From contig NZ_LMGK01000001.1 in the NCBI RefSeq assembly GCF_001427125.1, forward strand, positions 322,108 to 386,107: a stretch of 64,000 bases of DNA. The letters are read 5' to 3'. The translations under genes and the position numbers were made by a program. This stretch comes from Pseudomonas sp. Root562. Its GTDB lineage: Bacteria > Pseudomonadota > Gammaproteobacteria > Pseudomonadales > Pseudomonadaceae. The notes beneath the pieces were generated by a model, which had not been told where the DNA came from, ran no database searches, and saw nothing but the letters and a program-made list of their open reading frames with translations. This document shows positions 1 through 64,000 of this stretch, piece by piece. Position 1 is the stretch's first letter. Each line of letters begins with the position of its first letter.

Positions 1-564
1 CCAGGCCAGGCGTACCAGGATGTCCGAGTCGAAATCCATGCGTTTGCCGATTTTTGCCGACTCGATCAGTGCCAGAACCGGCGGCAGCGGATACACACGG
101 AAGCCGCACATCGAGTCGCGAATCTGCAGCGACAGGGTGTTGATCCAGACCATGATGTGGGTCAGGTAGCGGGCGTACAAGCGGCCTTTGGGCACGCTTT
201 CATCGTACTTCGGGTAGCCGCAAATCACCGCTTGCGGATGCTTGCGCGACAGTTCGATAAAGCGTTGCACGTCTTGCAGGTCATGCTGGCCGTCGGCGTC
301 CACTTGCAAGGCGTGGCTGAAACCCAGGCGCGACGCTTCACGCAGGCCGGTCATGACCGCGCCGCCCTTGCCCTGATTGGCAGCGAGGCGAATCAGGTAG
401 ACCATTTCGCGTTGCGCCAGTCGATCAAGCACCCTGGCGCACGCCGGGCTGCTGGCATCATCCACCAGAATGCACGGCAGATGGCGGGCAATCAGCGCAT
501 CGACCACGGTGGTGATTGCACTTTCGTGGTTGTACACCGGAATGACTGCGCAGGGGCTATGCAT
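1..564 (-). CDS. Family 2 glycosyltransferase of the aryl-polyene cluster (partial, runs off the left edge)
   Basis: The 188 visible N-terminal codons read without a stop to the window edge. The protein opens with a GT-A fold signature: AVIPVYNHE near residue 6, then LVDDASS, and a DxD-type metal/nucleotide-binding stretch QVDADGQHD near residue 85. This resembles polyprenyl-phosphate or lipid glycosyltransferases, and the family transfers a sugar from a nucleotide or lipid donor. Its start at 564 overlaps the end of the AMP-ligase gene by 8 bases, so it is translated as part of the same operon. In aryl-polyene clusters a GT2 enzyme is thought to help attach the polyene to its lipid anchor, which is inference from context here. 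The C-terminus cannot be seen, so a fused acyltransferase domain cannot be excluded. Confidence 0.85.
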   Translation of the reverse strand, partial: MHSPCAVIPVYNHESAITTVVDALIARHLPCILVDDASSPACARVLDRLAQREMVYLIRLAANQGKGGAVMTGLREASRLGFSHALQVDADGQHDLQDVQRFIELSRKHPQAVICGYPKYDESVPKGRLYARYLTHIMVWINTLSLQIRDSMCGFRVYPLPPVLALIESAKIGKRMDFDSDILVRLAW

Positions 565-2254
565 GCTGGTTTGCACCTGCAAGTGCGGGTTCCAGCAAAA
601 TCCGCCCGCTGGAGCAGGTCGCTGTTTCATTGCGATAGGCAAAGTACAGTTTGCTGCGGTCCGGGTCGAAACGCAGGTGCAATTGGACTTCATCCCCCGG
701 ACGCACCAGTTGCTGGAATTTCAGCACTTCCATGCCGGCGAACTTTTCCGGCAAGTTCATCAATTGCTGGCCGAGGTTCAGCGCCCACTCCACTTGCACC
801 ACGCCGGGCAATACCGGCGCCGTGGGGAAGTGACCACTGAAATAGGCAAGATCCGGCGGTACGGCCAGTTGCAGGCTCCACTCGCCTTCGGTTTCGAGCT
901 GTTCCAGAATTTGCGGCGCCTTGGGGCGTGGCGCCAGCAGCAAGGCTTCGACGTCGGCCTGGGGCAGTTTTCCCTGGGTGTTCAGCGGTAGTTGTCGCAG
1001 CAAGCGCCAGCGCCGTGGCAGGGCCAGCGCTTCGCAATGCTGGCTCAGGTGTTGGCGCAATTGTTCAGTGAGCGTGCGTCGTCCTTGATTGCGCAAGGCA
1101 TGAAGGCCCGCTTCTGTCAGGACCAGCAATGCACCCAGTGAAGCGCGATTTTCCTGGACGACGCCAAGGCGCGCTTCGGCCACCCATGCATGGGTCATCA
1201 ACGCCTGTTCCAGCATCGGCAGCGAAATGCGCTTTTCTTCCAGTTTGACGATTCGGTCCAGCCGCCCCAGCAACTCGAAACGGCCGTCAGCGACAATTCG
1301 CGCGGCATCGGCGGTATGTTCGACATGGCCGGCGGGCAAGTAGGGTGAGGCGATGAGCAGTGCGCCGTCAGCGTCCTGGCTCAAGGCGACATCGGCGAAG
1401 GGTTGCCAGAGCGTTGGCCCCTGGCGCCAGGCGATGCCGCCGGTTTCCGAGCTGCCAAAAATTTCTGTCGGCCATTGATGGAGGCGTTGGTACAAGATCT
1501 TAGCCGCCTCGGCCGGCAACGCGCCGCCGGAAGAAAATACCCGGCGCACTGCGCTCATGGCGGGCCAGTCGAGGTTGTCGCCCATGCGCTTGAGCAGTGC
1601 CGGGCTGGCCACCCAGGCGAAAGCCGGATGCTGGCGACTGGCGCGTTGCAGGTCTTCCGGAAACGCCAGTTGCCTGCGCGTGAACGGGCGTCCGGCACAC
1701 AGTGGCCAGAGCACGCGGAACAGCAGGCCGTAGATGTGTTGGGTGGCAACGCTGCCGATGATGCATGCCGGGCCGAGATCGGCGCCCCACAGCTGTTCCA
1801 GGGCTTGAACCTCATTGGCCAATTGCCGCAGGTTTTTTTCGATGCGCTTGGGCTCGCCACTGGATCCGGACGTGCACAGGCTCAGCCGGCATTGATCCAG
1901 ATCCAGTGCGGCGGCGCTGAGCGGTGCATGTCGGTAAGCGCTCAGCTGCGCATCGTCGGGCTGATCGGTGAGCCACAGGTCCACTTCCTTCGACCAGCGC
2001 TGGCGGGTTTGCGCTTGCAAGTCTGCGGGCAGCAATACGCTGACCCCGGCACGCCAGGCACCCAGCAGGGCAATCGCCAGATCGGCGGCGTCTTCAAGGT
2101 GCACGGCAATGCGCTGCACACCCTGGGCTTGCAGGCCGGCGGCCAGGCTCAGGGCCTGGGCACACAGATGTGCGTGATCGAGCGGCGGCTCGGCCGTTAC
2201 GGCTCGCTGCGGCTCGGCCTTGAGCAGCAGCTGCTCAAGTTTTATCCAATTCAT
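557..2254 (-). CDS. AMP-dependent acyl/aryl ligase fused to a C-terminal hotdog dehydratase domain (ApeH-ApeI-like)
   Basis: The protein has 565 residues. Roughly residues 1-450 form an adenylate-forming enzyme: the P-loop-like [11 protein letters not shown] near residue 125, FGSSETGG near 265, and a ligase C-terminal region containing [15 protein letters not shown]. The last 100 or so residues carry [12 protein letters not shown], the FabA/FabZ-type hotdog dehydratase motif with its catalytic histidine, followed by a conserved glutamate (VEW). The ligase half probably activates the aryl starter or an acyl group for the carrier proteins, and the dehydratase half removes water from 3-hydroxyacyl-ACP during polyene growth. 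I chose the ATG at 2254 because it overlaps the upstream stop as ATGA. An in-frame extension to 2287 is possible but less likely. The fusion merges two genes that are often separate in related clusters. Confidence 0.88.
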
Positions 2255-2796
2255 GGGTGGCCTCGTACCCGTTGTCGTATCAGCCATTCAATGGCAAACA
2301 TCAGGCCTATCAATCCGTAGGAAATAAGACCGGTGTACAACATCCACCAGTTCAGTGGCGCCCACAGCGTCAGGGCGGCGGCGCACAAACCGTTGCACAG
2401 AAAAAACACGCTCCAGGCGATGGTCACCTGGCGGGTATAGCGAATGGCCTTGGCGGGCAAGTGCGGTTCGCGCAGACGGGCCAGGCGTTCGACCATTGGC
2501 GGGCCGTACATCAGACTCGATCCGAACAGCGCCAGCATGAAACCGCTGATCAGCACCGGATACCAACGCAACAACACCGGGCTGTCGAACAGCGCCAGCA
2601 GCAGGCAAAAGACGATGGCTGCCGCGGCCATCCACAGGCTGCCGGGCTTTTGTCGGCCGCTCAGTGCGCGGGCCAGCCACAGGCTGCCCAGCAGCAAACC
2701 GAATTGCCACGGCGCGAAATGCTCCATGCCGAAATACACCGCAAAGGGGTACAGCAGGCCTGCCAGCAGCAGGCCAAGGCCGATCAGTCGGCTCAT
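2251..2796 (-). CDS. COG4648-type inner-membrane protein of the aryl-polyene operon (ApeG position)
   Basis: This 181-residue protein is strongly hydrophobic, with about five predicted membrane segments: residues 3-20, 28-45, 55-75, 80-97, and a pair near 127-170. It has no catalytic motif that I recognise. It resembles the small COG4648-like membrane proteins found between the acyl carrier proteins and the AMP ligase in aryl-polyene, flexirubin and xanthomonadin-type clusters, where the role is unproven. It is joined to both neighbours by ATGA overlaps (2793-2796 and 2251-2254), so translation is probably coupled. Family assignment rests on position and hydropathy. Confidence 0.75.
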   Translation of the reverse strand: MSRLIGLGLLLAGLLYPFAVYFGMEHFAPWQFGLLLGSLWLARALSGRQKPGSLWMAAAAIVFCLLLALFDSPVLLRWYPVLISGFMLALFGSSLMYGPPMVERLARLREPHLPAKAIRYTRQVTIAWSVFFLCNGLCAAALTLWAPLNWWMLYTGLISYGLIGLMFAIEWLIRQRVRGHP

Positions 2797-3047
2797 GCGG
2801 CCGGTTGAACCAGACGGTAGACCGCCTCGACGACGTCGCTGACGGTACGCACCGATTTGAATTCTTCGGCGGCGATTTTCTTGCCGGTCTGACGTTTGAT
2901 GTGGTCGATCAGGTCAACCGCGTCGATGCTGTCGATTTCCAGATCCTGATACAGGTTGGATTCGAGGCTGACGCGCTCGGGCTCCAGTTCAAACAGCTCG
3001 ACCAAGGCATCGCGCAGGGTGTTGAAAATGTCGTCACGAGTTTGCAT
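2793..3047 (-). CDS. Acyl carrier protein (second of a tandem pair)
   Basis: This 84-residue acidic helical protein carries the phosphopantetheine attachment motif DSIDAVDL, with the modified serine in the middle third. After modification by a phosphopantetheinyl transferase it would carry the growing aryl-polyene or its starter as a thioester. It is the second of two adjacent carrier proteins, which matches the ApeE/ApeF pair of aryl-polyene systems, where the two carriers have distinct partner enzymes. It ends in an ATGA overlap with the membrane-protein gene. Confidence 0.9.
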   Translation of the reverse strand: MQTRDDIFNTLRDALVELFELEPERVSLESNLYQDLEIDSIDAVDLIDHIKRQTGKKIAAEEFKSVRTVSDVVEAVYRLVQPAA

Positions 3048-3056
3048 GGTCCGGTC

Positions 3057-3317
3057 TCAAGCTGCCTGTTTTGCGGTGACGAACGCCGCAAGGCTCGCCA
3101 CGTTGCTGAAATGATTACGCGTGTCCTTGGCGTCGGCATCGATTTTGATGCCGTATTTTTTCTGGATGGCCAGGCCGAGTTCCAGAGCATCGACAGAGTC
3201 CAGGCCCAAGCCTTCGCCGAAGAGCGTCTGGTCATCGCCGATGTCGTCGGCACTGATGTCTTCGAGGCCAAGGGCGTCGATGATAAGCATTTTGATATCA
3301 CGGTGCAGATCGCTCAT
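3057..3317 (-). CDS. Acyl carrier protein (first of a tandem pair)
   Basis: This 86-residue carrier protein has the motif GLDSVDALEL, containing the serine for phosphopantetheine. The start at 3317 is supported by an AAGGAG ribosome-binding site about 9 bases upstream. A longer reading to 3359 has no such site and would cut further into the acyltransferase gene. It overlaps the end of the acyltransferase gene by 20 bases and is followed after 9 bases by the second carrier gene. It is only distantly similar to its neighbour, so the pair is probably specialised rather than a recent duplication. Confidence 0.9.
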   Translation of the reverse strand: MSDLHRDIKMLIIDALGLEDISADDIGDDQTLFGEGLGLDSVDALELGLAIQKKYGIKIDADAKDTRNHFSNVASLAAFVTAKQAA

Positions 3318-4107
3318 CTTCGGCGAGCTCCTTAATAAAGTACGAATGTAGGTAATCATTGAGCTTGCGCGAGGCTTGAGGTGCTGGGCCCAGCGCAGCG
3401 AAGGCCTGTGGGTCTATATCGGCCCCGACGCGAAAACTGAAGTGCACACGACGCTTTGGGATCCGATACCAGGGCTCCGCCTTGGTCAACGTGGTCGGAT
3501 TGACCCTGATCACCACGGGGGTGAGGATTTTCGCACCCCGCACGGCAATTGCCGCTCCTCCCCGATGAAAGGCCGGTGCCTGACCCGGCTGGGTGCGGGT
3601 GCCTTCGGGAAAGATGATCAGGGTTTGACCCTCTTTCAATGCATCGGCGGCGGCATCGAGCATGTCCATGCTGCCGTCGTTGCTGATGTATTCGGTACGG
3701 CGTAGCGGGCCGCGGGTGAAAGGGTTTTCCCAGAGGCTTTGCTTGACCACGCAGTTGGCGTGGCGCACCAGCCCGATCAGGAATACCACGTCGATCAGCG
3801 AGGGATGATTGGCGATGATCATCTGCCCCGGGCGTCCGAGTTTTTCCTCGCCCTGAATGTCATAGGTCAGCACGCCGGCGCGAGCCATGAACCGCACGAA
3901 AAACCAGAAGCAACGGCTGACCGTATGCCGCGCGCGCAGGCGATGGGTCCGGGCATCGCCCGGCAAACAGCCGAGCAACGGAAAAACCACCACGCGCAGG
4001 CACAGCCCGCCCAGTCCGAACAGGGTAAAGCTTGCAGCAGTTGCCAGCAGGCGCCAGTAGTAGGCGTCGCGGTTTTTCTCGATCATGGATTGCGTTGCCA
4101 GGTCCAT
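3298..4107 (-). CDS. Lysophospholipid-type acyltransferase (PlsC family) of the aryl-polyene operon (ApeD-like)
   Basis: The protein has 269 residues, with one hydrophobic segment near residues 20-50 followed by the acyltransferase motifs NHPSLIDVVF (the HX4D catalytic pair), FPEGTRT and a later PVVIRV block. This is the 1-acyl-glycerol-3-phosphate acyltransferase fold, used in aryl-polyene clusters to move acyl chains onto or off a lipid anchor at the inner membrane. Two starts are possible. The ATG at 4107 is preceded by GGAAAAA. The ATG at 4086 overlaps the upstream stop as ATGA, the pattern used elsewhere in this operon. The shorter form (262 residues) may be the real one. Confidence 0.87.
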   Translation of the reverse strand: MDLATQSMIEKNRDAYYWRLLATAASFTLFGLGGLCLRVVVFPLLGCLPGDARTHRLRARHTVSRCFWFFVRFMARAGVLTYDIQGEEKLGRPGQMIIANHPSLIDVVFLIGLVRHANCVVKQSLWENPFTRGPLRRTEYISNDGSMDMLDAAADALKEGQTLIIFPEGTRTQPGQAPAFHRGGAAIAVRGAKILTPVVIRVNPTTLTKAEPWYRIPKRRVHFSFRVGADIDPQAFAALGPAPQASRKLNDYLHSYFIKELAEDERSAP

Positions 4108-4808
4108 ACACGATTTTTCCAGGCATGTTGGCAGGTGGTTTGCTGGCCCAGCAGCGTTTTCAACAGATTCAGTGCATGGGGCCAGCGAGACTTGGACAAC
4201 GCATCCGAGGGGCTGTTCAGGGACAGCTGCCAGTCGTTGCCTGGCGTGATCAGCAGGCCGAGGGCGTACGGAAACGGCACGTCATCAATCCACGTCGAAT
4301 AGGCTTCGGGGGGCTGTTCCTCGGTTACCACCAGCAACACGGCCGGCGCACCCTCATTCAGCAAGGCCGCGGCTTCCAGCATGCCGTGTTCCAGGCCATC
4401 GCCGGCTGCGGCAAGGGCGGTCATCTCGCTGGTTTCACCGCGCATGATCGACCACAGGCCAATGATCGCGTTGTGCACAGAAAGACTGAATTGAGTGGGC
4501 GACAGCGGCTGTTCAACGGCCAACTCACTGAGAATGTCGAAGGTGCGCGGGGTTTCACCATGACGGGAAACAAAGACCAGCGGCAAGTCCTGACGACCTT
4601 CGGCCAGGGGCCAAGCGACACTGAATGCCATCCTCGCCAGCCGACTGAGGCGTCGGCGCTGCATGGCCGGCAGAAACGAGACATCCGGGGCCGCATCGCT
4701 GCCCGGGAGTACGACCGGTCGTCGACTCCAGGCTTGCCAATCGTCCACGCTTTCGAGCCCCGGGGCCCACGCGCGCCACTGGGCGATGTTGAAATTGATC
4801 ACAGACAT
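4083..4808 (-). CDS. Ketosynthase-like chain-length factor, first gene of the aryl-polyene operon (ApeC-like)
   Basis: This 241-residue protein resembles the N-terminal beta-ketoacyl synthase family used in aryl-polyene and xanthomonadin clusters. The conserved block FSLSVHNAIIG sits where a ketosynthase would have its nucleophile region, but no TACSS-type active-site cysteine is present. At about 240 residues it is also shorter than a full thiolase-fold ketosynthase of about 400. In known aryl-polyene systems such a partner pairs with a catalytic ketosynthase and helps set chain length. It is the most upstream gene of the minus-strand operon, behind the promoter at 4896-4924. Confidence 0.85.
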   Translation of the reverse strand: MSVINFNIAQWRAWAPGLESVDDWQAWSRRPVVLPGSDAAPDVSFLPAMQRRRLSRLARMAFSVAWPLAEGRQDLPLVFVSRHGETPRTFDILSELAVEQPLSPTQFSLSVHNAIIGLWSIMRGETSEMTALAAAGDGLEHGMLEAAALLNEGAPAVLLVVTEEQPPEAYSTWIDDVPFPYALGLLITPGNDWQLSLNSPSDALSKSRWPHALNLLKTLLGQQTTCQHAWKNRVWTWQRNP

Positions 4809-4895
4809 TCATCCCGCCCCTGCGGGCTTTCTTGACGCGATGAGTGCGCAAATGCACGGCACACCCTACGTGGCGCTTGGCGCCGAGTGGTGCGC

Positions 4896-4924
4896 ATTAT
4901 CCCGGTGCGACGAACGCGTAGCAA
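4896..4924 (-). promoter_or_regulatory. Probable sigma-70-type promoter of the aryl-polyene operon
   Basis: Read on the minus strand, TTGCTA (4919-4924) and GATAAT (4896-4901) are separated by exactly 17 bases, close to the -35/-10 consensus. Transcription would start near 4889, leaving a leader of about 80 bases before the ketosynthase-like gene at 4808. The 352-base gap to the ParA gene (4809-5160) holds no convincing gene. Confidence 0.6.
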
Positions 4925-5160
4925 ATGCTGGTTACATTTTGCTCAGCAAGATGTACCGCCTGGTTGGCGAAAAATGAACGTTTGGCAATTATTCACATTT
5001 TTATCATGCCGTTTGTCGGCCATTGCTGCGTATGGCTCTGATGTTTCCCGTTTTTTGGTGCGAGACGACGACTGACTGTGCAGTCCCCATTCCGGGAGGT
5101 AGCTAAGCAACGCCATGCACCACTACACTCGGTCATTCTTTGATACACGGAGGTTTTGAC

Positions 5161-5931
5161 ATGCGGCGCGTGGTGTTCAATCAGAAAGGTGGCGTGGGCA
5201 AATCCAGCATTGCCTGCAATTTGGCGGCGGTCAGCGCCAACGAGGGTTTTCGCACCCTTTTGGTTGACCTCGATGCCCAGGCCAATTCCACTCAATACCT
5301 GACGGGGCTCACCGGCAATGACATTCCCATGGGGATTGCCGATTTTTTCAAGCAAACCCTGTCTTCCGGGCCGTTCTCCAGAAAAAACCAGGTCGATATC
5401 TACGAAACGCCGTTCGATAACCTCCATGTCGTCACCGCCACGGCTGAACTGGCGGACTTGCAGCCCAAGCTCGAGGCCAAGCACAAGATCAATAAGCTGA
5501 GGAAGTTGCTGGAAGAGCTGAGCGAAGACTATGACCGGATTTACCTCGATACCCCTCCAGCGCTCAATTTTTACGCCGTTTCAGCGCTGATTGCCGCTGA
5601 TCGCGTGCTGATTCCCTTCGATTGCGACAGTTTTTCTCGCCAGGCGCTATACGGCCTGCTGGCGGAAATCGAAGAGCTGAAGGAGGACCACAACGAAGGT
5701 CTGGAAGTTGAAGGCATCGTCGTCAACCAGTTTCAGGCCCGAGCCAGCCTGCCGCAGCAAATTCTCGACGAACTGATCGCTGAGGGGCTGCCGGTGTTGC
5801 CGGTGTATCTGGCCTCTTCGGTGCGCATGCGCGAATCCCACCAGGCCAATACGCCGCTGATCCATCTCGATCCAAGACACAAGCTGACGCAGCAATTCGT
5901 CGAGCTGCACAACCTGCTGGAAAACGCCTGA
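5161..5931 (+). CDS. Solitary ParA/MinD-type ATPase
   Basis: This 256-residue P-loop ATPase has a deviant Walker A motif KGGVGKS at residues 9-15, a Walker A' block [11 protein letters not shown] near 38, and a Walker B-like block IYLDTPPAL near 125. These proteins dimerise on ATP, bind DNA or membrane non-specifically, and position plasmids, chromosomes, chemoreceptor arrays or other cargo. I chose the ATG at 5161 because GGAGG lies 6 to 7 bases upstream; an upstream start at 5140 has no such site. No ParB-like or other partner gene is adjacent: the neighbours are the divergent aryl-polyene operon and the convergent trxC. The cargo is unknown. Confidence 0.9.
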
Positions 5932-6034
5932 TATTGGTTCATACACACAACCTTCAGGAGTGAGCCCTGCTCGCGATGAGGTTTGACATCCACATCCTCG
6001 CCGACTGACTCGCTCACACAAGGGCTGCGCTGTT

Positions 6035-6469
6035 TCAGATCCCCTGACTGCGCAGCCAGCTCATCAACTGCGGCAATGGAAACGCCCCGCTCTGGCGTGC
6101 GACTTCCCGGCCGTTCTTGAGCAGGATCAGGCTCGGGATCGAGCGAATCCCCAGCTGGGCTGACAATTGCTGATTGGCCTCACTGTCCAGCTTGGCCAGC
6201 CGGCACTTGCCCGCCAGTTGCGCTGCCGCTTGTTCAAATACCGGTGCAAACGACTTGCACGGCCCGCACCAGTCCGCCCACACGTCCACCAGCAACGGCA
6301 AATCACCCTTGATCTGGCTGGCGTAGTCACCTTGTTTCAGTTCAAACGGCTTGTTCAACAAGACCTCGGCTTTGCAGCGTCCGCATTTGGGATGATCGTT
6401 CAGGCGTTCGGCCGGGATGCGGTTGAGGCCATTGCAGTGGGGGCAGGGGATGAGGAGAGGATTGGTCAT
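6035..6469 (-). CDS. trxC: Thioredoxin 2 (TrxC)
   Basis: This 144-residue protein has an N-terminal zinc finger with cysteine pairs at residues 9/12 (CPHC) and 29/32 (CGRC), and a thioredoxin domain whose active site WCGPC has its cysteines at 68 and 71. The zinc finger separates TrxC from thioredoxin 1. It is a cytoplasmic disulfide reductase that supports ribonucleotide reductase and protein repair, typically under oxidative stress. It is transcribed alone, convergent with the ParA gene, and ends about 100 bases from it. Confidence 0.95.
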   Translation of the reverse strand: MTNPLLIPCPHCNGLNRIPAERLNDHPKCGRCKAEVLLNKPFELKQGDYASQIKGDLPLLVDVWADWCGPCKSFAPVFEQAAAQLAGKCRLAKLDSEANQQLSAQLGIRSIPSLILLKNGREVARQSGAFPLPQLMSWLRSQGI

Positions 6470-6675
6470 TTGCGGCTCCAGGATTTGGCAATGACGATGA
6501 TTTGGAGATGAGTGCGGAATATATCAAGCCAGCCAAACTCTGGAGCTATGCGCGAACCGTCGCAAATGCTCACATTTTCCTGGTCTTCATTTCAGGAACG
6601 GTAGCTACGCTGGAGGCTACTCAGGCCACCATTTCCAATAGTGAGGTTCGCTTTGGCTCTAGCTGCGTGCTACTT

Positions 6676-6705
6676 TTGTTGCACTTATCGAAATGTCGAT
6701 ATCTT
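6676..6705 (+). promoter_or_regulatory. Candidate promoter and operator of the toxin-antitoxin pair
   Basis: TTGTTG (6676-6681) and TATCTT (6700-6705) are 18 bases apart and 25 bases before the antitoxin start. In the spacer lies the palindrome ATCGA-AATG-TCGAT (6687-6700), which is well placed for autorepression by the antitoxin. The -10 match is weak, so the exact promoter is uncertain. The rest of 6470-6730 shows nothing else. Confidence 0.4.
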
Positions 6706-6730
6706 TCAATTATCGGAACGGAGTTATCCC

Positions 6731-7000
6731 ATGTCCGTGACTTCAAAAATTCGTCGGCAAGGCGGTGCAGCGGTGATCACGCTTCCGCCTGCATTGCTCA
6801 AACTTCTGCATCTGGAAGTAGGGGCGCAGCTGGAGCTGAATGTGATCGATGGTGAATTGATTGCCCGCCCCGTTGTGCAGCCCGCGCGCAAACGCTTTAG
6901 CCTTGCAGAGTTGCTTGAGGGCCGCGATGAAATAGCCGCGCTGAATGAGCAGACAGCGTCTGCTCGTGAAGGTGGGCCGCTTGGTCGGGAGCTGGGTTGA
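6731..7000 (+). CDS. MazE/ChpS-type antitoxin (AbrB-fold)
   Basis: This 89-residue protein begins with an AbrB/SpoVT-type DNA-binding swapped hairpin (residues 1-45; AVITLPPALLKLL is the conserved core). Its C-terminal tail has RFSLAELLEGRD, like the toxin-wrapping tail of ChpS. It would neutralise the toxin encoded next to it and repress the operon. The ATG at 6731 follows CGGAG by about 8 bases. Longer reading frames upstream start inside untranslated DNA. Its stop overlaps the toxin start by one base (TGATG). Confidence 0.87.
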   Translation: MSVTSKIRRQGGAAVITLPPALLKLLHLEVGAQLELNVIDGELIARPVVQPARKRFSLAELLEGRDEIAALNEQTASAREGGPLGRELG

Positions 7001-7362
7001 TGGTTCGTCGCCAACCCCCGAAACGGGGAGATGTTTATTGGATCGACCCGAACCCGGTAGCCGGCCGGGAGATGATGAACCGGCATCGTTTCGTCGTGAT
7101 AACACCAAGTGAAATCAATTCACTTGGTGTCAGCATGACTGTACCCATTACGAGCGGCGGAAGTTTCAGTCGACACGTTGGTCTGGCCGTCGTCATTTCC
7201 GGATACGAAACCAATGGTGTCGCCGTCTGCAATCAGGTACGCAGCTTTGACATCGAACAACGAGTGCGTGATGGCTCAGCCAGGTTTATCGAGCGTCTTG
7301 ACGATGCGACGATGTCCGACATCATTGCGCGTGTGATCAGTGCCATTGATCCGGCGGATTGA
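7000..7362 (+). CDS. MazF/PemK/ChpB-type endoribonuclease toxin
   Basis: This 120-residue protein starts with the family signature KRGDVYWIDPNPVAGREM and continues with HRFVVITPSEINSLG, VPITSGG and VAVCNQVRSFD, the conserved blocks of the CcdB/PemK fold. These toxins cut mRNA at short sequences and stop growth until the antitoxin is renewed. The length is normal and the frame intact, so the toxin is probably active. The ATG at 7000 overlaps the antitoxin stop by one base; a TTG at 6997 would add one residue. A perfect 12-bp inverted repeat lies inside the gene at 7102-7130. Confidence 0.9.
   Translation: MVRRQPPKRGDVYWIDPNPVAGREMMNRHRFVVITPSEINSLGVSMTVPITSGGSFSRHVGLAVVISGYETNGVAVCNQVRSFDIEQRVRDGSARFIERLDDATMSDIIARVISAIDPAD
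7102..7130. repeat. Perfect 12-bp inverted repeat inside the toxin gene
   Basis: ACACCAAGTGAA (7102-7113) and TTCACTTGGTGT (7119-7130) are exact reverse complements around a 5-base loop. The hairpin is wholly inside the toxin coding sequence and could form in both DNA and mRNA. Confidence 0.9.
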
Positions 7363-7369
7363 TACTTGC

Positions 7370-8881
<1,512 letters not shown>

Positions 8882-11800
8882 TTAGTCGAGTTTGGCGGCG
8901 GGCGGCATTTGTGGCGGTTGCTTGCCATCCTTTATCGGCACAATGGTTTTCGCTTCCGGCTCGATCGGCACCATCTTGTATTCCTGTCCGTGCAGGTTCT
9001 TCAGGTAAACCTCCATCTGCCGGAACGAGATGTTGATGTGCTGCTTCTTGAACTCGCGATTGATGAAGCGGTTGACCTCGTCGAGCACCGGGTTGCGGTC
9101 GCCGAGGTCGCGCACGTGCATGCGCAGTTCGTGGTCGAGAGTGCTTTCACCGAAGTTCAGGAAATACACGTGGGGTTCCGGATCTTTCAGCACGCGTGGG
9201 TTATCCCGCGCGGCCTTCAGCAGCAGCTCTTTGACCAGGTCCAGGTCCGAACCGTAATCGACGCCGAGTTTGAGGGTCACCCGTGTGATGGTGTCGGTCA
9301 GCGACCAGTTGATCAGTTGCCCGGTAATGAACGTCTTGTTCGGGACAATGATGTCCTTGCGGTCGAAGTCGGTGATGGTCGTGGCGCGGATGCGGATCTT
9401 GCTCACCGTGCCCGACAGGTTGCCGATGGTGATGGTGTCGCCGATGCGCACCGGGCGTTCGAACAGGATCATGATCCCGGAAATAAAGTTGGCGAAGATC
9501 TCCTGCATGCCGAAACCGAGGCCAACCGACAGCGCGGCCACCAGCCATTGCAATTTGTCCCAGCTCACCCCGAGTGTCGACAGGGTGGAAACGAAACCGA
9601 CGCCGGCGATCACGTAGGACAGCAACGTCGTCGTGGCGTAAGCACTGCCCTGGGCCAGGTTGAGTTTGGACAGCACGAACACTTCCAGCAGGCCCGGCAA
9701 GTTGCGCGCCAGGGCGAAGGTAATGCCGATGATGATCAGTGCGCCGAGCATGTCGCCGATACTGATCGGTACCATGCTCATGTTGGCGCCGGTGCCGCTG
9801 GTGTATTCGTAGAGGGTGATGTTGTCCAGGTACGAGAACACCGTGATCAGGTCGGCCCAGACCCAGTACAGCAAGGCCATGAACCCGCCGAGCAAGGCCA
9901 GGCGAATCAGGCGCAGGGACTGTTCGTTGACCTTCTCGATGTCCATGGTCGGCTCTTCGATCACCGCTTCGCCATCGCCGGCCTCCTTGGCCGCCTGCCG
10001 CTTGGCGAGGGCGCGCTGATAGGCCAGGCGACGGGCCGCTACGCTCAGGCCACGGACGAAGGTGGCTTCGATCACCAGCCAGAACATCAGCAGGTACAAG
10101 GTGTTGATCAGGCGGTCGCTGAGTTTGAGCGCGGTGTAGTAGTAGCCGAAGCACACGGCCACGAACAGCGCCACGGGCAGGATGGTGAACATGACGCCCA
10201 CGGCTTTGCGGAACAGCGAGGCGTTTTCGTGGGTCGGGCTGCTGACCAGCAGGCGGCTGAGCAGCAATGTCATCAAGGCGTAGCAAGTGAGTACGACCGG
10301 CATGCCGATCACGTCATCGGCGAGCCCGGCCGGTTGCAGTTCGGCAACGGCTACCACTGCCACCAGGGCCATCACCACCATCCCGAGCCGACGGACCCAG
10401 CCCCGGAGGAATTCGACCTGAGGTTTTTCCCAGCGGAAATGCAGTTCAGCCACGCCGCCCGGTGCGAGGATGCGGTAGGCGGTGTAGAACACCAGCCATG
10501 CCTGGGCCATTTGCAGCAAGGCCGCGCCCATATTGGCGTTCTGCCCGCGGGCGTCGATTTGCAGGGCCAGGCCGCACAGGGCCAGACCCAGCGAGACCGG
10601 CATCGCCAACAGGATATTGATCAGGATCGCCTGCGGGGTGTGCCACTGACTGTCACGCTTGAAGTGGCCGATGTCCTGGTGAACCTTGTTCAGACGGGCA
10701 TACAGTTGCTTGCGACGCCACAGCAGGGCGCCGATCAACAGCGCCAGCGGCAGGAACAGCAGCGGTCGTTGGGTCAGGCCATCAGTCAACTCGCTCAGGC
10801 TCGAGGCCAGGGGCAGGGAGTCTACCTGGCGTTGCAAGCGATCCGGCACGCTGCGCAGCCATTCAAGGTCCAGCGGTTTATTGCTGGGAATCCAGAACAT
10901 CTGCTCGTCCAGCGTCGCACGCAGGCTTTGCGCGGTACTGAGCAATTGCTTCTGGTTCAACTGCAGGGTGATGGACTCGTTGAGCACCGCGCTCAATTCG
11001 CGGTTCAGACGCTCGAGCAGGTCGGCACGCGTGGTCGCCAGCTCCAAGAGGCTTTTGCGCAACTGCGGGGTGACTTGCTCGGGCGGTTGGGCGGCCAGCA
11101 GATTGTCGACATAAGTGGCCGGGTTGCTGAGCAATTCCCGTTGTTGGCTGACTTCGAATTGATACAGCCGAATGTCGGCGATCTGGTCGGCGAGGTCGCG
11201 ATCGACCTTGAGGCGCGGCAGGGCCAGTTTCTGTTTGTAGAGAATCTTCGAGAGCAGCAGGCTGCCCTTGAGCACGCTGATCTGCTCGTCCAGCGCCGCA
11301 TCGCTTTGGGTCACGCTGTCCAGCTGTTGCTTGGTCTGCAGATTCTGCTGGGTGACTTCGTTGAGACGGTCAGTGCTTTTGAGCAGGTAATCCGAGAGTT
11401 TCAGGTTGGCGGTGCTTTCAGTCGCCAACAGGCTGCTGCCGCCTGCCTTCTGTGCTTCGATCGACTGCTGCGTCACCGTCTCCTGGGATTGAGCCAGGCG
11501 CTTCTGATTGATCAGGCTTTGCAGGTCCTGGATTTCCCGGTCCAGGCGATCGGATTTTTCCGACAGCAAATCATGCTGGCTGTTGCCCAGGTCTTGCAGC
11601 TGGGTATTGCCGGCCAGTTCCTGGCGCCGCAGCGGGATCAAGGCGTTGAGGGCGGCGAGCTCGGCATTGAGCTGGTCGCGCTGCTCGGCACTCAGGGTCT
11701 TGCCGGCGTCTTTGCCGGTCTTGAGCATATTGTTGATCTGCTGGATACGCGTCTGGCTGGCGGAAATTTCCGCCTGGGCACGCTCGGGACGGGTCTGTGC

Positions 11801-12235
11801 AGTAATGATCAGGCTGTTGGCGTCCGCCAGGGCTTTCTGCAGATCGCTTTGCTGGGTCGATCGCTCAGTGAGCATTTGCTCGAGTTGCTGGATCGACTCT
11901 TTTGCGAAGCGTTGCGATACGGGCGCGACGACGCTGGCCTTGAGGCGCGTCAGCTCACGCTGGTTTTCGATGGTTTGCTTGGGCGCGGTGGCCAGTTGCT
12001 GCTTGAGATCGCTGAGTTTCTGCTCGTAATCACGCTGATTGTTGAGCTGCGTCAGCGTGCCTTGCAGGACGGACTGCAGAGCCTTTTGATCGGCCTCCGG
12101 CAATTTGCGGTCGGCAATCTTGTCCAGACTCGTCTGCACAGATTCGCGGGAGGGCGGTTCGGCGGCTTGCAAAGGTCCGACGGAGAGGCTCAGGCCCAAC
12201 AGGGCCAGGACGAAAAAGGTGCGCAGGCTTGACAT
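8882..12235 (-). CDS. mscK: Large mechanosensitive channel of the MscK/KefA type
   Basis: This 1117-residue protein has a signal peptide (residues 1 to about 24, ending LQAAEP), a long periplasmic region of alternating coiled-coil helices (about 30-480), a block of membrane helices (about 490-900), and a C-terminal MscS domain. The MscS pore helix and beta-domain blocks are ALSVGLGFGMQEIFANF and FERPVRIGDTI, followed by NKTFITGQLINWSL. It opens under membrane tension to release solutes on hypo-osmotic shock; MscK-type channels also respond to external potassium. It lies between selO and nhaP2 on the same strand, which matches the PAO1 order. The opposite strand has a very long open frame here, which is a codon-bias shadow. 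Confidence 0.93.
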   Translation of the reverse strand: MSSLRTFFVLALLGLSLSVGPLQAAEPPSRESVQTSLDKIADRKLPEADQKALQSVLQGTLTQLNNQRDYEQKLSDLKQQLATAPKQTIENQRELTRLKASVVAPVSQRFAKESIQQLEQMLTERSTQQSDLQKALADANSLIITAQTRPERAQAEISASQTRIQQINNMLKTGKDAGKTLSAEQRDQLNAELAALNALIPLRRQELAGNTQLQDLGNSQHDLLSEKSDRLDREIQDLQSLINQKRLAQSQETVTQQSIEAQKAGGSSLLATESTANLKLSDYLLKSTDRLNEVTQQNLQTKQQLDSVTQSDAALDEQISVLKGSLLLSKILYKQKLALPRLKVDRDLADQIADIRLYQFEVSQQRELLSNPATYVDNLLAAQPPEQVTPQLRKSLLELATTRADLLERLNRELSAVLNESITLQLNQKQLLSTAQSLRATLDEQMFWIPSNKPLDLEWLRSVPDRLQRQVDSLPLASSLSELTDGLTQRPLLFLPLALLIGALLWRRKQLYARLNKVHQDIGHFKRDSQWHTPQAILINILLAMPVSLGLALCGLALQIDARGQNANMGAALLQMAQAWLVFYTAYRILAPGGVAELHFRWEKPQVEFLRGWVRRLGMVVMALVAVVAVAELQPAGLADDVIGMPVVLTCYALMTLLLSRLLVSSPTHENASLFRKAVGVMFTILPVALFVAVCFGYYYTALKLSDRLINTLYLLMFWLVIEATFVRGLSVAARRLAYQRALAKRQAAKEAGDGEAVIEEPTMDIEKVNEQSLRLIRLALLGGFMALLYWVWADLITVFSYLDNITLYEYTSGTGANMSMVPISIGDMLGALIIIGITFALARNLPGLLEVFVLSKLNLAQGSAYATTTLLSYVIAGVGFVSTLSTLGVSWDKLQWLVAALSVGLGFGMQEIFANFISGIMILFERPVRIGDTITIGNLSGTVSKIRIRATTITDFDRKDIIVPNKTFITGQLINWSLTDTITRVTLKLGVDYGSDLDLVKELLLKAARDNPRVLKDPEPHVYFLNFGESTLDHELRMHVRDLGDRNPVLDEVNRFINREFKKQHINISFRQMEVYLKNLHGQEYKMVPIEPEAKTIVPIKDGKQPPQMPPAAKLD

Positions 12236-12270
12236 AGAGACCGATCAAAATACGAGGCGAAGAGTGGAGT

Positions 12271-14013
12271 TTAGAGGAACAAGCCCGGACCCGGGCGACT
12301 TCCTTCGGGGAATCTGACGCCCACTTTGTCGATCTTGTTCCCGTCCATGACCGCGACAGTCCAGAGGGTGTTGTTCCACTCCACCTGGTCGCCGACCACC
12401 GGCGCTCCCCCGACTTTCTGGGCGATGAACTTGCCCAGAGTCATCTGCGGATCGATGTCTTCGACCTTCAACCCGTACAGGGCAGCAACCGCGGCCAGCT
12501 GGGCGTCTCCTTCGAGAACGAAGTCGCCGAAAAAGCGCAAATCGAGGCCGCGTTGCGGTGCCTGGCTGAACAGTTTTCCGAGGGCCGCAAGGTTGTGTTC
12601 ATGGCCGATTACGCACAGTAAATCATCGACTTCCAGCACCGTACTACCCGACGGATGGAGCAGTTGTTGGCCACGAAACAGGGCAGCGATGCGGGTACCT
12701 TCGGGCATTTTCAGTTCGCGCAGAGGCGAACCGATGCACCATTTTTCGGCACCGAGGCGATAAACGAACAGTTCCCACTCACTGGTGACATGCACTTCGA
12801 GCGCGGACCGGGAAATCGGCGCGGGCTCCGGTGGCACCGTGACCTTTAGCAGCTTGGCGACCCACGGCAGGCTGGTTCCTTGTACCAGCAGCGAGACCAG
12901 AACGATGAAGAAGGCCAGGTTGAAGTACAGTTGGGCATTGGGCAGGCCGGCCATCAGCGGGAACACCGCCAGAATGATCGGTACCGCGCCACGCAGGCCC
13001 ACCCAGGAAATGAACGCCTTTTCGCGGCCATGGAACGCCTTGAACGGCAACAAACCCACCACCACTGACAGCGGCCGCGCAAACAGAATCATCCATAGCG
13101 CCAAGGCCAGGGCCGGCAAGGCAATCGGCAGCAAATCGTGGGGCGTGACCAACAGCCCCAGCACCAGGAACATGCCGATCTGTGCCAGCCAGGCCATGCC
13201 GTCCAGCATGTGCAGGATGCCGTGGCGGCTGCGTACCGGCCGGTTGCCGATGACCAGACCGCACAGGTACACCGCGAGGAAACCGCTGCCGTGCAAGGCG
13301 TTGGTCAGGGCAAACACCACCAGGCCACCGGCGATGACCAGGATCGGGTACAGACCGGTGGCCAGATTGATCCGGTTGACCAGTTGCAACATGAGCCAGC
13401 CGCCGCCGAGGCCAATCACACCACCGATACCGAACTCGCGCAGCAGGTGCGCCAGCAGGCTCCAGTGCAGCCCAGTCTGGCCGCTGGCGAGCATGTCGAT
13501 CAGCGTGACGGTGAGGAACACCGCCATCGGGTCGTTGCTGCCGGATTCGATCTCCAGGCTGGCGGTCACCCGTTCGTTCAGGCCTTTGCCGCCCAGCAAC
13601 GAAAACACCGCCGCGGCATCGGTGGAGCCGACGATGGCGCCAATGAGCAGGCCCTGGATCAGGTTCAGGTCGAACAGCCAGGCCGCGGCCATGCCGGTCA
13701 GCCCGGTGGTGATCAACACCCCGACCGTGGCCAGCGACAACGCCGGCCACAACGCCACGCGGAAACTCGACACCCGCGTGCGCAAACCGCCGTCGAGCAG
13801 GATCACCGCCAGTGCGAGGTTGCCGACCAGATAAGCCGTGGGGTAGTTATCGAAAATAATGCCGCCGCCGTCGACGCCGGCCGCCATGCCAACGGCCAGG
13901 ATGATCACCAGAATCGGGATGCCGAGGCGCGACGAAAGTGAGCTCACCAGAATGCTTGCACCTACCAGCAACGCGCCGATCAAGAACAGGCTGTTGATGG
14001 TGGTCGCATTCAA
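12271..14013 (-). CDS. nhaP2: Potassium/proton (or sodium/proton) antiporter of the NhaP2/CvrA type
   Basis: This 580-residue protein has about twelve membrane helices in residues 1-390, with the CPA1 signature [13 protein letters not shown] and [10 protein letters not shown], whose aspartates bind the cation. A cytoplasmic tail follows, with a TrkA-C-like domain (about 405-480) and a CorC/HlyC-like domain near the end. It exchanges K+ or Na+ for protons at the inner membrane. The best start is a TTG at 14013, preceded by CTGGAG with 8 bases spacing, giving the normal family length. The open frame continues upstream for 109 codons into a repeat element and should not be included. It ends 35 bases before mscK. 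Confidence 0.9.
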
Positions 14014-14128
14014 AGGCAGTACTCCAGAAAACTGAAAGGCGGGCACAAACTGACCATGCAGTCTGCGTGCCAGCGATTCTAACCTGTTGAAATGTGATGC
14101 TGTCAAAAAGCTTTTCTGGTTTATACCA

Positions 14129-14235
14129 GATCGTTCCCGGGCTCTGCGTGGGAACGCCTCAATGGACGCTCTGCGTCCACTTCCGGGACTCGGAGCGCCC
14201 TGGGCTGCATGCTCACGCGGAGCGTGGGAACGATC
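14129..14235. repeat. Intergenic repeat, GATCGTTCCC family, copy 1
   Basis: A 107-base element begins GATCGTTCCCGGGCTCTGCG and ends GAGCGTGGGAACGATC, so its ends are inverted repeats. Inside it has a second nested hairpin of the GACGCTCTGCGTC type. The same design occurs at 20938-21047 and 30865-30972. It looks like a small non-coding REP/MITE-like element. This copy is the most diverged of the three. Confidence 0.85.
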
Positions 14236-14289
14236 ATGGAAAGCTTTTGACAGCGGACATGCACACCCGCTTGAGCAGGGAAGATCAGT

Positions 14290-14416
14290 GTGGCGAGGGA
14301 GCTCGCTCCCGCTGGGCGCGTAGCGCCCCCAAAACGACACAGCGGTTCGTCAGATTCAGCGCATGGGTCAATTGCGACTGCTTCGCAGCCGAGCGGGAGC
14401 AAGCTCCCTCGCCACA
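14290..14416. repeat. GTGGCGAGGGAGC-type inverted pair, copy 1
   Basis: TGTGGCGAGGGAGCTCGCTC near 14290 is matched in inverse orientation by GAGCAAGCTCCCTCGCCACA ending at 14416, about 85 bases apart. Each arm is itself a small hairpin (GGGAGC/GCTCCC). This is the REP doublet layout common in Pseudomonas. The same pair occurs at 44319-44449. Together with the element at 14129 it fills the 417-base gap between nhaP2 and the chemoreceptor gene. Confidence 0.85.
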
Positions 14417-14430
14417 GAGGCGACTTCAGA

Positions 14431-16056
14431 TTAAAGGCTGAACCGCCCAACCATGGTGTTCAGGTCCACCGCCAGGCGCGACAACTCACTGCTCGCTGCG
14501 CTGGTCTGGTTGGCGCCGGTGGCCGATTGCACCGACAAATCGCGGATATTCACCAGGTTGCGGTCCACTTCACGGGCCACTTGCGCCTGTTCTTCAGCAG
14601 CGCTGGCGATCACCAGGTTGCGTTCGTTGATTTCGACAATGGCGCTGTTGATCGTATCCAGCGACATACCGGCGCCGCGGGCGATGTTCAGGGTCGATTC
14701 GGCACGCTCTGTGCTGTTGCGCATTGAATCCACCGCATGTTCGGTGCCGCTCTGGATGCTGCCGATCATGCGCTCGATTTCGCTGGTCGACTGCTGGGTG
14801 CGATGAGCCAGTGCCCGCACTTCGTCGGCCACCACCGCAAAACCACGACCGGCTTCACCGGCACGTGCAGCTTCGATGGCCGCGTTCAGGGCCAGCAGGT
14901 TGGTCTGGTCGGCCAGGCCACGGATCACGTCCAGTACTTTGCCGATGTCGCGGGACTCGTTCGCCAGGTCGCCGATCAGGGTCGCGGTGCTCTGAACATC
15001 GGCGCTCATGCGTTCAATGGCGCTGACGGTTTCCTGCACCAGATCACGGCCGTCGCCGGCAGACGTAGTGGCGTTCTTCGAGGCTTCGGACGTACTTACG
15101 GCGTTGCGCGCGACTTCTTCCACTGCACTGGTCATTTCATTGACCGCGGTGGCGGCCTGTTCGATTTCGTTGTTCTGCTGGGTCAGGCCACGGGCACTTT
15201 CGTCGGTGACACTGTTGAGCTCTTCCGCGGCGGACGCCAATTGCGTGGCCGAGCCGGAAATCCGCTGCAGGGTGTCGCGCAGTTTGTCCTGCATCTTCGA
15301 CATCGCCAAGAGCAGGCGGCCGGCCTCATCTTCGCCATCGACGGTGATCGGGCGCGTCAGGTTGCCTTCGGCAATCTGTTCGGCGGCGTTCAGTGCGTTG
15401 GCGATGGGTCTGGTGATGCTGTTGGTCAGCAACCAGGCGAACAGCATGGTCAGGGCGGTGGCGATCACAAGCAGGGCGATCACCAGATTGAAGGCCGAAT
15501 CGTATTGGTCGGCGGCTTGCTGGTTGGTGTCGAGGGTCTGCTGAGTGTTGATCTCCAGCAGTTTGTTCAGCACCGCATTGACCGCTTCGGAGTTACTCAG
15601 CAGGTCGGCGTTGAGCAGGTTGCGCAATTCGTCGACCTGATTGTTGCGCGACAGGGTCTTCATCCGATCTTCGATCTGGCGGTATTGCCCAAGCAACTGC
15701 ACGTATTGATCGTAGGCCGCACGTTCCTCGGGGCTGCTGATCAGTTTTTCGTAGACGTTCTGGGCGGTGCGGATCTGCTGGTTGCGCATTTCCAGCAGCT
15801 CCATGGTCTTGTGCTGCACATCTGGTTCACGGTTGACCAGCAAACGGTAGGACAACACGCGCAAACGCAGGGTCAGCTGGGTGAACTCGTCGAGGCTCTT
15901 GATGCTGGGCACGCTGCTGACGGTGATGTTCTCGGCGGCGTCGCGGATCTTGCTCATCTGGTTCAGGGCGAACACGCCCAGCAGCATCATCAAACCGCCA
16001 ATCAGGGCAAAACCGAGGAACGCTCGCGGCGCGATATTCATATTTCGAAGGGACAT
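14431..16056 (-). CDS. Methyl-accepting chemotaxis protein with a four-helix-bundle sensor
   Basis: This 541-residue receptor has a first membrane helix at about residues 12-32, a periplasmic helical domain of about 150 residues (4HB type), a second membrane helix near 190-210, a HAMP domain (about 212-265) and a cytoplasmic signalling domain. The hairpin tip has the highly conserved block [19 protein letters not shown], followed by [15 protein letters not shown]. It would bind CheW/CheA and report a small molecule; the ligand cannot be read from sequence. No CheB/CheR-tethering pentapeptide is visible at the C-terminus, which ends GRFSL. It is divergent from the coiled-coil/ZapA-like pair, with 274 bases between (16057-16330). 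Confidence 0.93.
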
Positions 16057-16330
16057 GGTGTTTACCGAAGAGAGCGCACCAGAGGGTGCCGAGGCTGACG
16101 TATGGATGACTTATCGGTCATGCGCCTGAAGTCTTGAGTCCCTGCGCGGTTTTGCCGCACAAACGTCATGGCGACGAAGTGCAGGAACCAGATCGGCCGA
16201 TCACAGTCTCTACAGTTCGCGAGAAAGGTCGGTCGTCAGGAAAATCAGGGCCTTGGGCCCGTATAACCCTGGCTTCCACAGTGACTTTTCTTTATCGTAC
16301 GCGCCCTTTGAAAATGCCTGGAATATCAAA

Positions 16331-16561
16331 ATGTTGGAAGCATCCCTAAGCCAATTGGAACAGCTGGTCAGCGACCTGGTGCAACAGAACCAGACCCTGC
16401 TCGGCACCAACCAAGCCCTGAGCGCCGAACTGGCCCAGGCCAAGGATGAAAACGAAAGCCTGCAACTGAGCCTGATGGAACAGGAAGAGAAACAAGGCGC
16501 CACCGCCGCGCGCATTCAAGCCCTGGTTGAGCGTGTGAGCGCTGGCCCAGTCAGCGCATGA
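16331..16561 (+). CDS. Small coiled-coil protein of the TIGR02449 type, partner of a ZapA-like protein
   Basis: This 76-residue, almost entirely helical protein has a heptad pattern (LEASLSQLEQLVSDLVQQN), typical of the short coiled-coil proteins encoded directly before zapA in Pseudomonas. It may play a ZapB-like scaffolding part in division; that is inference. The ATG at 16331 was chosen because the coiled coil begins there and the longer reading contains non-conserved sequence. It overlaps the next gene by ATGA at 16558-16561, so the two are translated together. Confidence 0.75.
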   Translation: MLEASLSQLEQLVSDLVQQNQTLLGTNQALSAELAQAKDENESLQLSLMEQEEKQGATAARIQALVERVSAGPVSA

Positions 16562-16857
16562 GTTACGGCCCGGGTGTGAAAGTCGTCTCGATCCTGGGTG
16601 AGGACTATTCGATCAAGGCCCCGGCCGGGGAAGAGCAGACCCTGCTGGACGCTGCATTAATGTTGAAGGCTGCCCTGGCCGACACCAAAAAGAAGTACCC
16701 GACACTGATCGGTGACCGACTGCTGGTACTGGCCGCGATGAATCTGTGCTCGCAACAGATCGAAATGCAGAAGCAACACAAGCTCGAACTCGACCGTTAC
16801 CAAGAGCAAGTCAACGCCACGGTTGAAGTGATCTCCAAGACGATCAATCAGGCCTGA
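16558..16857 (+). CDS. ZapA-family cell-division protein, probable paralogue
   Basis: This 99-residue protein has the ZapA layout: an N-terminal globular part ([13 protein letters not shown], then a helix with [12 protein letters not shown] and [12 protein letters not shown]) and a C-terminal coiled coil. ZapA crosslinks FtsZ filaments at the division ring. The main Pseudomonas zapA is normally followed by 6S RNA and a 5-formyltetrahydrofolate cyclo-ligase gene, as I recall. Neither is here: a chemoreceptor gene follows after 100 bases. I therefore read this as a second, diverged ZapA-like gene with its own coiled-coil partner. Confidence 0.8.
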
Positions 16858-16957
16858 TCGGCTTTGCGCACAACCAAAGAATAAATTGTCGTTTGCGTTG
16901 TATACAATCGGCACGGCTGTTGCAGTGTTTCAGCCTCTTATTCTTTGGGGGTGCTCC

Positions 16958-18895
16958 ATGCAGTTTTGGCGACGCAGTATTCAATGGCAGTTGATCTTGA
17001 GCATGGGCACCGCCCTGCTCGTCAGTATTCTGATCGTGGTTGGCATTTATACCCTTGTGGTCAATCGCCTCGCCCAGCGTTATCTGGTCGAACAAGCGCT
17101 GCCGTCGAGCATCGAAGCGATGCGCAACGACATCGAGCGCATCCTCGTTCAGCCACTCACCGCCGCCAAGGACATCGCCAGCAACAGCATGGTGCGCGAC
17201 TGGTTGGCCGAGGGTGAAAACAGTGCCCAGGCCGCTACGTTCACCACTTACCTCGAAGGCATCCGCGCCGAACACAAGGCCTTTACCGCACTGATTGTCG
17301 GCACCGCGTCCAACCACTACTTCAATGAAAAAGGCCTGGACCGGACCCTCAGCCGCACCAACCCCAAAGACGCGTGGTTCTATGCGTTTCTCGATAGCGA
17401 CCAGCCGCGCACCCTCAACATCGACAATGACACCGCCAGCGGAGAATTGGCGCTTTTCATCGACCTTAAAGTCGAAAAGGCCGGCAAAGTCGTGGGCGTT
17501 GCCGGGCTGGGCCTGAGCATGAAGGAGCTCTCCGAACTGATTCACAACTTCAGTTTCGGAGAGCGTGGCAAGGTCTATCTCGTGCGTTCCGACGGTTTGA
17601 TCCAGGTTCATCCCCAAGCGCAATTGAGTGGTAAACGTACCCTGGCAGAGCAAATTGGCGCGGCGGCGGCCGGCGCGTCCCTGGGTCAAAAAACTGCCAC
17701 GAGTAATAGCTTCCAGCGGGACGGTGAAGATTTCCTCGCATTAAGCCTGCCTTTGCGCGATCTCGGCTGGACCCTGGTGGCCGAAGTGCCGCAGTCGCAG
17801 ATTTACGCTGAAGCCCGTCGCGCCATGTGGATGAGCAGCGGCATCGGCCTGGCAGTGGCGGTGATATGCCTGTTGCTGGTGGTGTTGCTGGCCCGGGGAT
17901 TGGTCCGACCGATCCGCCAGGTAACAGCAGCGTTGGTGGCCATCGGTAGCGGTGGTGGCGATTTGACCCATCGGCTGGATTCCAGCCGCGCCGATGAGCT
18001 GGGCGATCTGGCGCGAGGGTTCAATCGGTTCCTCGACAGCCAGCGCGACATGATCGGCGAAGTGCTCACCACCAGCGAACGCTTGCGTACGGCTGTCGGG
18101 CAAGTGGCGCGGGTGGTGGAAAACACCGCCGAACGCTCGGGCCGACAACAGGAAATGACCGACATGGTCGCTACTGCGGTCCATGAGATGGGTCTGACCG
18201 TGCAAGAGATCGCGCAGAACGCCGGTAACGCGGCAGTCGCTTCGCAAAACGCCCGGGATGAAGCAATGCAGGCACGGGAAGTGGTCGGCGGATCGATCCG
18301 GCACATTGAAAGCATGTCCGACGAAATCGGCGTTGCCGCCACGGCGGTCGGGGAGCTGGCCCACCAGGTGGCGTCCATCGATCAGGTGTTGGCAGTGATC
18401 CGCGGGATCTCCGAGCAAACCAATTTGCTGGCGCTCAACGCTGCCATCGAAGCCGCACGTGCAGGCGATATGGGGCGCGGGTTTGCGGTGGTCGCCGATG
18501 AAGTGCGCACACTGGCACGGCGTACACAATCGTCCACCGATGAGATTCAACAAATGATCGGCAGTCTCAAGCAGGGCGCGGAAAATGCGGTGTCGTCGAT
18601 GCATTCCGGGCAAGCGGCGACCGGTACCGGTGTCGAATCCAGTCAACGCACCGGAGCGTCGTTGACCGCGATTACCGGGCAGGTCGAACGCATCAGCGAC
18701 ATGAATCATCAGGTGGCAACGGCGACCGAAGAGCAGTCGGCAGTGACCGAAGAGATCAACCGTAACGTGCAGGGCATTTCCGATCTGGCCCGGGCGACGG
18801 CGGGGGAGGTCAGGGCTTGTCGTGAGGATTGTCAGACATTGCAACGTCTGGCGGACGATCTGGCGCGGCAGATGGGTGGGTTCAAGTTGAGTTGA
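16958..18895 (+). CDS. Methyl-accepting chemotaxis protein with a large periplasmic Cache-type sensor
   Basis: This 645-residue receptor has a membrane helix at about residues 12-32, a periplasmic domain of about 260 residues with features of a double Cache fold ([16 protein letters not shown] is characteristic of the membrane-distal/proximal Cache strands), a second membrane helix near 290-310, HAMP, and a signalling domain with the conserved tip [19 protein letters not shown]. dCache receptors commonly sense amino acids, polyamines or organic acids. The ATG at 16958 gives a normal membrane-helix start; the upstream extension to 16886 is not conserved in character. The C-terminus ends GGFKLS, with no CheR-binding pentapeptide. 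Confidence 0.93.
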
Positions 18896-18914
18896 TGGTT
18901 GGCGGTGCGGGCCT

Positions 18915-19008
18915 CATCGCGGGCAAGCCCGCTCCCACAGGGTTTTGTGTTGAGCACAAGATTTGTGATCAAGAGAGATACCTGTGGGAGCTGGCTTGCC
19001 AGCGATTG
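18915..19008. repeat. REP-like inverted pair (GCGGGCAAGCCCGC type)
   Basis: Two inversely oriented copies of a short REP hairpin occur here: one reading CGGGCAAGCCCG followed by CTCCCACAGG, and an inverse CCTGTGGGAGC followed by TGGCTTGCCAGC. They fill most of the 140-base gap between convergent genes and could act as a bidirectional terminator. A related single hairpin is at 51571-51600. Confidence 0.75.
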
Positions 19009-19035
19009 GATTTCAGCTACAACCCAAGACTTGCT

Positions 19036-20838
19036 TCAGAACCACTCATCCTGCATGCCCAGGCAGGCATCATCCCGCGCTTCAAGAATCGCCAGTTCAT
19101 GGTGACAACCCGGCACCTCCCACGTCAGGAAGTATCGCGCCGCCTGCAACTTGCCTTTATAGAAGCTCACATCCGCCGCATTGCCCTTGGCCAAGCCTTC
19201 TTCGGCGCGAATCGCCTGTTCCAGCCAGCGCCAGCCAATCACCGTGTGCCCGAACACCTTCAGGTAGAGCGCCGAATTCGCCAGGCTGCTGTTGACCTTG
19301 CCTTGGGCCAGGTCGGTCAGCAGGCCGATGGTCACGGTTTGCAGGCGCGCCACCAGTTTCTCCAGTGGTTCACGCAGCGCAGTCAGCGAATCAAACGCCT
19401 GTGCACGCTCGGCGGTGTCGGCGATCAAGCGGATCAGTTGCTTGAGCCCCGCGCCGCCATTCTGCGCCAGTTTACGGCCGAGCAAGTCCAGGGATTGAAT
19501 GCCGTGGGTGCCTTCGTGAATCGGGTTCAGGCGGTTGTCGCGGTAATACTGCTCCACCGGGTATTCGCGGGTGTAGCCGTGGCCGCCGAGGATCTGGATC
19601 GCCAGTTCGTTGGCCTTCAGGCAAAACTCCGACGGCCAGGATTTGACGATGGGGGTCAGCAGATCCAACAGTTCATGGGCCTGCTTGCGCGCCTCTTCCG
19701 TCTCGAGAGTCGTGGTGTCATCGAACAGCCGTGCCGCGTACAGGCCAAGGTCGAACGAACCTTCGACGTAGGCTTTTTGCGTCAACAACATGCGCTTCAC
19801 GTCGGCATGTTGAATGATCGCCACAGGGGCGGTATTGGGGTCTTTGCTATCCGGCACCCGTCCTTGCGGACGTTCGCGGGCGTATTCCAGCGAATACAGA
19901 TAGCCGGCATAGCCAAGCATCACTGCGCCCATGCCGACACCGATGCGCGCTTCGTTCATCATCTGGAACATATAGCTCAAGCCATGGTGCGGCTTGCCCA
20001 CCAGATAGCCGACGCACTCACCGTTGTCACCGAAGTTCAGTGCGGTAGAAGTAGTGCCGCGCCAGCCCATCTTGTGGAACAACCCGGCCAGCAGCACGTC
20101 ATTACGCTTGCCCAGGCTGCCGTCATCGTTGACCAGGAATTTCGGCACGATAAACAGGGAGATCCCCTTCACCCCGGCCGGTGCGTCCGGCAGCTTGGCC
20201 AGTACCATGTGCACGATGTTTTCCGACAGCGGATGGTCGCCACCGGAAATGAAGATTTTATTGCCCTTGAGTCGATAGGTGCCGTCAGACGCAGGCTCGG
20301 CGCGCGTGCGAATATCCGACAACGATGAGCCTGCATGGGGTTCAGTCAGGGCCATGGTGCCGAAGAAACGGCCGTCGATCATCGGTTGCAGAAAACGGCG
20401 TTTCTGCTCTTCGGTGCCGAAGCTTTCGATCAGGTTCGCTGCGCCCATGGTCAGGAATGGATACGAAGTCGACGCTGCGTTCGCTGACTGAAAATGCGCG
20501 AAGCACGCCTGGGACAGCAGTGTAGGAAGTTGCATGCCGCCGGCGTCGAAACTGCGCGCGGCATTGAGGAAGCCTGCTTCAAGGAACGCATCCACCGCCG
20601 GTTTCACTTCCGGAATCAGAATCGCCTGACCGTCCTCGTAGCGCGGCTCGTTCTCGTCACCCTTTCGGTTGTGCGGGGCGAAGAACTTTTCGGCGATGCT
20701 TCTGGCAGTGCCGATGGCGGCATCGAAGGTTTCGCGATTGTGCTCGGCGAAACGCTCACGCTGGGTCAGGCCCTCGGCATCGAGGACTTCGTACAGCTCG
20801 AAAGCCAGATTGCGGGAACTGAGCAACGTCTCGGACAT
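19036..20838 (-). CDS. Acyl-CoA dehydrogenase, 600-residue type
   Basis: This 600-residue flavoprotein has the acyl-CoA dehydrogenase domains in order: an N-terminal helical extension (to about 80), the central beta domain with the FAD-binding block GTMALTEPHAGSSLSDI and GNKIFISGGDH, and the C-terminal helical domain with QILGGHGYTREYPVEQYYRDN, the last containing the flavin-contact region. A further C-terminal extension of about 120 residues is typical of the larger class that includes 3-methylthiopropionyl-CoA and broad-chain enzymes. It oxidises acyl-CoA to enoyl-CoA and passes electrons to ETF. It corresponds by position to PAO1 PA5020. Substrate cannot be assigned. Confidence 0.9.
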   Translation of the reverse strand: MSETLLSSRNLAFELYEVLDAEGLTQRERFAEHNRETFDAAIGTARSIAEKFFAPHNRKGDENEPRYEDGQAILIPEVKPAVDAFLEAGFLNAARSFDAGGMQLPTLLSQACFAHFQSANAASTSYPFLTMGAANLIESFGTEEQKRRFLQPMIDGRFFGTMALTEPHAGSSLSDIRTRAEPASDGTYRLKGNKIFISGGDHPLSENIVHMVLAKLPDAPAGVKGISLFIVPKFLVNDDGSLGKRNDVLLAGLFHKMGWRGTTSTALNFGDNGECVGYLVGKPHHGLSYMFQMMNEARIGVGMGAVMLGYAGYLYSLEYARERPQGRVPDSKDPNTAPVAIIQHADVKRMLLTQKAYVEGSFDLGLYAARLFDDTTTLETEEARKQAHELLDLLTPIVKSWPSEFCLKANELAIQILGGHGYTREYPVEQYYRDNRLNPIHEGTHGIQSLDLLGRKLAQNGGAGLKQLIRLIADTAERAQAFDSLTALREPLEKLVARLQTVTIGLLTDLAQGKVNSSLANSALYLKVFGHTVIGWRWLEQAIRAEEGLAKGNAADVSFYKGKLQAARYFLTWEVPGCHHELAILEARDDACLGMQDEWF

Positions 20839-20937
20839 GGCGGCCTACCTTTTATTGGGATGGGCCGAGTCTAGGCGTGCGAATTGAGGCTGAACAGGAT
20901 GATTGATAGCGGTGATGTTGGAGCCGAGCACCGACTT

Positions 20938-21047
20938 GATCGTTCCCACGCAGAGCGTGGGAATGCAGCCCAGGACGCTCCGCGTCCCCAAACGACGTGA
21001 CGCAGAGCGTCACAGGAGGCATTCCCACGCAGAGCGTGGGAACGATC
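20938..21047. repeat. Intergenic repeat, GATCGTTCCC family, copy 2
   Basis: This 110-base element starts GATCGTTCCCACGCAGAGCG and ends in the inverse GAGCGTGGGAACGATC, with internal hairpins GACGCTCCGCGTC and GTGACGCAGAGCGTCAC. It occupies the gap between the acyl-CoA dehydrogenase start (20838) and the end of putA (21069). Ends and spacing match the copies at 14129 and 30865. Confidence 0.9.
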
Positions 21048-21068
21048 ACACGATCTTGGTGCAGAGGT

Positions 21069-24000
21069 TTAACCGATGGTCATCAAGCTGGCATTACCAC
21101 CTGCCGCCGCGGTGTTGACGCTCAGCGCCCGCTCGATCACCAGACGCTCCAGCGCAATGTTGGACTCGCCTTGCGACAGACCCTGCACGCCAACGATCGC
21201 ACCGGCACGCTTGGCCACTTGCTGGCAGACCGCGCGCAACTGATCGGAATGACCGTGGTGCAGAACCGCGTCAAACACCACCTCGTCCTTGTTCCAGTCG
21301 GACACCACTTTGATGCGTGCCTGAATGTCCTTCGGCAGGCGTGCGAACAATGCCTTGGTCAACTCGGCGTCCGGCCATACTGCCGAACCGCCGACAGCCA
21401 ATACCGCTGCCAGTTGAGTCAACAGGTCGCCTTCGACTTCCGCCAGGCACAGCACGTGCTCACGCGGCAGAATCGCATAGCTGTTGCGTTCGCCGGTCGG
21501 GCCTGCCAGTACGCGGGTGATACCGCTTTGCGATTGCGCGGCGAACTGCACGCACAGGGTGCTCAGGTCAGCGAATTTGTTGCTGTCGGCCCAGGCTTTC
21601 AGGGCGGTCAGCGGCTTGCTCATGGCTTCACGCAGTCGTACATCCGGTGCGGCGAGAGCGTCACCGCGAGCGAAGGATTGTTCGATCGCATCGGTAGGAC
21701 GCGTCGACAGCAGGCGGTACAGGTACAGCGGGCCGCCGGCTTTCGGGCCAGTACCCGACAAACCTTCGCCACCGAACGGTTGTACACCAACCACGGCACC
21801 GACGATGTTGCGGTTGACGTAGACGTTACCGGCATTGACGTTATCGATCACCTTGGCGATGGTCTCGTCGATGCGGGTGTGTACACCCAACGTCAGGCCA
21901 TAGCCGGAAGCGTTGATCTGGCCGATCAGTTGATCGATGTCTTTGCGCTTGTAGCGAACCACGTGCAGCACCGGGCCGAAGATCTCCCGTTGCAGTTCGT
22001 CGAAGCTTTCCAGTTCGATCAGTGTCGGCATCACGAAGGTGCCGCGTTTGACTTCTTCGGCGTCGGCGATGGCCACCTGGTACACGCTGCGACCTTTGTC
22101 GCGCATGGCCTGGATGTGTTTCTCGATGCCAGCCTTGGCTTCGGCGTCGATCACCGGGCCGATGTCCACGGACAGGCGCTCGGGATTGCCGAGACGGCTT
22201 TCAGCCATGGCGCCCTTGAGCATTTCGATGACGCGGTCGGCGGAATCTTCCTGCAGGCACAGGACGCGCAGGGCCGAGCAACGCTGGCCGGCGCTATCGA
22301 AGGCCGACGAAACCACGTCGATCACCACTTGTTCGGTGAGGGCCGAAGAGTCGACGATCATTGCGTTCTGGCCGCCGGTTTCGGCGATCAGCGGGATCGG
22401 ACGGCCCTGGCTGTCCAGGCGACCGGCGATGTTGCGTTGCAACAGACGAGCGACTTCGGTCGAACCGGTGAACATCACGCCTTTGACGCGATCGTCACCC
22501 ACCAGACCGGCACCGACGGTTTCGCCACGGCCCGGCAGCAGTTGCAGCACGCCTTCCGGGATGCCGGCTTCGAGCAGCAGGCGCACGGCCTGAGCCGCTA
22601 CCAGCGGAGTCTGTTCGGCAGGCTTGGCCAGTACCGGGTTACCGGCAGCCAGGGCAGCAGCCACCTGACCGCTGAAAATCGCCAGCGGGAAGTTCCACGG
22701 ACTGATGCATACCACCGGACCCAATGGGCGGTGGGCGTCATTGCTGAAATCGTTGCGCGCCTGCACCGCGTAGTAGCGCAGGAAGTCCACGGCTTCGCGC
22801 ACTTCGGCGATGGCGTTGGCGAAAGTCTTGCCGGCTTCGCGAGCCAACAGGCCCATCAGCGGCTGGATCTCGGCTTCCATCAAATCGGCGGCACGTTCCA
22901 GGATCGCGGCGCGCTCGGCGGGCGGGGTGGCCTGCCAGATCGGTGCGGCGTTGAGGGCGCACTGGATGGCATTGTCGACGTCTTCGACAGTGGCTTCCTG
23001 AACATGGCCAACCACGTCACGTAAATCGGACGGGTTCAGCACCGGCGCAGGGGTTTCGGTGCTGGAAGCGCAACCGAGCATCGGCGCGGCTTTCCAGTGG
23101 TTGTGCGCGGTGGCGAGCAGGGCGCAGGACAGCGAGGCCAGGCGATGTTCGTTGGCCATGTCGATGCCGGCGGAGTTGGCGCGCTCGGCGCCATACAGGT
23201 CACGCGGCAATGGAATGCGCGGGTGCGGCAGGCCGAAACCACCTTCCACGGTCGCCATTTGCTCGATGCTGGCCACCGGATCGGCCACGAGTTCCTGAAT
23301 GGAGATCGACTGATCGGCGATACGGTTGACGAACGAAGTGTTCGCACCGTTTTCCAGCAGGCGACGAACCAGGTACGCCAACAGGGTTTCGTGGGTGCCG
23401 ACCGGAGCGTACACGCGGCAAGGACGGTTCAGCTTGCCTTCGGAAACTTTGCCTACAACTTGTTCGTACAGTGGTTCGCCCATGCCGTGCAGGCACTGGA
23501 ATTCGTACTGGCCCGGGTAATAGTTCTGACCGGCGATGTGATAAATGGCCGATAAGGTGTGGGCGTTGTGCGTGGCGAACTGCGGGTAGATGACTTCTGG
23601 CACCGACAGCAGTTTGCGTGCACAAGCGATGTAGGAAACGTCGGTGTACACCTTGCGGGTGTAGACCGGATAGCCTTCCAGGCCTTCGACCTGGGCGCGC
23701 TTGATTTCGCTGTCCCAGTACGCGCCTTTCACCAGACGGATCATCAGGCGATGACGGCTGCGGCGAGCCAGGTCGATCACGTAGTCGATCACATAAGGGC
23801 AACGCTTCTGGTAAGCCTGGATCACGAAACCGATGCCGTTCCAGCCAGTCAGCTGCGGTTCGAAGCACAGGCGCTCGAGCAGATCCAGCGACAACTCGAG
23901 GCGGTCGGCTTCTTCGGCGTCGATGTTCAGGCCGATGTCGTATTGCTTGGCCAGCAGGGTCAGCGACAGCAGGCGCGGGTACAGCTCATCCATCACGCGC

Positions 24001-25019
24001 TCGTACTGCGCACGGCTGTAGCGCGGGTGCAGTGCGGACAGTTTGATGGAGATGCCCGGGCCTTCATAAATCCCACGGCCGTGGGACGCTTTGCCGATCG
24101 AATGGATGGCTTGTTCGTAAGAGGCCAGGTACTTCTGCGCGTCGTGTTCGGTCAACGCCGCTTCGCCGAGCATGTCGTAGGAGTAGCGGAAGCCCTTGGC
24201 TTCGAATTTGCTGGCATTAGCCAGGGCTTCGGCGATGGTTTCACCGGTGACGAACTGCTCGCCCATCAGGCGCATGGCCATGTCGACGCCCTTGCGGATC
24301 ATCGGCTCGCCGCTCTTGCCGATGATGCGGCTCAGGGACGAAGTCAAACCCGCTTCGTTGTGCGTGGACACCAGTTTGCCGGTCAGCAGCAGGCCCCAGG
24401 TAGCGGCGTTGACGAACAGCGACGGGCTGTTGCCCAGGTGCGGTTGCCAGTTGCCGGTGCTGATCTTGTCGCGGATCAGCGCGTCGCGAGTGCCTTTGTC
24501 CGGGATGCGCAGCAGCGCTTCGGCCAGGCACATCAGCGCCACGCCTTCCTGGGACGACAGGGAAAATTCCTGCAACAGGCCCTGCACGATGCCGGCACGG
24601 CCGCCAGCGCTCTTTTGATTGCGCAGTTTTTCCGCAATGGAGGCGGCCAGTTTGTTGGTGGCTTCGGCCATCGGCGCCGGCAGGCGTGCCTGCTCGATCA
24701 GCATCGGCACCACTTCCGGCTCCGGGCGACGGTAAGCGGCGGTGATCGATGCGCGCAGTACCGATTGCGGCAGGATGCTTTCGGCGAATTCAAGGAAGCA
24801 CTGGTGGGCGTGATCCAGAGGCGCATCGACGGCATCGTCGGAATCCTTGGTCGAACCGTTCAGCTCGGTCAGGGTTGCACCACCCTCGAGTTTTTCCAGG
24901 TAATTGAAAATTGCCTGCTTGATCAGCCAGTGTGGCGTGCGATCAATCGAGGTCGCGGCAGCCTTCAGGCGTTCGCGGGTCGGGTCGTCAAGTTTGACGC
25001 CAAGGGTGGTGGTAGCCAT
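21069..25019 (-). CDS. putA: Trifunctional PutA: repressor, proline dehydrogenase and P5C/glutamate-semialdehyde dehydrogenase
   Basis: The 1316 residues carry an N-terminal ribbon-helix-helix DNA-binding domain (residues 1-45, ATTTLGVKLDD), a proline dehydrogenase barrel (about 180-580; ARRSRHRLMIRLVKGAYWD), and an aldehyde dehydrogenase domain (about 640-1130) with ETGGQNAMIVDSS and the catalytic cysteine in GQRCSALRVL. The remaining C-terminal region is the usual extension of long PutA proteins. It oxidises proline to glutamate at the membrane in two steps, and without proline it represses the put genes. The ATG at 25019 has GAGG upstream and gives the family start. An in-frame extension to 25055 is not needed. 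Confidence 0.97.
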   Translation of the reverse strand: MATTTLGVKLDDPTRERLKAAATSIDRTPHWLIKQAIFNYLEKLEGGATLTELNGSTKDSDDAVDAPLDHAHQCFLEFAESILPQSVLRASITAAYRRPEPEVVPMLIEQARLPAPMAEATNKLAASIAEKLRNQKSAGGRAGIVQGLLQEFSLSSQEGVALMCLAEALLRIPDKGTRDALIRDKISTGNWQPHLGNSPSLFVNAATWGLLLTGKLVSTHNEAGLTSSLSRIIGKSGEPMIRKGVDMAMRLMGEQFVTGETIAEALANASKFEAKGFRYSYDMLGEAALTEHDAQKYLASYEQAIHSIGKASHGRGIYEGPGISIKLSALHPRYSRAQYERVMDELYPRLLSLTLLAKQYDIGLNIDAEEADRLELSLDLLERLCFEPQLTGWNGIGFVIQAYQKRCPYVIDYVIDLARRSRHRLMIRLVKGAYWDSEIKRAQVEGLEGYPVYTRKVYTDVSYIACARKLLSVPEVIYPQFATHNAHTLSAIYHIAGQNYYPGQYEFQCLHGMGEPLYEQVVGKVSEGKLNRPCRVYAPVGTHETLLAYLVRRLLENGANTSFVNRIADQSISIQELVADPVASIEQMATVEGGFGLPHPRIPLPRDLYGAERANSAGIDMANEHRLASLSCALLATAHNHWKAAPMLGCASSTETPAPVLNPSDLRDVVGHVQEATVEDVDNAIQCALNAAPIWQATPPAERAAILERAADLMEAEIQPLMGLLAREAGKTFANAIAEVREAVDFLRYYAVQARNDFSNDAHRPLGPVVCISPWNFPLAIFSGQVAAALAAGNPVLAKPAEQTPLVAAQAVRLLLEAGIPEGVLQLLPGRGETVGAGLVGDDRVKGVMFTGSTEVARLLQRNIAGRLDSQGRPIPLIAETGGQNAMIVDSSALTEQVVIDVVSSAFDSAGQRCSALRVLCLQEDSADRVIEMLKGAMAESRLGNPERLSVDIGPVIDAEAKAGIEKHIQAMRDKGRSVYQVAIADAEEVKRGTFVMPTLIELESFDELQREIFGPVLHVVRYKRKDIDQLIGQINASGYGLTLGVHTRIDETIAKVIDNVNAGNVYVNRNIVGAVVGVQPFGGEGLSGTGPKAGGPLYLYRLLSTRPTDAIEQSFARGDALAAPDVRLREAMSKPLTALKAWADSNKFADLSTLCVQFAAQSQSGITRVLAGPTGERNSYAILPREHVLCLAEVEGDLLTQLAAVLAVGGSAVWPDAELTKALFARLPKDIQARIKVVSDWNKDEVVFDAVLHHGHSDQLRAVCQQVAKRAGAIVGVQGLSQGESNIALERLVIERALSVNTAAAGGNASLMTIG

Positions 25020-25091
25020 GTTTTTATCCTCATGTTTGCCACGACTGCGTGGCATCAGCTGGCGGCAAGATTAGCCGTGCGACTCCTGAGG

Positions 25092-25331
25092 TGCAACCGG
25101 GTGCAACCATTTTTTTGTCGGATTAATACGCAGCTCGTCAGGAAATAATTTCTGGTACGACCGTGCTGCATTTCCTTGGGGCTTTTTTGATGGATCGCTG
25201 GCGATCTTTGCTCCGAAAAGGAGCAAAAACAGCGCATAACAAGATTTTTCCGACTAGGTGCAACTTATTCTCCAGAAATGGGTTGCACCTTATTTGCTTT
25301 GTTGAATAGCATTCGCGCCCCAAGGTGCAAC
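25092..25331. promoter_or_regulatory. putA-putP control region with five GTTGCA motifs
   Basis: In the 462-base gap between the divergent put genes the hexamer GTTGCA (or its complement TGCAAC) occurs at 25092-25097, 25102-25107, 25259-25264, 25282-25287 and 25326-25331. Most copies are extended to GGTTGCACC. GTTGCA is the core operator recognised by the PutA ribbon-helix-helix domain in Escherichia coli. The sites fall in two groups, two near putA and three nearer putP. Between them is a perfect 8-bp hairpin, TTTGCTCC/GGAGCAAA (25207-25227). No gene is visible in the gap. Confidence 0.75.
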
Positions 25332-25481
25332 CGTCGAAGAGGCCGGTGCACCGGCTGATGGCTTTCCTGGGGAAACATCAGTCATAAATGCGCGGGATCC
25401 CGAATCGTCTGTCAAACGTCACCGTTTGCGAGCGGTTCACCAGCCGCCGCTACATAAAAACAAAGCCAGGGCGTCACTTAA

Positions 25482-26966
25482 ATGAGCGTAAGCAATCCAA
25501 CCCTGATCACGTTCGTGATCTACATCGCAGCAATGGTGCTGATCGGCTTCATGGCCTATCGCTCCACCAATAACCTTTCTGACTATATTCTGGGCGGCCG
25601 TAGCCTGGGCAGCGTCGTGACGGCACTGTCCGCCGGTGCTTCCGACATGAGCGGCTGGTTGTTGATGGGCCTGCCGGGCGCCATCTACATGTCCGGTCTG
25701 TCCGAAAGCTGGATCGCCATCGGCCTGATCGTCGGTGCTTACTTGAACTGGCTGTTCGTTGCCGGTCGCCTGCGCGTGCAGACCGAGCACAACGGTGATG
25801 CCCTGACCCTGCCGGATTACTTCTCCAGCCGTTTTGAAGACAAAAGCGGCTTGCTGCGGATCATCTCCGCCGTCGTGATCCTGGTGTTCTTCACCATCTA
25901 CTGCGCTTCCGGCATCGTGGCTGGTGCCCGTCTGTTCGAAAGCACCTTCGGCATGTCCTACGAGACTGCGCTGTGGGCCGGCGCTGCGGCGACGATTGCC
26001 TACACCTTCGTCGGCGGTTTCCTGGCGGTGAGCTGGACTGACACCGTACAAGCCACCTTGATGATCTTCGCCCTGTTGCTGACGCCGATCATCGTGCTGC
26101 TGGCCACCGGTGGCGTGGATACCACGTTCCTGGCCATCGAAGCGCAAGATCCAAGCAACTTCGACATGCTGAAAAACACCACCTTCATCGGCATCATCTC
26201 GCTGATGGGTTGGGGTCTGGGCTACTTCGGTCAGCCGCACATCCTGGCGCGTTTCATGGCAGCGGATTCGGTCAAGTCGATCGCCAACGCCCGTCGCATT
26301 TCCATGACCTGGATGATCCTCTGCCTGGGCGGCACCGTGGCAGTTGGCTTCTTCGGTATCGCGTACTTCTCGGCGCACCCTGAAGTGGCCGGTCCAGTGA
26401 CTGAAAACCACGAACGTGTGTTCATCGAACTGGCCAAGATCCTGTTCAACCCATGGATTGCCGGTGTACTGCTGTCGGCCATTCTGGCGGCCGTCATGAG
26501 CACCCTGAGCTGCCAGCTGCTGGTGTGCTCGAGCGCCTTGACCGAAGACTTCTACAAAACCTTCCTGCGCAAGTCGGCTTCCCAGGTCGAACTGGTCTGG
26601 GTCGGTCGCGCCATGGTGTTGCTGGTTGCCCTGGTTGCCATCGCATTGGCTGCCAACCCGGAAAACCGTGTACTGGGTCTGGTGAGCTACGCGTGGGCCG
26701 GTTTCGGTGCCGCTTTCGGTCCGGTCGTGTTGATTTCCGTAATCTGGAAAGACATGACCCGCAACGGCGCACTGGCCGGTATCCTGGTTGGCGCAATCAC
26801 CGTGATCGTGTGGAAGCACTTCGAGTTGCTGGGCCTGTACGAAATCATCCCTGGTTTCATCTTCGCCAGCCTGGCGATTTACTTCGTCAGCAAAATGGGC
26901 GCGCCGACTGCCGGCATGCTGCAGCGTTTCGCTGCTGCCGAAAGTGATTTCCGCCTGAACAAGTAA
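25482..26966 (+). CDS. putP: Sodium/proline symporter PutP
   Basis: This 494-residue membrane protein has about thirteen helices and the solute:sodium symporter signature. SDYILGGRSLGSVVTALSAG near residue 30 holds the Na+ and proline contacts, and DMSGWLLMGLPGA follows. It imports proline with sodium to feed PutA. It is divergent from putA with the shared operator region between. The ribosome-binding site before the ATG at 25482 is weak. A strong rho-independent terminator follows 40 bases after the stop. Confidence 0.97.
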   Translation: MSVSNPTLITFVIYIAAMVLIGFMAYRSTNNLSDYILGGRSLGSVVTALSAGASDMSGWLLMGLPGAIYMSGLSESWIAIGLIVGAYLNWLFVAGRLRVQTEHNGDALTLPDYFSSRFEDKSGLLRIISAVVILVFFTIYCASGIVAGARLFESTFGMSYETALWAGAAATIAYTFVGGFLAVSWTDTVQATLMIFALLLTPIIVLLATGGVDTTFLAIEAQDPSNFDMLKNTTFIGIISLMGWGLGYFGQPHILARFMAADSVKSIANARRISMTWMILCLGGTVAVGFFGIAYFSAHPEVAGPVTENHERVFIELAKILFNPWIAGVLLSAILAAVMSTLSCQLLVCSSALTEDFYKTFLRKSASQVELVWVGRAMVLLVALVAIALAANPENRVLGLVSYAWAGFGAAFGPVVLISVIWKDMTRNGALAGILVGAITVIVWKHFELLGLYEIIPGFIFASLAIYFVSKMGAPTAGMLQRFAAAESDFRLNK

Positions 26967-27006
26967 TCGGCACGAGCGAAAGCTCTGCGCCAATGGCTTG
27001 AACGAA

Positions 27007-27042
27007 AACGGCCCGCTTCCTTTGGAAGCGGGCCGTTTTTTT
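27007..27042 (+). terminator. Rho-independent terminator of putP
   Basis: An 11-bp perfect stem, CGGCCCGCTTC with GAAGCGGGCCG (27009-27019 and 27025-27035), closes a 5-base loop and is followed by a run of seven T. Confidence 0.95.
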
Positions 27043-27073
27043 GCCTGCACTTTCAAGGTTTTCTGTAGGCGCT

Positions 27074-27145
27074 GAGCTTGCTCGCGATGGCGTCAGCACG
27101 TTCAACACATATGTTGGCATCCAGACCGCCATCGCGAGCAAGCTC
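27074..27145. repeat. 19-bp perfect inverted repeat between putP and vgrG
   Basis: GAGCTTGCTCGCGATGGCG (27074-27092) is matched exactly by its reverse complement at 27127-27145. The 34-base interior is AT-richer (CACGTTCAACACATATG). The layout is that of a REP doublet or small MITE. The remaining 170 bases to vgrG hold nothing I can name. Confidence 0.85.
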
Positions 27146-27316
27146 GGTTCCTGCAAGGGGCGCGGTGTTCTCGGGGTTGTCTGTAGTCGAATGAAGCGTT
27201 TTTTGAGGGGCAATGCTTCAGGAGCGGTAGGGCAAATCTGATTTTCCTGTTTCTTGATCAGGGAGGCTTGATGCTCATGCAGAATCGCCCGCTGTCATTC
27301 TGCCGAGACACATCGG

Positions 27317-29203
27317 ATGTTCGCTTCTGCCAACCAACCGCGCTTCACGTTGACCGTCGACGGTGTCCAGAGTGAACTCAAGGTACTTGAGTTCACCGGT
27401 AAGGAGGCCATCAGCCAGCCATACCGTTTTGACGTGGAGCTGGTCAGCGAGCGGCCGGACATCGATCTCGAAAACCTTCTGCATCGTCAGGCGTTTCTGG
27501 GTTTCGATGCGCAAGGCGCCGGTGTTCATGGTCAGATTTATCGGGTGGGCCAGGGCAATTCCGGTAAACGTCTGACGCGCTACGAGATCAGCCTTGTACC
27601 GCGTCTGGCCTACCTCGATCATCGGATCAACCAGCGAATCTTTCAGCACCAAACTGTGCCGGCGATCATCACGCAAATCTTCAAGGATCATGGCATCCTC
27701 GGCGATGCCTTTGCTTTTCAGCTCAGTGGCGCCTATCCCGAGCGCGAGTACTGCGTGCAATACGCGGAAAGCGATCTGGCGTTCATCCAGCGGCTGTGTG
27801 CCGAACTGGGTATCCACTACCATTTCCAACACAGTTGCGACGGTCACCTGTTGGTGTTTGGCGATGACCAGACAGTTTTTCCACGCTTGCCTGAACCGAT
27901 ACCTTACCGGCCGGGCAGTGGCATGGCGGTGAATGAAGCTGTCATCAAGCGGTTCAATGTTCGTCTGGAAACCCGACCCACCGTGGTGACGCGCCGCGAC
28001 TACGACTTCCATCAACCACGCCTGGAACTGCAAAGTCGTTCCGACAGTGAGCAGTTGCCGCTGCTTGAGGATTACCGTTTTCCGGGGCAGTTCAATGATC
28101 GGGAAATCGGCGGGCGGCTGGCTCAGCGGGCATTGCAGAGCCATCGCGCGGATTACCGTCAGGCGCAAGGCAAGAGTGATCAAGCTGCGTTGATCAGTGG
28201 GCATTTCCTGCAACTCGACGAGCACCCGCAGCAGGAGTGGAACAACCTGTGGCTGCTGACTGAAATCGAACACCATGGCTGTCAGCCACAAGTGCTGGAA
28301 GAGTCGGCGGGCAGCACGGACAGTTTTCAAGGTTATCGCAATACCTTCCTGGCAACGCCGTGGGACGTTTTTTTCCGCCCGCGAATGCGCGCCAAGCCTC
28401 AGGTGGCCGGGTATCAAGCCGCTGTGGTGAGTGGGCCGAAAGACAGTGAAATTCATTGCGACGAATTCGGCAGGGTCAAGGTCCGGTTGATGTGGGATCG
28501 CTTCGGTCAGTTGGAAGAACATTCCAGTTGCTGGCTGCGGGTGGCCAGCGGTTGGGCGCACGACAGCTACGGCAGTGTGTTGATCCCGCGTGTCGGCATG
28601 GAAGTCCTGGTGGGGTTCGTAGATGGCGATGCGGACAAGCCGCTGGTGATGGGTTGCCTGCCCAATGCGATGAACCCGGTGCCGCTGGATCTTCCGGCAG
28701 ACAAGACTCGCAGTATTTTCCGCTCGCGCAGCAGTCCCGGTGGCGGGGGCTACAACGAATTGCGCATCGAGGATCGCAAAGGGGCCGAGGAAATCCACTT
28801 GCGCGCCCAGCGAAACTGGAACCAGCAGGTGTTGCATGACATGCACGTGCAGGTCGGGCAAAACGAATACCTGCAGGTCACCGGTGACCGGCACATCCGC
28901 GTCGGCAGCCAGACCGTCACGGCGAGCGGGCAGTTTCAGCTCAATGCCGTTAGCCAGGTCGTGATTGATGGCGGCACCAACGCCACGATTCAGGCCGGTG
29001 GCCACTGGATCAATATCGGTCCTGCGGGAATTTTCAGCAGTGTGCCGATCGAAGTCGGTGGGGCGCCGATGTCGGCTCCCGGTGTGTCAAGCGTGGCTGT
29101 GCAAGGTGTAGCGCTAAGCATGGCGCAGAGGCTGAGTATGCAAAGTGCTTCGCCATTTTGCGAAGAGTGCGAACGCTGCAAGGAAGGTGTGTGTGCCGCC
29201 TGA
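27317..29203 (+). CDS. vgrG: Orphan type VI secretion tip protein VgrG
   Basis: This 628-residue protein has the VgrG layout: gp27-like hub domains (about 1-380), an OB fold with RVKVRLMWDRFGQLEE-like sequence at about 390-450 and WAHDSYGSVLIPRVGMEVLVGFVDGDADKPLV, then a gp5-like beta-helix with repeated strands up to about 570. It trimerises as the puncturing spike of the secretion needle. The C-terminus is a cysteine-rich tail (CEECERCKEGVC) rather than a fused toxin domain. No other type VI structural gene is in the window, so it is an orphan vgrG served by an apparatus elsewhere. Its end overlaps the adaptor gene by 11 bases. Confidence 0.95.
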   Translation: MFASANQPRFTLTVDGVQSELKVLEFTGKEAISQPYRFDVELVSERPDIDLENLLHRQAFLGFDAQGAGVHGQIYRVGQGNSGKRLTRYEISLVPRLAYLDHRINQRIFQHQTVPAIITQIFKDHGILGDAFAFQLSGAYPEREYCVQYAESDLAFIQRLCAELGIHYHFQHSCDGHLLVFGDDQTVFPRLPEPIPYRPGSGMAVNEAVIKRFNVRLETRPTVVTRRDYDFHQPRLELQSRSDSEQLPLLEDYRFPGQFNDREIGGRLAQRALQSHRADYRQAQGKSDQAALISGHFLQLDEHPQQEWNNLWLLTEIEHHGCQPQVLEESAGSTDSFQGYRNTFLATPWDVFFRPRMRAKPQVAGYQAAVVSGPKDSEIHCDEFGRVKVRLMWDRFGQLEEHSSCWLRVASGWAHDSYGSVLIPRVGMEVLVGFVDGDADKPLVMGCLPNAMNPVPLDLPADKTRSIFRSRSSPGGGGYNELRIEDRKGAEEIHLRAQRNWNQQVLHDMHVQVGQNEYLQVTGDRHIRVGSQTVTASGQFQLNAVSQVVIDGGTNATIQAGGHWINIGPAGIFSSVPIEVGGAPMSAPGVSSVAVQGVALSMAQRLSMQSASPFCEECERCKEGVCAA

Positions 29204-29930
29204 TTTTCTATTGCCCCACGACTGGCTCGAACGCCAGCCGCTGCAAGCGTCGCAGCAGTTGTTCGCGATCTTCAGTAACGCCAGTGCCGCCAAACCACTC
29301 GAAGCCTGGCGACGATCGATGCCCATCAGCAAGGCGACCCCGATCTGGGCCGATACCGCTTATGCCGAGTGGGAAGCAGTGATGCCCTACGTCGCACATG
29401 TCGCGGTGGACAGTGAGTTTGTGCAGTGGGCGGCGACCACAAGGTCTCGCGATTGGGGGTGGCTGGCGGTTTCTTCTGCGAGCCAAGAGGTGCTCGCCGA
29501 ACACCTGCGCAGTCTCACACAGGTTCTGTTGCCCAATGACAATGCGGTGTTTTTCCGCTTCTGGGATGGGCGTTTTCTGATGCCGATCCTGCACAGTACA
29601 GAGGTCAATCCTTATGAGCTCCTGCCGGTCATCGGCCGATGCTGGATTAACGGGCACGCTGTCGAGATAGATGGCAATGCGCAGAAAACATCGAAGGTCT
29701 TCCCCTGGTGGAAGGTGCCAGATGCGCTGTTGCAACAACTGGCTGCGGATGACGCTACCACCCGGATCAACAACTTGTTGCAATGGTTGAGTGAAGAGCA
29801 GCCGGGTATTTTCGAGGTGTTTTCGGAGCGCGTCTTGCGCAGCAAGGCTGCGCATTTCCTTGCGGAAACTGACGTGGCAGCTGCGTCGAAAGCTGATTGG
29901 GTGGAGTATTTGCTGGAGGCGTCGAGCTGA
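29193..29930 (+). CDS. DUF4123 type VI effector adaptor (Tap/TEC family)
   Basis: This 245-residue protein is of the DUF4123 family, chaperones that load a cargo effector onto a cognate VgrG. The block NAVFFRFWDGRFLMPIL near residue 115 and the N-terminal LFAIFSNASAAKP region fit the family. The best start is a GTG at 29193, preceded by AAGGAAG at 29180-29186. It overlaps the VgrG stop, so the two are made together. Normally the effector, and often an immunity gene, follows directly. Here the next gene, after about 90 bases, is the housekeeping rlmJ, so no cargo is visible. Confidence 0.85.
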   Translation: MPPDFLLPHDWLERQPLQASQQLFAIFSNASAAKPLEAWRRSMPISKATPIWADTAYAEWEAVMPYVAHVAVDSEFVQWAATTRSRDWGWLAVSSASQEVLAEHLRSLTQVLLPNDNAVFFRFWDGRFLMPILHSTEVNPYELLPVIGRCWINGHAVEIDGNAQKTSKVFPWWKVPDALLQQLAADDATTRINNLLQWLSEEQPGIFEVFSERVLRSKAAHFLAETDVAAASKADWVEYLLEASS

Positions 29931-30021
29931 CGCCAGTCTTCGATACAGCAGGCCACTCAGCCGTGAACCCTGACTTGCAGGCCGGTAAAAGGTAAACTTG
30001 CCGGCCTTCGCAGGAGCAACC

Positions 30022-30858
30022 ATGAATTATCGTCACGCCTTCCATGCCGGCAATCACGCCGATGTGTTCAAACACCTGACCTTGACCCGCCTCATCGCCC
30101 TGATGTCGCGCAAGGAACAGCCGTTTGCCTATCTCGATACCCACGCCGGCATCGGTCTGTATGACCTTCAGGGTGATCAGGCCAGCCGTACCGGTGAGTA
30201 CCTGGAGGGCATTGCGCGTTTGTGGGATCAGCCGGATCTGCCGATCCTGACCGCTGACTACATGCAGGTGCTGCATGAGATGAACCCGGATGGCCAGTTG
30301 CGCTATTACCCCGGTTCGCCGGAATTGGCGCGACGTCTGACGCGTAAGCAGGATCGCGTGTTGCTCAACGAAAAGCACCCGCAAGACGGCTTGTTGCTCA
30401 AGGACAACATGGCGGGCGATCGTCGCGTGAAGGTGCACTTGGGCGAAGGTTGGCATGTGTCGCGCGCCTTGCTGCCGGTGCCAGAGAAGCGTGCGGTGAT
30501 GTTGATCGATCCGCCGTTCGAAAAGCTCGATGAAATGCAGCGTTGCGCGGCTTCGTTGAAAGAGGCGATTGGCCGTATGCGGCAAACCGTGGCGGCCATC
30601 TGGTATCCGGTGAAGGATCAGCGCGCACTGCGCCGTTTCTATCAGGACCTGGCCGGCACCGGCGCGCCGAAATTGTTGCGCGTGGAGTTGCTGGTGCATC
30701 CGCTGGACACGCCCAACAGCCTGAACGGTTCCGGTCTGGCAATCGCCAATCCGCCGTGGGGGCTGGAAGAGGAACTGCGTGAACTGCTGCCATGGTTGTC
30801 CCAGAAGCTGGGGCAGACCCAGGGTGGGTGGCAGATGGATTGGTTGATTGCCGAATGA
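30022..30858 (+). CDS. rlmJ: 23S rRNA A2030 N6-methyltransferase RlmJ
   Basis: This 278-residue protein begins with the family signature MNYRHAFHAGNHADVFKH and has the methyltransferase catalytic motif in MLIDPPFE near residue 163. It uses S-adenosylmethionine to methylate A2030 of 23S rRNA. The ATG at 30022 follows AGGAG by 6 bases; the longer frame from 29998 reads through that site. It corresponds by position to PAO1 PA5019, next to msrA and dipA. Confidence 0.95.
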   Translation: MNYRHAFHAGNHADVFKHLTLTRLIALMSRKEQPFAYLDTHAGIGLYDLQGDQASRTGEYLEGIARLWDQPDLPILTADYMQVLHEMNPDGQLRYYPGSPELARRLTRKQDRVLLNEKHPQDGLLLKDNMAGDRRVKVHLGEGWHVSRALLPVPEKRAVMLIDPPFEKLDEMQRCAASLKEAIGRMRQTVAAIWYPVKDQRALRRFYQDLAGTGAPKLLRVELLVHPLDTPNSLNGSGLAIANPPWGLEEELRELLPWLSQKLGQTQGGWQMDWLIAE

Positions 30859-30864
30859 GGCGAT

Positions 30865-30972
30865 GATCGTTCCCACGCTCTGCGTGGGAATGCCTCATGT
30901 GACGCTCTGCGTCACGCTTTTGGGCCGCGGAGCGTCCCGGGCTGCATTCCCACGCAGAGCGTGGGAACGATC
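30865..30972. repeat. Intergenic repeat, GATCGTTCCC family, copy 3
   Basis: This 108-base element has outer ends GATCGTTCCCACGC and GCGTGGGAACGATC and an inner hairpin GTGACGCTCTGCGTCAC. It fills the gap between the convergent rlmJ and msrA genes, and may serve both as a transcription terminator. The inner segment is in opposite orientation to that of the copy at 20938. Confidence 0.9.
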
Positions 30973-30993
30973 GGGTACAGAGGTTGTGCTGAA

Positions 30994-31644
30994 TCAGATC
31001 GGGCAAGTCACGCCAGTCCCGCCAATCCCGCAATAGCCTTCCGGATTCTTCGCCAGATACTGTTGGTGATACGCCTCGGCGTAATAGAACGTCGGGGCTT
31101 CGTCGATTTCAGTGGTGATGATGCCTTTGCCGGCCTTGGTCAGTTCGACCTGGAACACTTGCGCGCTTTTTTTCGCCGCTTCCAGTTGTTCCGGTTTGGT
31201 GGCGAAGATCACCGAACGGTACTGAGTGCCGATGTCGTTGCCCTGGCGCATGCCCTGAGTCGGGTTGTGCAATTCCCAGAACATCTTCAGCAGCTCTTCA
31301 TAGCTGACTTTCTCGGGTTCGTACACCACCAGCACCACTTCGGTGTGGCCGGTCAGCCCCGAGCAGACTTCTTCATAGGTCGGGTTCGGCGTGTAGCCGC
31401 CGGCATACCCCACGGCTGTGCTGTACACGCCTTCACGCTGCCAGAAACGCCGCTCTGCGCCCCAGAAACAGCCCAGGCCGAAGATGGCGAATTCGACATT
31501 GCCGGGGAACGGACCCAGCAACGGGTTTTTGTTGACGAAGTGTTCGTCCGGAACCTTGATCGGGGTTTCGCGGCCAGGCAGAGCTTGTTCTTTGGTAGGG
31601 AGCACGTTTTTGTTCACCAGAATTTCCGAGCGCAGAACCATCAT
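30994..31644 (-). CDS. msrA: Peptide methionine-(S)-sulfoxide reductase MsrA
   Basis: This 216-residue protein has the catalytic motif [11 protein letters not shown] with the reactive cysteine near residue 56, and a resolving cysteine near the C-terminus ([13 protein letters not shown]). It reduces the S epimer of methionine sulfoxide in proteins and free methionine, with thioredoxin as electron donor. The start is one of two adjacent ATG codons at 31644/31641, behind GAGGGGA. It is convergent with rlmJ and sits 59 bases after dipA on the same strand, as in PAO1. Confidence 0.97.
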
Positions 31645-31703
31645 CAGTCCCCTCAGTCGTTGGAATATTTAGAAGTGCAGTTTGCCCGAGTGTTGGCCCG
31701 CTG

Positions 31704-34397
31704 TCAGGCGATTGGACCGCGCGGGTAGCGTTTGAGCTTCTCGATCAGCTCGGCGCCGGGGATCGGCTGGTCGAACAGGTAGCCCTGGCCGACGTCACAG
31801 CGGTGGCGACGCAGGAAAGCCAGCTGCGCAGCCGTCTCGATACCTTCAGCCACGACCTTGAGCTTGAGGTTGTGCGCCATGGCGATCACCGCGGAAGTGA
31901 TTTCCATGTCGTCCTGGTTGTCCGGGATTTCGTGGATGAAGCTTCGATCGATCTTGATGATGTCGATCGGGAATTTTTTCAAGTAACTGAGCGACGAGTA
32001 ACCGGTGCCGAAGTCGTCCATTGCCAGCGTCAGGCCCAGGCGTTTGAGCTGGTCGAGCTGCAAGTGGGTGTCTTCGGTGGCTTCCAGCAGCAGGCCTTCG
32101 GTCAATTCCAGCTCCAGCAGGTGCGCCGGCAATGCTTCTTCCTTGAGAATGTTGGCGATGGAGGCCACCAGGTCCGGGTCGGAGAACTGTTTGGGTGACA
32201 GGTTGATCGCCACCTGCAAATTACCCAGCCCTGCAGCGGTCAGTGCCTTGCTCATGCGGCAGGCCTGGCGGGCGATCCATTTGCCGATCGGGATGATCAG
32301 GCCGGTTTCTTCGGCGACGCTGATGAACTGGTCCGGGCGGATCATGCCCTTTTCCGGATGGTCCCAGCGCAGCAGCGCTTCCATGCCCAGCAGTCGACCG
32401 CTGCGCAGGCAAAGCTTGGGCTGGTAGAACACGTCCAGCTCGTTTTGGGTCAGGGCGCGGCGCAGGTTGTTTTCGACGAACAACTTGTAACTGGCCTCGG
32501 CGTTCAAGGCTTCGGTGAACACTTGCACCTGATGTTTGCCGTTGGCCTTGGCCTTGTGCAGCGCCAACCCGGCGTTACGCATCAGGGTTTGCGGGTCGCG
32601 GCCATGCAGCGGCGCGCAGGCCAGGCCGACCGAGCCGGTCACGCTGATCAATTGGTTGTCGACGAACATTGGCTTGTCGAGGGTCGTCAGCAATTGGCTG
32701 GCGATCTGCTGGCCGGTTTCCAGATTGGTATTGTCCAGCAGCACCGCAAATTCGTTACTGGCAAACCGCGCCAGGCTGCCGCTCGGGCTGAGGCTGTTGC
32801 GCAGGCGTCGGGCCAGGCTGATGAGCAGTTTGTCGCCCGTCTGGTGGCCCAGGCTGTCGTTGATCCGCTTGAAGTTGTCGATGTCCACCAGCAACAGACT
32901 GATGGGTGTATCGCTGTCCCGGGCGAAGCGCTCGTCGAGGTTGCGGATGAATGCCGGACGGTTGCCGAGGTTGGTCAGGTTGTCGGTGTAGGCCAGGCGC
33001 TCGATGCGCTGCTGGGCGAGTTTGGTCTGGGTGATGTCTTCGTAAATGCCGATGTAGTGGGTCAACTCGCGGTTGTCGCCGTAAACCTTGGAGATCGACA
33101 ACTGCCCCCAGTAGGGTTCCAGGTTTTTGCGCCGGCTTTTGAATTCACCTTGCCAACTGTTGCTCTTGGCCAGTGCCGAAGGCGCGTCGAACAGCAGTTC
33201 GCTGAGGTTTTCCAGGGCCGGCAGTTCCGACAGGCGATGGCCGTGGACTTCTTCGGTGCTGTACTGGGTGATCGCGGTGAAGCTCGGGTTGACGTATTCG
33301 ACCACGCCGTCGCAGTTGACCAGCAAAAAGGCGTTGGCGCTTTGTTCCACCGCACGCTGGAACAAGTGCAGGGCACTGGTGGCGGTGCGTCGGTTGTGAT
33401 TGTTGATGACCTGAGCAAACTGATCCGCCAGTTCGCCGGCGAAGGCGATTTCGTCCGACTGCCAGGCGCGGGTCACACCGGTTTGCTCCAGGCACAGTAC
33501 GCCGACCACCTGACCGTCGACCCGGATGCTGGCGTCGAGCATCGCATTGACATCCCGCGGGCGCAGGCTCTCGGCCATTTCCCGGGTGCGCGGGTCGCGC
33601 ATGGCATTGTGGGCGTCGATGGCGCGGCCGGTATGCAAGGCGTCGAGGTAGTCGGGGAATACGCTGACATCGATCGGTTCCGGCAGCAGGTATTCCTGGG
33701 TCGTGCGGTGATAGGCCGAAATCGGCACCAGCTGCGAGCCTTCGAGGTGCCACAGGCTGGCGCAGTCGATTTGGTAAATGTCGCAGGCGCTGCGGGTGAT
33801 CAGTTCGGCAGCTTCCTGCAGGGAGTTGTTGCTGCTGTAGCGCTGGCGGGTCAATAGCAGGATCAAGTCCTGCTGGGCGCGGACCCGATCCAGATGCTGC
33901 AGTTGTTCCTGCTGGGCGCGCTGGTTGAGCTCAAGGGCGATCTGCAGGCGTGAGTTCTGGGTTTCCAGGTCGAGGGCCGGCAGCAACGGGTCGTCGTCGA
34001 ACAAACCGTCGATCACCAACAGGTAGCCACGCAACAGGTGTCGGTTGTGTTGTTTGTAGGCTTCACCCAGTTCCAGCAGATTCAGCGAGCCGGAAGCCGT
34101 GTGCAGGGTGTAGCGGATCAGATAATGGGTGCTTTCGCTCAGTTGCTGTTGAACCGCGTCATGCAGCTGATAGCGCGCCTCTGGTTCCATGAGGCTGGCG
34201 TATGGCGAGCCGACCAGGGCGCACAGTTCCACAGCCGGCAGGCCGAACTGGCGTTCGCAATTGGGATCAAGAAACAGCAGCGCCCAGCTTGGTTCATTCA
34301 GCCGCTCGAAACGCAGCATGCCGAGCCGCGAGGGCACGGGCAACTGCGTCACTACCTCGGCCACCATACGGCTGGCGGCATCGGGTTGGCTTTTCAT
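31704..34397 (-). CDS. dipA: Cyclic-di-GMP phosphodiesterase DipA (PAS-GAF-PAS-GGDEF-EAL)
   Basis: The 897 residues are arranged as an N-terminal PAS-like domain (about 20-140), a coiled linker, a GAF domain (about 170-325), a PAS domain (about 335-460), a GGDEF domain (about 465-625) and an EAL domain (about 635-890). The GGDEF signature is degenerate, ASNEF, so cyclase activity is not expected. The EAL domain is intact (MEALLRWDHPE; later DDFGTGYSS and KIDRSFI), predicting c-di-GMP hydrolysis. Both domain order and the ASNEF variant match P. aeruginosa DipA (PA5017), needed for nutrient-induced biofilm dispersion, and the neighbours msrA and rlmJ agree. I use the ATG at 34397; the frame is open to 34511 but without a ribosome-binding site. 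Confidence 0.92.
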   Translation of the reverse strand: MKSQPDAASRMVAEVVTQLPVPSRLGMLRFERLNEPSWALLFLDPNCERQFGLPAVELCALVGSPYASLMEPEARYQLHDAVQQQLSESTHYLIRYTLHTASGSLNLLELGEAYKQHNRHLLRGYLLVIDGLFDDDPLLPALDLETQNSRLQIALELNQRAQQEQLQHLDRVRAQQDLILLLTRQRYSSNNSLQEAAELITRSACDIYQIDCASLWHLEGSQLVPISAYHRTTQEYLLPEPIDVSVFPDYLDALHTGRAIDAHNAMRDPRTREMAESLRPRDVNAMLDASIRVDGQVVGVLCLEQTGVTRAWQSDEIAFAGELADQFAQVINNHNRRTATSALHLFQRAVEQSANAFLLVNCDGVVEYVNPSFTAITQYSTEEVHGHRLSELPALENLSELLFDAPSALAKSNSWQGEFKSRRKNLEPYWGQLSISKVYGDNRELTHYIGIYEDITQTKLAQQRIERLAYTDNLTNLGNRPAFIRNLDERFARDSDTPISLLLVDIDNFKRINDSLGHQTGDKLLISLARRLRNSLSPSGSLARFASNEFAVLLDNTNLETGQQIASQLLTTLDKPMFVDNQLISVTGSVGLACAPLHGRDPQTLMRNAGLALHKAKANGKHQVQVFTEALNAEASYKLFVENNLRRALTQNELDVFYQPKLCLRSGRLLGMEALLRWDHPEKGMIRPDQFISVAEETGLIIPIGKWIARQACRMSKALTAAGLGNLQVAINLSPKQFSDPDLVASIANILKEEALPAHLLELELTEGLLLEATEDTHLQLDQLKRLGLTLAMDDFGTGYSSLSYLKKFPIDIIKIDRSFIHEIPDNQDDMEITSAVIAMAHNLKLKVVAEGIETAAQLAFLRRHRCDVGQGYLFDQPIPGAELIEKLKRYPRGPIA

Positions 34398-34587
34398 GGA
34401 GGGAACTCGCTTCGAATTTGCTGAACGCGCCGGGGCTCTCGCCCTCTTTACTGTTGCCTGCGGCAAGGTTGCATCATTGCGACACCGACTGACAAGAGAG
34501 ATGAAGGCCAAGTGCTATAAGAATGTGTCGGCAGGCGCGAAGATTTCTGCAATTAAAGCCAAAAGTAATGTTCTCGGCGCAGAGAAT

Positions 34588-34659
34588 GCAGCCTTCGTCG
34601 GCTCCTGCAGGGGGTATTCCATCCCAACGCGAGGGCTGTCGAAGGCTGCGATTTTTTAC
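34588..34659. repeat. GCAGCCTTCG inverted repeat with T-rich flank
   Basis: GCAGCCTTCG (34588-34597) and CGAAGGCTGC (34640-34649) are exact reverse complements, followed on the plus strand by GATTTTTTAC. It lies between dipA and the end of the PhoD-like gene. A related layout (GGCTGCGATCTTTT with TCGCAGCC) occurs at 63465-63511, so it belongs to a third local repeat family and could terminate transcription. Confidence 0.7.
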
Positions 34660-34661
34660 TT

Positions 34662-36056
34662 TTAACGCAACGCAATAGCCACCGACTCTAGAAAATGGCC
34701 ATCCCGATCGTGATAACGCACATGAATCTGATCCGAATCGACGATCAGATGCGCGAAGTTATCCTGGCTGATCACGTCGCTGGTCAATTCGTGTCGATAG
34801 TCGCCGGCAGCGGTCCGGGCCAACGGTTGATCGAGAATGAAGGTCGAAGCCTTGGCATAAGGCAGCAGCTTGCTGTTGCACAGCGGTGACGAAACGATGG
34901 TGTTGACCTCGAAAGCCGGGTCTTCGCTGTGGGTCAGGCGGCTGGTGAGGGAGCCGTGGACGTCGCCGGAAATGAACACCACATTCTTTATGCCGTGGGT
35001 GCGAATCGTTTCGAGCAGCCGTAACCGTTGCTCGGGAAAGGCTTTCCAGGCGTCATCGCCCAAGCGTTTGCGGTCCGGGTAGAACATCACACTGGTGACC
35101 ACGAATTTGACCCGGGCCGGGCTGTGAATCAGCCAGTCGCACAGCGCCTGTTCCTGTTCGCCATCAAGAATGCGTCGGTCGTTGCCCGTGAGATTGCGCC
35201 GGGTTCTGCTGTCGGTGACAAACCATTCGATATCACCATTGGCAAACTGGTACCAATAGCGCCTTGGTGAATGACTTGGTTGATTTTGGGTATTGAATTC
35301 CCCGGCCGGGCTGTGACTGGCTTGATACAGTTCATAAGCTGCCATGGCGTTCTTGTATAAATACTCATCATTGCTGTTTTTGTTGGCTGGCCAGTTATCT
35401 TCAATTTCATGATCATCAAGAATCATGTAAGTGGGAATGCCAGACATCAGTTTTGCAATATTAGGTTGGGAAAATGCAGAACGATACTTGGCAAGTATCT
35501 CGGTGTATTCCCGATCCGGCGCTATGAAGTTCAGATCGTCAACATACACTTGATCGCCCGTCATCAATACAGCATTGATAGGTGGTGACGCGCAGTGTGC
35601 AAGTTTGGCGATGGCGGCGAAGATCCGGTCACCCAGGTGCGGAGCGGAAGGCTGCCCTGCCGTCATGCGCAAATAGCGGCAGGAGCCCACAATATAAGCT
35701 CGTGGCATGGCTGCCTTGCTGGCTTGCGTACGCAGGTGATAAACCTCCCGCGGCCACTGTAGAGGCAACTCCTGGACGGATTGCGGATTGTGCAACGGGC
35801 ACATGGGGCTGAACCATCCAGCCTGGTATTCGTATTCAGTATCGGCAGTGAGATCCTGCAGAACGATGACATCTGACATGTCGCGCGACGGGATCAGTTG
35901 GGTAAATAAGCCGTTATTCCAGCGCTCTTCCCCCGCCCGTCTATAACGAATGCCGGCAAATACCAAAGCATCTTTTTGCCATTCTCCGCGCAGGAATATT
36001 CGTGCGTCATTAGTTGTTGTGTGGCCAATAATAGGGCCGACAGTAGGCTTGAACAT
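34662..36056 (-). CDS. PhoD-like metallophosphoesterase/alkaline phosphatase D family protein
   Basis: This 464-residue protein has PhoD-type metal-binding blocks in order: VGSCRYLR (near residue 120), MTGDQVYVDD (near 165), ILDDHEIEDNW (near 210) and FISGDVHGS (near 375). An N-terminal beta domain precedes them. The family uses Fe/Ca or other divalent metals to hydrolyse phosphodiesters or monoesters. No Tat or Sec signal peptide is seen, unlike classical secreted PhoD, so a cytoplasmic place or another route is likely. The first third of the gene is AT-richer than neighbouring genes, hinting at acquisition. No partner gene is adjacent; it sits between dipA and aceF, an insertion relative to the PAO1 order I recall. 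Confidence 0.85.
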   Translation of the reverse strand: MFKPTVGPIIGHTTTNDARIFLRGEWQKDALVFAGIRYRRAGEERWNNGLFTQLIPSRDMSDVIVLQDLTADTEYEYQAGWFSPMCPLHNPQSVQELPLQWPREVYHLRTQASKAAMPRAYIVGSCRYLRMTAGQPSAPHLGDRIFAAIAKLAHCASPPINAVLMTGDQVYVDDLNFIAPDREYTEILAKYRSAFSQPNIAKLMSGIPTYMILDDHEIEDNWPANKNSNDEYLYKNAMAAYELYQASHSPAGEFNTQNQPSHSPRRYWYQFANGDIEWFVTDSRTRRNLTGNDRRILDGEQEQALCDWLIHSPARVKFVVTSVMFYPDRKRLGDDAWKAFPEQRLRLLETIRTHGIKNVVFISGDVHGSLTSRLTHSEDPAFEVNTIVSSPLCNSKLLPYAKASTFILDQPLARTAAGDYRHELTSDVISQDNFAHLIVDSDQIHVRYHDRDGHFLESVAIALR

Positions 36057-36239
36057 AGTCGAGTCCTTTCGATGTTTTTCTGTTAATCAAAGCGGTAAAG
36101 TTATTGGCTGCTTGAACAGCCTTATAACCAAGGCTAGTGATTGAATCGCAAAAAATATCGGGCGGAAACGGACTTGAGTTGTGGGCGATGTCAGCCACAA
36201 ATGTAGGAAGGATTCTTTCAGAGTAAAAAACGGCGGGCA

Positions 36240-36266
36240 AAAAAAGCCCCGCCAATTGGCGGGGTT
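36240..36266 (-). terminator. Rho-independent terminator of aceEF
   Basis: On the minus strand a 7-bp stem CCCCGCC/GGCGGGG (36247-36253 and 36258-36264) with an AATT loop is followed by a T-run (the A-run ending at 36245 on the plus strand). It lies 70-95 bases past the aceF stop. Confidence 0.9.
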
Positions 36267-36305
36267 GAGGTACGAGCGTGGCGCTCGGAAACGTGGAACG
36301 CGACT

Positions 36306-36327
36306 GGCCCTCCCGTGAGGGAGGGCC
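36306..36327. repeat. Perfect GNRA-loop hairpin directly after aceF
   Basis: GGCCCTCCC (36306-36314), loop GTGA, and GGGAGGGCC (36319-36327) form a perfect 9-bp stem just past the aceF stop and before the terminator. On the plus strand the loop reads GTGA (GNRA); the aceF transcript reads TCAC. It may protect the 3' end of the transcript. Confidence 0.8.
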
Positions 36328-36335
36328 GGCCGGTC

Positions 36336-38303
36336 TTACAGCAGGATGGTGCGGATGTCCGCCAGCAAGTCGCTCAGACGCTTGGTGAAGCGTGCAGCAG
36401 CGGCGCCGTTGATCACACGGTGATCGTAGGACAGCGACAGTGGCAGCATCAGTTTCGGCTGGAAGGCTTTGCCGTCCCAGACTGGCTGGATGGTTGCCTT
36501 GGAAACACCGAGAATCGCCACTTCCGGCGCGTTGACGATCGGCGTGAAGCCGGTGCCGCCAATGTGGCCGAGGCTGGAAATGGTGAAGCAGGCGCCTTGC
36601 ATCTCGTCCGAAGAGAGCTTCTTGGTCCGGGCTTTTTCAGCCAGGGAAGCCGCCTCGGCCGCCAGTTGCAGCAGGCTCTTCTGGTCGACGTTCTTGATCA
36701 CCGGTACCAGCAGGCCATCAGGGGTGTCGACGGCGAAGCCGATGTTCACGTATTTCTTGCGGATGATCGCTTTGCCGCTTGGCGCCAGCGAGCTGTTGAA
36801 GTCCGGCAGTTCCTTGAGCAGGTGCGCGCAGGACTTGAGCAGCAGCGGCAGGATGGTCAGCTTGACGCCGGCCTTCTCTGCTACGGCTTTCTGGGCGTTA
36901 CGGAACGCTTCGAGTTCGGTGATATCGGCCGAGTCGAATTGCGTCACGTGCGGCACGTTCAGCCAGCTGCGGTGCAGGTTGGCAGCGCCGACCTGCATCA
37001 GGCGGGTCATCGGCACTTCTTCGATTTCGCCGAAGCGGCTGAAGTCCACGACCGGAATCGGCGGAATGCCCGCGCCACCGGTTGCGCCAGCAGCAGCGGC
37101 CGGAGCTTCCTTGGCCTTCTGCATCATGGCCTTGACGTAAACCTGTACGTCTTCCTTCAGGATGCGACCGTGCGGACCGCTGGCGCCGACAGCGCTCAGC
37201 TCGACACCGAATTCGCGAGCCAGTTGACGCACGGCAGGGCCGGCGTGAACTTTCGCGCCCGGCTTGGCAGGCGCAGCGGCCGGAGCGGCAGCAGCAGGGG
37301 CAGCGGCAGCCGGAGCAGCAGCAGCTGGCGCCGGAGCGCTCGGAGCAGCAGCGGCAGCTGGAGCCGGGGCAGCAGCTGGAGCTGCGCCTTTGACTTTCAA
37401 CTTGAGAATCAGGTCGCCGGTACCGACTTCGTCATCGAGCTTGATGGAAACGCTTTCCACCACGCCAGCGGCAGGCGATGGGATTTCCATGCTGGCCTTG
37501 TCGGATTCCAGGGTGATCAGCGACTGGTCGGCTTCAACGGTGTCGCCGGCCTTGACCAGGACTTCGATGATCTTCGCCTTGCCTGCCGAACCGATGTCCG
37601 GAACGTGGATGTCCTGGACGCTGTCGGCTACCGGTGCAGCCGGAGCGGCAGCAGCTGGCGCAGGAGCAGCGGCGGCAGGTGCAGCAGCCTGAGCTGGCGC
37701 AGTGGCCGGCGCCGCAGCACCCGCCACTTCCAGGTCCAGAATCAGGTCGCCAGTGCCGACTTCGTCGTTGAGCTTGACGCTGATGGCCTTGACCACGCCA
37801 GCTGCAGGCGACGGGATTTCCATGCTGGCCTTGTCCGATTCCAGGGTGATCAGCGACTGATCAGCCTCGACGGTGTCGCCGACCTTGACCTGGATCTCGA
37901 TGATCTGGGCCTTGCCCGACGAACCGATATCCGGCACGTGCACTTGCTGAACCGAAGCGGCAGCAGGAGCAGCAGGGGCAGCGGCTGGAGCGGCAGCAGG
38001 CGCGGCGGCCGGTTTGGCTTCAGCTTTTGCAGCAGGCGCCGCGGCAGCCGCAGGAGCCGCTTGCGCGGCGCCTTCGACTTCCAGCTCCAGCAGCTCGTCG
38101 CCTTCTTTCAGGCGATCGCCCAGCTTCACTTTCAGGCTCTTGATGATACCGGCCTTCGGCGCAGGCACTTCCATGCTCGCCTTGTCCGATTCCAGGGTCA
38201 GGATGCTCTGGTCGGCTTCGATACGGTCGCCGACCTTCACAAACAGTTCAATTACTTCACCTTCACCGCTGCCGATGTCAGGTACGCGAATGAGTTCGCT
38301 CAC
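36336..38303 (-). CDS. aceF: Pyruvate dehydrogenase E2, dihydrolipoamide acetyltransferase
   Basis: This 655-residue protein has three N-terminal lipoyl domains (about 1-75, 117-192, 229-305), each with the lysine in ESDKASME. They are joined by Ala/Pro-rich flexible linkers. A subunit-binding domain (near 350-385) and a catalytic domain ending in SYDHRVINGAAAARF follow; the histidine is catalytic. The asparagine in place of the more common aspartate of HRVIDG is known from the Azotobacter E2. It transfers acetyl groups to CoA in the pyruvate dehydrogenase complex. Lipoyl domains 2 and 3 are nearly identical. It follows aceE after 11 bases and is in the same operon. Confidence 0.98.
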   Translation of the reverse strand: MSELIRVPDIGSGEGEVIELFVKVGDRIEADQSILTLESDKASMEVPAPKAGIIKSLKVKLGDRLKEGDELLELEVEGAAQAAPAAAAAPAAKAEAKPAAAPAAAPAAAPAAPAAASVQQVHVPDIGSSGKAQIIEIQVKVGDTVEADQSLITLESDKASMEIPSPAAGVVKAISVKLNDEVGTGDLILDLEVAGAAAPATAPAQAAAPAAAAPAPAAAAPAAPVADSVQDIHVPDIGSAGKAKIIEVLVKAGDTVEADQSLITLESDKASMEIPSPAAGVVESVSIKLDDEVGTGDLILKLKVKGAAPAAAPAPAAAAAPSAPAPAAAAPAAAAPAAAAPAAAPAKPGAKVHAGPAVRQLAREFGVELSAVGASGPHGRILKEDVQVYVKAMMQKAKEAPAAAAGATGGAGIPPIPVVDFSRFGEIEEVPMTRLMQVGAANLHRSWLNVPHVTQFDSADITELEAFRNAQKAVAEKAGVKLTILPLLLKSCAHLLKELPDFNSSLAPSGKAIIRKKYVNIGFAVDTPDGLLVPVIKNVDQKSLLQLAAEAASLAEKARTKKLSSDEMQGACFTISSLGHIGGTGFTPIVNAPEVAILGVSKATIQPVWDGKAFQPKLMLPLSLSYDHRVINGAAAARFTKRLSDLLADIRTILL

Positions 38304-38314
38304 AGAATCTCTCC

Positions 38315-40960
38315 TCAGCAGTCCAGTGGGTTGAGTTTTTCCGGGTTGATACCGAACTTGGCAATGGCTTCAGCCACGACTTTAGGTTCGATGTCACCAC
38401 GGTCAGCCAGTGCTTCCAGGGCTGCCAACACCACGAAATGACGGTCGACTTCGAAGAAATGACGCAGTTTCTTGCGGCTGTCGCTGCGGCCGAAACCATC
38501 GGTGCCCAGGACTTTGAATTCCTTGGACGGTACCCACTGACGGATCTGCTCGGCGAACAGTTTCATGTAGTCGGTAGAGGCAATGACCGGACCTTTACGA
38601 CCGTTCAGGCACTCTTCGACATAGCTCAGCTTAGGCTTCTGGCCCGGGTGCAGACGGTTGGTGCGCTCAACGGCCAGGCCGTCGCGACGCAGTTCGTTGA
38701 AGCTGGTAACGCTCCACACGTCGGCGCCGACGTTGAACTGTTCCCGCAGGATCTTCGCTGCTTCACGGACTTCACGCAGGATGGTGCCGGAGCCCATCAG
38801 CTGAACGTGGTGCGCCGCTTCGCGGGTGTCTTCCTCGAGCAGGTACATGCCTTTCTTGATGCCTTCTTCGGCACCGGCCGGCATGGCTGGCTGCTGGTAC
38901 GACTCGTTCATCACGGTGATGTAGTAGAAGACGTCCTGTTGCTCTTCGGTCATCTTCTTCATGCCGTCCTGGATGATCACCGCCAGCTCGTAGCCGTAGG
39001 TTGGATCGTAGGTGCGGCAGTTCGGGATGGTCGCGGCCAGCAGGTGGCTGTGACCGTCTTCGTGTTGCAGGCCTTCACCGTTCAGGGTGGTACGGCCGGC
39101 GGTGCCGCCGATCAGGAAGCCACGGGTACGGCTGTCGCCAGCGGCCCAGGCCAGGTCGCCGATACGCTGGAAGCCGAACATCGAATAGAAGATGTAGAAC
39201 GGCAGCATCGGCTGGTTGTGGCTGGAGTACGAAGTACCGGCAGCGATGAAGGAGCTCATGGCGCCCGCTTCGTTGATGCCTTCTTCGAGGATCTGGCCCT
39301 TCTTGTCTTCCTTGTAGAACATCACCTGGTCTTTATCGACTGGCTCGTAGAGCTGGCCGACGGAGGAGTAGATGCCCAACTGACGGAACATGCCTTCCAT
39401 ACCGAAGGTACGAGCTTCGTCCGGAATGATCGGGACGATGCGCGGGCCGATTTCCTTGTCCTTGACCAGTTGCGCGAGGATCCGCACGAAAGCCATGGTG
39501 GTGGAAATTTCACGGTCGCCGGAACCGTCGAGGATAGCCTTGAGGGTATCCAGGTCCGGAGTCGGCACGCTGAAGCTCTGCGCGCGGCGCTGTGGCACGA
39601 AACCGCCCAGTGCAGTGCGGCGCTCGCTCAGGTAGCGGGCTTCGGCGCTGTTCGGCTCTGGCTTGAAGAACGGCAGGTTCTCCAGCTCTTCGTCCTTGAC
39701 CGGAATGTCGAAGCGGTCGCGGAACAGCTTCAGGCTTTCGACATCGACCTTCTTGGTGTTGTGCGCGGTGTTTTTCGCTTCGCCGGCACCGGTGCCATAA
39801 CCCTTGATGGTCTTGGCCAGGATGACGGTTGGTTGTTCTTTGTGGTTGACCGCTTCGTGGTACGCCGCGTAGACCTTGTACGGGTCGTGGCCGCCACGGT
39901 TGAGTTTCCAGATTTCGTCGTCGGACAGGTCCTCAACCATCGCCTTGAGTTCTGGCGTGTTGAAGAAGTGTTCGCGCACGAACGCGCCGTCTTTGGCTTT
40001 GTAGTTCTGGTACTCGCCGTCGATGACTTCGTCCATGCGACGTTGCAGGATACCGTCGACGTCTTTGGCCAGCAGTGGGTCCCAGAAACGGCCCCAGATG
40101 ACTTTGGTCACGTTCCACTGTGCACCGCGGAACACGCCTTCGAGTTCCTGGATGATCTTGCCGTTGCCGCGAACCGGGCCATCGAGGCGCTGCAGGTTGC
40201 AGTTGATGACGAAGATCAGATTGTCGAGCTTCTCGCGGCCAGCCAGCGAGATCGCGCCCAGGGATTCCGGCTCGTCGCACTCGCCGTCACCCAGGAAGCA
40301 CCAGACTTTCTGCTTGCCGGCAGGAATGAAGCCGCGGGCTTCCAGGTACTTCATGAAGCGTGCCTGGTAGATCGCCTGGATCGGGCCCAGACCCATGGAT
40401 ACGGTCGGGAACTGCCAGAAGTCAGGCATCAGCCAAGGGTGCGGGTAGGACGACAGGCCCTGACCGTCGACTTCCTGGCGGAAGTTGTTCATCTGCTCTT
40501 CGGTGATGCGGCCTTCCATGAATGCACGGGCGTAAACGCCTGGCGAGGTGTGGCCCTGGAAGTAGATCAGGTCGCCGCCGTGTTCATCGGTCGGGGCCTG
40601 GAAGAAGTAGTTGAAGCCGATGTCATACAGGGTCGCACTGGAAGCGAAGCTGGAGATGTGACCGCCGAGGTCAGAATCTTTCAGGTTCGTACGCATTACC
40701 ATGGCCATCGCGTTCCAGCGTACCAGCGAGCGAATGCGGCGTTCCATGAACAGGTCGCCAGGCATGCGTGCTTCGTGGGTAACCGGGATGGTGTTGCGGT
40801 AAGGCGTGGTGATGGCGTAAGGCAACTGCGAACCGCTGCGGGTCGCGAGTTCACCCATACGGGTCATCAGATAGTGAGCACGGTCTTCGCCTTCTTTGTC
40901 GAGAACCGATTCCAGGGCGTCCAGCCATTCCTGGGTTTCGACGGGATCGAGGTCTTGCAT
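38315..40960 (-). CDS. aceE: Pyruvate dehydrogenase E1 component (homodimeric type)
   Basis: This 881-residue thiamine-diphosphate enzyme is full length for the alpha2-type E1. The thiamine-binding motif runs from [14 protein letters not shown] near residue 227 to [13 protein letters not shown] near 255. The protein opens [16 protein letters not shown]. It decarboxylates pyruvate and reductively acetylates the lipoyl groups of AceF. It is the first gene of the aceEF operon, divergent from glnE. Two copies of a TGTAGT-type palindrome lie 110 to 180 bases upstream and are candidates for its control. Confidence 0.98.
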
Positions 40961-41070
40961 GGCTTGCTCCAGGGCGGAAAGGCTACCAGAATCGGTTGCC
41001 TGAGTTAGCGACTGGCCTTGTGGGCAGACGTTATGAATTCTTGGATTGCCGATAGGTTGTTCCGGCGGTG

Positions 41071-41137
41071 TGTAGTTTTACTACAAATCATCCGGCATTT
41101 CAGCCTTACTAATGTATATACGAGTAGTAAAACTACA
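41071..41137. promoter_or_regulatory. Paired palindromes, possible operators in the aceE-glnE intergenic region
   Basis: TGTAGT-TTT-ACTACA (41071-41085) is a perfect dyad. GTAGT-AAA-ACTAC (41124-41136) is a second copy of the same dyad; the 14 bases TGTAGTTTTACTAC and GTAGTAAAACTACA are also exact inverted copies of each other. The centres are about 52 bases apart, near five helical turns. The sites lie 110-180 bases before aceE and 200-270 before glnE. I do not recognise the regulator. The rest of the 383-base gap shows no gene. Confidence 0.65.
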
Positions 41138-41343
41138 GATGAGCGGCTTGTGGCCCCCGGCTGCGTTGTGAGAATAATCGTTAAGGTTGGTCATTTGCCA
41201 ACCCGAAAAGGTGAAAGCTTGATGCTGGCTGCCAAAAATAAAGAAATTTCAGCTATTTCTAACTTTTGTTCGACAGTCCTTCAGGTAGTGCGTTATGAAA
41301 ATTCACTACATGCAGCCCGATACACGCCGATCAAGGATAGACC

Positions 41344-44283
41344 ATGAGCCTGCCTACGCTTGCCGAACTGCCCGCCATTCTGATGCCGCTTGTCACCCGC
41401 GCCGAGCAGTCGTTCCGTGCCGCTGTCGATGCCCTGGACGACGATCATGGGCTGTCCGCCTGGACCCCTGAGCGTTGGGCTCAATTTGCCCGAGTGACCG
41501 CCGCCAGCGACTTTGTCATTGAACAGAGCGTGCGTGACCCTTTGATGTTGCTGGAGCTGGTGCAGTCCGGCGAACTGGACCGCAGCTTCAGCCCCGGTGA
41601 GTTGTGTGCGCAGATTGCCGCTGCGGCAAACGCGGCCGAAACCGATGACCAGCTCGGCCGTGCCTTGCGTCGTCAGCGTACCCGTCACCAGGTGCGGATC
41701 ATCTGGCGCGACCTGACCCGCCAGGCCGATCTGGTGCAGACCTGTCGCGATCTCTCCGACATGGCCGATGCCAGTATCGACCAGGCCTATCAATGGTTGT
41801 ACGCACGCCATTGCCAGCAATTCGGCGTGCCCACCGGCCGCCGCAGCGGCGAACCCCAGCAAATGGTGGTGCTGGGCATGGGTAAGCTCGGTGCGGTGGA
41901 GTTGAATCTGTCGTCCGACATCGACCTGATTTTCGCCTACCCCGAGGGTGGCGAGACGGTCGGCGTCAAACGCCCGTTGGATAACCAGGAATTTTTCATC
42001 CGGCTCGGCCAACGCCTGATCAAGGCGCTGGACCCGATGACCGTCGACGGTTTCGTGTTCCGGGTCGACATGCGTTTGCGTCCTTACGGTTCGTCCGGGG
42101 CATTGGTGCTGAGCTTCAATGCGCTGGAGCAGTATTACCAGGATCAGGGTCGCGATTGGGAACGCTACGCGATGATCAAATCGCGTGTGGTGGCGGGCGA
42201 TCAGGTTGCCGGCGCGCAATTGCAGGAAATGCTGCGGCCGTTCGTTTACCGGCGTTACCTGGACTTTTCCGCCATCGAAGCGCTGCGCACCATGAAGCAA
42301 TTGATCCAGCAGGAAGTGCGGCGCAAGGGCATGGCCGACAACATCAAGCTGGGTTCCGGCGGCATCCGCGAAGTGGAGTTCATTGCCCAGGCGTTCCAGC
42401 TGATCCACGGTGGTCGCGACCTGAGCTTGCAGCAGCGCCCTTTATTAAAAGTACTGAGCACGCTGGAAGGTCAGGGTTATCTGCCGCCTACGGTGATCAG
42501 CGAACTGCGCGAAGGCTACGAATTCCTGCGCTACACCGAACACGCCATCCAGGCGATTGCCGACCGTCAGACGCAGATGCTGCCCGATGGCGCCCAGGAT
42601 CAGGCGCGTATTGCCTTCATGCTGGGGTTTGCCGACTGGGCGGCGTTCCATGAGCAATTGATGCACTGGCGCGGTCGGGTGGCGTGGCACTTCGGCCAGG
42701 TCATCGCTGATCCGGACGAGGAAGCCGGCACCGAAAGCGAAGTGGTGGTCGGTGGTGAATGGCTGCCGCTATGGGAGGAGGCGCAGAATGAAGAAGCCGC
42801 CTGCCGTCAGCTCGAAGAGGGCGGTTTCACTGATGCTCCCAAAGCGCTGAAAGCCTTGGCTGGCTTGCGCAGCAGCCCGCAATTACGAGCCATGCAGCGT
42901 TTGGGGCGCGAACGGCTTGATGCCTTTATTCCGCGTCTGCTTGCACAGGCGGTGGAACATGCCAATCCGGATCTGGTGCTCGAGCGTGTGCTGCCATTGG
43001 TAGAAGCCGTGGCGCGTCGTTCGGCGTATCTGGTATTGCTGACCGAAAACCCTGGTGCATTGCGCCGTTTGCTGACCCTGTGTGCCGCGAGCCCGTGGAT
43101 CGCTGAACAGATCACGCGCTTCCCGCTGTTGCTCGATGAATTGCTCAACGAAGGCCGACTGTTCAAGCCGCCGTTGGCTCCCGAGCTGGCCGCCGAATTG
43201 CGCGAGCGCCTGACGCGGATTCCCGAGGACGACCTGGAGCAGCAGATGGAAGCCCTGCGCCATTTCAAACTGGCGCACCGCTTGCGAGTCGCCGCTTCGG
43301 AAATCGCCGGTAGCCTGCCGCTGATGAAGGTCAGCGATTACCTGACCTGGCTCGCCGAGGCGATTCTGGAACAGGTCCTGGCCCTGGCCTGGCGGCAAAC
43401 GGTGGCCAAGTACGGCACGCCGCTGCGCACCGACGGCTCTTTATGCGATCCCGGGTTCATCATTGTCGGTTACGGGAAAGTCGGCGGCCTGGAACTCGGG
43501 CATGGTTCGGACCTGGATCTGGTGTTCATCCACGACGGTGATCCGCAGGCCGAAACCGACGGGCCGAAGCCGATCGATGGTGCCCAGTTCTTCACCCGCC
43601 TGGGACAGCGGATCATCCACTTGCTCACGGCCCAGACCAACTCGGGCCAGCTGTACGAAGTGGATATGCGCCTGCGTCCGTCCGGTGCGTCGGGGCTGTT
43701 GGTCAGTTCTTTGGGGGCGTTTGCCCGTTATCAGGAAAATGAAGCCTGGACCTGGGAGCATCAGGCGTTGGTGCGGGCAAGGGTGTTGGTGGGCAGTCAG
43801 GACGTCGGCCAGGCTTTCGAAAAGGTCCGTGCGGCGATACTGGGCAAACCGCGTGACTTGCCGACCCTGCGCCAGGAGGTCAGCGAGATGCGCGCCAAGA
43901 TGCGCGAGAACCTTGGCAGCAAGAGCACGGCGGCCGGCACCGGGGCAAATGCCTTCGACGCCACGGCGCCCTTCGACCTCAAGCAGGACGCCGGAGGTAT
44001 CGTCGATATTGAATTTATGGTGCAATACGCGGCCCTGGCGTGGTCGCAAACGCACCCGCCATTGCTGCGCTGGACCGATAACATCCGCATTCTGGAAGAG
44101 CTGGAACACGAAGGGCTGATGCCCGTCGAAGATGCCAGTCTGCTGCGTGAAGCCTATAAAGCTTACCGCTCGGCCGCCCACCGGCAGGCCTTGCAGAAGG
44201 ATCCCGGGGTGATTGCCGGTGACCAGTTCGCGGACGAGCGGCGACAGGTCATGCGGATCTGGCGCGAGCTGGGGCTAAGCTGA
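41344..44283 (+). CDS. glnE: Bifunctional glutamine synthetase adenylyltransferase/deadenylase GlnE
   Basis: This 979-residue protein has two nucleotidyltransferase domains. The N-terminal one (deadenylase) carries GMGKLGAVELNLSSDIDLIF near residue 180, the C-terminal one (adenylylase) GYGKVGGLELGHGSDLDLVF near 705, each with the DxD metal pair. The central and C-terminal helical domains separate and follow them. It adds AMP to glutamine synthetase when nitrogen is plentiful and removes it when scarce, under PII control. It is divergent from aceE and followed by a REP pair. Confidence 0.98.
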   Translation: MSLPTLAELPAILMPLVTRAEQSFRAAVDALDDDHGLSAWTPERWAQFARVTAASDFVIEQSVRDPLMLLELVQSGELDRSFSPGELCAQIAAAANAAETDDQLGRALRRQRTRHQVRIIWRDLTRQADLVQTCRDLSDMADASIDQAYQWLYARHCQQFGVPTGRRSGEPQQMVVLGMGKLGAVELNLSSDIDLIFAYPEGGETVGVKRPLDNQEFFIRLGQRLIKALDPMTVDGFVFRVDMRLRPYGSSGALVLSFNALEQYYQDQGRDWERYAMIKSRVVAGDQVAGAQLQEMLRPFVYRRYLDFSAIEALRTMKQLIQQEVRRKGMADNIKLGSGGIREVEFIAQAFQLIHGGRDLSLQQRPLLKVLSTLEGQGYLPPTVISELREGYEFLRYTEHAIQAIADRQTQMLPDGAQDQARIAFMLGFADWAAFHEQLMHWRGRVAWHFGQVIADPDEEAGTESEVVVGGEWLPLWEEAQNEEAACRQLEEGGFTDAPKALKALAGLRSSPQLRAMQRLGRERLDAFIPRLLAQAVEHANPDLVLERVLPLVEAVARRSAYLVLLTENPGALRRLLTLCAASPWIAEQITRFPLLLDELLNEGRLFKPPLAPELAAELRERLTRIPEDDLEQQMEALRHFKLAHRLRVAASEIAGSLPLMKVSDYLTWLAEAILEQVLALAWRQTVAKYGTPLRTDGSLCDPGFIIVGYGKVGGLELGHGSDLDLVFIHDGDPQAETDGPKPIDGAQFFTRLGQRIIHLLTAQTNSGQLYEVDMRLRPSGASGLLVSSLGAFARYQENEAWTWEHQALVRARVLVGSQDVGQAFEKVRAAILGKPRDLPTLRQEVSEMRAKMRENLGSKSTAAGTGANAFDATAPFDLKQDAGGIVDIEFMVQYAALAWSQTHPPLLRWTDNIRILEELEHEGLMPVEDASLLREAYKAYRSAAHRQALQKDPGVIAGDQFADERRQVMRIWRELGLS

Positions 44284-44318
44284 GCAGGCGACGAGATTCA
44301 AATGTGGGAGCGGGTTTT

Positions 44319-44449
44319 TGTGGCGAGGGAGCTTGCTCCCGCTCGGCTGCGAAGCAGTCGCCACTCAGCCGGCTCGGTCTGGCAGATGAAATACAGTCGC
44401 AGGTTTTGGGTCTGCTTCGCAGCCCAGCGGGAGCGAGCTCCCTCGCCAC
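44319..44449. repeat. GTGGCGAGGGAGC-type inverted pair, copy 2
   Basis: TGTGGCGAGGGAGCTTGCTC at 44319 is matched in inverse orientation by GAGCGAGCTCCCTCGCCAC ending at 44449. Inside, GGCTGCGAAGCAG and CTGCTTCGCAGCC are also inverse partners. The element matches 14290-14416 in design. It fills part of the 314-base gap between glnE and waaF. Confidence 0.85.
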
Positions 44450-44557
44450 GACGTTGTATGCTGACTGATATTGATGTGTGAAATTGATCCGACGAGCCCC
44501 AGCCGGCTCGTCCAAATGACCTGATGGTTCATCCCGCAGGTGCTGGATTATCGAGGC

Positions 44558-44588
44558 GGGGAGGCATAAGCCTCCCCGGTTCGTTTTT
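44558..44588 (+). terminator. Hairpin and T-run just before waaF
   Basis: GGGGAGGC (44558-44565), loop ATAA, GCCTCCCC (44570-44577), then GGTTCGTTTTT. It looks like a rho-independent terminator for transcription arriving from glnE, but it ends only 10 bases before the waaF start, so it could also act as a leader attenuator of the LPS operon. Confidence 0.6.
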
Positions 44589-44597
44589 GGAAGCCAC

Positions 44598-45632
44598 ATG
44601 AAAATTCTGATCGTTGGGCCCAGTTGGGTCGGTGACATGGTGATGGCGCAGACACTGTTCCAGTGTCTCAAGCAGCGCCACCCGCAGTGCGAAATCGACG
44701 TGCTGGCCCCCGAGTGGAGCCGGCCGATTCTTGAGCGCATGCCCGAAGTTCGCCAGGCCTTGAGCTTTCCGCTCGGTCACGGCGCGCTGGAGCTGGCGAC
44801 CCGTCGGCGCATCGGTAAATCCCTGGCCGGGCAGTACGACCAGGCGATCCTGTTGCCCAACTCGTTGAAGTCGGCGCTGGTGCCATTCTTTGCCGGCATC
44901 CCCAAACGCACCGGCTGGCGCGGCGAGTTCCGCTACGGCCTGCTCAACGATGTGCGCACGCTGGACAAGGAACGTTATCCGCTGATGATCGAGCGCTTCA
45001 TGGCGCTGGCCTTCGAGCCGGGTATCGAGTTGCCCAAACCCTATCCGCGCCCGAGCTTGCAGATCGACCCGGTCACCCGCGAGGCAGCATTGGCCAAATT
45101 CGGCCTGACCCTCGATCGCCCGGTGTTGGCGTTGTGCCCAGGCGCGGAGTTCGGCGAATCCAAGCGCTGGCCGTCCGAGCATTACGCCAAGGTCGCCGAG
45201 GCGAAGATCCGTGACGGCTGGCAGGTATGGCTGTTCGGTTCGAAAAATGATCACGGGGTGGGTGAAGACATCCGTTCACGTTTGATTCCCGGCTTGCGCG
45301 AAGAGTCGGTGAACCTCAGTGGCGGCACTTCGCTGGCCGAAGCAATTGATCTGCTCTCTTGCGCTGATTCCGTGGTGTCCAATGATTCCGGCCTGATGCA
45401 CGTCGCTGCCGCGCTGAACCGTCCACTGGTAGCGGTCTACGGTTCGACATCGCCGGGTTTCACGCCACCGTTGGCCGAACATGTCGAGATCGTGCGCCTG
45501 GGCATCGAATGCAGCCCTTGCTTCGATCGCACCTGCCGTTTCGGCCATTACAACTGCTTGCGCCAGCTGATGCCGCAAGCCGTGAACGAAGCCTTGCAGC
45601 GTTTGCAGGGCACAGTGGTCGAGGTCAAATAG
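44598..45632 (+). CDS. waaF: ADP-heptose:LPS heptosyltransferase II
   Basis: This 344-residue GT9 family enzyme opens KILIVGPSWVGDMVMAQ and has the C-terminal donor-binding block SNDSGLMHVAAAL followed by YGSTSPGFTPPL. It adds the second L-glycero-D-manno-heptose to the LPS inner core on the cytoplasmic side of the inner membrane. It is the first gene of a long plus-strand run of core genes with one-base to few-base junctions. WaaC follows after one base. Confidence 0.97.
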   Translation: MKILIVGPSWVGDMVMAQTLFQCLKQRHPQCEIDVLAPEWSRPILERMPEVRQALSFPLGHGALELATRRRIGKSLAGQYDQAILLPNSLKSALVPFFAGIPKRTGWRGEFRYGLLNDVRTLDKERYPLMIERFMALAFEPGIELPKPYPRPSLQIDPVTREAALAKFGLTLDRPVLALCPGAEFGESKRWPSEHYAKVAEAKIRDGWQVWLFGSKNDHGVGEDIRSRLIPGLREESVNLSGGTSLAEAIDLLSCADSVVSNDSGLMHVAAALNRPLVAVYGSTSPGFTPPLAEHVEIVRLGIECSPCFDRTCRFGHYNCLRQLMPQAVNEALQRLQGTVVEVK

Positions 45633-45633
45633 C

Positions 45634-46695
45634 TTGCGGGTACTGCTGATCAAGACGTCATCGCTGGGCGACGTGATTCATGCGTTGCCAGCGCTGACCG
45701 ATGCTGCGCGGGCGATCCCCGGCATCAAGTTCGACTGGGTGGTGGAAGAAGGCTTCGCCGAAATCCCCACCTGGCATCCGGCGGTGGGCAAGGTGATCCC
45801 GGTGGCAATCCGGCGCTGGCGCAAAAACCTCTGGCAAACCATCAAGAGCGGCGAGTGGAAGCGTTTCAAGCAAAGCCTGCGCGCCACGAAATACGATTTG
45901 GTCATTGATGCCCAGGGCTTGCTGAAGAGCGCCTGGCTGACTCGCTATGTCAAAGCCCCGGTGGCCGGCCTGGACAAGTCGTCGGCCCGCGAGCCGATGG
46001 CCGCGCGTTTCTATGATCGACGCCTGGCGGTTGCCCGTGGCCAGCACGCGGTGGAGCGAGTGCGTCAATTGTTCGCCATCGCCCTGGGCTACGACCTGCC
46101 CAAGGGCTTGGGCGACTATGGCCTGAGCGTCGAACGCCTGGTGGAGTTGCCGCGCAAGAATCCCTACGTACTGTTCCTGCATGGCACGACCTGGGACACC
46201 AAGCACTGGCCTGAAGCCTATTGGCGCGAGCTGACCGAGCGTGTCGGTTATCTCGGTGTCGGGGTGAAACTGCCTTGGGGCAACGCGGTGGAGAAGGCGC
46301 GCGCCGAACGCATCGCTGCCGGTTTCAAGCACGCCGAAGTGCTGCCCAAGCTGAACCTGGCCGGCGTCGGCAAGGTGTTGGCCGGGGCTCAGGCGTGTGT
46401 GGCGGTCGACACCGGTCTTGGTCATTTGGCCGCTGCACTGGATGTGCCGACCCTGTCGCTCTTCGGTCCGACCAACCCGGGCCTGACCGGCGCCTACGGC
46501 AAATCGCAGATCCACCTGGCCAGCGATTTCCCTTGCGCACCCTGCCTGCAAAAGAAATGCACCTATCAACCGACGGCCGAAGATGCCCGTCAGTTCGACC
46601 TTGAGCGCGAGTGGCCGTTGTGCTTCACGCGCCTGAATCCCGAGCGGGTCGCCAGCCGACTGAGCACGTTGCTACTGGCTGAGGAGCTGCGCTGA
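45634..46695 (+). CDS. waaC: LPS heptosyltransferase I
   Basis: This 353-residue GT9 enzyme opens RVLLIKTSSLGDVIHALPAL and has the donor-binding block VAVDTGLGHLAAAL with LFGPTNPGLTG. It adds the first heptose to Kdo2-lipid A. The start is a TTG at 45634, one base after the waaF stop, and there is no ATG that would keep the conserved N-terminus. Its stop overlaps the waaG start by one base (TGATG). Confidence 0.97.
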   Translation: MRVLLIKTSSLGDVIHALPALTDAARAIPGIKFDWVVEEGFAEIPTWHPAVGKVIPVAIRRWRKNLWQTIKSGEWKRFKQSLRATKYDLVIDAQGLLKSAWLTRYVKAPVAGLDKSSAREPMAARFYDRRLAVARGQHAVERVRQLFAIALGYDLPKGLGDYGLSVERLVELPRKNPYVLFLHGTTWDTKHWPEAYWRELTERVGYLGVGVKLPWGNAVEKARAERIAAGFKHAEVLPKLNLAGVGKVLAGAQACVAVDTGLGHLAAALDVPTLSLFGPTNPGLTGAYGKSQIHLASDFPCAPCLQKKCTYQPTAEDARQFDLEREWPLCFTRLNPERVASRLSTLLLAEELR

Positions 46696-47819
46696 TGCAA
46701 TTGGCATTTGTCCTGTACAAGTACTTTCCCTTTGGTGGCTTGCAGCGCGATTTCATGCGCATCGCCCTGGAGTGTCAAAAACGCGGGCACCAGATTCGCG
46801 TCTACACGCTGATTTGGGAAGGCGACGTGCCGCCGGGTTTTGAAGTGCTGGTGGCGCCAGTCAAGGCATTCTTCAACCATCGTCGCAACGAAAAGCTCAG
46901 TGAATGGATGGAAGCGGACCTGGCCAAACGCCCGGTTGATCGTCTGATCGGCTTCAACAAGATGCCGGGGCTGGATGTGTATTACGCCGCTGACGGCTGC
47001 TTCGAAGACAAAGCGCAGAACCTGCGTAACTCGCTGTATCGTCGCTGGGGCCGCTATCGCCACTTCGCCGAATATGAGCGCGCGGTGTTTGCCAAAGACG
47101 CGAAGACTGAAGTGTTGATGATCTCCGAAGTCCAGCAGCCGCTGTTCATCAAGCATTACGACACGCCGCTGGAGCGTTTTCATCTGCTGCCGCCAGGCAT
47201 TGCCCAGGATCGCCGCCGCCCAGCCGATGCCGACGAAATTCGCGCCGGCTTCCGGGCCGAATTCAACCTCAAGGACGATGAACTGTTGCTGGTGCAGATT
47301 GGCTCCGGGTTCAAGACCAAGGGGGTTGATCGCAGCCTCAAGGCGTTGGCGGCATTGCCCGCTGATCTGAAGAAACGCACACGGCTGTTTGTAATCGGCC
47401 AGGACGACCCCAAATTGTTCCAGATGCAGAGTGCGACGTTGGGGCTGGGCGACAACGTGACGTTCCTCAAGGGCCGCAGCGATATTCCGCGTTTCCTGTT
47501 GGGGGCCGATCTGTTGATCCATCCGGCCTATAACGAAAACACCGGTACCGTGCTGCTTGAAGCGCTGGTGGCCGGGTTGCCTGTGCTGGTCAGTGCGGTG
47601 TGCGGTTACGCCCATTACATTGCCGAGGCCGATGCTGGCCTGGTGCTGGACGAACCCTTCGAGCAAGCACAGCTGACGCAATACCTGACCGGCATGCTCA
47701 ACGACGCCCAAGCACGGGCGGCCTGGAGCCGCAACGGTTTGGCGTTTGCCGAGACGGCTGATCTCTACAGCATGCCGCAGCACGCGGCCGATGTGATTCT
47801 GGCGGAGCACGCTAAATGA
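46695..47819 (+). CDS. waaG: LPS core glucosyltransferase/glycosyltransferase WaaG
   Basis: This 374-residue GT4 enzyme opens QLAFVLYKYFPFGGLQRDF, the acceptor-side loop of WaaG. Its C-terminal donor-binding motif is HPAYNENTGTVLLEALVAG (EX7E type). In Pseudomonas WaaG adds the first outer-core sugar, galactosamine, to heptose II; the exact sugar here is inferred. It overlaps waaC by one base and waaP by four (ATGA). Confidence 0.95.
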   Translation: MQLAFVLYKYFPFGGLQRDFMRIALECQKRGHQIRVYTLIWEGDVPPGFEVLVAPVKAFFNHRRNEKLSEWMEADLAKRPVDRLIGFNKMPGLDVYYAADGCFEDKAQNLRNSLYRRWGRYRHFAEYERAVFAKDAKTEVLMISEVQQPLFIKHYDTPLERFHLLPPGIAQDRRRPADADEIRAGFRAEFNLKDDELLLVQIGSGFKTKGVDRSLKALAALPADLKKRTRLFVIGQDDPKLFQMQSATLGLGDNVTFLKGRSDIPRFLLGADLLIHPAYNENTGTVLLEALVAGLPVLVSAVCGYAHYIAEADAGLVLDEPFEQAQLTQYLTGMLNDAQARAAWSRNGLAFAETADLYSMPQHAADVILAEHAK

Positions 47820-48622
47820 AGTTGATGCTGGCTGAACCGTTCAAAAGCCTCTGGGCCGGACGCGATCCGTTCGCCGAAGTCGAGGGTTTGCAGGGCGAGG
47901 TGTACCGCGAGCTTGAAGCGCGCCGGACCCTGCGCACTGAAGTGAACGGCAACGGGTTTTTCGTGAAGATCCACCGCGGCATTGGCTGGGGCGAGATCTT
48001 CAAGAACCTGCTCACCGCCAAACTGCCGGTACTCGGTGCAGGCCAGGAGTGGAAGGCGATCCAGCGCTTGCAGGAAGTCGGCGTGCCGACCATGACCGCC
48101 GTCGCTTATGGTGAGAAAGGCAGCAATCCGGCCGACCAGCATTCGTTCATCGTCACTGAAGAGCTGGCGCCGACGGTCAGTCTCGAAGACTTCAGCCTCA
48201 ACTGGATCAAGCAGCCGCCCGAGCCGAAGCTCAAGCGCGCGCTGATCGCCGAAGTGGCACGCATGACCGGGATGATGCACCGCGCCGGGGTCAACCACCG
48301 CGACTGCTACATCTGCCACTTCCTGCTGCACACCGACAAGCCGGTGACGGCCGATGACTTCAAGCTGTCGGTAATCGACCTGCACCGCGCCCAGACGCGT
48401 CCGACGATCACTGCCCGCTGGCGCAACAAGGATCTGGCGGCGCTGTATTTTTCCGCTCTGGATATCGGCCTGACCCGTCGCGACAAGCTGCGGTTCCTCA
48501 AGGGTTATTTCCAGCAACCGCTGCGGCAGATTCTCAGCGAAGAAGCCGGGCTGCTCAGTTGGCTCGAGGGCAAGGCCAACAAACTCTACGACCGCAAACA
48601 GCGATACGGGGATGCGCTCTGA
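47816..48622 (+). CDS. waaP: LPS core heptose(I) kinase WaaP
   Basis: This 268-residue protein has the WaaP kinase fold: the ATP-lysine region FFVKIHRG near residue 50, the catalytic loop NHRDCYICHFLL near 162 with an intact aspartate, and VIDLHRAQ near 185. It phosphorylates heptose I, which in Pseudomonas is needed for outer-membrane integrity and viability. It is the first of five kinase-fold proteins in this cluster. It is joined by ATGA to waaG and by a one-base overlap to the next gene. Confidence 0.96.
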   Translation: MKLMLAEPFKSLWAGRDPFAEVEGLQGEVYRELEARRTLRTEVNGNGFFVKIHRGIGWGEIFKNLLTAKLPVLGAGQEWKAIQRLQEVGVPTMTAVAYGEKGSNPADQHSFIVTEELAPTVSLEDFSLNWIKQPPEPKLKRALIAEVARMTGMMHRAGVNHRDCYICHFLLHTDKPVTADDFKLSVIDLHRAQTRPTITARWRNKDLAALYFSALDIGLTRRDKLRFLKGYFQQPLRQILSEEAGLLSWLEGKANKLYDRKQRYGDAL

Positions 48623-49356
48623 TGGCGGGTTGGACACTGGAGCCTGAATACAGCGATCTGGCAGAGGACTTCGGCAGCCTCGAAGCGGTGTTTGCGCTTC
48701 AAGGCGAGCGATTGACCCGTGATCCGCTGTCGGAAGTCATCCGCGTCCAGCGCAAGGGCGTCAACTATTACGTCAAACGCTACGTGGGCGCAGGCAAGGG
48801 GTTGCGCCGTTATCTGGGCAAGCCTCGGGTGAAAATGGAGTGGCAGAACCTCAAGCGCTTCGCCAAGTGGGGCATTCCCACCGCCGAGGTGGTGGCCTGG
48901 GGGCTGGAGCGTCGCGGCATGGCTTACGATCGCGGGGCGATGATCACCCGCGAACTGCCGCATACCGAAGACCTCTCGGCCCTTGCCGAACGGCACGACC
49001 CCAAGCTCGCGGACCGCGCGTGGGTCGATACCATCAGCCGCCAGCTGGCCAGCTACACCCGGACCATGCACGAGCATTGTTTTACCCACAACGACCTGAA
49101 ATGGCGCAACCTGCTGGTCGACGATCAGCCCCAGCTGTTTCTCATTGACTGTCCCAATGGTGATTTCTGGAGCGGTTTCTGGCTCAAGTACCGCATCACC
49201 AAGGACCTGGCGTGCCTGGACAAGGTCGCCAAATATCAGCTGTCGGCCACTCAGCGTCTGCGCTTTTACCTGCAATACCGGCAACGGGAACGGCTCAATG
49301 CCGCCGATAAAAAACGCATCCGGCACGTGGTGAGATTTTTCGAGGGACGCGAATGA
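48622..49356 (+). CDS. wapP: LPS core kinase-fold protein, WapP-like
   Basis: This 244-residue protein has the RIO/Kdo-kinase-like fold: NYYVKRYVG near residue 48 (ATP lysine), THNDLKWRNLLV near 154 (catalytic aspartate present) and FLIDCPNGDFW near 172 (metal-binding aspartate). All catalytic positions are intact, so it should be active. By order it corresponds to WapP (PA5008), the presumed heptose II kinase in P. aeruginosa. It starts at 48622, overlapping waaP by one base, and ends with an ATGA overlap at 49353. Confidence 0.85.
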   Translation: MAGWTLEPEYSDLAEDFGSLEAVFALQGERLTRDPLSEVIRVQRKGVNYYVKRYVGAGKGLRRYLGKPRVKMEWQNLKRFAKWGIPTAEVVAWGLERRGMAYDRGAMITRELPHTEDLSALAERHDPKLADRAWVDTISRQLASYTRTMHEHCFTHNDLKWRNLLVDDQPQLFLIDCPNGDFWSGFWLKYRITKDLACLDKVAKYQLSATQRLRFYLQYRQRERLNAADKKRIRHVVRFFEGRE

Positions 49357-50105
49357 CTGATTTTCTGGCCGCTGAAGACCGTGCGCTGCTCGAACGCCAT
49401 GGCCTCGGCACGTTCGATGCGCTGTGGTCCCGGCAACTCGAGGCCGTGGACGAACCCAACACCGTTCGCGGTGGCTGGAGCAGCGTGTTTCGACTGGACC
49501 TGGAAGGTCATGGCTTCTATCTCAAGCGCCAGAGCAACTATCAGATGCGCACTTTGCACGCGCCGTTCGGCGAGCCGAGTTTTGCCCGTGAATTTCGCAA
49601 CATCAGCCGTTATGAAAAACTCGGCATTCCGGCGCTGAAAGCGGCGTTTTTCGGCGAGCGCAAAGTTGATGGCGAAGTCCGCGCTGTGCTGCTGACCCGG
49701 GCACTGGACGGCTGGGATGATCTGGATTCGCTGCTGCGCCGCTGGTCAGAGCTCGGCGAGGCGCAACACGTGGCCATTCTGCAAGCCTGCGGCCGTCTGG
49801 CGCAGCGCCTGCATGGCAGGCGTCAGGTGCACGGCTGCTTCTATCCCAAGCACATTTTCCTGCGCGCCAACGGCGACGGCTATCAGGCGCAGTTGATTGA
49901 CCTGGAAAAGACTCGGCCACTGCTGTTCGGCCAACGGGACCGGGTCAAGGATCTGGAGCCATTACTGCGTCGAGCACCCGAGTGGAGCGAAGCGCAGTTG
50001 CGGGTGCTTCTGGCCGCCTATCTGGATCAGGCTCAGGACAGTTCGCTGATCGACAGCTGGCTGACACGTCTGACTGCCCGGCGCAGCCATAAGGGGAAAG
50101 CTTGA
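49353..50105 (+). CDS. wapQ: InaA/WapQ-like kinase-fold protein with altered catalytic loop
   Basis: This 250-residue protein has the ATP lysine (FYLKRQSNY near residue 51), the helix glutamate region (FAREFRNISRYE) and the later LIDLEKTRP metal-binding block. The catalytic loop reads VHGCFYPKHIF near 157, where active relatives have HRD or HGD: the usual aspartate is a cysteine. From memory HGC(L/F)YPKH is the form typical of the InaA family, so it is a family trait rather than a mutation. It corresponds by order to WapQ (PA5007). It may be a non-canonical kinase or a pseudokinase partner. Confidence 0.8.
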   Translation: MTDFLAAEDRALLERHGLGTFDALWSRQLEAVDEPNTVRGGWSSVFRLDLEGHGFYLKRQSNYQMRTLHAPFGEPSFAREFRNISRYEKLGIPALKAAFFGERKVDGEVRAVLLTRALDGWDDLDSLLRRWSELGEAQHVAILQACGRLAQRLHGRRQVHGCFYPKHIFLRANGDGYQAQLIDLEKTRPLLFGQRDRVKDLEPLLRRAPEWSEAQLRVLLAAYLDQAQDSSLIDSWLTRLTARRSHKGKA

Positions 50106-51556
50106 TGCGTTTGTCCGAACTGAAAAGCGCTGGCCGCAGTCCGACGCTGCCGTTGACTCTTTCCCTGGCCGACGCGGCCGGTCCGGCCGATTTGCAGCTA
50201 CTGAGCCTGCTGCGAGTGTTGCCGGGGCAGCGTTACGTGGGCGCCGGTGTCTGGCGTGGCCGCCCGGTGCTGGCCAAATTGCTGGTCGGCAGCAAGGCTG
50301 CACGGCATTTTCAACGGGAACTGGACGGCGTGCGTTTACTCGCTGCCCAAGGCTTGACCACGCCGCTGCTGTTGGCCGACGGCCTTAAGGAAGGCGAGGG
50401 CGGCTGGCTGTTGTTCGAGTTTCTGGAAGGCGCTGAAAGCCTCGGCGATGCGTGGCAGCGAGTTGAAAGCTTGCCCGTGTTGGCCGACGAGCAATCAGCG
50501 GTTTTGGCCGAAGCCTTGGGTGCCATTGGCCAAATGCATCGCAAAGGCCTGTGGCAGGAAGATCTGCATCTGGACAATCTGCTGCGCCAGGGCCGTCGGC
50601 TCTATCTGATCGACGGCGCCGGAATCTGCAGCGAAACGCCTGGCCAGCCGTTGTCGCGGCAAAAGGTCCTGGAAAATCTCGGGGTGTTCTTTGCCCAGTT
50701 GCCACAATCGTTGCAGCCGTTCACCGAAGAGTTGCTGGTCTACTACCTGCTGAGCAATGGCGAACATGCCTTGCCCATGGAAGCGCTACAGAAGCAGATC
50801 GACAAAGTCCGCAACTGGCGCCTCAAGGATTTTCTGAACAAAGTCGGCCGTGAATGCACACTGTTCAGCGTGCAGCGCGGGGCGTTCGGCTTGCGGGCGA
50901 TTCGCCGCGAGGAAGAAGCGGCCATGCTGCCGGTGCTGGAGCGGGCCGATGAGTTGCTTGACCAAGGGCATCTGTACAAGACCGGCGGCGCGGCGAGTGT
51001 CGGCAAAGTCCAGGTCAATGGTCGCACGCTGGTGATCAAGCGCTACAACATCAAGGGCTTTGCGCACTGGCTCAAGCGTTTCTGGCGCCCGAGCCGGGCG
51101 TGGCACTCCTGGCGCGAAGGCAATCGCCTGGCGTTCTTCGGCATCGCCACGCCCAAGCCGCTGGCGCTATTGGAAAAGCGCTTCCTCGGGTTGCGCGGTC
51201 GCGCCTACCTCATCACCGAGCATCTGTCGGGGCCGGACATCATCGAGCGCTTTGCGCCCTATGTGGAAAGTGGTGATGCGCCGGAGTCTGAGCTGGCAGC
51301 GCTGGATCACTTGTTCGCCGAGCTGATTCGCGAGCGCATCAGCCATGGCGACTTCAAGGGCCACAACCTGTTCTGGCAGCAGGATCGCTGGGCACTGATC
51401 GATCTCGACTCGATGTGCCAGCATGGCTCCCTCGCCAGTTTCGTACCGGCGTATGCACGGGATCGCGCGCGGTTCATGCGCAATTGGCCGGACAGTAGCG
51501 CGCTTTATCAAGTCATCGATGGGCGTCTGCCCAAAGACATCGCCAGCGTTTCCTGA
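50105..51556 (+). CDS. Tandem two-domain kinase of the LPS core cluster (PA5006-like)
   Basis: This 483-residue protein contains two kinase-like domains. Domain 1 (about 1-225) has QEDLHLDNLL and YLIDGAGI. Domain 2 (about 265-475) has TLVIKRYNI, then HGDFKGHNLFW and LIDLDSM. Both keep a catalytic-loop aspartate and a metal aspartate. It corresponds by position to PA5006. Candidate substrates are core heptoses or another core protein; none can be read from sequence. The ATG at 50105 overlaps the upstream stop by one base; the TTG at 50102 is in frame and would add one residue. It closes the tightly overlapping run that begins with waaF. Confidence 0.85.
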   Translation: MRLSELKSAGRSPTLPLTLSLADAAGPADLQLLSLLRVLPGQRYVGAGVWRGRPVLAKLLVGSKAARHFQRELDGVRLLAAQGLTTPLLLADGLKEGEGGWLLFEFLEGAESLGDAWQRVESLPVLADEQSAVLAEALGAIGQMHRKGLWQEDLHLDNLLRQGRRLYLIDGAGICSETPGQPLSRQKVLENLGVFFAQLPQSLQPFTEELLVYYLLSNGEHALPMEALQKQIDKVRNWRLKDFLNKVGRECTLFSVQRGAFGLRAIRREEEAAMLPVLERADELLDQGHLYKTGGAASVGKVQVNGRTLVIKRYNIKGFAHWLKRFWRPSRAWHSWREGNRLAFFGIATPKPLALLEKRFLGLRGRAYLITEHLSGPDIIERFAPYVESGDAPESELAALDHLFAELIRERISHGDFKGHNLFWQQDRWALIDLDSMCQHGSLASFVPAYARDRARFMRNWPDSSALYQVIDGRLPKDIASVS

Positions 51557-51570
51557 ATCGGGCCTTCGGT

Positions 51571-51600
51571 CCTGTCGCGGGCTTGCCCGCGATGGGATCG
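51571..51600. repeat. REP-like hairpin after the LPS kinase run
   Basis: TCGCGGGCTTGCCCGCGATG contains the hairpin CGCGGGC/GCCCGCG with a short loop. It is the same REP core seen at 18915-19008 in the other orientation. It may mark the end of the first LPS transcript. Confidence 0.7.
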
Positions 51601-51723
51601 GACCAGCCAAATAAGATCAGGGACAAGTTCTTGTGAACCGTCCTACGCGATCTTCGGAAGCCATGAACTGTGGCCCGGATCGGCCCGATGCTAGTTTGCC
51701 CTGACATTTGCGGAGGGCGGACT

Positions 51724-52059
51724 TTGACAATAAGAATGGCAGCTGCTTCAGGCGCGATTTCGCTGGCATTGGCGGGATGCGGGACCGCTGCGACGGTGCT
51801 TCAGGACGATGCTGACGCCGCGCAAGGGTTGCGAAAGCAAAAAACCTATTGCCAGTCGATACCGCGGGTCTACAGCGGTCTCGCCCATGATTTCTGCGTA
51901 TTGAATGCGCCACCCGATCCCACGGGCTTCCTCGTGCCATTCATTCTGCTGGACCTGACGTTGTCCGGCGCTCTGGACACCGTTGTCTTGCCCTACACGA
52001 TTTACCGGCAAAGCGTGGACGGCAATATCCAGATCTATTGGCGACCCGTGCGCGGTTAA
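51724..52059 (+). CDS. Small lipoprotein of the YceK/YidQ type
   Basis: This 111-residue protein has an N-terminal signal ending in the lipobox LALAGC (cysteine near residue 18), so it is predicted to be lipidated and exported. The rest has FLVPFILLDLTLSGALDTVVLPYTIYRQ, the pattern of YceK/YidQ family lipoproteins (DUF1375), whose function is unknown. The start chosen is the TTG at 51724, because GGAGGG lies 6 bases upstream; the ATG at 51736 is possible but poorly spaced. It is a lone gene between the kinase run and the carbamoyltransferase. I do not recall it at this place in PAO1. Confidence 0.75.
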   Translation: MTIRMAAASGAISLALAGCGTAATVLQDDADAAQGLRKQKTYCQSIPRVYSGLAHDFCVLNAPPDPTGFLVPFILLDLTLSGALDTVVLPYTIYRQSVDGNIQIYWRPVRG

Positions 52060-52126
52060 ACAGCGGCAAGTCGACTTCCGAAAAGGCTTGCCGGTTGCCG
52101 CTAGAGGTTTGCCGCAGCTTTTACGC

Positions 52127-52200
52127 TATAATCCCGCCCTTTAGCTGTCTCTCGCCCCTTGCGAGGGCACATAAATTTTTGAGGCGCATTGCGCCTGCAC
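52127..52200 (+). promoter_or_regulatory. Probable promoter and structured leader of the carbamoyltransferase operon
   Basis: A consensus -10 box TATAAT at 52127-52132 starts a leader of roughly 85 bases that contains two hairpins: CTCTCGC/GCGAGGG near 52148-52167 and GGCGCA/TGCGCC near 52184-52197. The -35 region is poor. This suggests a second transcription unit starting inside the LPS cluster. Confidence 0.5.
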
Positions 52201-52224
52201 GCAGACTAAAGAGGCTAGACCCCT

Positions 52225-53982
52225 GTGGCATTGACGATTCTTGGCCTGTCCGGCGCCCTTAGCCATGATCCTTCCGCAGCCCTGTACATCGACGGCAAGC
52301 TGGTCGCGGCGGCTGAAGAAGAGCGCTTCGTGCGCGATAAACATGCAAAGAACCGCATGCCTTATGAATCGGCGAAATTCTGCCTGGAACAGGCCGGTAT
52401 CAAACCTTCCGACGTTGATGTGGTGGCCATTCCGTTCGCCCCGATCAGCCTGTTCGGCAAGGCTCGCTGGCACTACGCCAAGCGTTACTGGTACGCGCCG
52501 GACCGCGCCCTCGATGCAATCCTGATGGGCAACCGTCGCTACAAGCGCTATCGCAACAAGATCGTCTGGTGCCTCGAGCAACTGGGTTTCGATCCGAAAA
52601 AAATCAAGATCGAGCCGGTCGAACACCATCTGGCTCACGCCTCCAGTGCCTACCACTGCTCCGGTTTCAAAGAAAAAACCGCGATTCTCGGGATCGACGG
52701 CAAGGGTGAGTACGCCACGACGTTCTTCGGTTACGGCGAAAACGGCAAGATCCACAAGATCAAGGAATTCTTCGATCCTGACTCCCTCGGCGGCCTGTAC
52801 GGCGCAATCACCGAGTTCCTCGGTTTCGAGATGCTCGACGGCGAGTTCAAGGTCATGGGCATGGCGCCGTATGGCGACGCCAGCAAGTACGACTTTTCGC
52901 GCCTGGCCTCTTTCGAAAACGGCGAGCTGGTGATCAACACCGATTACGCCAACGTCATCGGCCTGCGTCGCTATAAAGAGAAGGGCAAGGGTTTCTACTT
53001 CTCGCCGAAGCTGATCGAGTGGCTGGGTCCGAAGCGCGAAGGCGACATCGCCGACGAGCCATACATCCACTACGCCGCCAGCATGCAAGCGCTGTTCGAG
53101 AAGCTGGCGTTGCAGATGATCGACCACTACCTGGGCGACGTACTCAAGGAAACCGGCAAGCTGGCGTTCGCTGGCGGCTGTGCCTTGAACGTCAAGCTGA
53201 ACCAGAAAATCATCGCCCGCGACGACATCAAAGAGCTGTTCGTCCAGCCTGCGTCCGGCGATGCCGGTACTGCCGTCGGCGCTGCGGCTTATGTGTCCCA
53301 CGCCCGCGGCGTTCCGGTCGAGAAGATGGAACACGTCTACCTTGGCCCGTCTTACAGCAATGAAGATGTGATCGCCGCCTGCGCCCGCCATGAGAACAAA
53401 CCTGCGTGGCGCAAGCTCGACAACATGCCGGAGCAGATCGCCAAAATCATGGTCGACGGCAACCCGGTGGCCTGGTTCCAGGGCCGCATGGAGTTTGGTC
53501 CGCGTGCACTGGGCGGTCGTTCGATCATTGGTTGCCCGAGCGTGCCGGGCGTGGCCGATCGCATCAACCACCAGATCAAGTTCCGCGAGCGCTGGAGGCC
53601 TTTCTGCCCGTCGATGCTCGACACCGTGGCGCCACAGATGATCAAGATCGATCACCCGGCGCCGTTCATGACCTTCACCTTTGAAGTGGCTGAAGAGTGG
53701 AAAACCCGCGTGCCGGAAGTGGTCCACGAAGACGGCACTTCCCGTGCCCAGGTGCTCAAGCGCGAATACAACCCGCGCTACTACGACATGATGAAAGCGC
53801 TGGAAGTACTCACCGGCAACGGCGTGTCGCTCAACACTTCGCTCAACCGTCGCGGTGAGCCGATGATCTGCTCGCCGACGGACGCCTTGAACATGTTCTT
53901 CGGTTCCGATCTACAGTATCTGATCATGGAAGACATCCTGGTGGTCAAAGAGGGCGCGAACGCATATGACACGCTCGGCTGA
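52225..53982 (+). CDS. wapO: Carbamoyltransferase of the NodU/CmcH family (WapO-like)
   Basis: This 585-residue protein has the YrdC-like/Kae1-like carbamoyltransferase layout: LGLSGALSHDPSAAL at the start, the metal-binding HHLAHASSAYHCSGF near residue 133, and the C-terminal block EFGPRALGGRSI near 424. It makes a carbamoyl adenylate from carbamoyl phosphate and ATP and transfers it to an acceptor hydroxyl. By position it corresponds to WapO (PA5005), proposed to carbamoylate heptose II of the core. The start is a GTG at 52225, with GAGG 11 bases upstream. Its end overlaps the next gene by 17 bases. Confidence 0.9.
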   Translation: MALTILGLSGALSHDPSAALYIDGKLVAAAEEERFVRDKHAKNRMPYESAKFCLEQAGIKPSDVDVVAIPFAPISLFGKARWHYAKRYWYAPDRALDAILMGNRRYKRYRNKIVWCLEQLGFDPKKIKIEPVEHHLAHASSAYHCSGFKEKTAILGIDGKGEYATTFFGYGENGKIHKIKEFFDPDSLGGLYGAITEFLGFEMLDGEFKVMGMAPYGDASKYDFSRLASFENGELVINTDYANVIGLRRYKEKGKGFYFSPKLIEWLGPKREGDIADEPYIHYAASMQALFEKLALQMIDHYLGDVLKETGKLAFAGGCALNVKLNQKIIARDDIKELFVQPASGDAGTAVGAAAYVSHARGVPVEKMEHVYLGPSYSNEDVIAACARHENKPAWRKLDNMPEQIAKIMVDGNPVAWFQGRMEFGPRALGGRSIIGCPSVPGVADRINHQIKFRERWRPFCPSMLDTVAPQMIKIDHPAPFMTFTFEVAEEWKTRVPEVVHEDGTSRAQVLKREYNPRYYDMMKALEVLTGNGVSLNTSLNRRGEPMICSPTDALNMFFGSDLQYLIMEDILVVKEGANAYDTLG

Positions 53983-55096
53983 ACGCCATGTGTTGCAGTT
54001 CTGCCACGGCTATGACGGGCCGTTTCTGGACTGCGCCCGGCAGTACGCCAGCCTGTTCGCGGGGACCGGTTATCGCGTGACCACGGTGTTTCTCACCGGG
54101 GTCGCCGACGCCGAAGTCGCCGCGGGATGCGCCTCTGATGAAGTGTTGTTCATGGAATACAGCTCCAGAGCCATTCGTGGCCTGAAGCTGGGCGCCATTG
54201 GCGATCTGCGCAAGATCGCCGCTTCGCGCAATTTCAGTTTCTGCATCGCCCACCGCTTCAAACCCATCTACATCGCCTTGCTGGGCACTTCGTTGCCGGT
54301 GATCGGCGTGCACCACGCGTTTGACGATTACAAGCGCGGCACGCGCAAGCTGTTCGCTCATGTTTTCCGCAAGCGCCTGAGCCTGCTCGGGGTTTCCGAT
54401 GCCGTGCGCGATGACATGCGCCGCTGCCTGCCGAAGTGGCCGGCGACGCGCATCCAGACACTTTATAACCGCATCGATGTGCCGGCGTTGCAGGCCAGCC
54501 AGGTTTGCGCGCGTGAGGCACGGGAGATCCTGGGGTTGTCGGCGGATGCCTGGATCGTCGGCAACGTCGGTCGATTGCACCCGGACAAAGATCAGGCCAC
54601 GTTGCTTGAGGGCTTTGCCGCAGCGCTGCCAGGGCTACCCGCCAACAGTCAGCTGGTGATTCTCGGCAGCGGGCGTCTGGAGCAGGATCTCAAGGCGCAG
54701 GCTCGTGAACTGGGGATTGGAGACCGCGTGTTGTTCCTTGGCCAGGTGCCAGAGGCCCGACGGTATTTTCGTGCCTTCGATGTTTTTGCCTTGAGTTCCG
54801 ATCACGAACCTTTCGGCATGGTGCTGCTAGAGGCCATGGCTGCTGGTGTACCCTTGCTCGCCACCGCATGTGGTGGGGCGAAGGAAGTGGTCGAAGGCGT
54901 GGGCATTCTGTTCCCGCTGGGCGATGCCGAACATCTGGCGCAAGGGCTGAAGCACCTTGCCGCGATGGACGATCAACAACGTCTTCAGTGTGCCGAGCTG
55001 ATGCTGGACCGCTTGCGCGAACGCTTTTCCGACCGCGCGGTGCAGGATGCTTTCTGGCATTTGCCACACGTTATCGAACTGGCACCGAGGGGCTGA
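53966..55096 (+). CDS. wapH: LPS core glycosyltransferase, GT4 family (WapH-like)
   Basis: This 376-residue GT4 enzyme has IVGNVGRLHPDKDQ near residue 195, GQVPEARRYFRAFDVFALSS near 255, and the donor-binding motif EPFGMVLLEAMAAG (EX7E type). By order it corresponds to WapH (PA5004), an outer-core glycosyltransferase. The sugar transferred is not readable. It overlaps wapO by 17 bases and mig-14 by one base. Confidence 0.87.
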   Translation: MTRSAERHVLQFCHGYDGPFLDCARQYASLFAGTGYRVTTVFLTGVADAEVAAGCASDEVLFMEYSSRAIRGLKLGAIGDLRKIAASRNFSFCIAHRFKPIYIALLGTSLPVIGVHHAFDDYKRGTRKLFAHVFRKRLSLLGVSDAVRDDMRRCLPKWPATRIQTLYNRIDVPALQASQVCAREAREILGLSADAWIVGNVGRLHPDKDQATLLEGFAAALPGLPANSQLVILGSGRLEQDLKAQARELGIGDRVLFLGQVPEARRYFRAFDVFALSSDHEPFGMVLLEAMAAGVPLLATACGGAKEVVEGVGILFPLGDAEHLAQGLKHLAAMDDQQRLQCAELMLDRLRERFSDRAVQDAFWHLPHVIELAPRG

Positions 55097-55992
55097 TGCT
55101 CAACAGATTTCAAGGCTGGCGCGAACGTGGCTGGTCGGTAGCCGATGCCTCGATCTATGCCGAGGTCTGGCAACGTTATGGCGGCAGCGTCGCGACTCAC
55201 CCTATGGTGGTTGAACGGTTGGCGCAGTTGGCTGGTATTCCGGTGCGTTACCTGGCCTGGGAGCATGAGGGCGAGGTGAAAGCGGCGATCCCGACCTGGG
55301 GGCGCGATCTTGCCTTGTCCAAGGATGTGCTCAAGCGCAGCGGTAAAAAAGGCTTGTTCGACCTTGGCAACGCCGAGATCATCCTGCCGGCTGCGGCCGA
55401 TGCCCAAGCGCCTCTGCGCCATCGCGGGCGTTACCTTTCGGCACTGAACGAAAGCCGTTTCACCGGCATCAAGTTGCAGGCCGAACAATTGGCCATGGCC
55501 CGCGCTCCCGAAGAACTGTCGAAGAAATTTCGCTACAACCAGCGCCGGGAACTCCGGTTACTGGAAGAGGCGGGCGGTGTGGTACGCCCGGTTTCGGATT
55601 TTTCCAGTAGCGAGCTGGCGGCCATTTATTGCGACCTGTTCCAGCGCCGCTGGGGTTTTCCGGCGACCGGCGCCGAGCGCATGGCTGAAGTCATCGAGTT
55701 GTTGCGCGAGTTGCTGATCGGCTCGGTGATCTTCCTCAACGATGCAGCGATTGCCATTCAGCTGGTGTACCGCGTCGAGACGCCGCAGTGGATCAGCGTC
55801 GAGTACATCAATGGTGGCGTCGACCCTGAAACCCGCGAGTTCAGCCCTGGCAGCGTGTTGAGCTTCCTCAATACCCAAAGCGCCTGGGAGCATGCACGGG
55901 CACTGGACAAGCCCTTGCGCTTTTCCTTCGGTCGCGCCGACCGGGAATACAAGGATCGCTGGTGCAACCCTGTTCCGGTCTTCACCGTATGA
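55096..55992 (+). CDS. mig-14: Mig-14 family protein
   Basis: This 298-residue protein starts at an ATG sharing a base with the upstream stop. The family is a GNAT/FemX-like acyltransferase fold; the block KFRYNQRRELRLLEEAGG near residue 140 and FQRRWGFP near 180 fit it. In Salmonella and P. aeruginosa, Mig-14 is membrane-associated and contributes to resistance to cationic antimicrobial peptides. Its place inside the LPS core cluster (PA5003 in PAO1) suggests it modifies or supports core structure. The open frame continues 76 codons upstream inside wapH and should be ignored. Confidence 0.9.
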   Translation: MLNRFQGWRERGWSVADASIYAEVWQRYGGSVATHPMVVERLAQLAGIPVRYLAWEHEGEVKAAIPTWGRDLALSKDVLKRSGKKGLFDLGNAEIILPAAADAQAPLRHRGRYLSALNESRFTGIKLQAEQLAMARAPEELSKKFRYNQRRELRLLEEAGGVVRPVSDFSSSELAAIYCDLFQRRWGFPATGAERMAEVIELLRELLIGSVIFLNDAAIAIQLVYRVETPQWISVEYINGGVDPETREFSPGSVLSFLNTQSAWEHARALDKPLRFSFGRADREYKDRWCNPVPVFTV

Positions 55993-57401
55993 GCCAAGCC
56001 ATGAGCCGCAAACAACAACTGCTCAAGCGCCATCGGCGCAACAAACGCATCGGCTTGTTGATCGCGCTGGGAATGTTGATTGTCATGGGCCTGCTGGTGG
56101 CCTGGTGGCTGCCGCTGGTGCTCGCAGTCCTGGGCTGGATTGCCCATGAAGCGTGGTTCGCCGACCACCTGTTCTATTCGCCCAACGACGATTACCAGTA
56201 CAGCTTCCCGCCCTACACGCCGCAACCGAAAGTCCACCTCAATGGCGATCGCCTGCGGTTGGACGATGGCGTCATGTTGGTCGAAGACGCGACGCTGGTG
56301 CTGGCGTTGCGGGTCAAAAGCACCTGGCTGGGGCGTTTCCTTGATCCTGTGGTCGAACTGGCTGGTGGTGACAATCCGGATCGGCTGACCTTCGAGCGCG
56401 GTGTAAACGGCCTGCGTTATCTCAACCTCAGTGGCCAGGCACAGGTCCTGTCCCAAGGCGAGCTCCGCCTGCGCGGCCGTTTTTGCCGCCTGCTCGGCGA
56501 GCCGGTGCTGTGGGCGATCGAACATCCGGATTACCGTCGCCAACGGGTGATGGTCATTGCGCCTCATGCCGATGACGCGGAACTGGCAGCCTATGGCTTG
56601 TACAGCCAGGCGGATGAAGCCTGGATCGTCACGCTCACCGCCGGTGAAATCGAAGCCGAACACTACCAGCAGATGGGATTGGACAAAGTCCAGGCTTCGC
56701 GGCTCAAAGGCCGTTTGCGAACCTGGGACAGCATTGCAGTGCCGCGTTGGGCTGGCGTGGCCGAAAGCCGGTGCGTGCAATTGGGTTATTTCTGCCTGCA
56801 ACTGGCGACCATGCAGGCTTCGCCTGCTCAGCCGGCGGGCTCGCGCGAAGCGGATTTGAGTGATACCCGGTTGTTTCGCCAGTTGAACCCGTTCGCCTTG
56901 CCGGGCGATGTCGATGGCGCGCCGACCTGGAACAACCTGCTGGCCGACTTGCGAGAGTTGCTGCTGCGCGCGCAACCGCAAGTCATCGTGCTGCCGCATC
57001 CGACACTTGATCCGCATCCGGATCATATTTGCGCTCATGCCGCGGTTCTTGAAGCCTTGCAAGGGCTCGACTGGCAGCCGACATTGCTGGGTTACGCCAA
57101 TCACTTGCATGACAACGATCGCTGGCCCATGGGCAATAGCGGTACCGGCGTGGCGCTGCCACCGGTGTTTGATCCTGCCTCGCTGCTGCATCCCTATTGT
57201 CTTTTACTCACGCCGGCGCAGCAGCGCGACAAGGCCATGGCGCTGGCAATGATGCATGACTTGCAGCCGCCAGCCCCGTTCAAGCGCCGGGTGCGCCGGG
57301 TATTGCAGCGGTTGCTGGCCGGGCGCCGCGGTTCGCCCTACGGTGAGAACGAATTTTTTCGCAAGGCTGTACGTCGCCATGAGCTGTTCTGGCATTTGTA
57401 G
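55989..57401 (+). CDS. dnpA: PIG-L family de-N-acetylase DnpA
   Basis: This 470-residue protein has an N-terminal membrane segment (about residues 20-50), a beta-rich region, and a PIG-L deacetylase domain with zinc ligands in VIAPHADDAE near 190 and HPDH near 338. The family removes N-acetyl groups from sugars; in the core the target could be the galactosamine residue. P. aeruginosa DnpA (PA5002) has been linked to antibiotic tolerance and persistence. The start at 55989 overlaps the mig-14 stop as ATGA. Confidence 0.9.
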   Translation: MSQAMSRKQQLLKRHRRNKRIGLLIALGMLIVMGLLVAWWLPLVLAVLGWIAHEAWFADHLFYSPNDDYQYSFPPYTPQPKVHLNGDRLRLDDGVMLVEDATLVLALRVKSTWLGRFLDPVVELAGGDNPDRLTFERGVNGLRYLNLSGQAQVLSQGELRLRGRFCRLLGEPVLWAIEHPDYRRQRVMVIAPHADDAELAAYGLYSQADEAWIVTLTAGEIEAEHYQQMGLDKVQASRLKGRLRTWDSIAVPRWAGVAESRCVQLGYFCLQLATMQASPAQPAGSREADLSDTRLFRQLNPFALPGDVDGAPTWNNLLADLRELLLRAQPQVIVLPHPTLDPHPDHICAHAAVLEALQGLDWQPTLLGYANHLHDNDRWPMGNSGTGVALPPVFDPASLLHPYCLLLTPAQQRDKAMALAMMHDLQPPAPFKRRVRRVLQRLLAGRRGSPYGENEFFRKAVRRHELFWHL

Positions 57402-57482
57402 GATTGCGTGCGTGAAGCGCCCCAGCTGCGAGCAGGGGTATGTCAGAGGTTGCTCGGTTTGCCTGTTGCGGCAAGGAAGACG

Positions 57483-58439
57483 ATGAAAGTTTTGTTTCTG
57501 GTGCAGAAAGATCAGCGGGCTATCCTGGACCGTCTGTACGAGGGCGTGGCCGCCCATTGCGAGTGCGACCTGCGGTGGCTGAGCAGCGATGAGCAGCGCA
57601 ACCTGCGCCGCTATTTTCGACGCGAAGTCGATGTGGCGCAGTATGACCGGATCGTGTTTTTCCTGCGCTTCAAGCAGGAGATCCGCCAGGTCGGATTTAT
57701 CCGCACGATCCCCAATCTGGTGATCCTCGAACACGACGCCTATCAGAACTACATTCCTTGCAAGTACACGGGAAAGTTCAGCGCACATTACCGCAAGCTG
57801 CCCTGGGCGCGAGTCATCAGCTCAGGTTTCGTCGTCACCGAAAGGTTGCGCAGCGAAGGGTTCGATGCGGTATTCGTGCCCAAAGGCTACGACCAGACCC
57901 AGCTTGAAGATCAAGGGCGTGAGCGCGATATCGAACTGGCCTTCGTCGGCAGCACCAACAGTGTCGCCTACAGCGGGCGCAAAGCCTTGCTCGATGAGTT
58001 GGCGGGCGTCGAACCCTTGGTGGTCACCCGCACGAAATCCGGCGAGGAATACCGCGACACCCTCAACCGCATCCGCTACTTCGTCAGTGCCGATGTCGGT
58101 ATGGGCGAATTCATGATCAAGAACTTCGAGGCCATGGCTTGCGGTTGTGTATTGCTGGCGTATGACCAGGGCGAGGCGGAAAGCCAGGCACTGGGTCTGC
58201 TGGACATGCAAAACGTGGTGTTCTACCAGAACATCGCACAACTTCAGCAAAAGCTCGCGCTATTACGCAGCGACCCGGAACTGGCTCAGCGCATTGCCCG
58301 TAACGGTCGCGAACTGGCGGTCAGCCAGTTCAGTTTTGCACGCATCGGTCAGCGAATCGTCGAGGAGCTCGAGCCGGCATTGCGTGTTCGCGCGCCCTTG
58401 AGCCTGCTGGAAAAAGTCCGTCTGAAGTTAGGCATTTGA
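57483..58439 (+). CDS. LPS cluster glycosyltransferase (PA5001-like, CgeB-type)
   Basis: This 318-residue protein has the C-terminal half of a GT-B glycosyltransferase: IELAFVGSTNSVAYSGRK near residue 165, then YFVSADVGMGEFMIKNFEAMACG near 215, where the glutamate before AMACG is the donor-binding position. This resembles the CgeB/Glyco_trans_1_2 group. The substrate is not known. The ATG at 57483 follows GGAAG by 5 bases; the open frame upstream to 57408 has no site. A 202-base gap with no supported gene follows (58440-58641); a 69-codon open frame there lacks any recognisable feature. Confidence 0.82.
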   Translation: MKVLFLVQKDQRAILDRLYEGVAAHCECDLRWLSSDEQRNLRRYFRREVDVAQYDRIVFFLRFKQEIRQVGFIRTIPNLVILEHDAYQNYIPCKYTGKFSAHYRKLPWARVISSGFVVTERLRSEGFDAVFVPKGYDQTQLEDQGRERDIELAFVGSTNSVAYSGRKALLDELAGVEPLVVTRTKSGEEYRDTLNRIRYFVSADVGMGEFMIKNFEAMACGCVLLAYDQGEAESQALGLLDMQNVVFYQNIAQLQQKLALLRSDPELAQRIARNGRELAVSQFSFARIGQRIVEELEPALRVRAPLSLLEKVRLKLGI

Positions 58440-58641
58440 CGATGTGTTACCCGGCCATTGGCATTGCTGGCGACCTCCATTTCTTTAGGGGTCAGGTGCA
58501 GTTATCCATGGAAAACGACATCGCATCGGTACACCGAGCGTGCGTTCCTGTTGGCGGTTGCTATGGTGAAGTTGTGGTCGGTTCATCCCCTGAGCGCCGT
58601 ACGGCTTCTCTAAAGCACTCCCTGTCCCGGCTTTTCACCCT

Positions 58642-59736
58642 ATGAGCATTGTTAACGTCATGTGGGCCAGCGGCGCTCCGTTTGCCTCGACTCACAAGGT
58701 GCACCAACAGATATTGTCCCAGGTCCCGGCCTCTGTACCGATCGAAACCTGGCTGCTTCAGGGGCATGCCTCGGAGTGTGGAGTGGCGGTCGGCAAGGTG
58801 CGGGAGTGGGGGCTGACCTCTGCGCGACTGAAAGGGCGACACATCTGGCGACTGGCCCGGCCCTGGATGCACTACAAATTGCAGAGTGCGCTCAAATCCA
58901 GCGATGCGCGCGTACTGTTGCTTGATGGCCTGGGCGTGGCCCGGGCACTGTTGCCCTGCATCGAGACCATGCCGCACTTGCGTGCGGTAGTGGTTTTCCA
59001 TGGTTCGACGCGGCTTCACGCAGCGGATCGAGCGCTCTTCCAGCGGTTCCCGGCGTCCCGGCTGTCGGTGGTTGCTGTGTCGCAAACCCTCGCGACGTCA
59101 TTGAGCCAGGACCTGCAACGGCCAGTCACGACACTGCGCAGCGCTTTTGATCCCACGGCCTGGCGTTCTGCCCTGCTCACCCGGGAACAGGCGCGTTCCC
59201 GGTTGGGCTTGCCTGTGGATAACACATCGGTGCTGGGTGCCGTGGGACGGCTGGTTGGGGGAAAAGGTTTTGCCTGTCTGATCGATGCTTTCGCGGCAGC
59301 ATTGCTTGAACGACCGGATCTGCGCTTGGTGATTGTGGGCGAAGGTGTTGCCCGTGCCGAACTGGAAGCGAAAATCCACGCGGCAGGGTTGCGCGGCAAA
59401 GTCTTTTTGCCGGGTCATGTGAGTGACGTGGGGCAGCTCTATCGAGCATTCGACTGGGTGGCGATGCCGTCGCTGAGCGAAGGCCTGGGGCTGATCCTGC
59501 AGGAGGCGGTCATGGCCGGGGTACCGGTAATCGCCAGTGAACTGGATGTGTTCCGTGAACAATTGGGCGATGCCGGCTGGTATGCCCCTGTCGAGGATGT
59601 GGCTGCCTGGCGCGACGCGATTGCCCGGGCGTTCAGTGCCAACGCTCAAGCGATCGCCGCAGAGCAATATCGTGCACTTGCCCCGGACCAGGCCTGGCGG
59701 GATTTCAGCCAGGCTTCCCGGGCATTGCTCTCATGA
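58642..59736 (+). CDS. LPS core glycosyltransferase, GT4 family (WapR position)
   Basis: This 364-residue GT4 enzyme has LGAVGRLVGGKGFACLIDAF near residue 195, LPGHVSDVGQLYRAFDWVAMPS near 255, and the donor-binding motif SEGLGLILQEAVMAG (EX7E). By order it takes the place of WapR (PA5000), the rhamnosyltransferase that makes the core ready for O-antigen attachment. Whether it transfers rhamnose here cannot be told. It converges on the next gene: the two TGA stops are adjacent in the palindrome TCATGA (59731-59736). Confidence 0.85.
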   Translation: MSIVNVMWASGAPFASTHKVHQQILSQVPASVPIETWLLQGHASECGVAVGKVREWGLTSARLKGRHIWRLARPWMHYKLQSALKSSDARVLLLDGLGVARALLPCIETMPHLRAVVVFHGSTRLHAADRALFQRFPASRLSVVAVSQTLATSLSQDLQRPVTTLRSAFDPTAWRSALLTREQARSRLGLPVDNTSVLGAVGRLVGGKGFACLIDAFAAALLERPDLRLVIVGEGVARAELEAKIHAAGLRGKVFLPGHVSDVGQLYRAFDWVAMPSLSEGLGLILQEAVMAGVPVIASELDVFREQLGDAGWYAPVEDVAAWRDAIARAFSANAQAIAAEQYRALAPDQAWRDFSQASRALLS

Positions 59737-60336
59737 AGCGAGCAGTGCCTGTTCGAGGGCTTTCATCGGAAAGCTGTCGTTCAGGTTTTCCCGTGCAATA
59801 TAGCGAGCGAAGTGCTGCAGGTTGCGCTTGACTAGATGACGGGACAGCGGTGCGCGCAGAAAGCGCATGTCCGCCACATCAATCAGGCCCATGCGGTTAT
59901 CGGGGGTGACCACGATATTGCCCAGGTGCAGTGAGCGGAAATAAATTCCCGATTCATGGAGACTTCTTATCAGGCCCACCAGGTCCGGCAAGGCCTGCGG
60001 CCAGGTGAATCCTTCCTTGTTGGCGATCTGGCGCAGGGTCTCGCCTGGCAATGGCTGGTAAAGCACCGCCGTCATGCCTGGCGCTTGCAGTCGGTAGTAC
60101 TGCAGGACCTGCAAAGTCGGCACACCGAGTTTTTGCAGTTCTACGGCGTTGTCGATGAATCGCTTGGAATAGGGACGAAACAGCGCAGAAGAAAAAATAC
60201 GCTTGCGGCGGAACAGTTTCAGAATATTCCCATTCTGCAACAGGTAGACTTTCGGCCCAAAGCTGTCGGCTTCCAGTACTCTGGCGCCTTCAATCATTTG
60301 ATTTAGAGCGGCTTGTGAAAGCCGAGAACATTGCAT
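59731..60336 (-). CDS. LPS cluster kinase-fold protein lacking the catalytic-loop aspartate (PA4998-like)
   Basis: This 201-residue protein has a compact kinase-like core: NILKLFRRKR near residue 35 (ATP lysine), LVGLIRSLHESGIYFRSLHLGNIV near 125-150 and GLIDVADMRF near 160. In the catalytic loop, active relatives have HGDLHxGN; here it is FRSLHLGN, so the aspartate is replaced by serine. The family is sometimes annotated as toluene-tolerance protein. It is the only minus-strand gene in the LPS cluster. The start at 60336 was chosen because upstream codons (to 60543) run into the divergent waaL gene. Confidence 0.78.
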   Translation of the reverse strand: MQCSRLSQAALNQMIEGARVLEADSFGPKVYLLQNGNILKLFRRKRIFSSALFRPYSKRFIDNAVELQKLGVPTLQVLQYYRLQAPGMTAVLYQPLPGETLRQIANKEGFTWPQALPDLVGLIRSLHESGIYFRSLHLGNIVVTPDNRMGLIDVADMRFLRAPLSRHLVKRNLQHFARYIARENLNDSFPMKALEQALLAS

Positions 60337-60444
60337 CGTAGAAAGCCTTGTTGGAAGACGGGCGTTGTGACGGGCAATGATGCCGAAAAGTTTCAGCTTT
60401 AACCATGCCGGGCGGGGTGGGTGACGTTTCTCAGGGGTAATTTG

Positions 60445-61617
60445 ATGCAAGAAAAACGCTGGGCGCAAGTATGGATGACGATAGGTCTGCTTTGGTTCCT
60501 GTTGGCCATCGCCGTCGCGCCTACCAACAAGATCTATCAACAAGGTTTGGTCGCATCGGTCTGGCTGCCGGCACTGTTTTTTTCATGGTCCGCGCGAGCC
60601 CGGCTCCGGGAGTTATTCCATCAGCAACGCTGGGTCTATCTGCCGATGCTCGGGCTTCTGGTGTGGTCTCTGATCAGTCTTGCCTGGACGAACGCTCCGG
60701 ACCTCGCTCGCGAGGCCAAGCGTTTGCTCTACATCGTGGTGTTCCTGATGTTCTTCCCGATATTTGCCAATGGCCAGCCTGATCGCGTGATCCGCATCAT
60801 GCAGTGGGGTGGGCTCGGGTTGGCGCTGACGGCGCTCATCGCCATCATCAAGTTCTATGGCGTGGATGGAAACATTTGGAGCGCACGCCTGGAGGGGTTG
60901 GGTGAATTGGCTCATCCGATCCTGGGCGGGTATGTCATTGGGCTGGCTGCGGTCTGGCTGGCTTTCTGGCCTCCGGCCAGCGGCAAATTGCAGGTGCTCT
61001 GGGTGATTGCTCTGGCCCTGCTTTGTGCATTCGTGATGCTTAGCCAGAGCCGTGGCGCCGGGCTGGCGTTGTTTTTCACGATACTTGCCATGCCGGTTTG
61101 GAGCAGTGACCGACGTAGCCGCATCATCGCAGCGGCAGCATTGATCGTGGCGGTCATGGCAATCTGGTTTTTCGAATCGTTCGTCGTGGCGCGCGGAGTG
61201 TCTTATCGTCCGCAAATCCTGATAGCCAGTCTGCAGATGATCAGTGAGCACCCATGGCTTGGCCTCGGCCTTGGCGGTGACTACCGAGTGTTTGCTTCAG
61301 GTGAGTACTTCAATCATACGCATAACCTGTTTACCCACGTGGCTCTCGAATTGGGGCTGCCAGGGTTGCTGTTGTGGTGTTCGATCTGGCTTGCGGTGCT
61401 GTACGAGGCCTGGAAAGCCCGGGAGACGCTTTATGCCAAGGGAATCATTGGCATCTGGGTGTTCTCGACGCTGGCCATGCAATTTGACGCCGCCAGCCTG
61501 TCCGGGACCCCGAGGCCCGAATGGTTTATAAGCTGGTTGCCCGTGGGGCTGGCCAGTGTTCTGGTATGGGCACGGGCCAACTCCGGCGCCTGTGATAAAA
61601 TTTCACGTTCCATTTAA
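60445..61617 (+). CDS. waaL: O-antigen ligase WaaL
   Basis: This 390-residue inner-membrane protein has about eleven helices and the Wzy_C signature: MLSQSRGAGLALFF near residue 195, and a large periplasmic loop with SEHPWLGLGLGGDY and HTHNLFTHVALELG, whose histidine is part of the ligase site. It joins undecaprenyl-linked O-antigen to the lipid A core on the periplasmic face. The ATG at 60445 follows AGGGGT. It is divergent from the small kinase-fold gene with 108 bases between, and msbA follows after 15 bases. Confidence 0.88.
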   Translation: MQEKRWAQVWMTIGLLWFLLAIAVAPTNKIYQQGLVASVWLPALFFSWSARARLRELFHQQRWVYLPMLGLLVWSLISLAWTNAPDLAREAKRLLYIVVFLMFFPIFANGQPDRVIRIMQWGGLGLALTALIAIIKFYGVDGNIWSARLEGLGELAHPILGGYVIGLAAVWLAFWPPASGKLQVLWVIALALLCAFVMLSQSRGAGLALFFTILAMPVWSSDRRSRIIAAAALIVAVMAIWFFESFVVARGVSYRPQILIASLQMISEHPWLGLGLGGDYRVFASGEYFNHTHNLFTHVALELGLPGLLLWCSIWLAVLYEAWKARETLYAKGIIGIWVFSTLAMQFDAASLSGTPRPEWFISWLPVGLASVLVWARANSGACDKISRSI

Positions 61618-61632
61618 CCAGTGAGCCCTACG

Positions 61633-63438
61633 ATGAGTGATGCACCGCCTGAAGCGGGACAGGATTCCAGCCTGAAAATCTACCTTCGGCTGTTGGGGTA
61701 CGTGAAACCCTATATCGGTCTCTTCCTGCTGAGTATCGTAGGCTTCGTGATCTTTGCCTCCACGCAGCCGATGCTGGCCGGGATTCTCAAATATTTCGTC
61801 GATGGCCTGAGCAACCCTGAAGCGGTGCTGTTCCCTACAGTCCCTTACCTGAAGGATTTGCAGCTGCTGATGGCCGTGCCGTTGTTGATCATCCTGATCG
61901 CGGCGTGGCAAGGCCTCGGTTCGTTTCTCGGTAACTTCTACCTGGCGAGGGTATCGCTAGGGCTGGTGCATGACCTGCGCGTCGAGCTGTTCAACAAGCT
62001 GCTGGTGCTGCCCAACCGCTATTTCGACACCCACAACTCCGGGCATCTGATCTCGCGCATCACGTTCAACGTGACCATGGTGACCGGTGCCGCCACCGAT
62101 GCGATCAAGGTCGTGATCCGTGAAGGCCTGACCGTGGTTTTCCTGTTTGCCTATTTGCTGTGGATGAACTGGAAGCTGACCCTGGTGATGCTGGCGATCC
62201 TGCCGTTGATTGCTTTGATGGTGGGTAGCGCCAGCAAAAAATTCCGCAAGCAGAGCAAGAAGATCCAGGTGGCCATGGGTGATGTGACCCACGTGGCTTC
62301 CGAAACCATTCAGGGTTATCGCGTGGTGCGCAGCTTCGGCGGCGAGACTTATGAAGAGCGTCGCTTCGCTGCCGCAAGCCAGGGCAACACCGAGAAGCAG
62401 TTGCGCATGACCAAGACCGGCGCGGTCTACACGCCGATGTTGCAACTGGTGATCTACACCGCCATGGCTGTGTTGATGTTCCTGGTGCTGTTCCTGCGCG
62501 GTGATGCCACCGCCGGTGATCTGGTGGCCTACATTACCGCCGCTGGCCTGCTGCCCAAGCCGATCCGCCAGTTGTCGGAGGTCAGTTCGACCATCCAGAA
62601 GGGCGTCGCCGGTGCCGAAAGCATTTTCGAGCAACTGGACGTCGAGCCCGAGGTCGACAGCGGCACGGTCGAGCGAGACCGCGTCAGCGGGCATCTGGAG
62701 GTGCGCAACCTCAGCTTCACCTACCCTGGAACTGACCGTGAAGTGCTGAAAAACATCAACTTCACGGCGGCGCCGGGGCAGATGATTGCACTGGTCGGCC
62801 GTTCAGGGAGCGGCAAGTCGACCCTGGCCAGCCTGATTCCGCGTTTCTATCATCACGACATTGGCGAAATCCTGCTCGATGACGTTGAGATCGAAGACTA
62901 TCGCCTGCGCAACCTGCGCCGGCACGTGGCGCAGGTTACCCAACACGTGACGCTGTTCAACGACACCATTGCCAACAACATCGCTTATGGCGACCTGGCT
63001 GGCGCGCCGCGCGAAGACATTGAAAAGGCTGCCACGGATGCCTATGCGATGGACTTCATCTCGCAGATGCCTGAAGGCCTCGATACTCAGGTCGGAGAAA
63101 ACGGCGTGCTGCTGTCCGGCGGGCAGCGTCAGCGTCTGGCGATTGCGCGGGCACTGTTGAAAAACGCGCCATTGCTGATCCTCGACGAGGCCACTTCGGC
63201 CCTCGACACCGAGTCCGAGCGCCACATTCAGGCGGCGCTGGACCAAGTCATGAAAGGGCGCACCACGCTGGTCATCGCTCACCGTCTGTCGACCATCGAA
63301 AAAGCCGATTTGATTCTGGTGATGGAGCAGGGCCAGATCGTCGAACGCGGCACCCACGCTCAACTGCTGGCGCAAAACGGCTACTACTCGCGTTTGCATG
63401 CGATGGGGCTGGACGCGCCGGCTGAAGACATCGCCTGA
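61633..63438 (+). CDS. msbA: Lipid A/core export ABC transporter MsbA
   Basis: This 601-residue protein has six membrane helices (about residues 25-330) and an ABC ATPase domain with Walker A GRSGSGKST near 397, signature LSGGQRQRL near 498 and Walker B LLILDEATS near 518. It flips core-lipid A across the inner membrane. The ATG at 61633 is preferred; a GTG at 61621 is in frame but adds only four residues. Confidence 0.97.
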   Translation: MSDAPPEAGQDSSLKIYLRLLGYVKPYIGLFLLSIVGFVIFASTQPMLAGILKYFVDGLSNPEAVLFPTVPYLKDLQLLMAVPLLIILIAAWQGLGSFLGNFYLARVSLGLVHDLRVELFNKLLVLPNRYFDTHNSGHLISRITFNVTMVTGAATDAIKVVIREGLTVVFLFAYLLWMNWKLTLVMLAILPLIALMVGSASKKFRKQSKKIQVAMGDVTHVASETIQGYRVVRSFGGETYEERRFAAASQGNTEKQLRMTKTGAVYTPMLQLVIYTAMAVLMFLVLFLRGDATAGDLVAYITAAGLLPKPIRQLSEVSSTIQKGVAGAESIFEQLDVEPEVDSGTVERDRVSGHLEVRNLSFTYPGTDREVLKNINFTAAPGQMIALVGRSGSGKSTLASLIPRFYHHDIGEILLDDVEIEDYRLRNLRRHVAQVTQHVTLFNDTIANNIAYGDLAGAPREDIEKAATDAYAMDFISQMPEGLDTQVGENGVLLSGGQRQRLAIARALLKNAPLLILDEATSALDTESERHIQAALDQVMKGRTTLVIAHRLSTIEKADLILVMEQGQIVERGTHAQLLAQNGYYSRLHAMGLDAPAEDIA

Positions 63439-63450
63439 AATAATCTTTTG

Positions 63451-63511
63451 CAGGGCGTTGCCCTGGCTGCGATCTTTTGACTTTGTTTTTAAAGATCAAG
63501 AGGTCGCAGCC
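63451..63511. repeat. Two nested hairpins between msbA and hldE
   Basis: CAGGGC-GTT-GCCCTG (63451-63465) is followed by GGCTGCGATCTTTT and its inverse ending TCGCAGCC at 63511, with GATCTTT/AAAGATC pairing inside. It probably ends the msbA transcript. Its second part belongs to the GCAGCC family seen at 34588. Confidence 0.65.
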
Positions 63512-63627
63512 TCGTTGCTCTCTACAGTCCTGCCCTCGCGAATTTATCCCGATGCAGCCGTCGCACAAGCCTGCGGCAACCCTGTGTTAATATCGCGCCC
63601 CTGTTCATTTTGTATGTGGGTTGCTCC

Positions 63628-64000
63628 ATGAAGTTGTCCATGCCGCGATTCGATCAAGCCCCTGTCTTGGTGGTCGGCGATGTCATGCTCGACCGTTACT
63701 GGCATGGTGGTACCTCACGGATTTCCCCTGAGGCGCCAGTACCTGTAGTCAAGGTCGAGCACATCGAGGACCGTCCCGGCGGTGCCGCCAACGTTGCGTT
63801 GAACATTGCCGCCCTTGGCGCGCCAGCCTCGCTGGTTGGCGTGACCGGCGACGATGAAGCCGCCGACAGTCTGGTCAATAGCCTCAAGGGTGCAGGTGTG
63901 CGGGCGTTGTTCCAGCGCATCGCGCATCAACCGACCATCGTCAAGTTGCGGGTCATGAGTCGGCACCAGCAATTGCTGCGTATCGACTTCGAAGAACCGT
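63628..64000 (+). CDS. hldE: Bifunctional heptose 7-phosphate kinase/heptose 1-phosphate adenylyltransferase (partial, runs off the right edge)
   Basis: The 124 visible N-terminal codons show the PfkB-type kinase domain: [15 protein letters not shown], then [14 protein letters not shown] and [18 protein letters not shown], which are the sugar- and ATP-fold signatures of the HldE/RfaE kinase half. It makes the ADP-heptose precursor used by WaaC and WaaF, linking the two ends of the cluster. The ATG at 63628 is preceded by GTGGG. The adenylyltransferase half lies beyond the window. Confidence 0.95.

Follow-up and report, generated by a model that had tools for sequence, protein, structure and literature searches.

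WapQ of a Pseudomonas lipopolysaccharide core operon belongs to a clade of Kdo-family kinase relatives that lacks the catalytic aspartate

The genes wapQ, inaA and warB are annotated as lipopolysaccharide (LPS) or heptose kinases, and WapQ is counted among three heptose kinases in schemes of core phosphorylation (PMC8005017, PMC6147952). The wapQ gene of Pseudomonas sp. Root562 encodes a cysteine where kinases of this family carry their catalytic aspartate, which raises the question of whether this is a peculiarity of one protein or of its relatives as well, and what such a protein may do in an operon of LPS kinases.

The wapQ gene, its neighbours and its fold

The window, that is, the whole stretch of 64,000 nucleotides analysed, contains wapQ among the following genes.

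47816-48622, + strand: waaP, heptose kinase with HRD (NCBIfam NF011703, 456.5 bits, cut-off 170)
48622-49356, + strand: wapP, Kdo-family kinase with HND (start set by the TGATG overlap)
49353-50105, + strand: wapQ orthologue, 250 aa, Kdo/WaaP-family kinase relative without the catalytic aspartate (open reading frame, Pfam, NCBIfam, family search)
50105-51556, + strand: PA5006-like two-domain kinase with QED...N and HGD...N (open reading frame, Pfam)
52225-53982: carbamoyltransferase gene of the same LPS-core operon (open reading frame, Pfam)

The order of the LPS-core operon is waaF, waaC, wapG, waaP, wapP, wapQ, the PA5006-like gene and the carbamoyltransferase gene. The names were given in part by comparison with PMC8005017, in which PA5007/PSPTO_4998 is wapQ. 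The PA5006-like kinase has the sequence WQEDLHLDN in its first domain, with glutamine in place of the motif histidine and the aspartate kept.

The sequence VHGCFYPKHIFL is present in the 250-residue product of the wapQ reading frame. Kdo (PF06293) is the sole Pfam family found in it (188.8 bits, gathering cut-off 21.3), while the NCBIfam models for the InaA equivalog (NF007383, 80.2 bits) and the RfaP/WaaP heptose(I) kinase (NF011703, 35.6 bits) score below their cut-offs of 235 and 170. The nearest named relatives are Pseudomonas proteins, with a best identity of 96%. Four places in the genome match WapQ, namely wapQ itself, wapP, waaP and a paralogue at C2:222543 (L002, 35%). A weak PADLOC match to PD-T4-6 (E 5.6e-4, 17.1 bits) was taken to reflect the common kinase fold; a phmmer search of the PDB sequences returned PknA (1.1e-4) and WaaP 6DFL (0.002), and a scan of viral contigs gave two pattern matches and no relative.

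An AlphaFold2 model of WapQ, built from a 34-row alignment, has a mean pLDDT of 91.8 and a pTM of 0.87. With this model WaaP 6DFL is the top Foldseek match (E 4.7e-14, query TM 0.68), and VIA-align also superposes WaaP (Z 21.6, 229 aligned residues, rmsd 4.2 Å), followed by Bud32 (Z 17.3); no SelO chain is among the 50 Foldseek and VIA matches listed. WapQ resembles WaaP/RfaP in Pfam family, whole-chain fold and operon, and in the ATP lysine, glutamate, tyrosine, histidine and metal aspartate (K58, E80, Y164, H167 and D183 of WapQ), but differs in having cysteine for the HRD aspartate, DLEK for DLHR and lysine at the position of WaaP C167.

The catalytic position in WapQ, InaA and WarB

Relatives were collected by whole-protein searches of 59 genomes of the family and, with the InaA model, of 299 genomes of the phylum. 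Searches with a profile (A1) covered a further 398 genomes from the phylum, 369 from the class and 60 from one enterobacterial family; E. coli K-12 inaA was added. After 41 rows (duplicates, short pieces and second-domain hits) had been dropped, 126 WapQ/InaA-type proteins were left for the column counts. The active-site features of WapQ are as follows, with their conservation among the 126.

49524-49526, + strand: K58, ATP lysine (WaaP K51), kept in 126/126
49590-49592, + strand: E80, glutamate pairing with K58 (WaaP E78), kept in 126/126
49830-49853, + strand: catalytic loop H160-G-C-F-Y-P-K-H167, from the alignment
49836-49838, + strand: C162, in place of the HRD aspartate, from the alignment
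49899-49910, + strand: D183-L-E-K186, metal aspartate D183 (WaaP D188; 124/126) with the E185 (123/126) and K186 (118/126) of the clade

The loops of WapQ (HGCFYPKH), WaaP (HRDCYICH) and the WapP of the same operon (HNDLKWRN) align without a gap, and C162 falls in the column of WaaP D163 with no gap from the motif histidine to the metal-binding histidine or asparagine. As judged from this alignment, C162 occupies the position of the catalytic aspartate. Among the 126 proteins, which were found in part with a profile that itself has mostly cysteine in this column and were grouped four ways by best HMM, so that an aspartate-bearing member could be filed as WaaP or WapP, the column holds Cys in 108, Ser in 6, Ala in 4, Asn in 3, Arg in 2, and Gly, His and Lys in one each, with Asp or Glu in none. 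The initial annotation, which had read a cysteine for the catalytic aspartate of WapQ beside a retained ATP lysine and LID metal aspartate, was right on both counts: C162 stands opposite aspartate in all 49 WaaP and all 34 WapP proteins (83/83 together; one of the 34, L245, is really PA5006-like), and K58 and D183 are present. Another acid at the catalytic position, which together with normal kinase activity it had named as speaking against it, stands there in none of the aligned clade proteins. A chance or single-strain substitution and a reading error are ruled out by the same count.

Other loop residues are kept as well: H160 in 124 of the 126 proteins, Y164 in 121, and H167 in 123. The column of K166, six residues after the motif histidine, holds Lys in 115, Arg in 8, and Asn, Tyr and Gln in one each, with no acid. 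The cysteine column is less strictly conserved than the ATP and metal residues. At the 108 loci with a cysteine codon TGC was found 67 times and TGT 41 times; 80 of the 109 loci in the codon count came from a scan pattern permitting only C, N or G, and cysteine retention at those loci is no evidence.

Residue 33 (window 49449-49451), which lies ahead of the glycine loop, is Asp or Glu in 125 of the 126 clade members. WaaP and WapP lack this acid, as do almost all of the KdkA rows, and it may be a candidate for a migrated acid that could in principle reach the active site. Two InaA-type proteins (L116 and L118, in G028 and G011) have lost further residues, the metal aspartate being replaced by glycine (LLGLAKS) and the histidine by asparagine (HGRLYPKN), in full-length open reading frames. 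At L293:3768-5401 (G714) wapQ occurs in tandem, and the catalytic loop of the second copy (HGCLHDYH) has drifted further.

A quick tree of 103 rows, built with the HRD-aspartate column excluded, requires one change between presence and absence of the aspartate (SH-aLRT 99) and 13 switches between cysteine and other letters. In a careful tree of 70 rows, from which half of the cysteine rows and two long rows were omitted (the latter including the aspartate-less L266, with Lys), the aspartate-less WapQ, InaA and WarB proteins form one clade with support of 100/99 that is recovered in 100% of 200 bootstrap trees. The clade is separate from WaaP, WapP and KdkA, and no aspartate-bearing row lies inside it on trees that hold 7 WaaP and 3-4 WapP rows after thinning. 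The lack of the aspartate is therefore a trait of the whole WapQ/InaA/WarB clade and not an oddity of one protein. Kinases generally keep their catalytic aspartate, and on this basis the aspartate of WaaP, WapP and KdkA was taken as the older state. It seems that the residue was lost once, in the ancestor of WapQ, InaA and WarB, on a tree whose root was assumed in this way and not inferred.

The prevalence of cysteine (108 of 126), together with the control of E. coli inaA by MarA/SoxS/Rob (PMC9301823), might suggest redox sensing or cysteine-based catalysis at C162. The 13 changes on the tree, which include Ala, Gly, Arg and Lys, and the laxer conservation of this column than of the ATP and metal residues make such a role very improbable. 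A universal cysteine nucleophile is unlikely because the cysteine varies more than the neighbouring residues, and as an obligate, family-wide feature it is ruled out by the 18 of 126 proteins with another letter (S, A, N, G, R, H or K).

Coupling, loss and replacement of wapQ, and its paralogues

The wapQ gene overlaps its neighbours on both sides.

49353-49356, + strand: ATGA, in which the wapP stop overlaps the wapQ start, in the window and in 108/109 loci
50103-50107, + strand: TGATG, in which the wapQ stop overlaps the next start, in the window and in 78 of 98 parsed loci (11 of the 109 were not parsed)

The overlapping wapQ start is in frame at all 108 loci (ATG 103, GTG 5), and at the exception, L196, no wapP gene was recognised. 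The genes for WaaP, WapQ, the PA5006-like kinase and the carbamoyltransferase also stand together in this order in distant gammaproteobacteria (3/3 loci read: L292, L293 and L294), with WapQ doubled in L293 and WapP unrecognised in two. Overlapping genes are a means of co-production of their products and not proof of contact between them.

The median dN/dS against the window is 0.11 for wapQ (80 loci), 0.079 for PA5006 (79), 0.078 for wapP (78) and 0.053 for waaP (79). The wapQ gene is under purifying selection, and its decay is ruled out by this value and by the intact reading frame. A WapQ match (rows with E below 1e-50) was found in 46 of the 59 family genomes. Nine of the 13 genomes without a match were examined (G016, G025, G032 and G051 were left out), and in seven of the nine (G044, G017, G033, G009, G010, G055 and G056) wapQ is cleanly absent: waaP, wapP and the PA5006 gene adjoin, with nothing between wapP and PA5006. 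G053 is cut off inside wapP. In the ninth, G048 (L286:5486-6184, G048:C65), an InaA-type gene with the loop HSCCYGKH lies in the wapQ place between wapP and PA5006, and its product scores higher with the InaA model (326 bits) than with WapQ (183 bits). The wapQ gene is thus dispensable and exchangeable in its operon, and the swap of an InaA-type gene into its place suggests that WapQ and InaA perform the same kind of job.

InaA (E. coli b2237, loop HGCCYVRH) and WarB belong to one clade with WapQ but differ from it in gene context, lying between yfaE and glpQ in E. coli and beside warA in Pseudomonas. The InaA-type paralogue in the genome of the window (HSCLYIKH) comes after a methyltransferase gene, and a warA-like gene adjoins inaA/warB in 10 of 11 loci read (L002 and L037 being one place). 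G042 has two InaA-type genes (L036 and L050), with a warA-like neighbour only at L036. WarA and WarB are said to form a complex, in a paper of 2017. The pair of methyltransferase gene and InaA-type gene has been named warA/warB, and WarB is described as a putative kinase; Pseudomonas sp. WCS365 loses protection and competitiveness in the rhizosphere when warB, and not warA, is deleted (PMC8805031). In P. syringae a wapQ deletion alters Congo red binding, deletions affecting EPS reduce leaf adhesion (PMC8982409), and deletion of E. coli inaA lowers resistance to p-coumarate (PMC9301823).

A pseudokinase partner and its alternatives

A pseudokinase lacks at least one of the catalytic residues of active kinases, as WapQ does. 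In WaaP, each of the mutations D163A, K51A, H161A, D188N, Y165A and H168A gave no growth (PMC6147952). Since WapQ has all of these residues except the aspartate, it should hold ATP-Mg and phosphorylate a hydroxyl poorly. The coupling to active kinases, the tolerated loss of the gene and the drift of the cysteine make a pseudokinase partner the most likely role, and our leading, though still tentative, explanation is that WapQ is a nucleotide-binding pseudokinase and a partner of LPS-modifying enzymes; the nucleotide binding, the lack of phosphotransfer and the partner role are the parts of it that we infer. In mechanistic terms, WapQ has kept the whole ATP and metal site, while the aspartate, which orients the hydroxyl of the acceptor, was presumably lost in the ancestor of WapQ, InaA and WarB; it is predicted from the residues present to bind ATP-Mg; the overlapping genes would coordinate its production with that of WaaP, WapP and the PA5006 kinase; and it would assist the LPS-modifying enzymes as a regulator or scaffold that is optional, relating to them as the paralogue WarB may relate to the methyltransferase WarA. 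The further losses in L116 and L118 and the phenotypes of warB and wapQ deletions also agree with this reading. Against a pseudokinase, the conservation of Y164, K166, H167, E185 and K186 is stricter than a mere scaffold requires. The listing of DC3000 wapQ and PA5007 as heptose kinases (PMC8005017), the description of WarB as a putative kinase (PMC8805031) and the clade-specific acid at residue 33 likewise speak against it. Some chemistry may remain in WapQ since the WaaP counterparts Y165, H168 and R191 are essential (PMC6147952), and the strict Y-x-K-H...DLEK constellation may leave catalysis possible.

The same residues bear on the alternative that WapQ is an ordinary LPS sugar kinase, which phosphorylates a heptose hydroxyl slowly with the aid of Y164, H167, E185 or an acid located elsewhere. 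The complete ATP and metal site, the substrate-side Y164 and H167 and the WaaP-like fold along the whole chain agree with this, as does the matching of the first three Pseudomonas core phosphates to three 'heptose kinase' genes (PMC8005017). However, D163A ends WaaP function in vivo (PMC6147952), an acid has been regained in none of the 126 proteins even though the three Asn rows are one base change away, and the rest of the operon is retained in genomes without wapQ. We consider an ordinary kinase unlikely, while giving it some weight.

A different acceptor might explain why the aspartate could be lost. WapQ could phosphorylate an already phosphorylated heptose to give di- and triphosphates, an anionic acceptor without need of a base, for which the aspartate would be dispensable or harmful. 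The loss of the acid goes together with clade-wide basic residues, namely K166 (K/R in 123/126; C in WaaP), K186 (R in WaaP), R188 (R 106, K 17; Q in WaaP) and R206 (F in WaaP), and the core of DC3000 carries di- and triphosphates (PMC8005017). Yet the core of P. syringae pv. phaseolicola has only three phosphates with a cluster reported as conserved in the species (PMC8005017), the aspartate-keeping WapP (R at the K166 position in 34/34) and KdkA (R206 in 11/12) share basic residues, E185 adds an acid, and InaA is found in bacteria with other cores; we regard this acceptor as improbable. For the clade at large it is equally doubtful that WapQ, InaA and WarB are a family of base-free phosphotransferases which, having lost the aspartate and acquired basic residues, add a phosphate to one already present on the LPS core, or to some other ready anion there. 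If they are, such a family would produce the di- and triphosphates by which divalent cations are bound in the outer membrane of Pseudomonas, and InaA and WarB would be its stress-induced versions. KdkA, a Kdo kinase of the same Pfam family, resembles WapQ in the acid two residues after the metal aspartate (Asp in 12/12 KdkA, E185 in WapQ) but keeps HxD, which is not countable since the KdkA rows were picked by a motif demanding the aspartate (12 of 15 loci).

SelO provides a precedent for a kinase fold without the HRD aspartate (HGVMNTDN in E. coli SelO), and Kdo is among its nearest Pfam families (PMC3281104), so that WapQ might similarly transfer AMP to a protein or sugar. The general base proposed for SelO, D252 of the P. 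syringae protein (PMC8017715), lies six residues after the motif histidine, where the WapQ/InaA proteins have K or R in 123/126. WapQ also ends its catalytic loop in His where SelO has Asn, and it has no match to SelO in Pfam. We give AMP transfer little credence. The SelO analogy drawn in the initial annotation is weakened by the absence of an acid at that base position from all 126 proteins and by the Kdo-only Pfam assignment; its broader proposal of a nucleotide-binding pseudokinase, or a kinase with another chemistry, fits everything seen, except that the trait belongs to a clade and not to this protein alone.

In the literature searched, 'pseudokinase' did not occur jointly with 'inaA' or 'wapQ', and papers beyond it may have noted the lack of the aspartate. 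A 2025 review of bacterial Ser/Thr pseudokinases does not mention Kdo, WaaP, InaA or lipopolysaccharide, and the KINtaro paper does not mention Kdo or WaaP. Should the catalytic aspartate be missing throughout the clade, the assignment of its members as heptose kinases is unsafe: either another kinase makes the phosphate credited to WapQ, or there is an aspartate-free kinase that works by some other chemistry. The species that lack wapQ alone in an otherwise retained operon provide a natural experiment.
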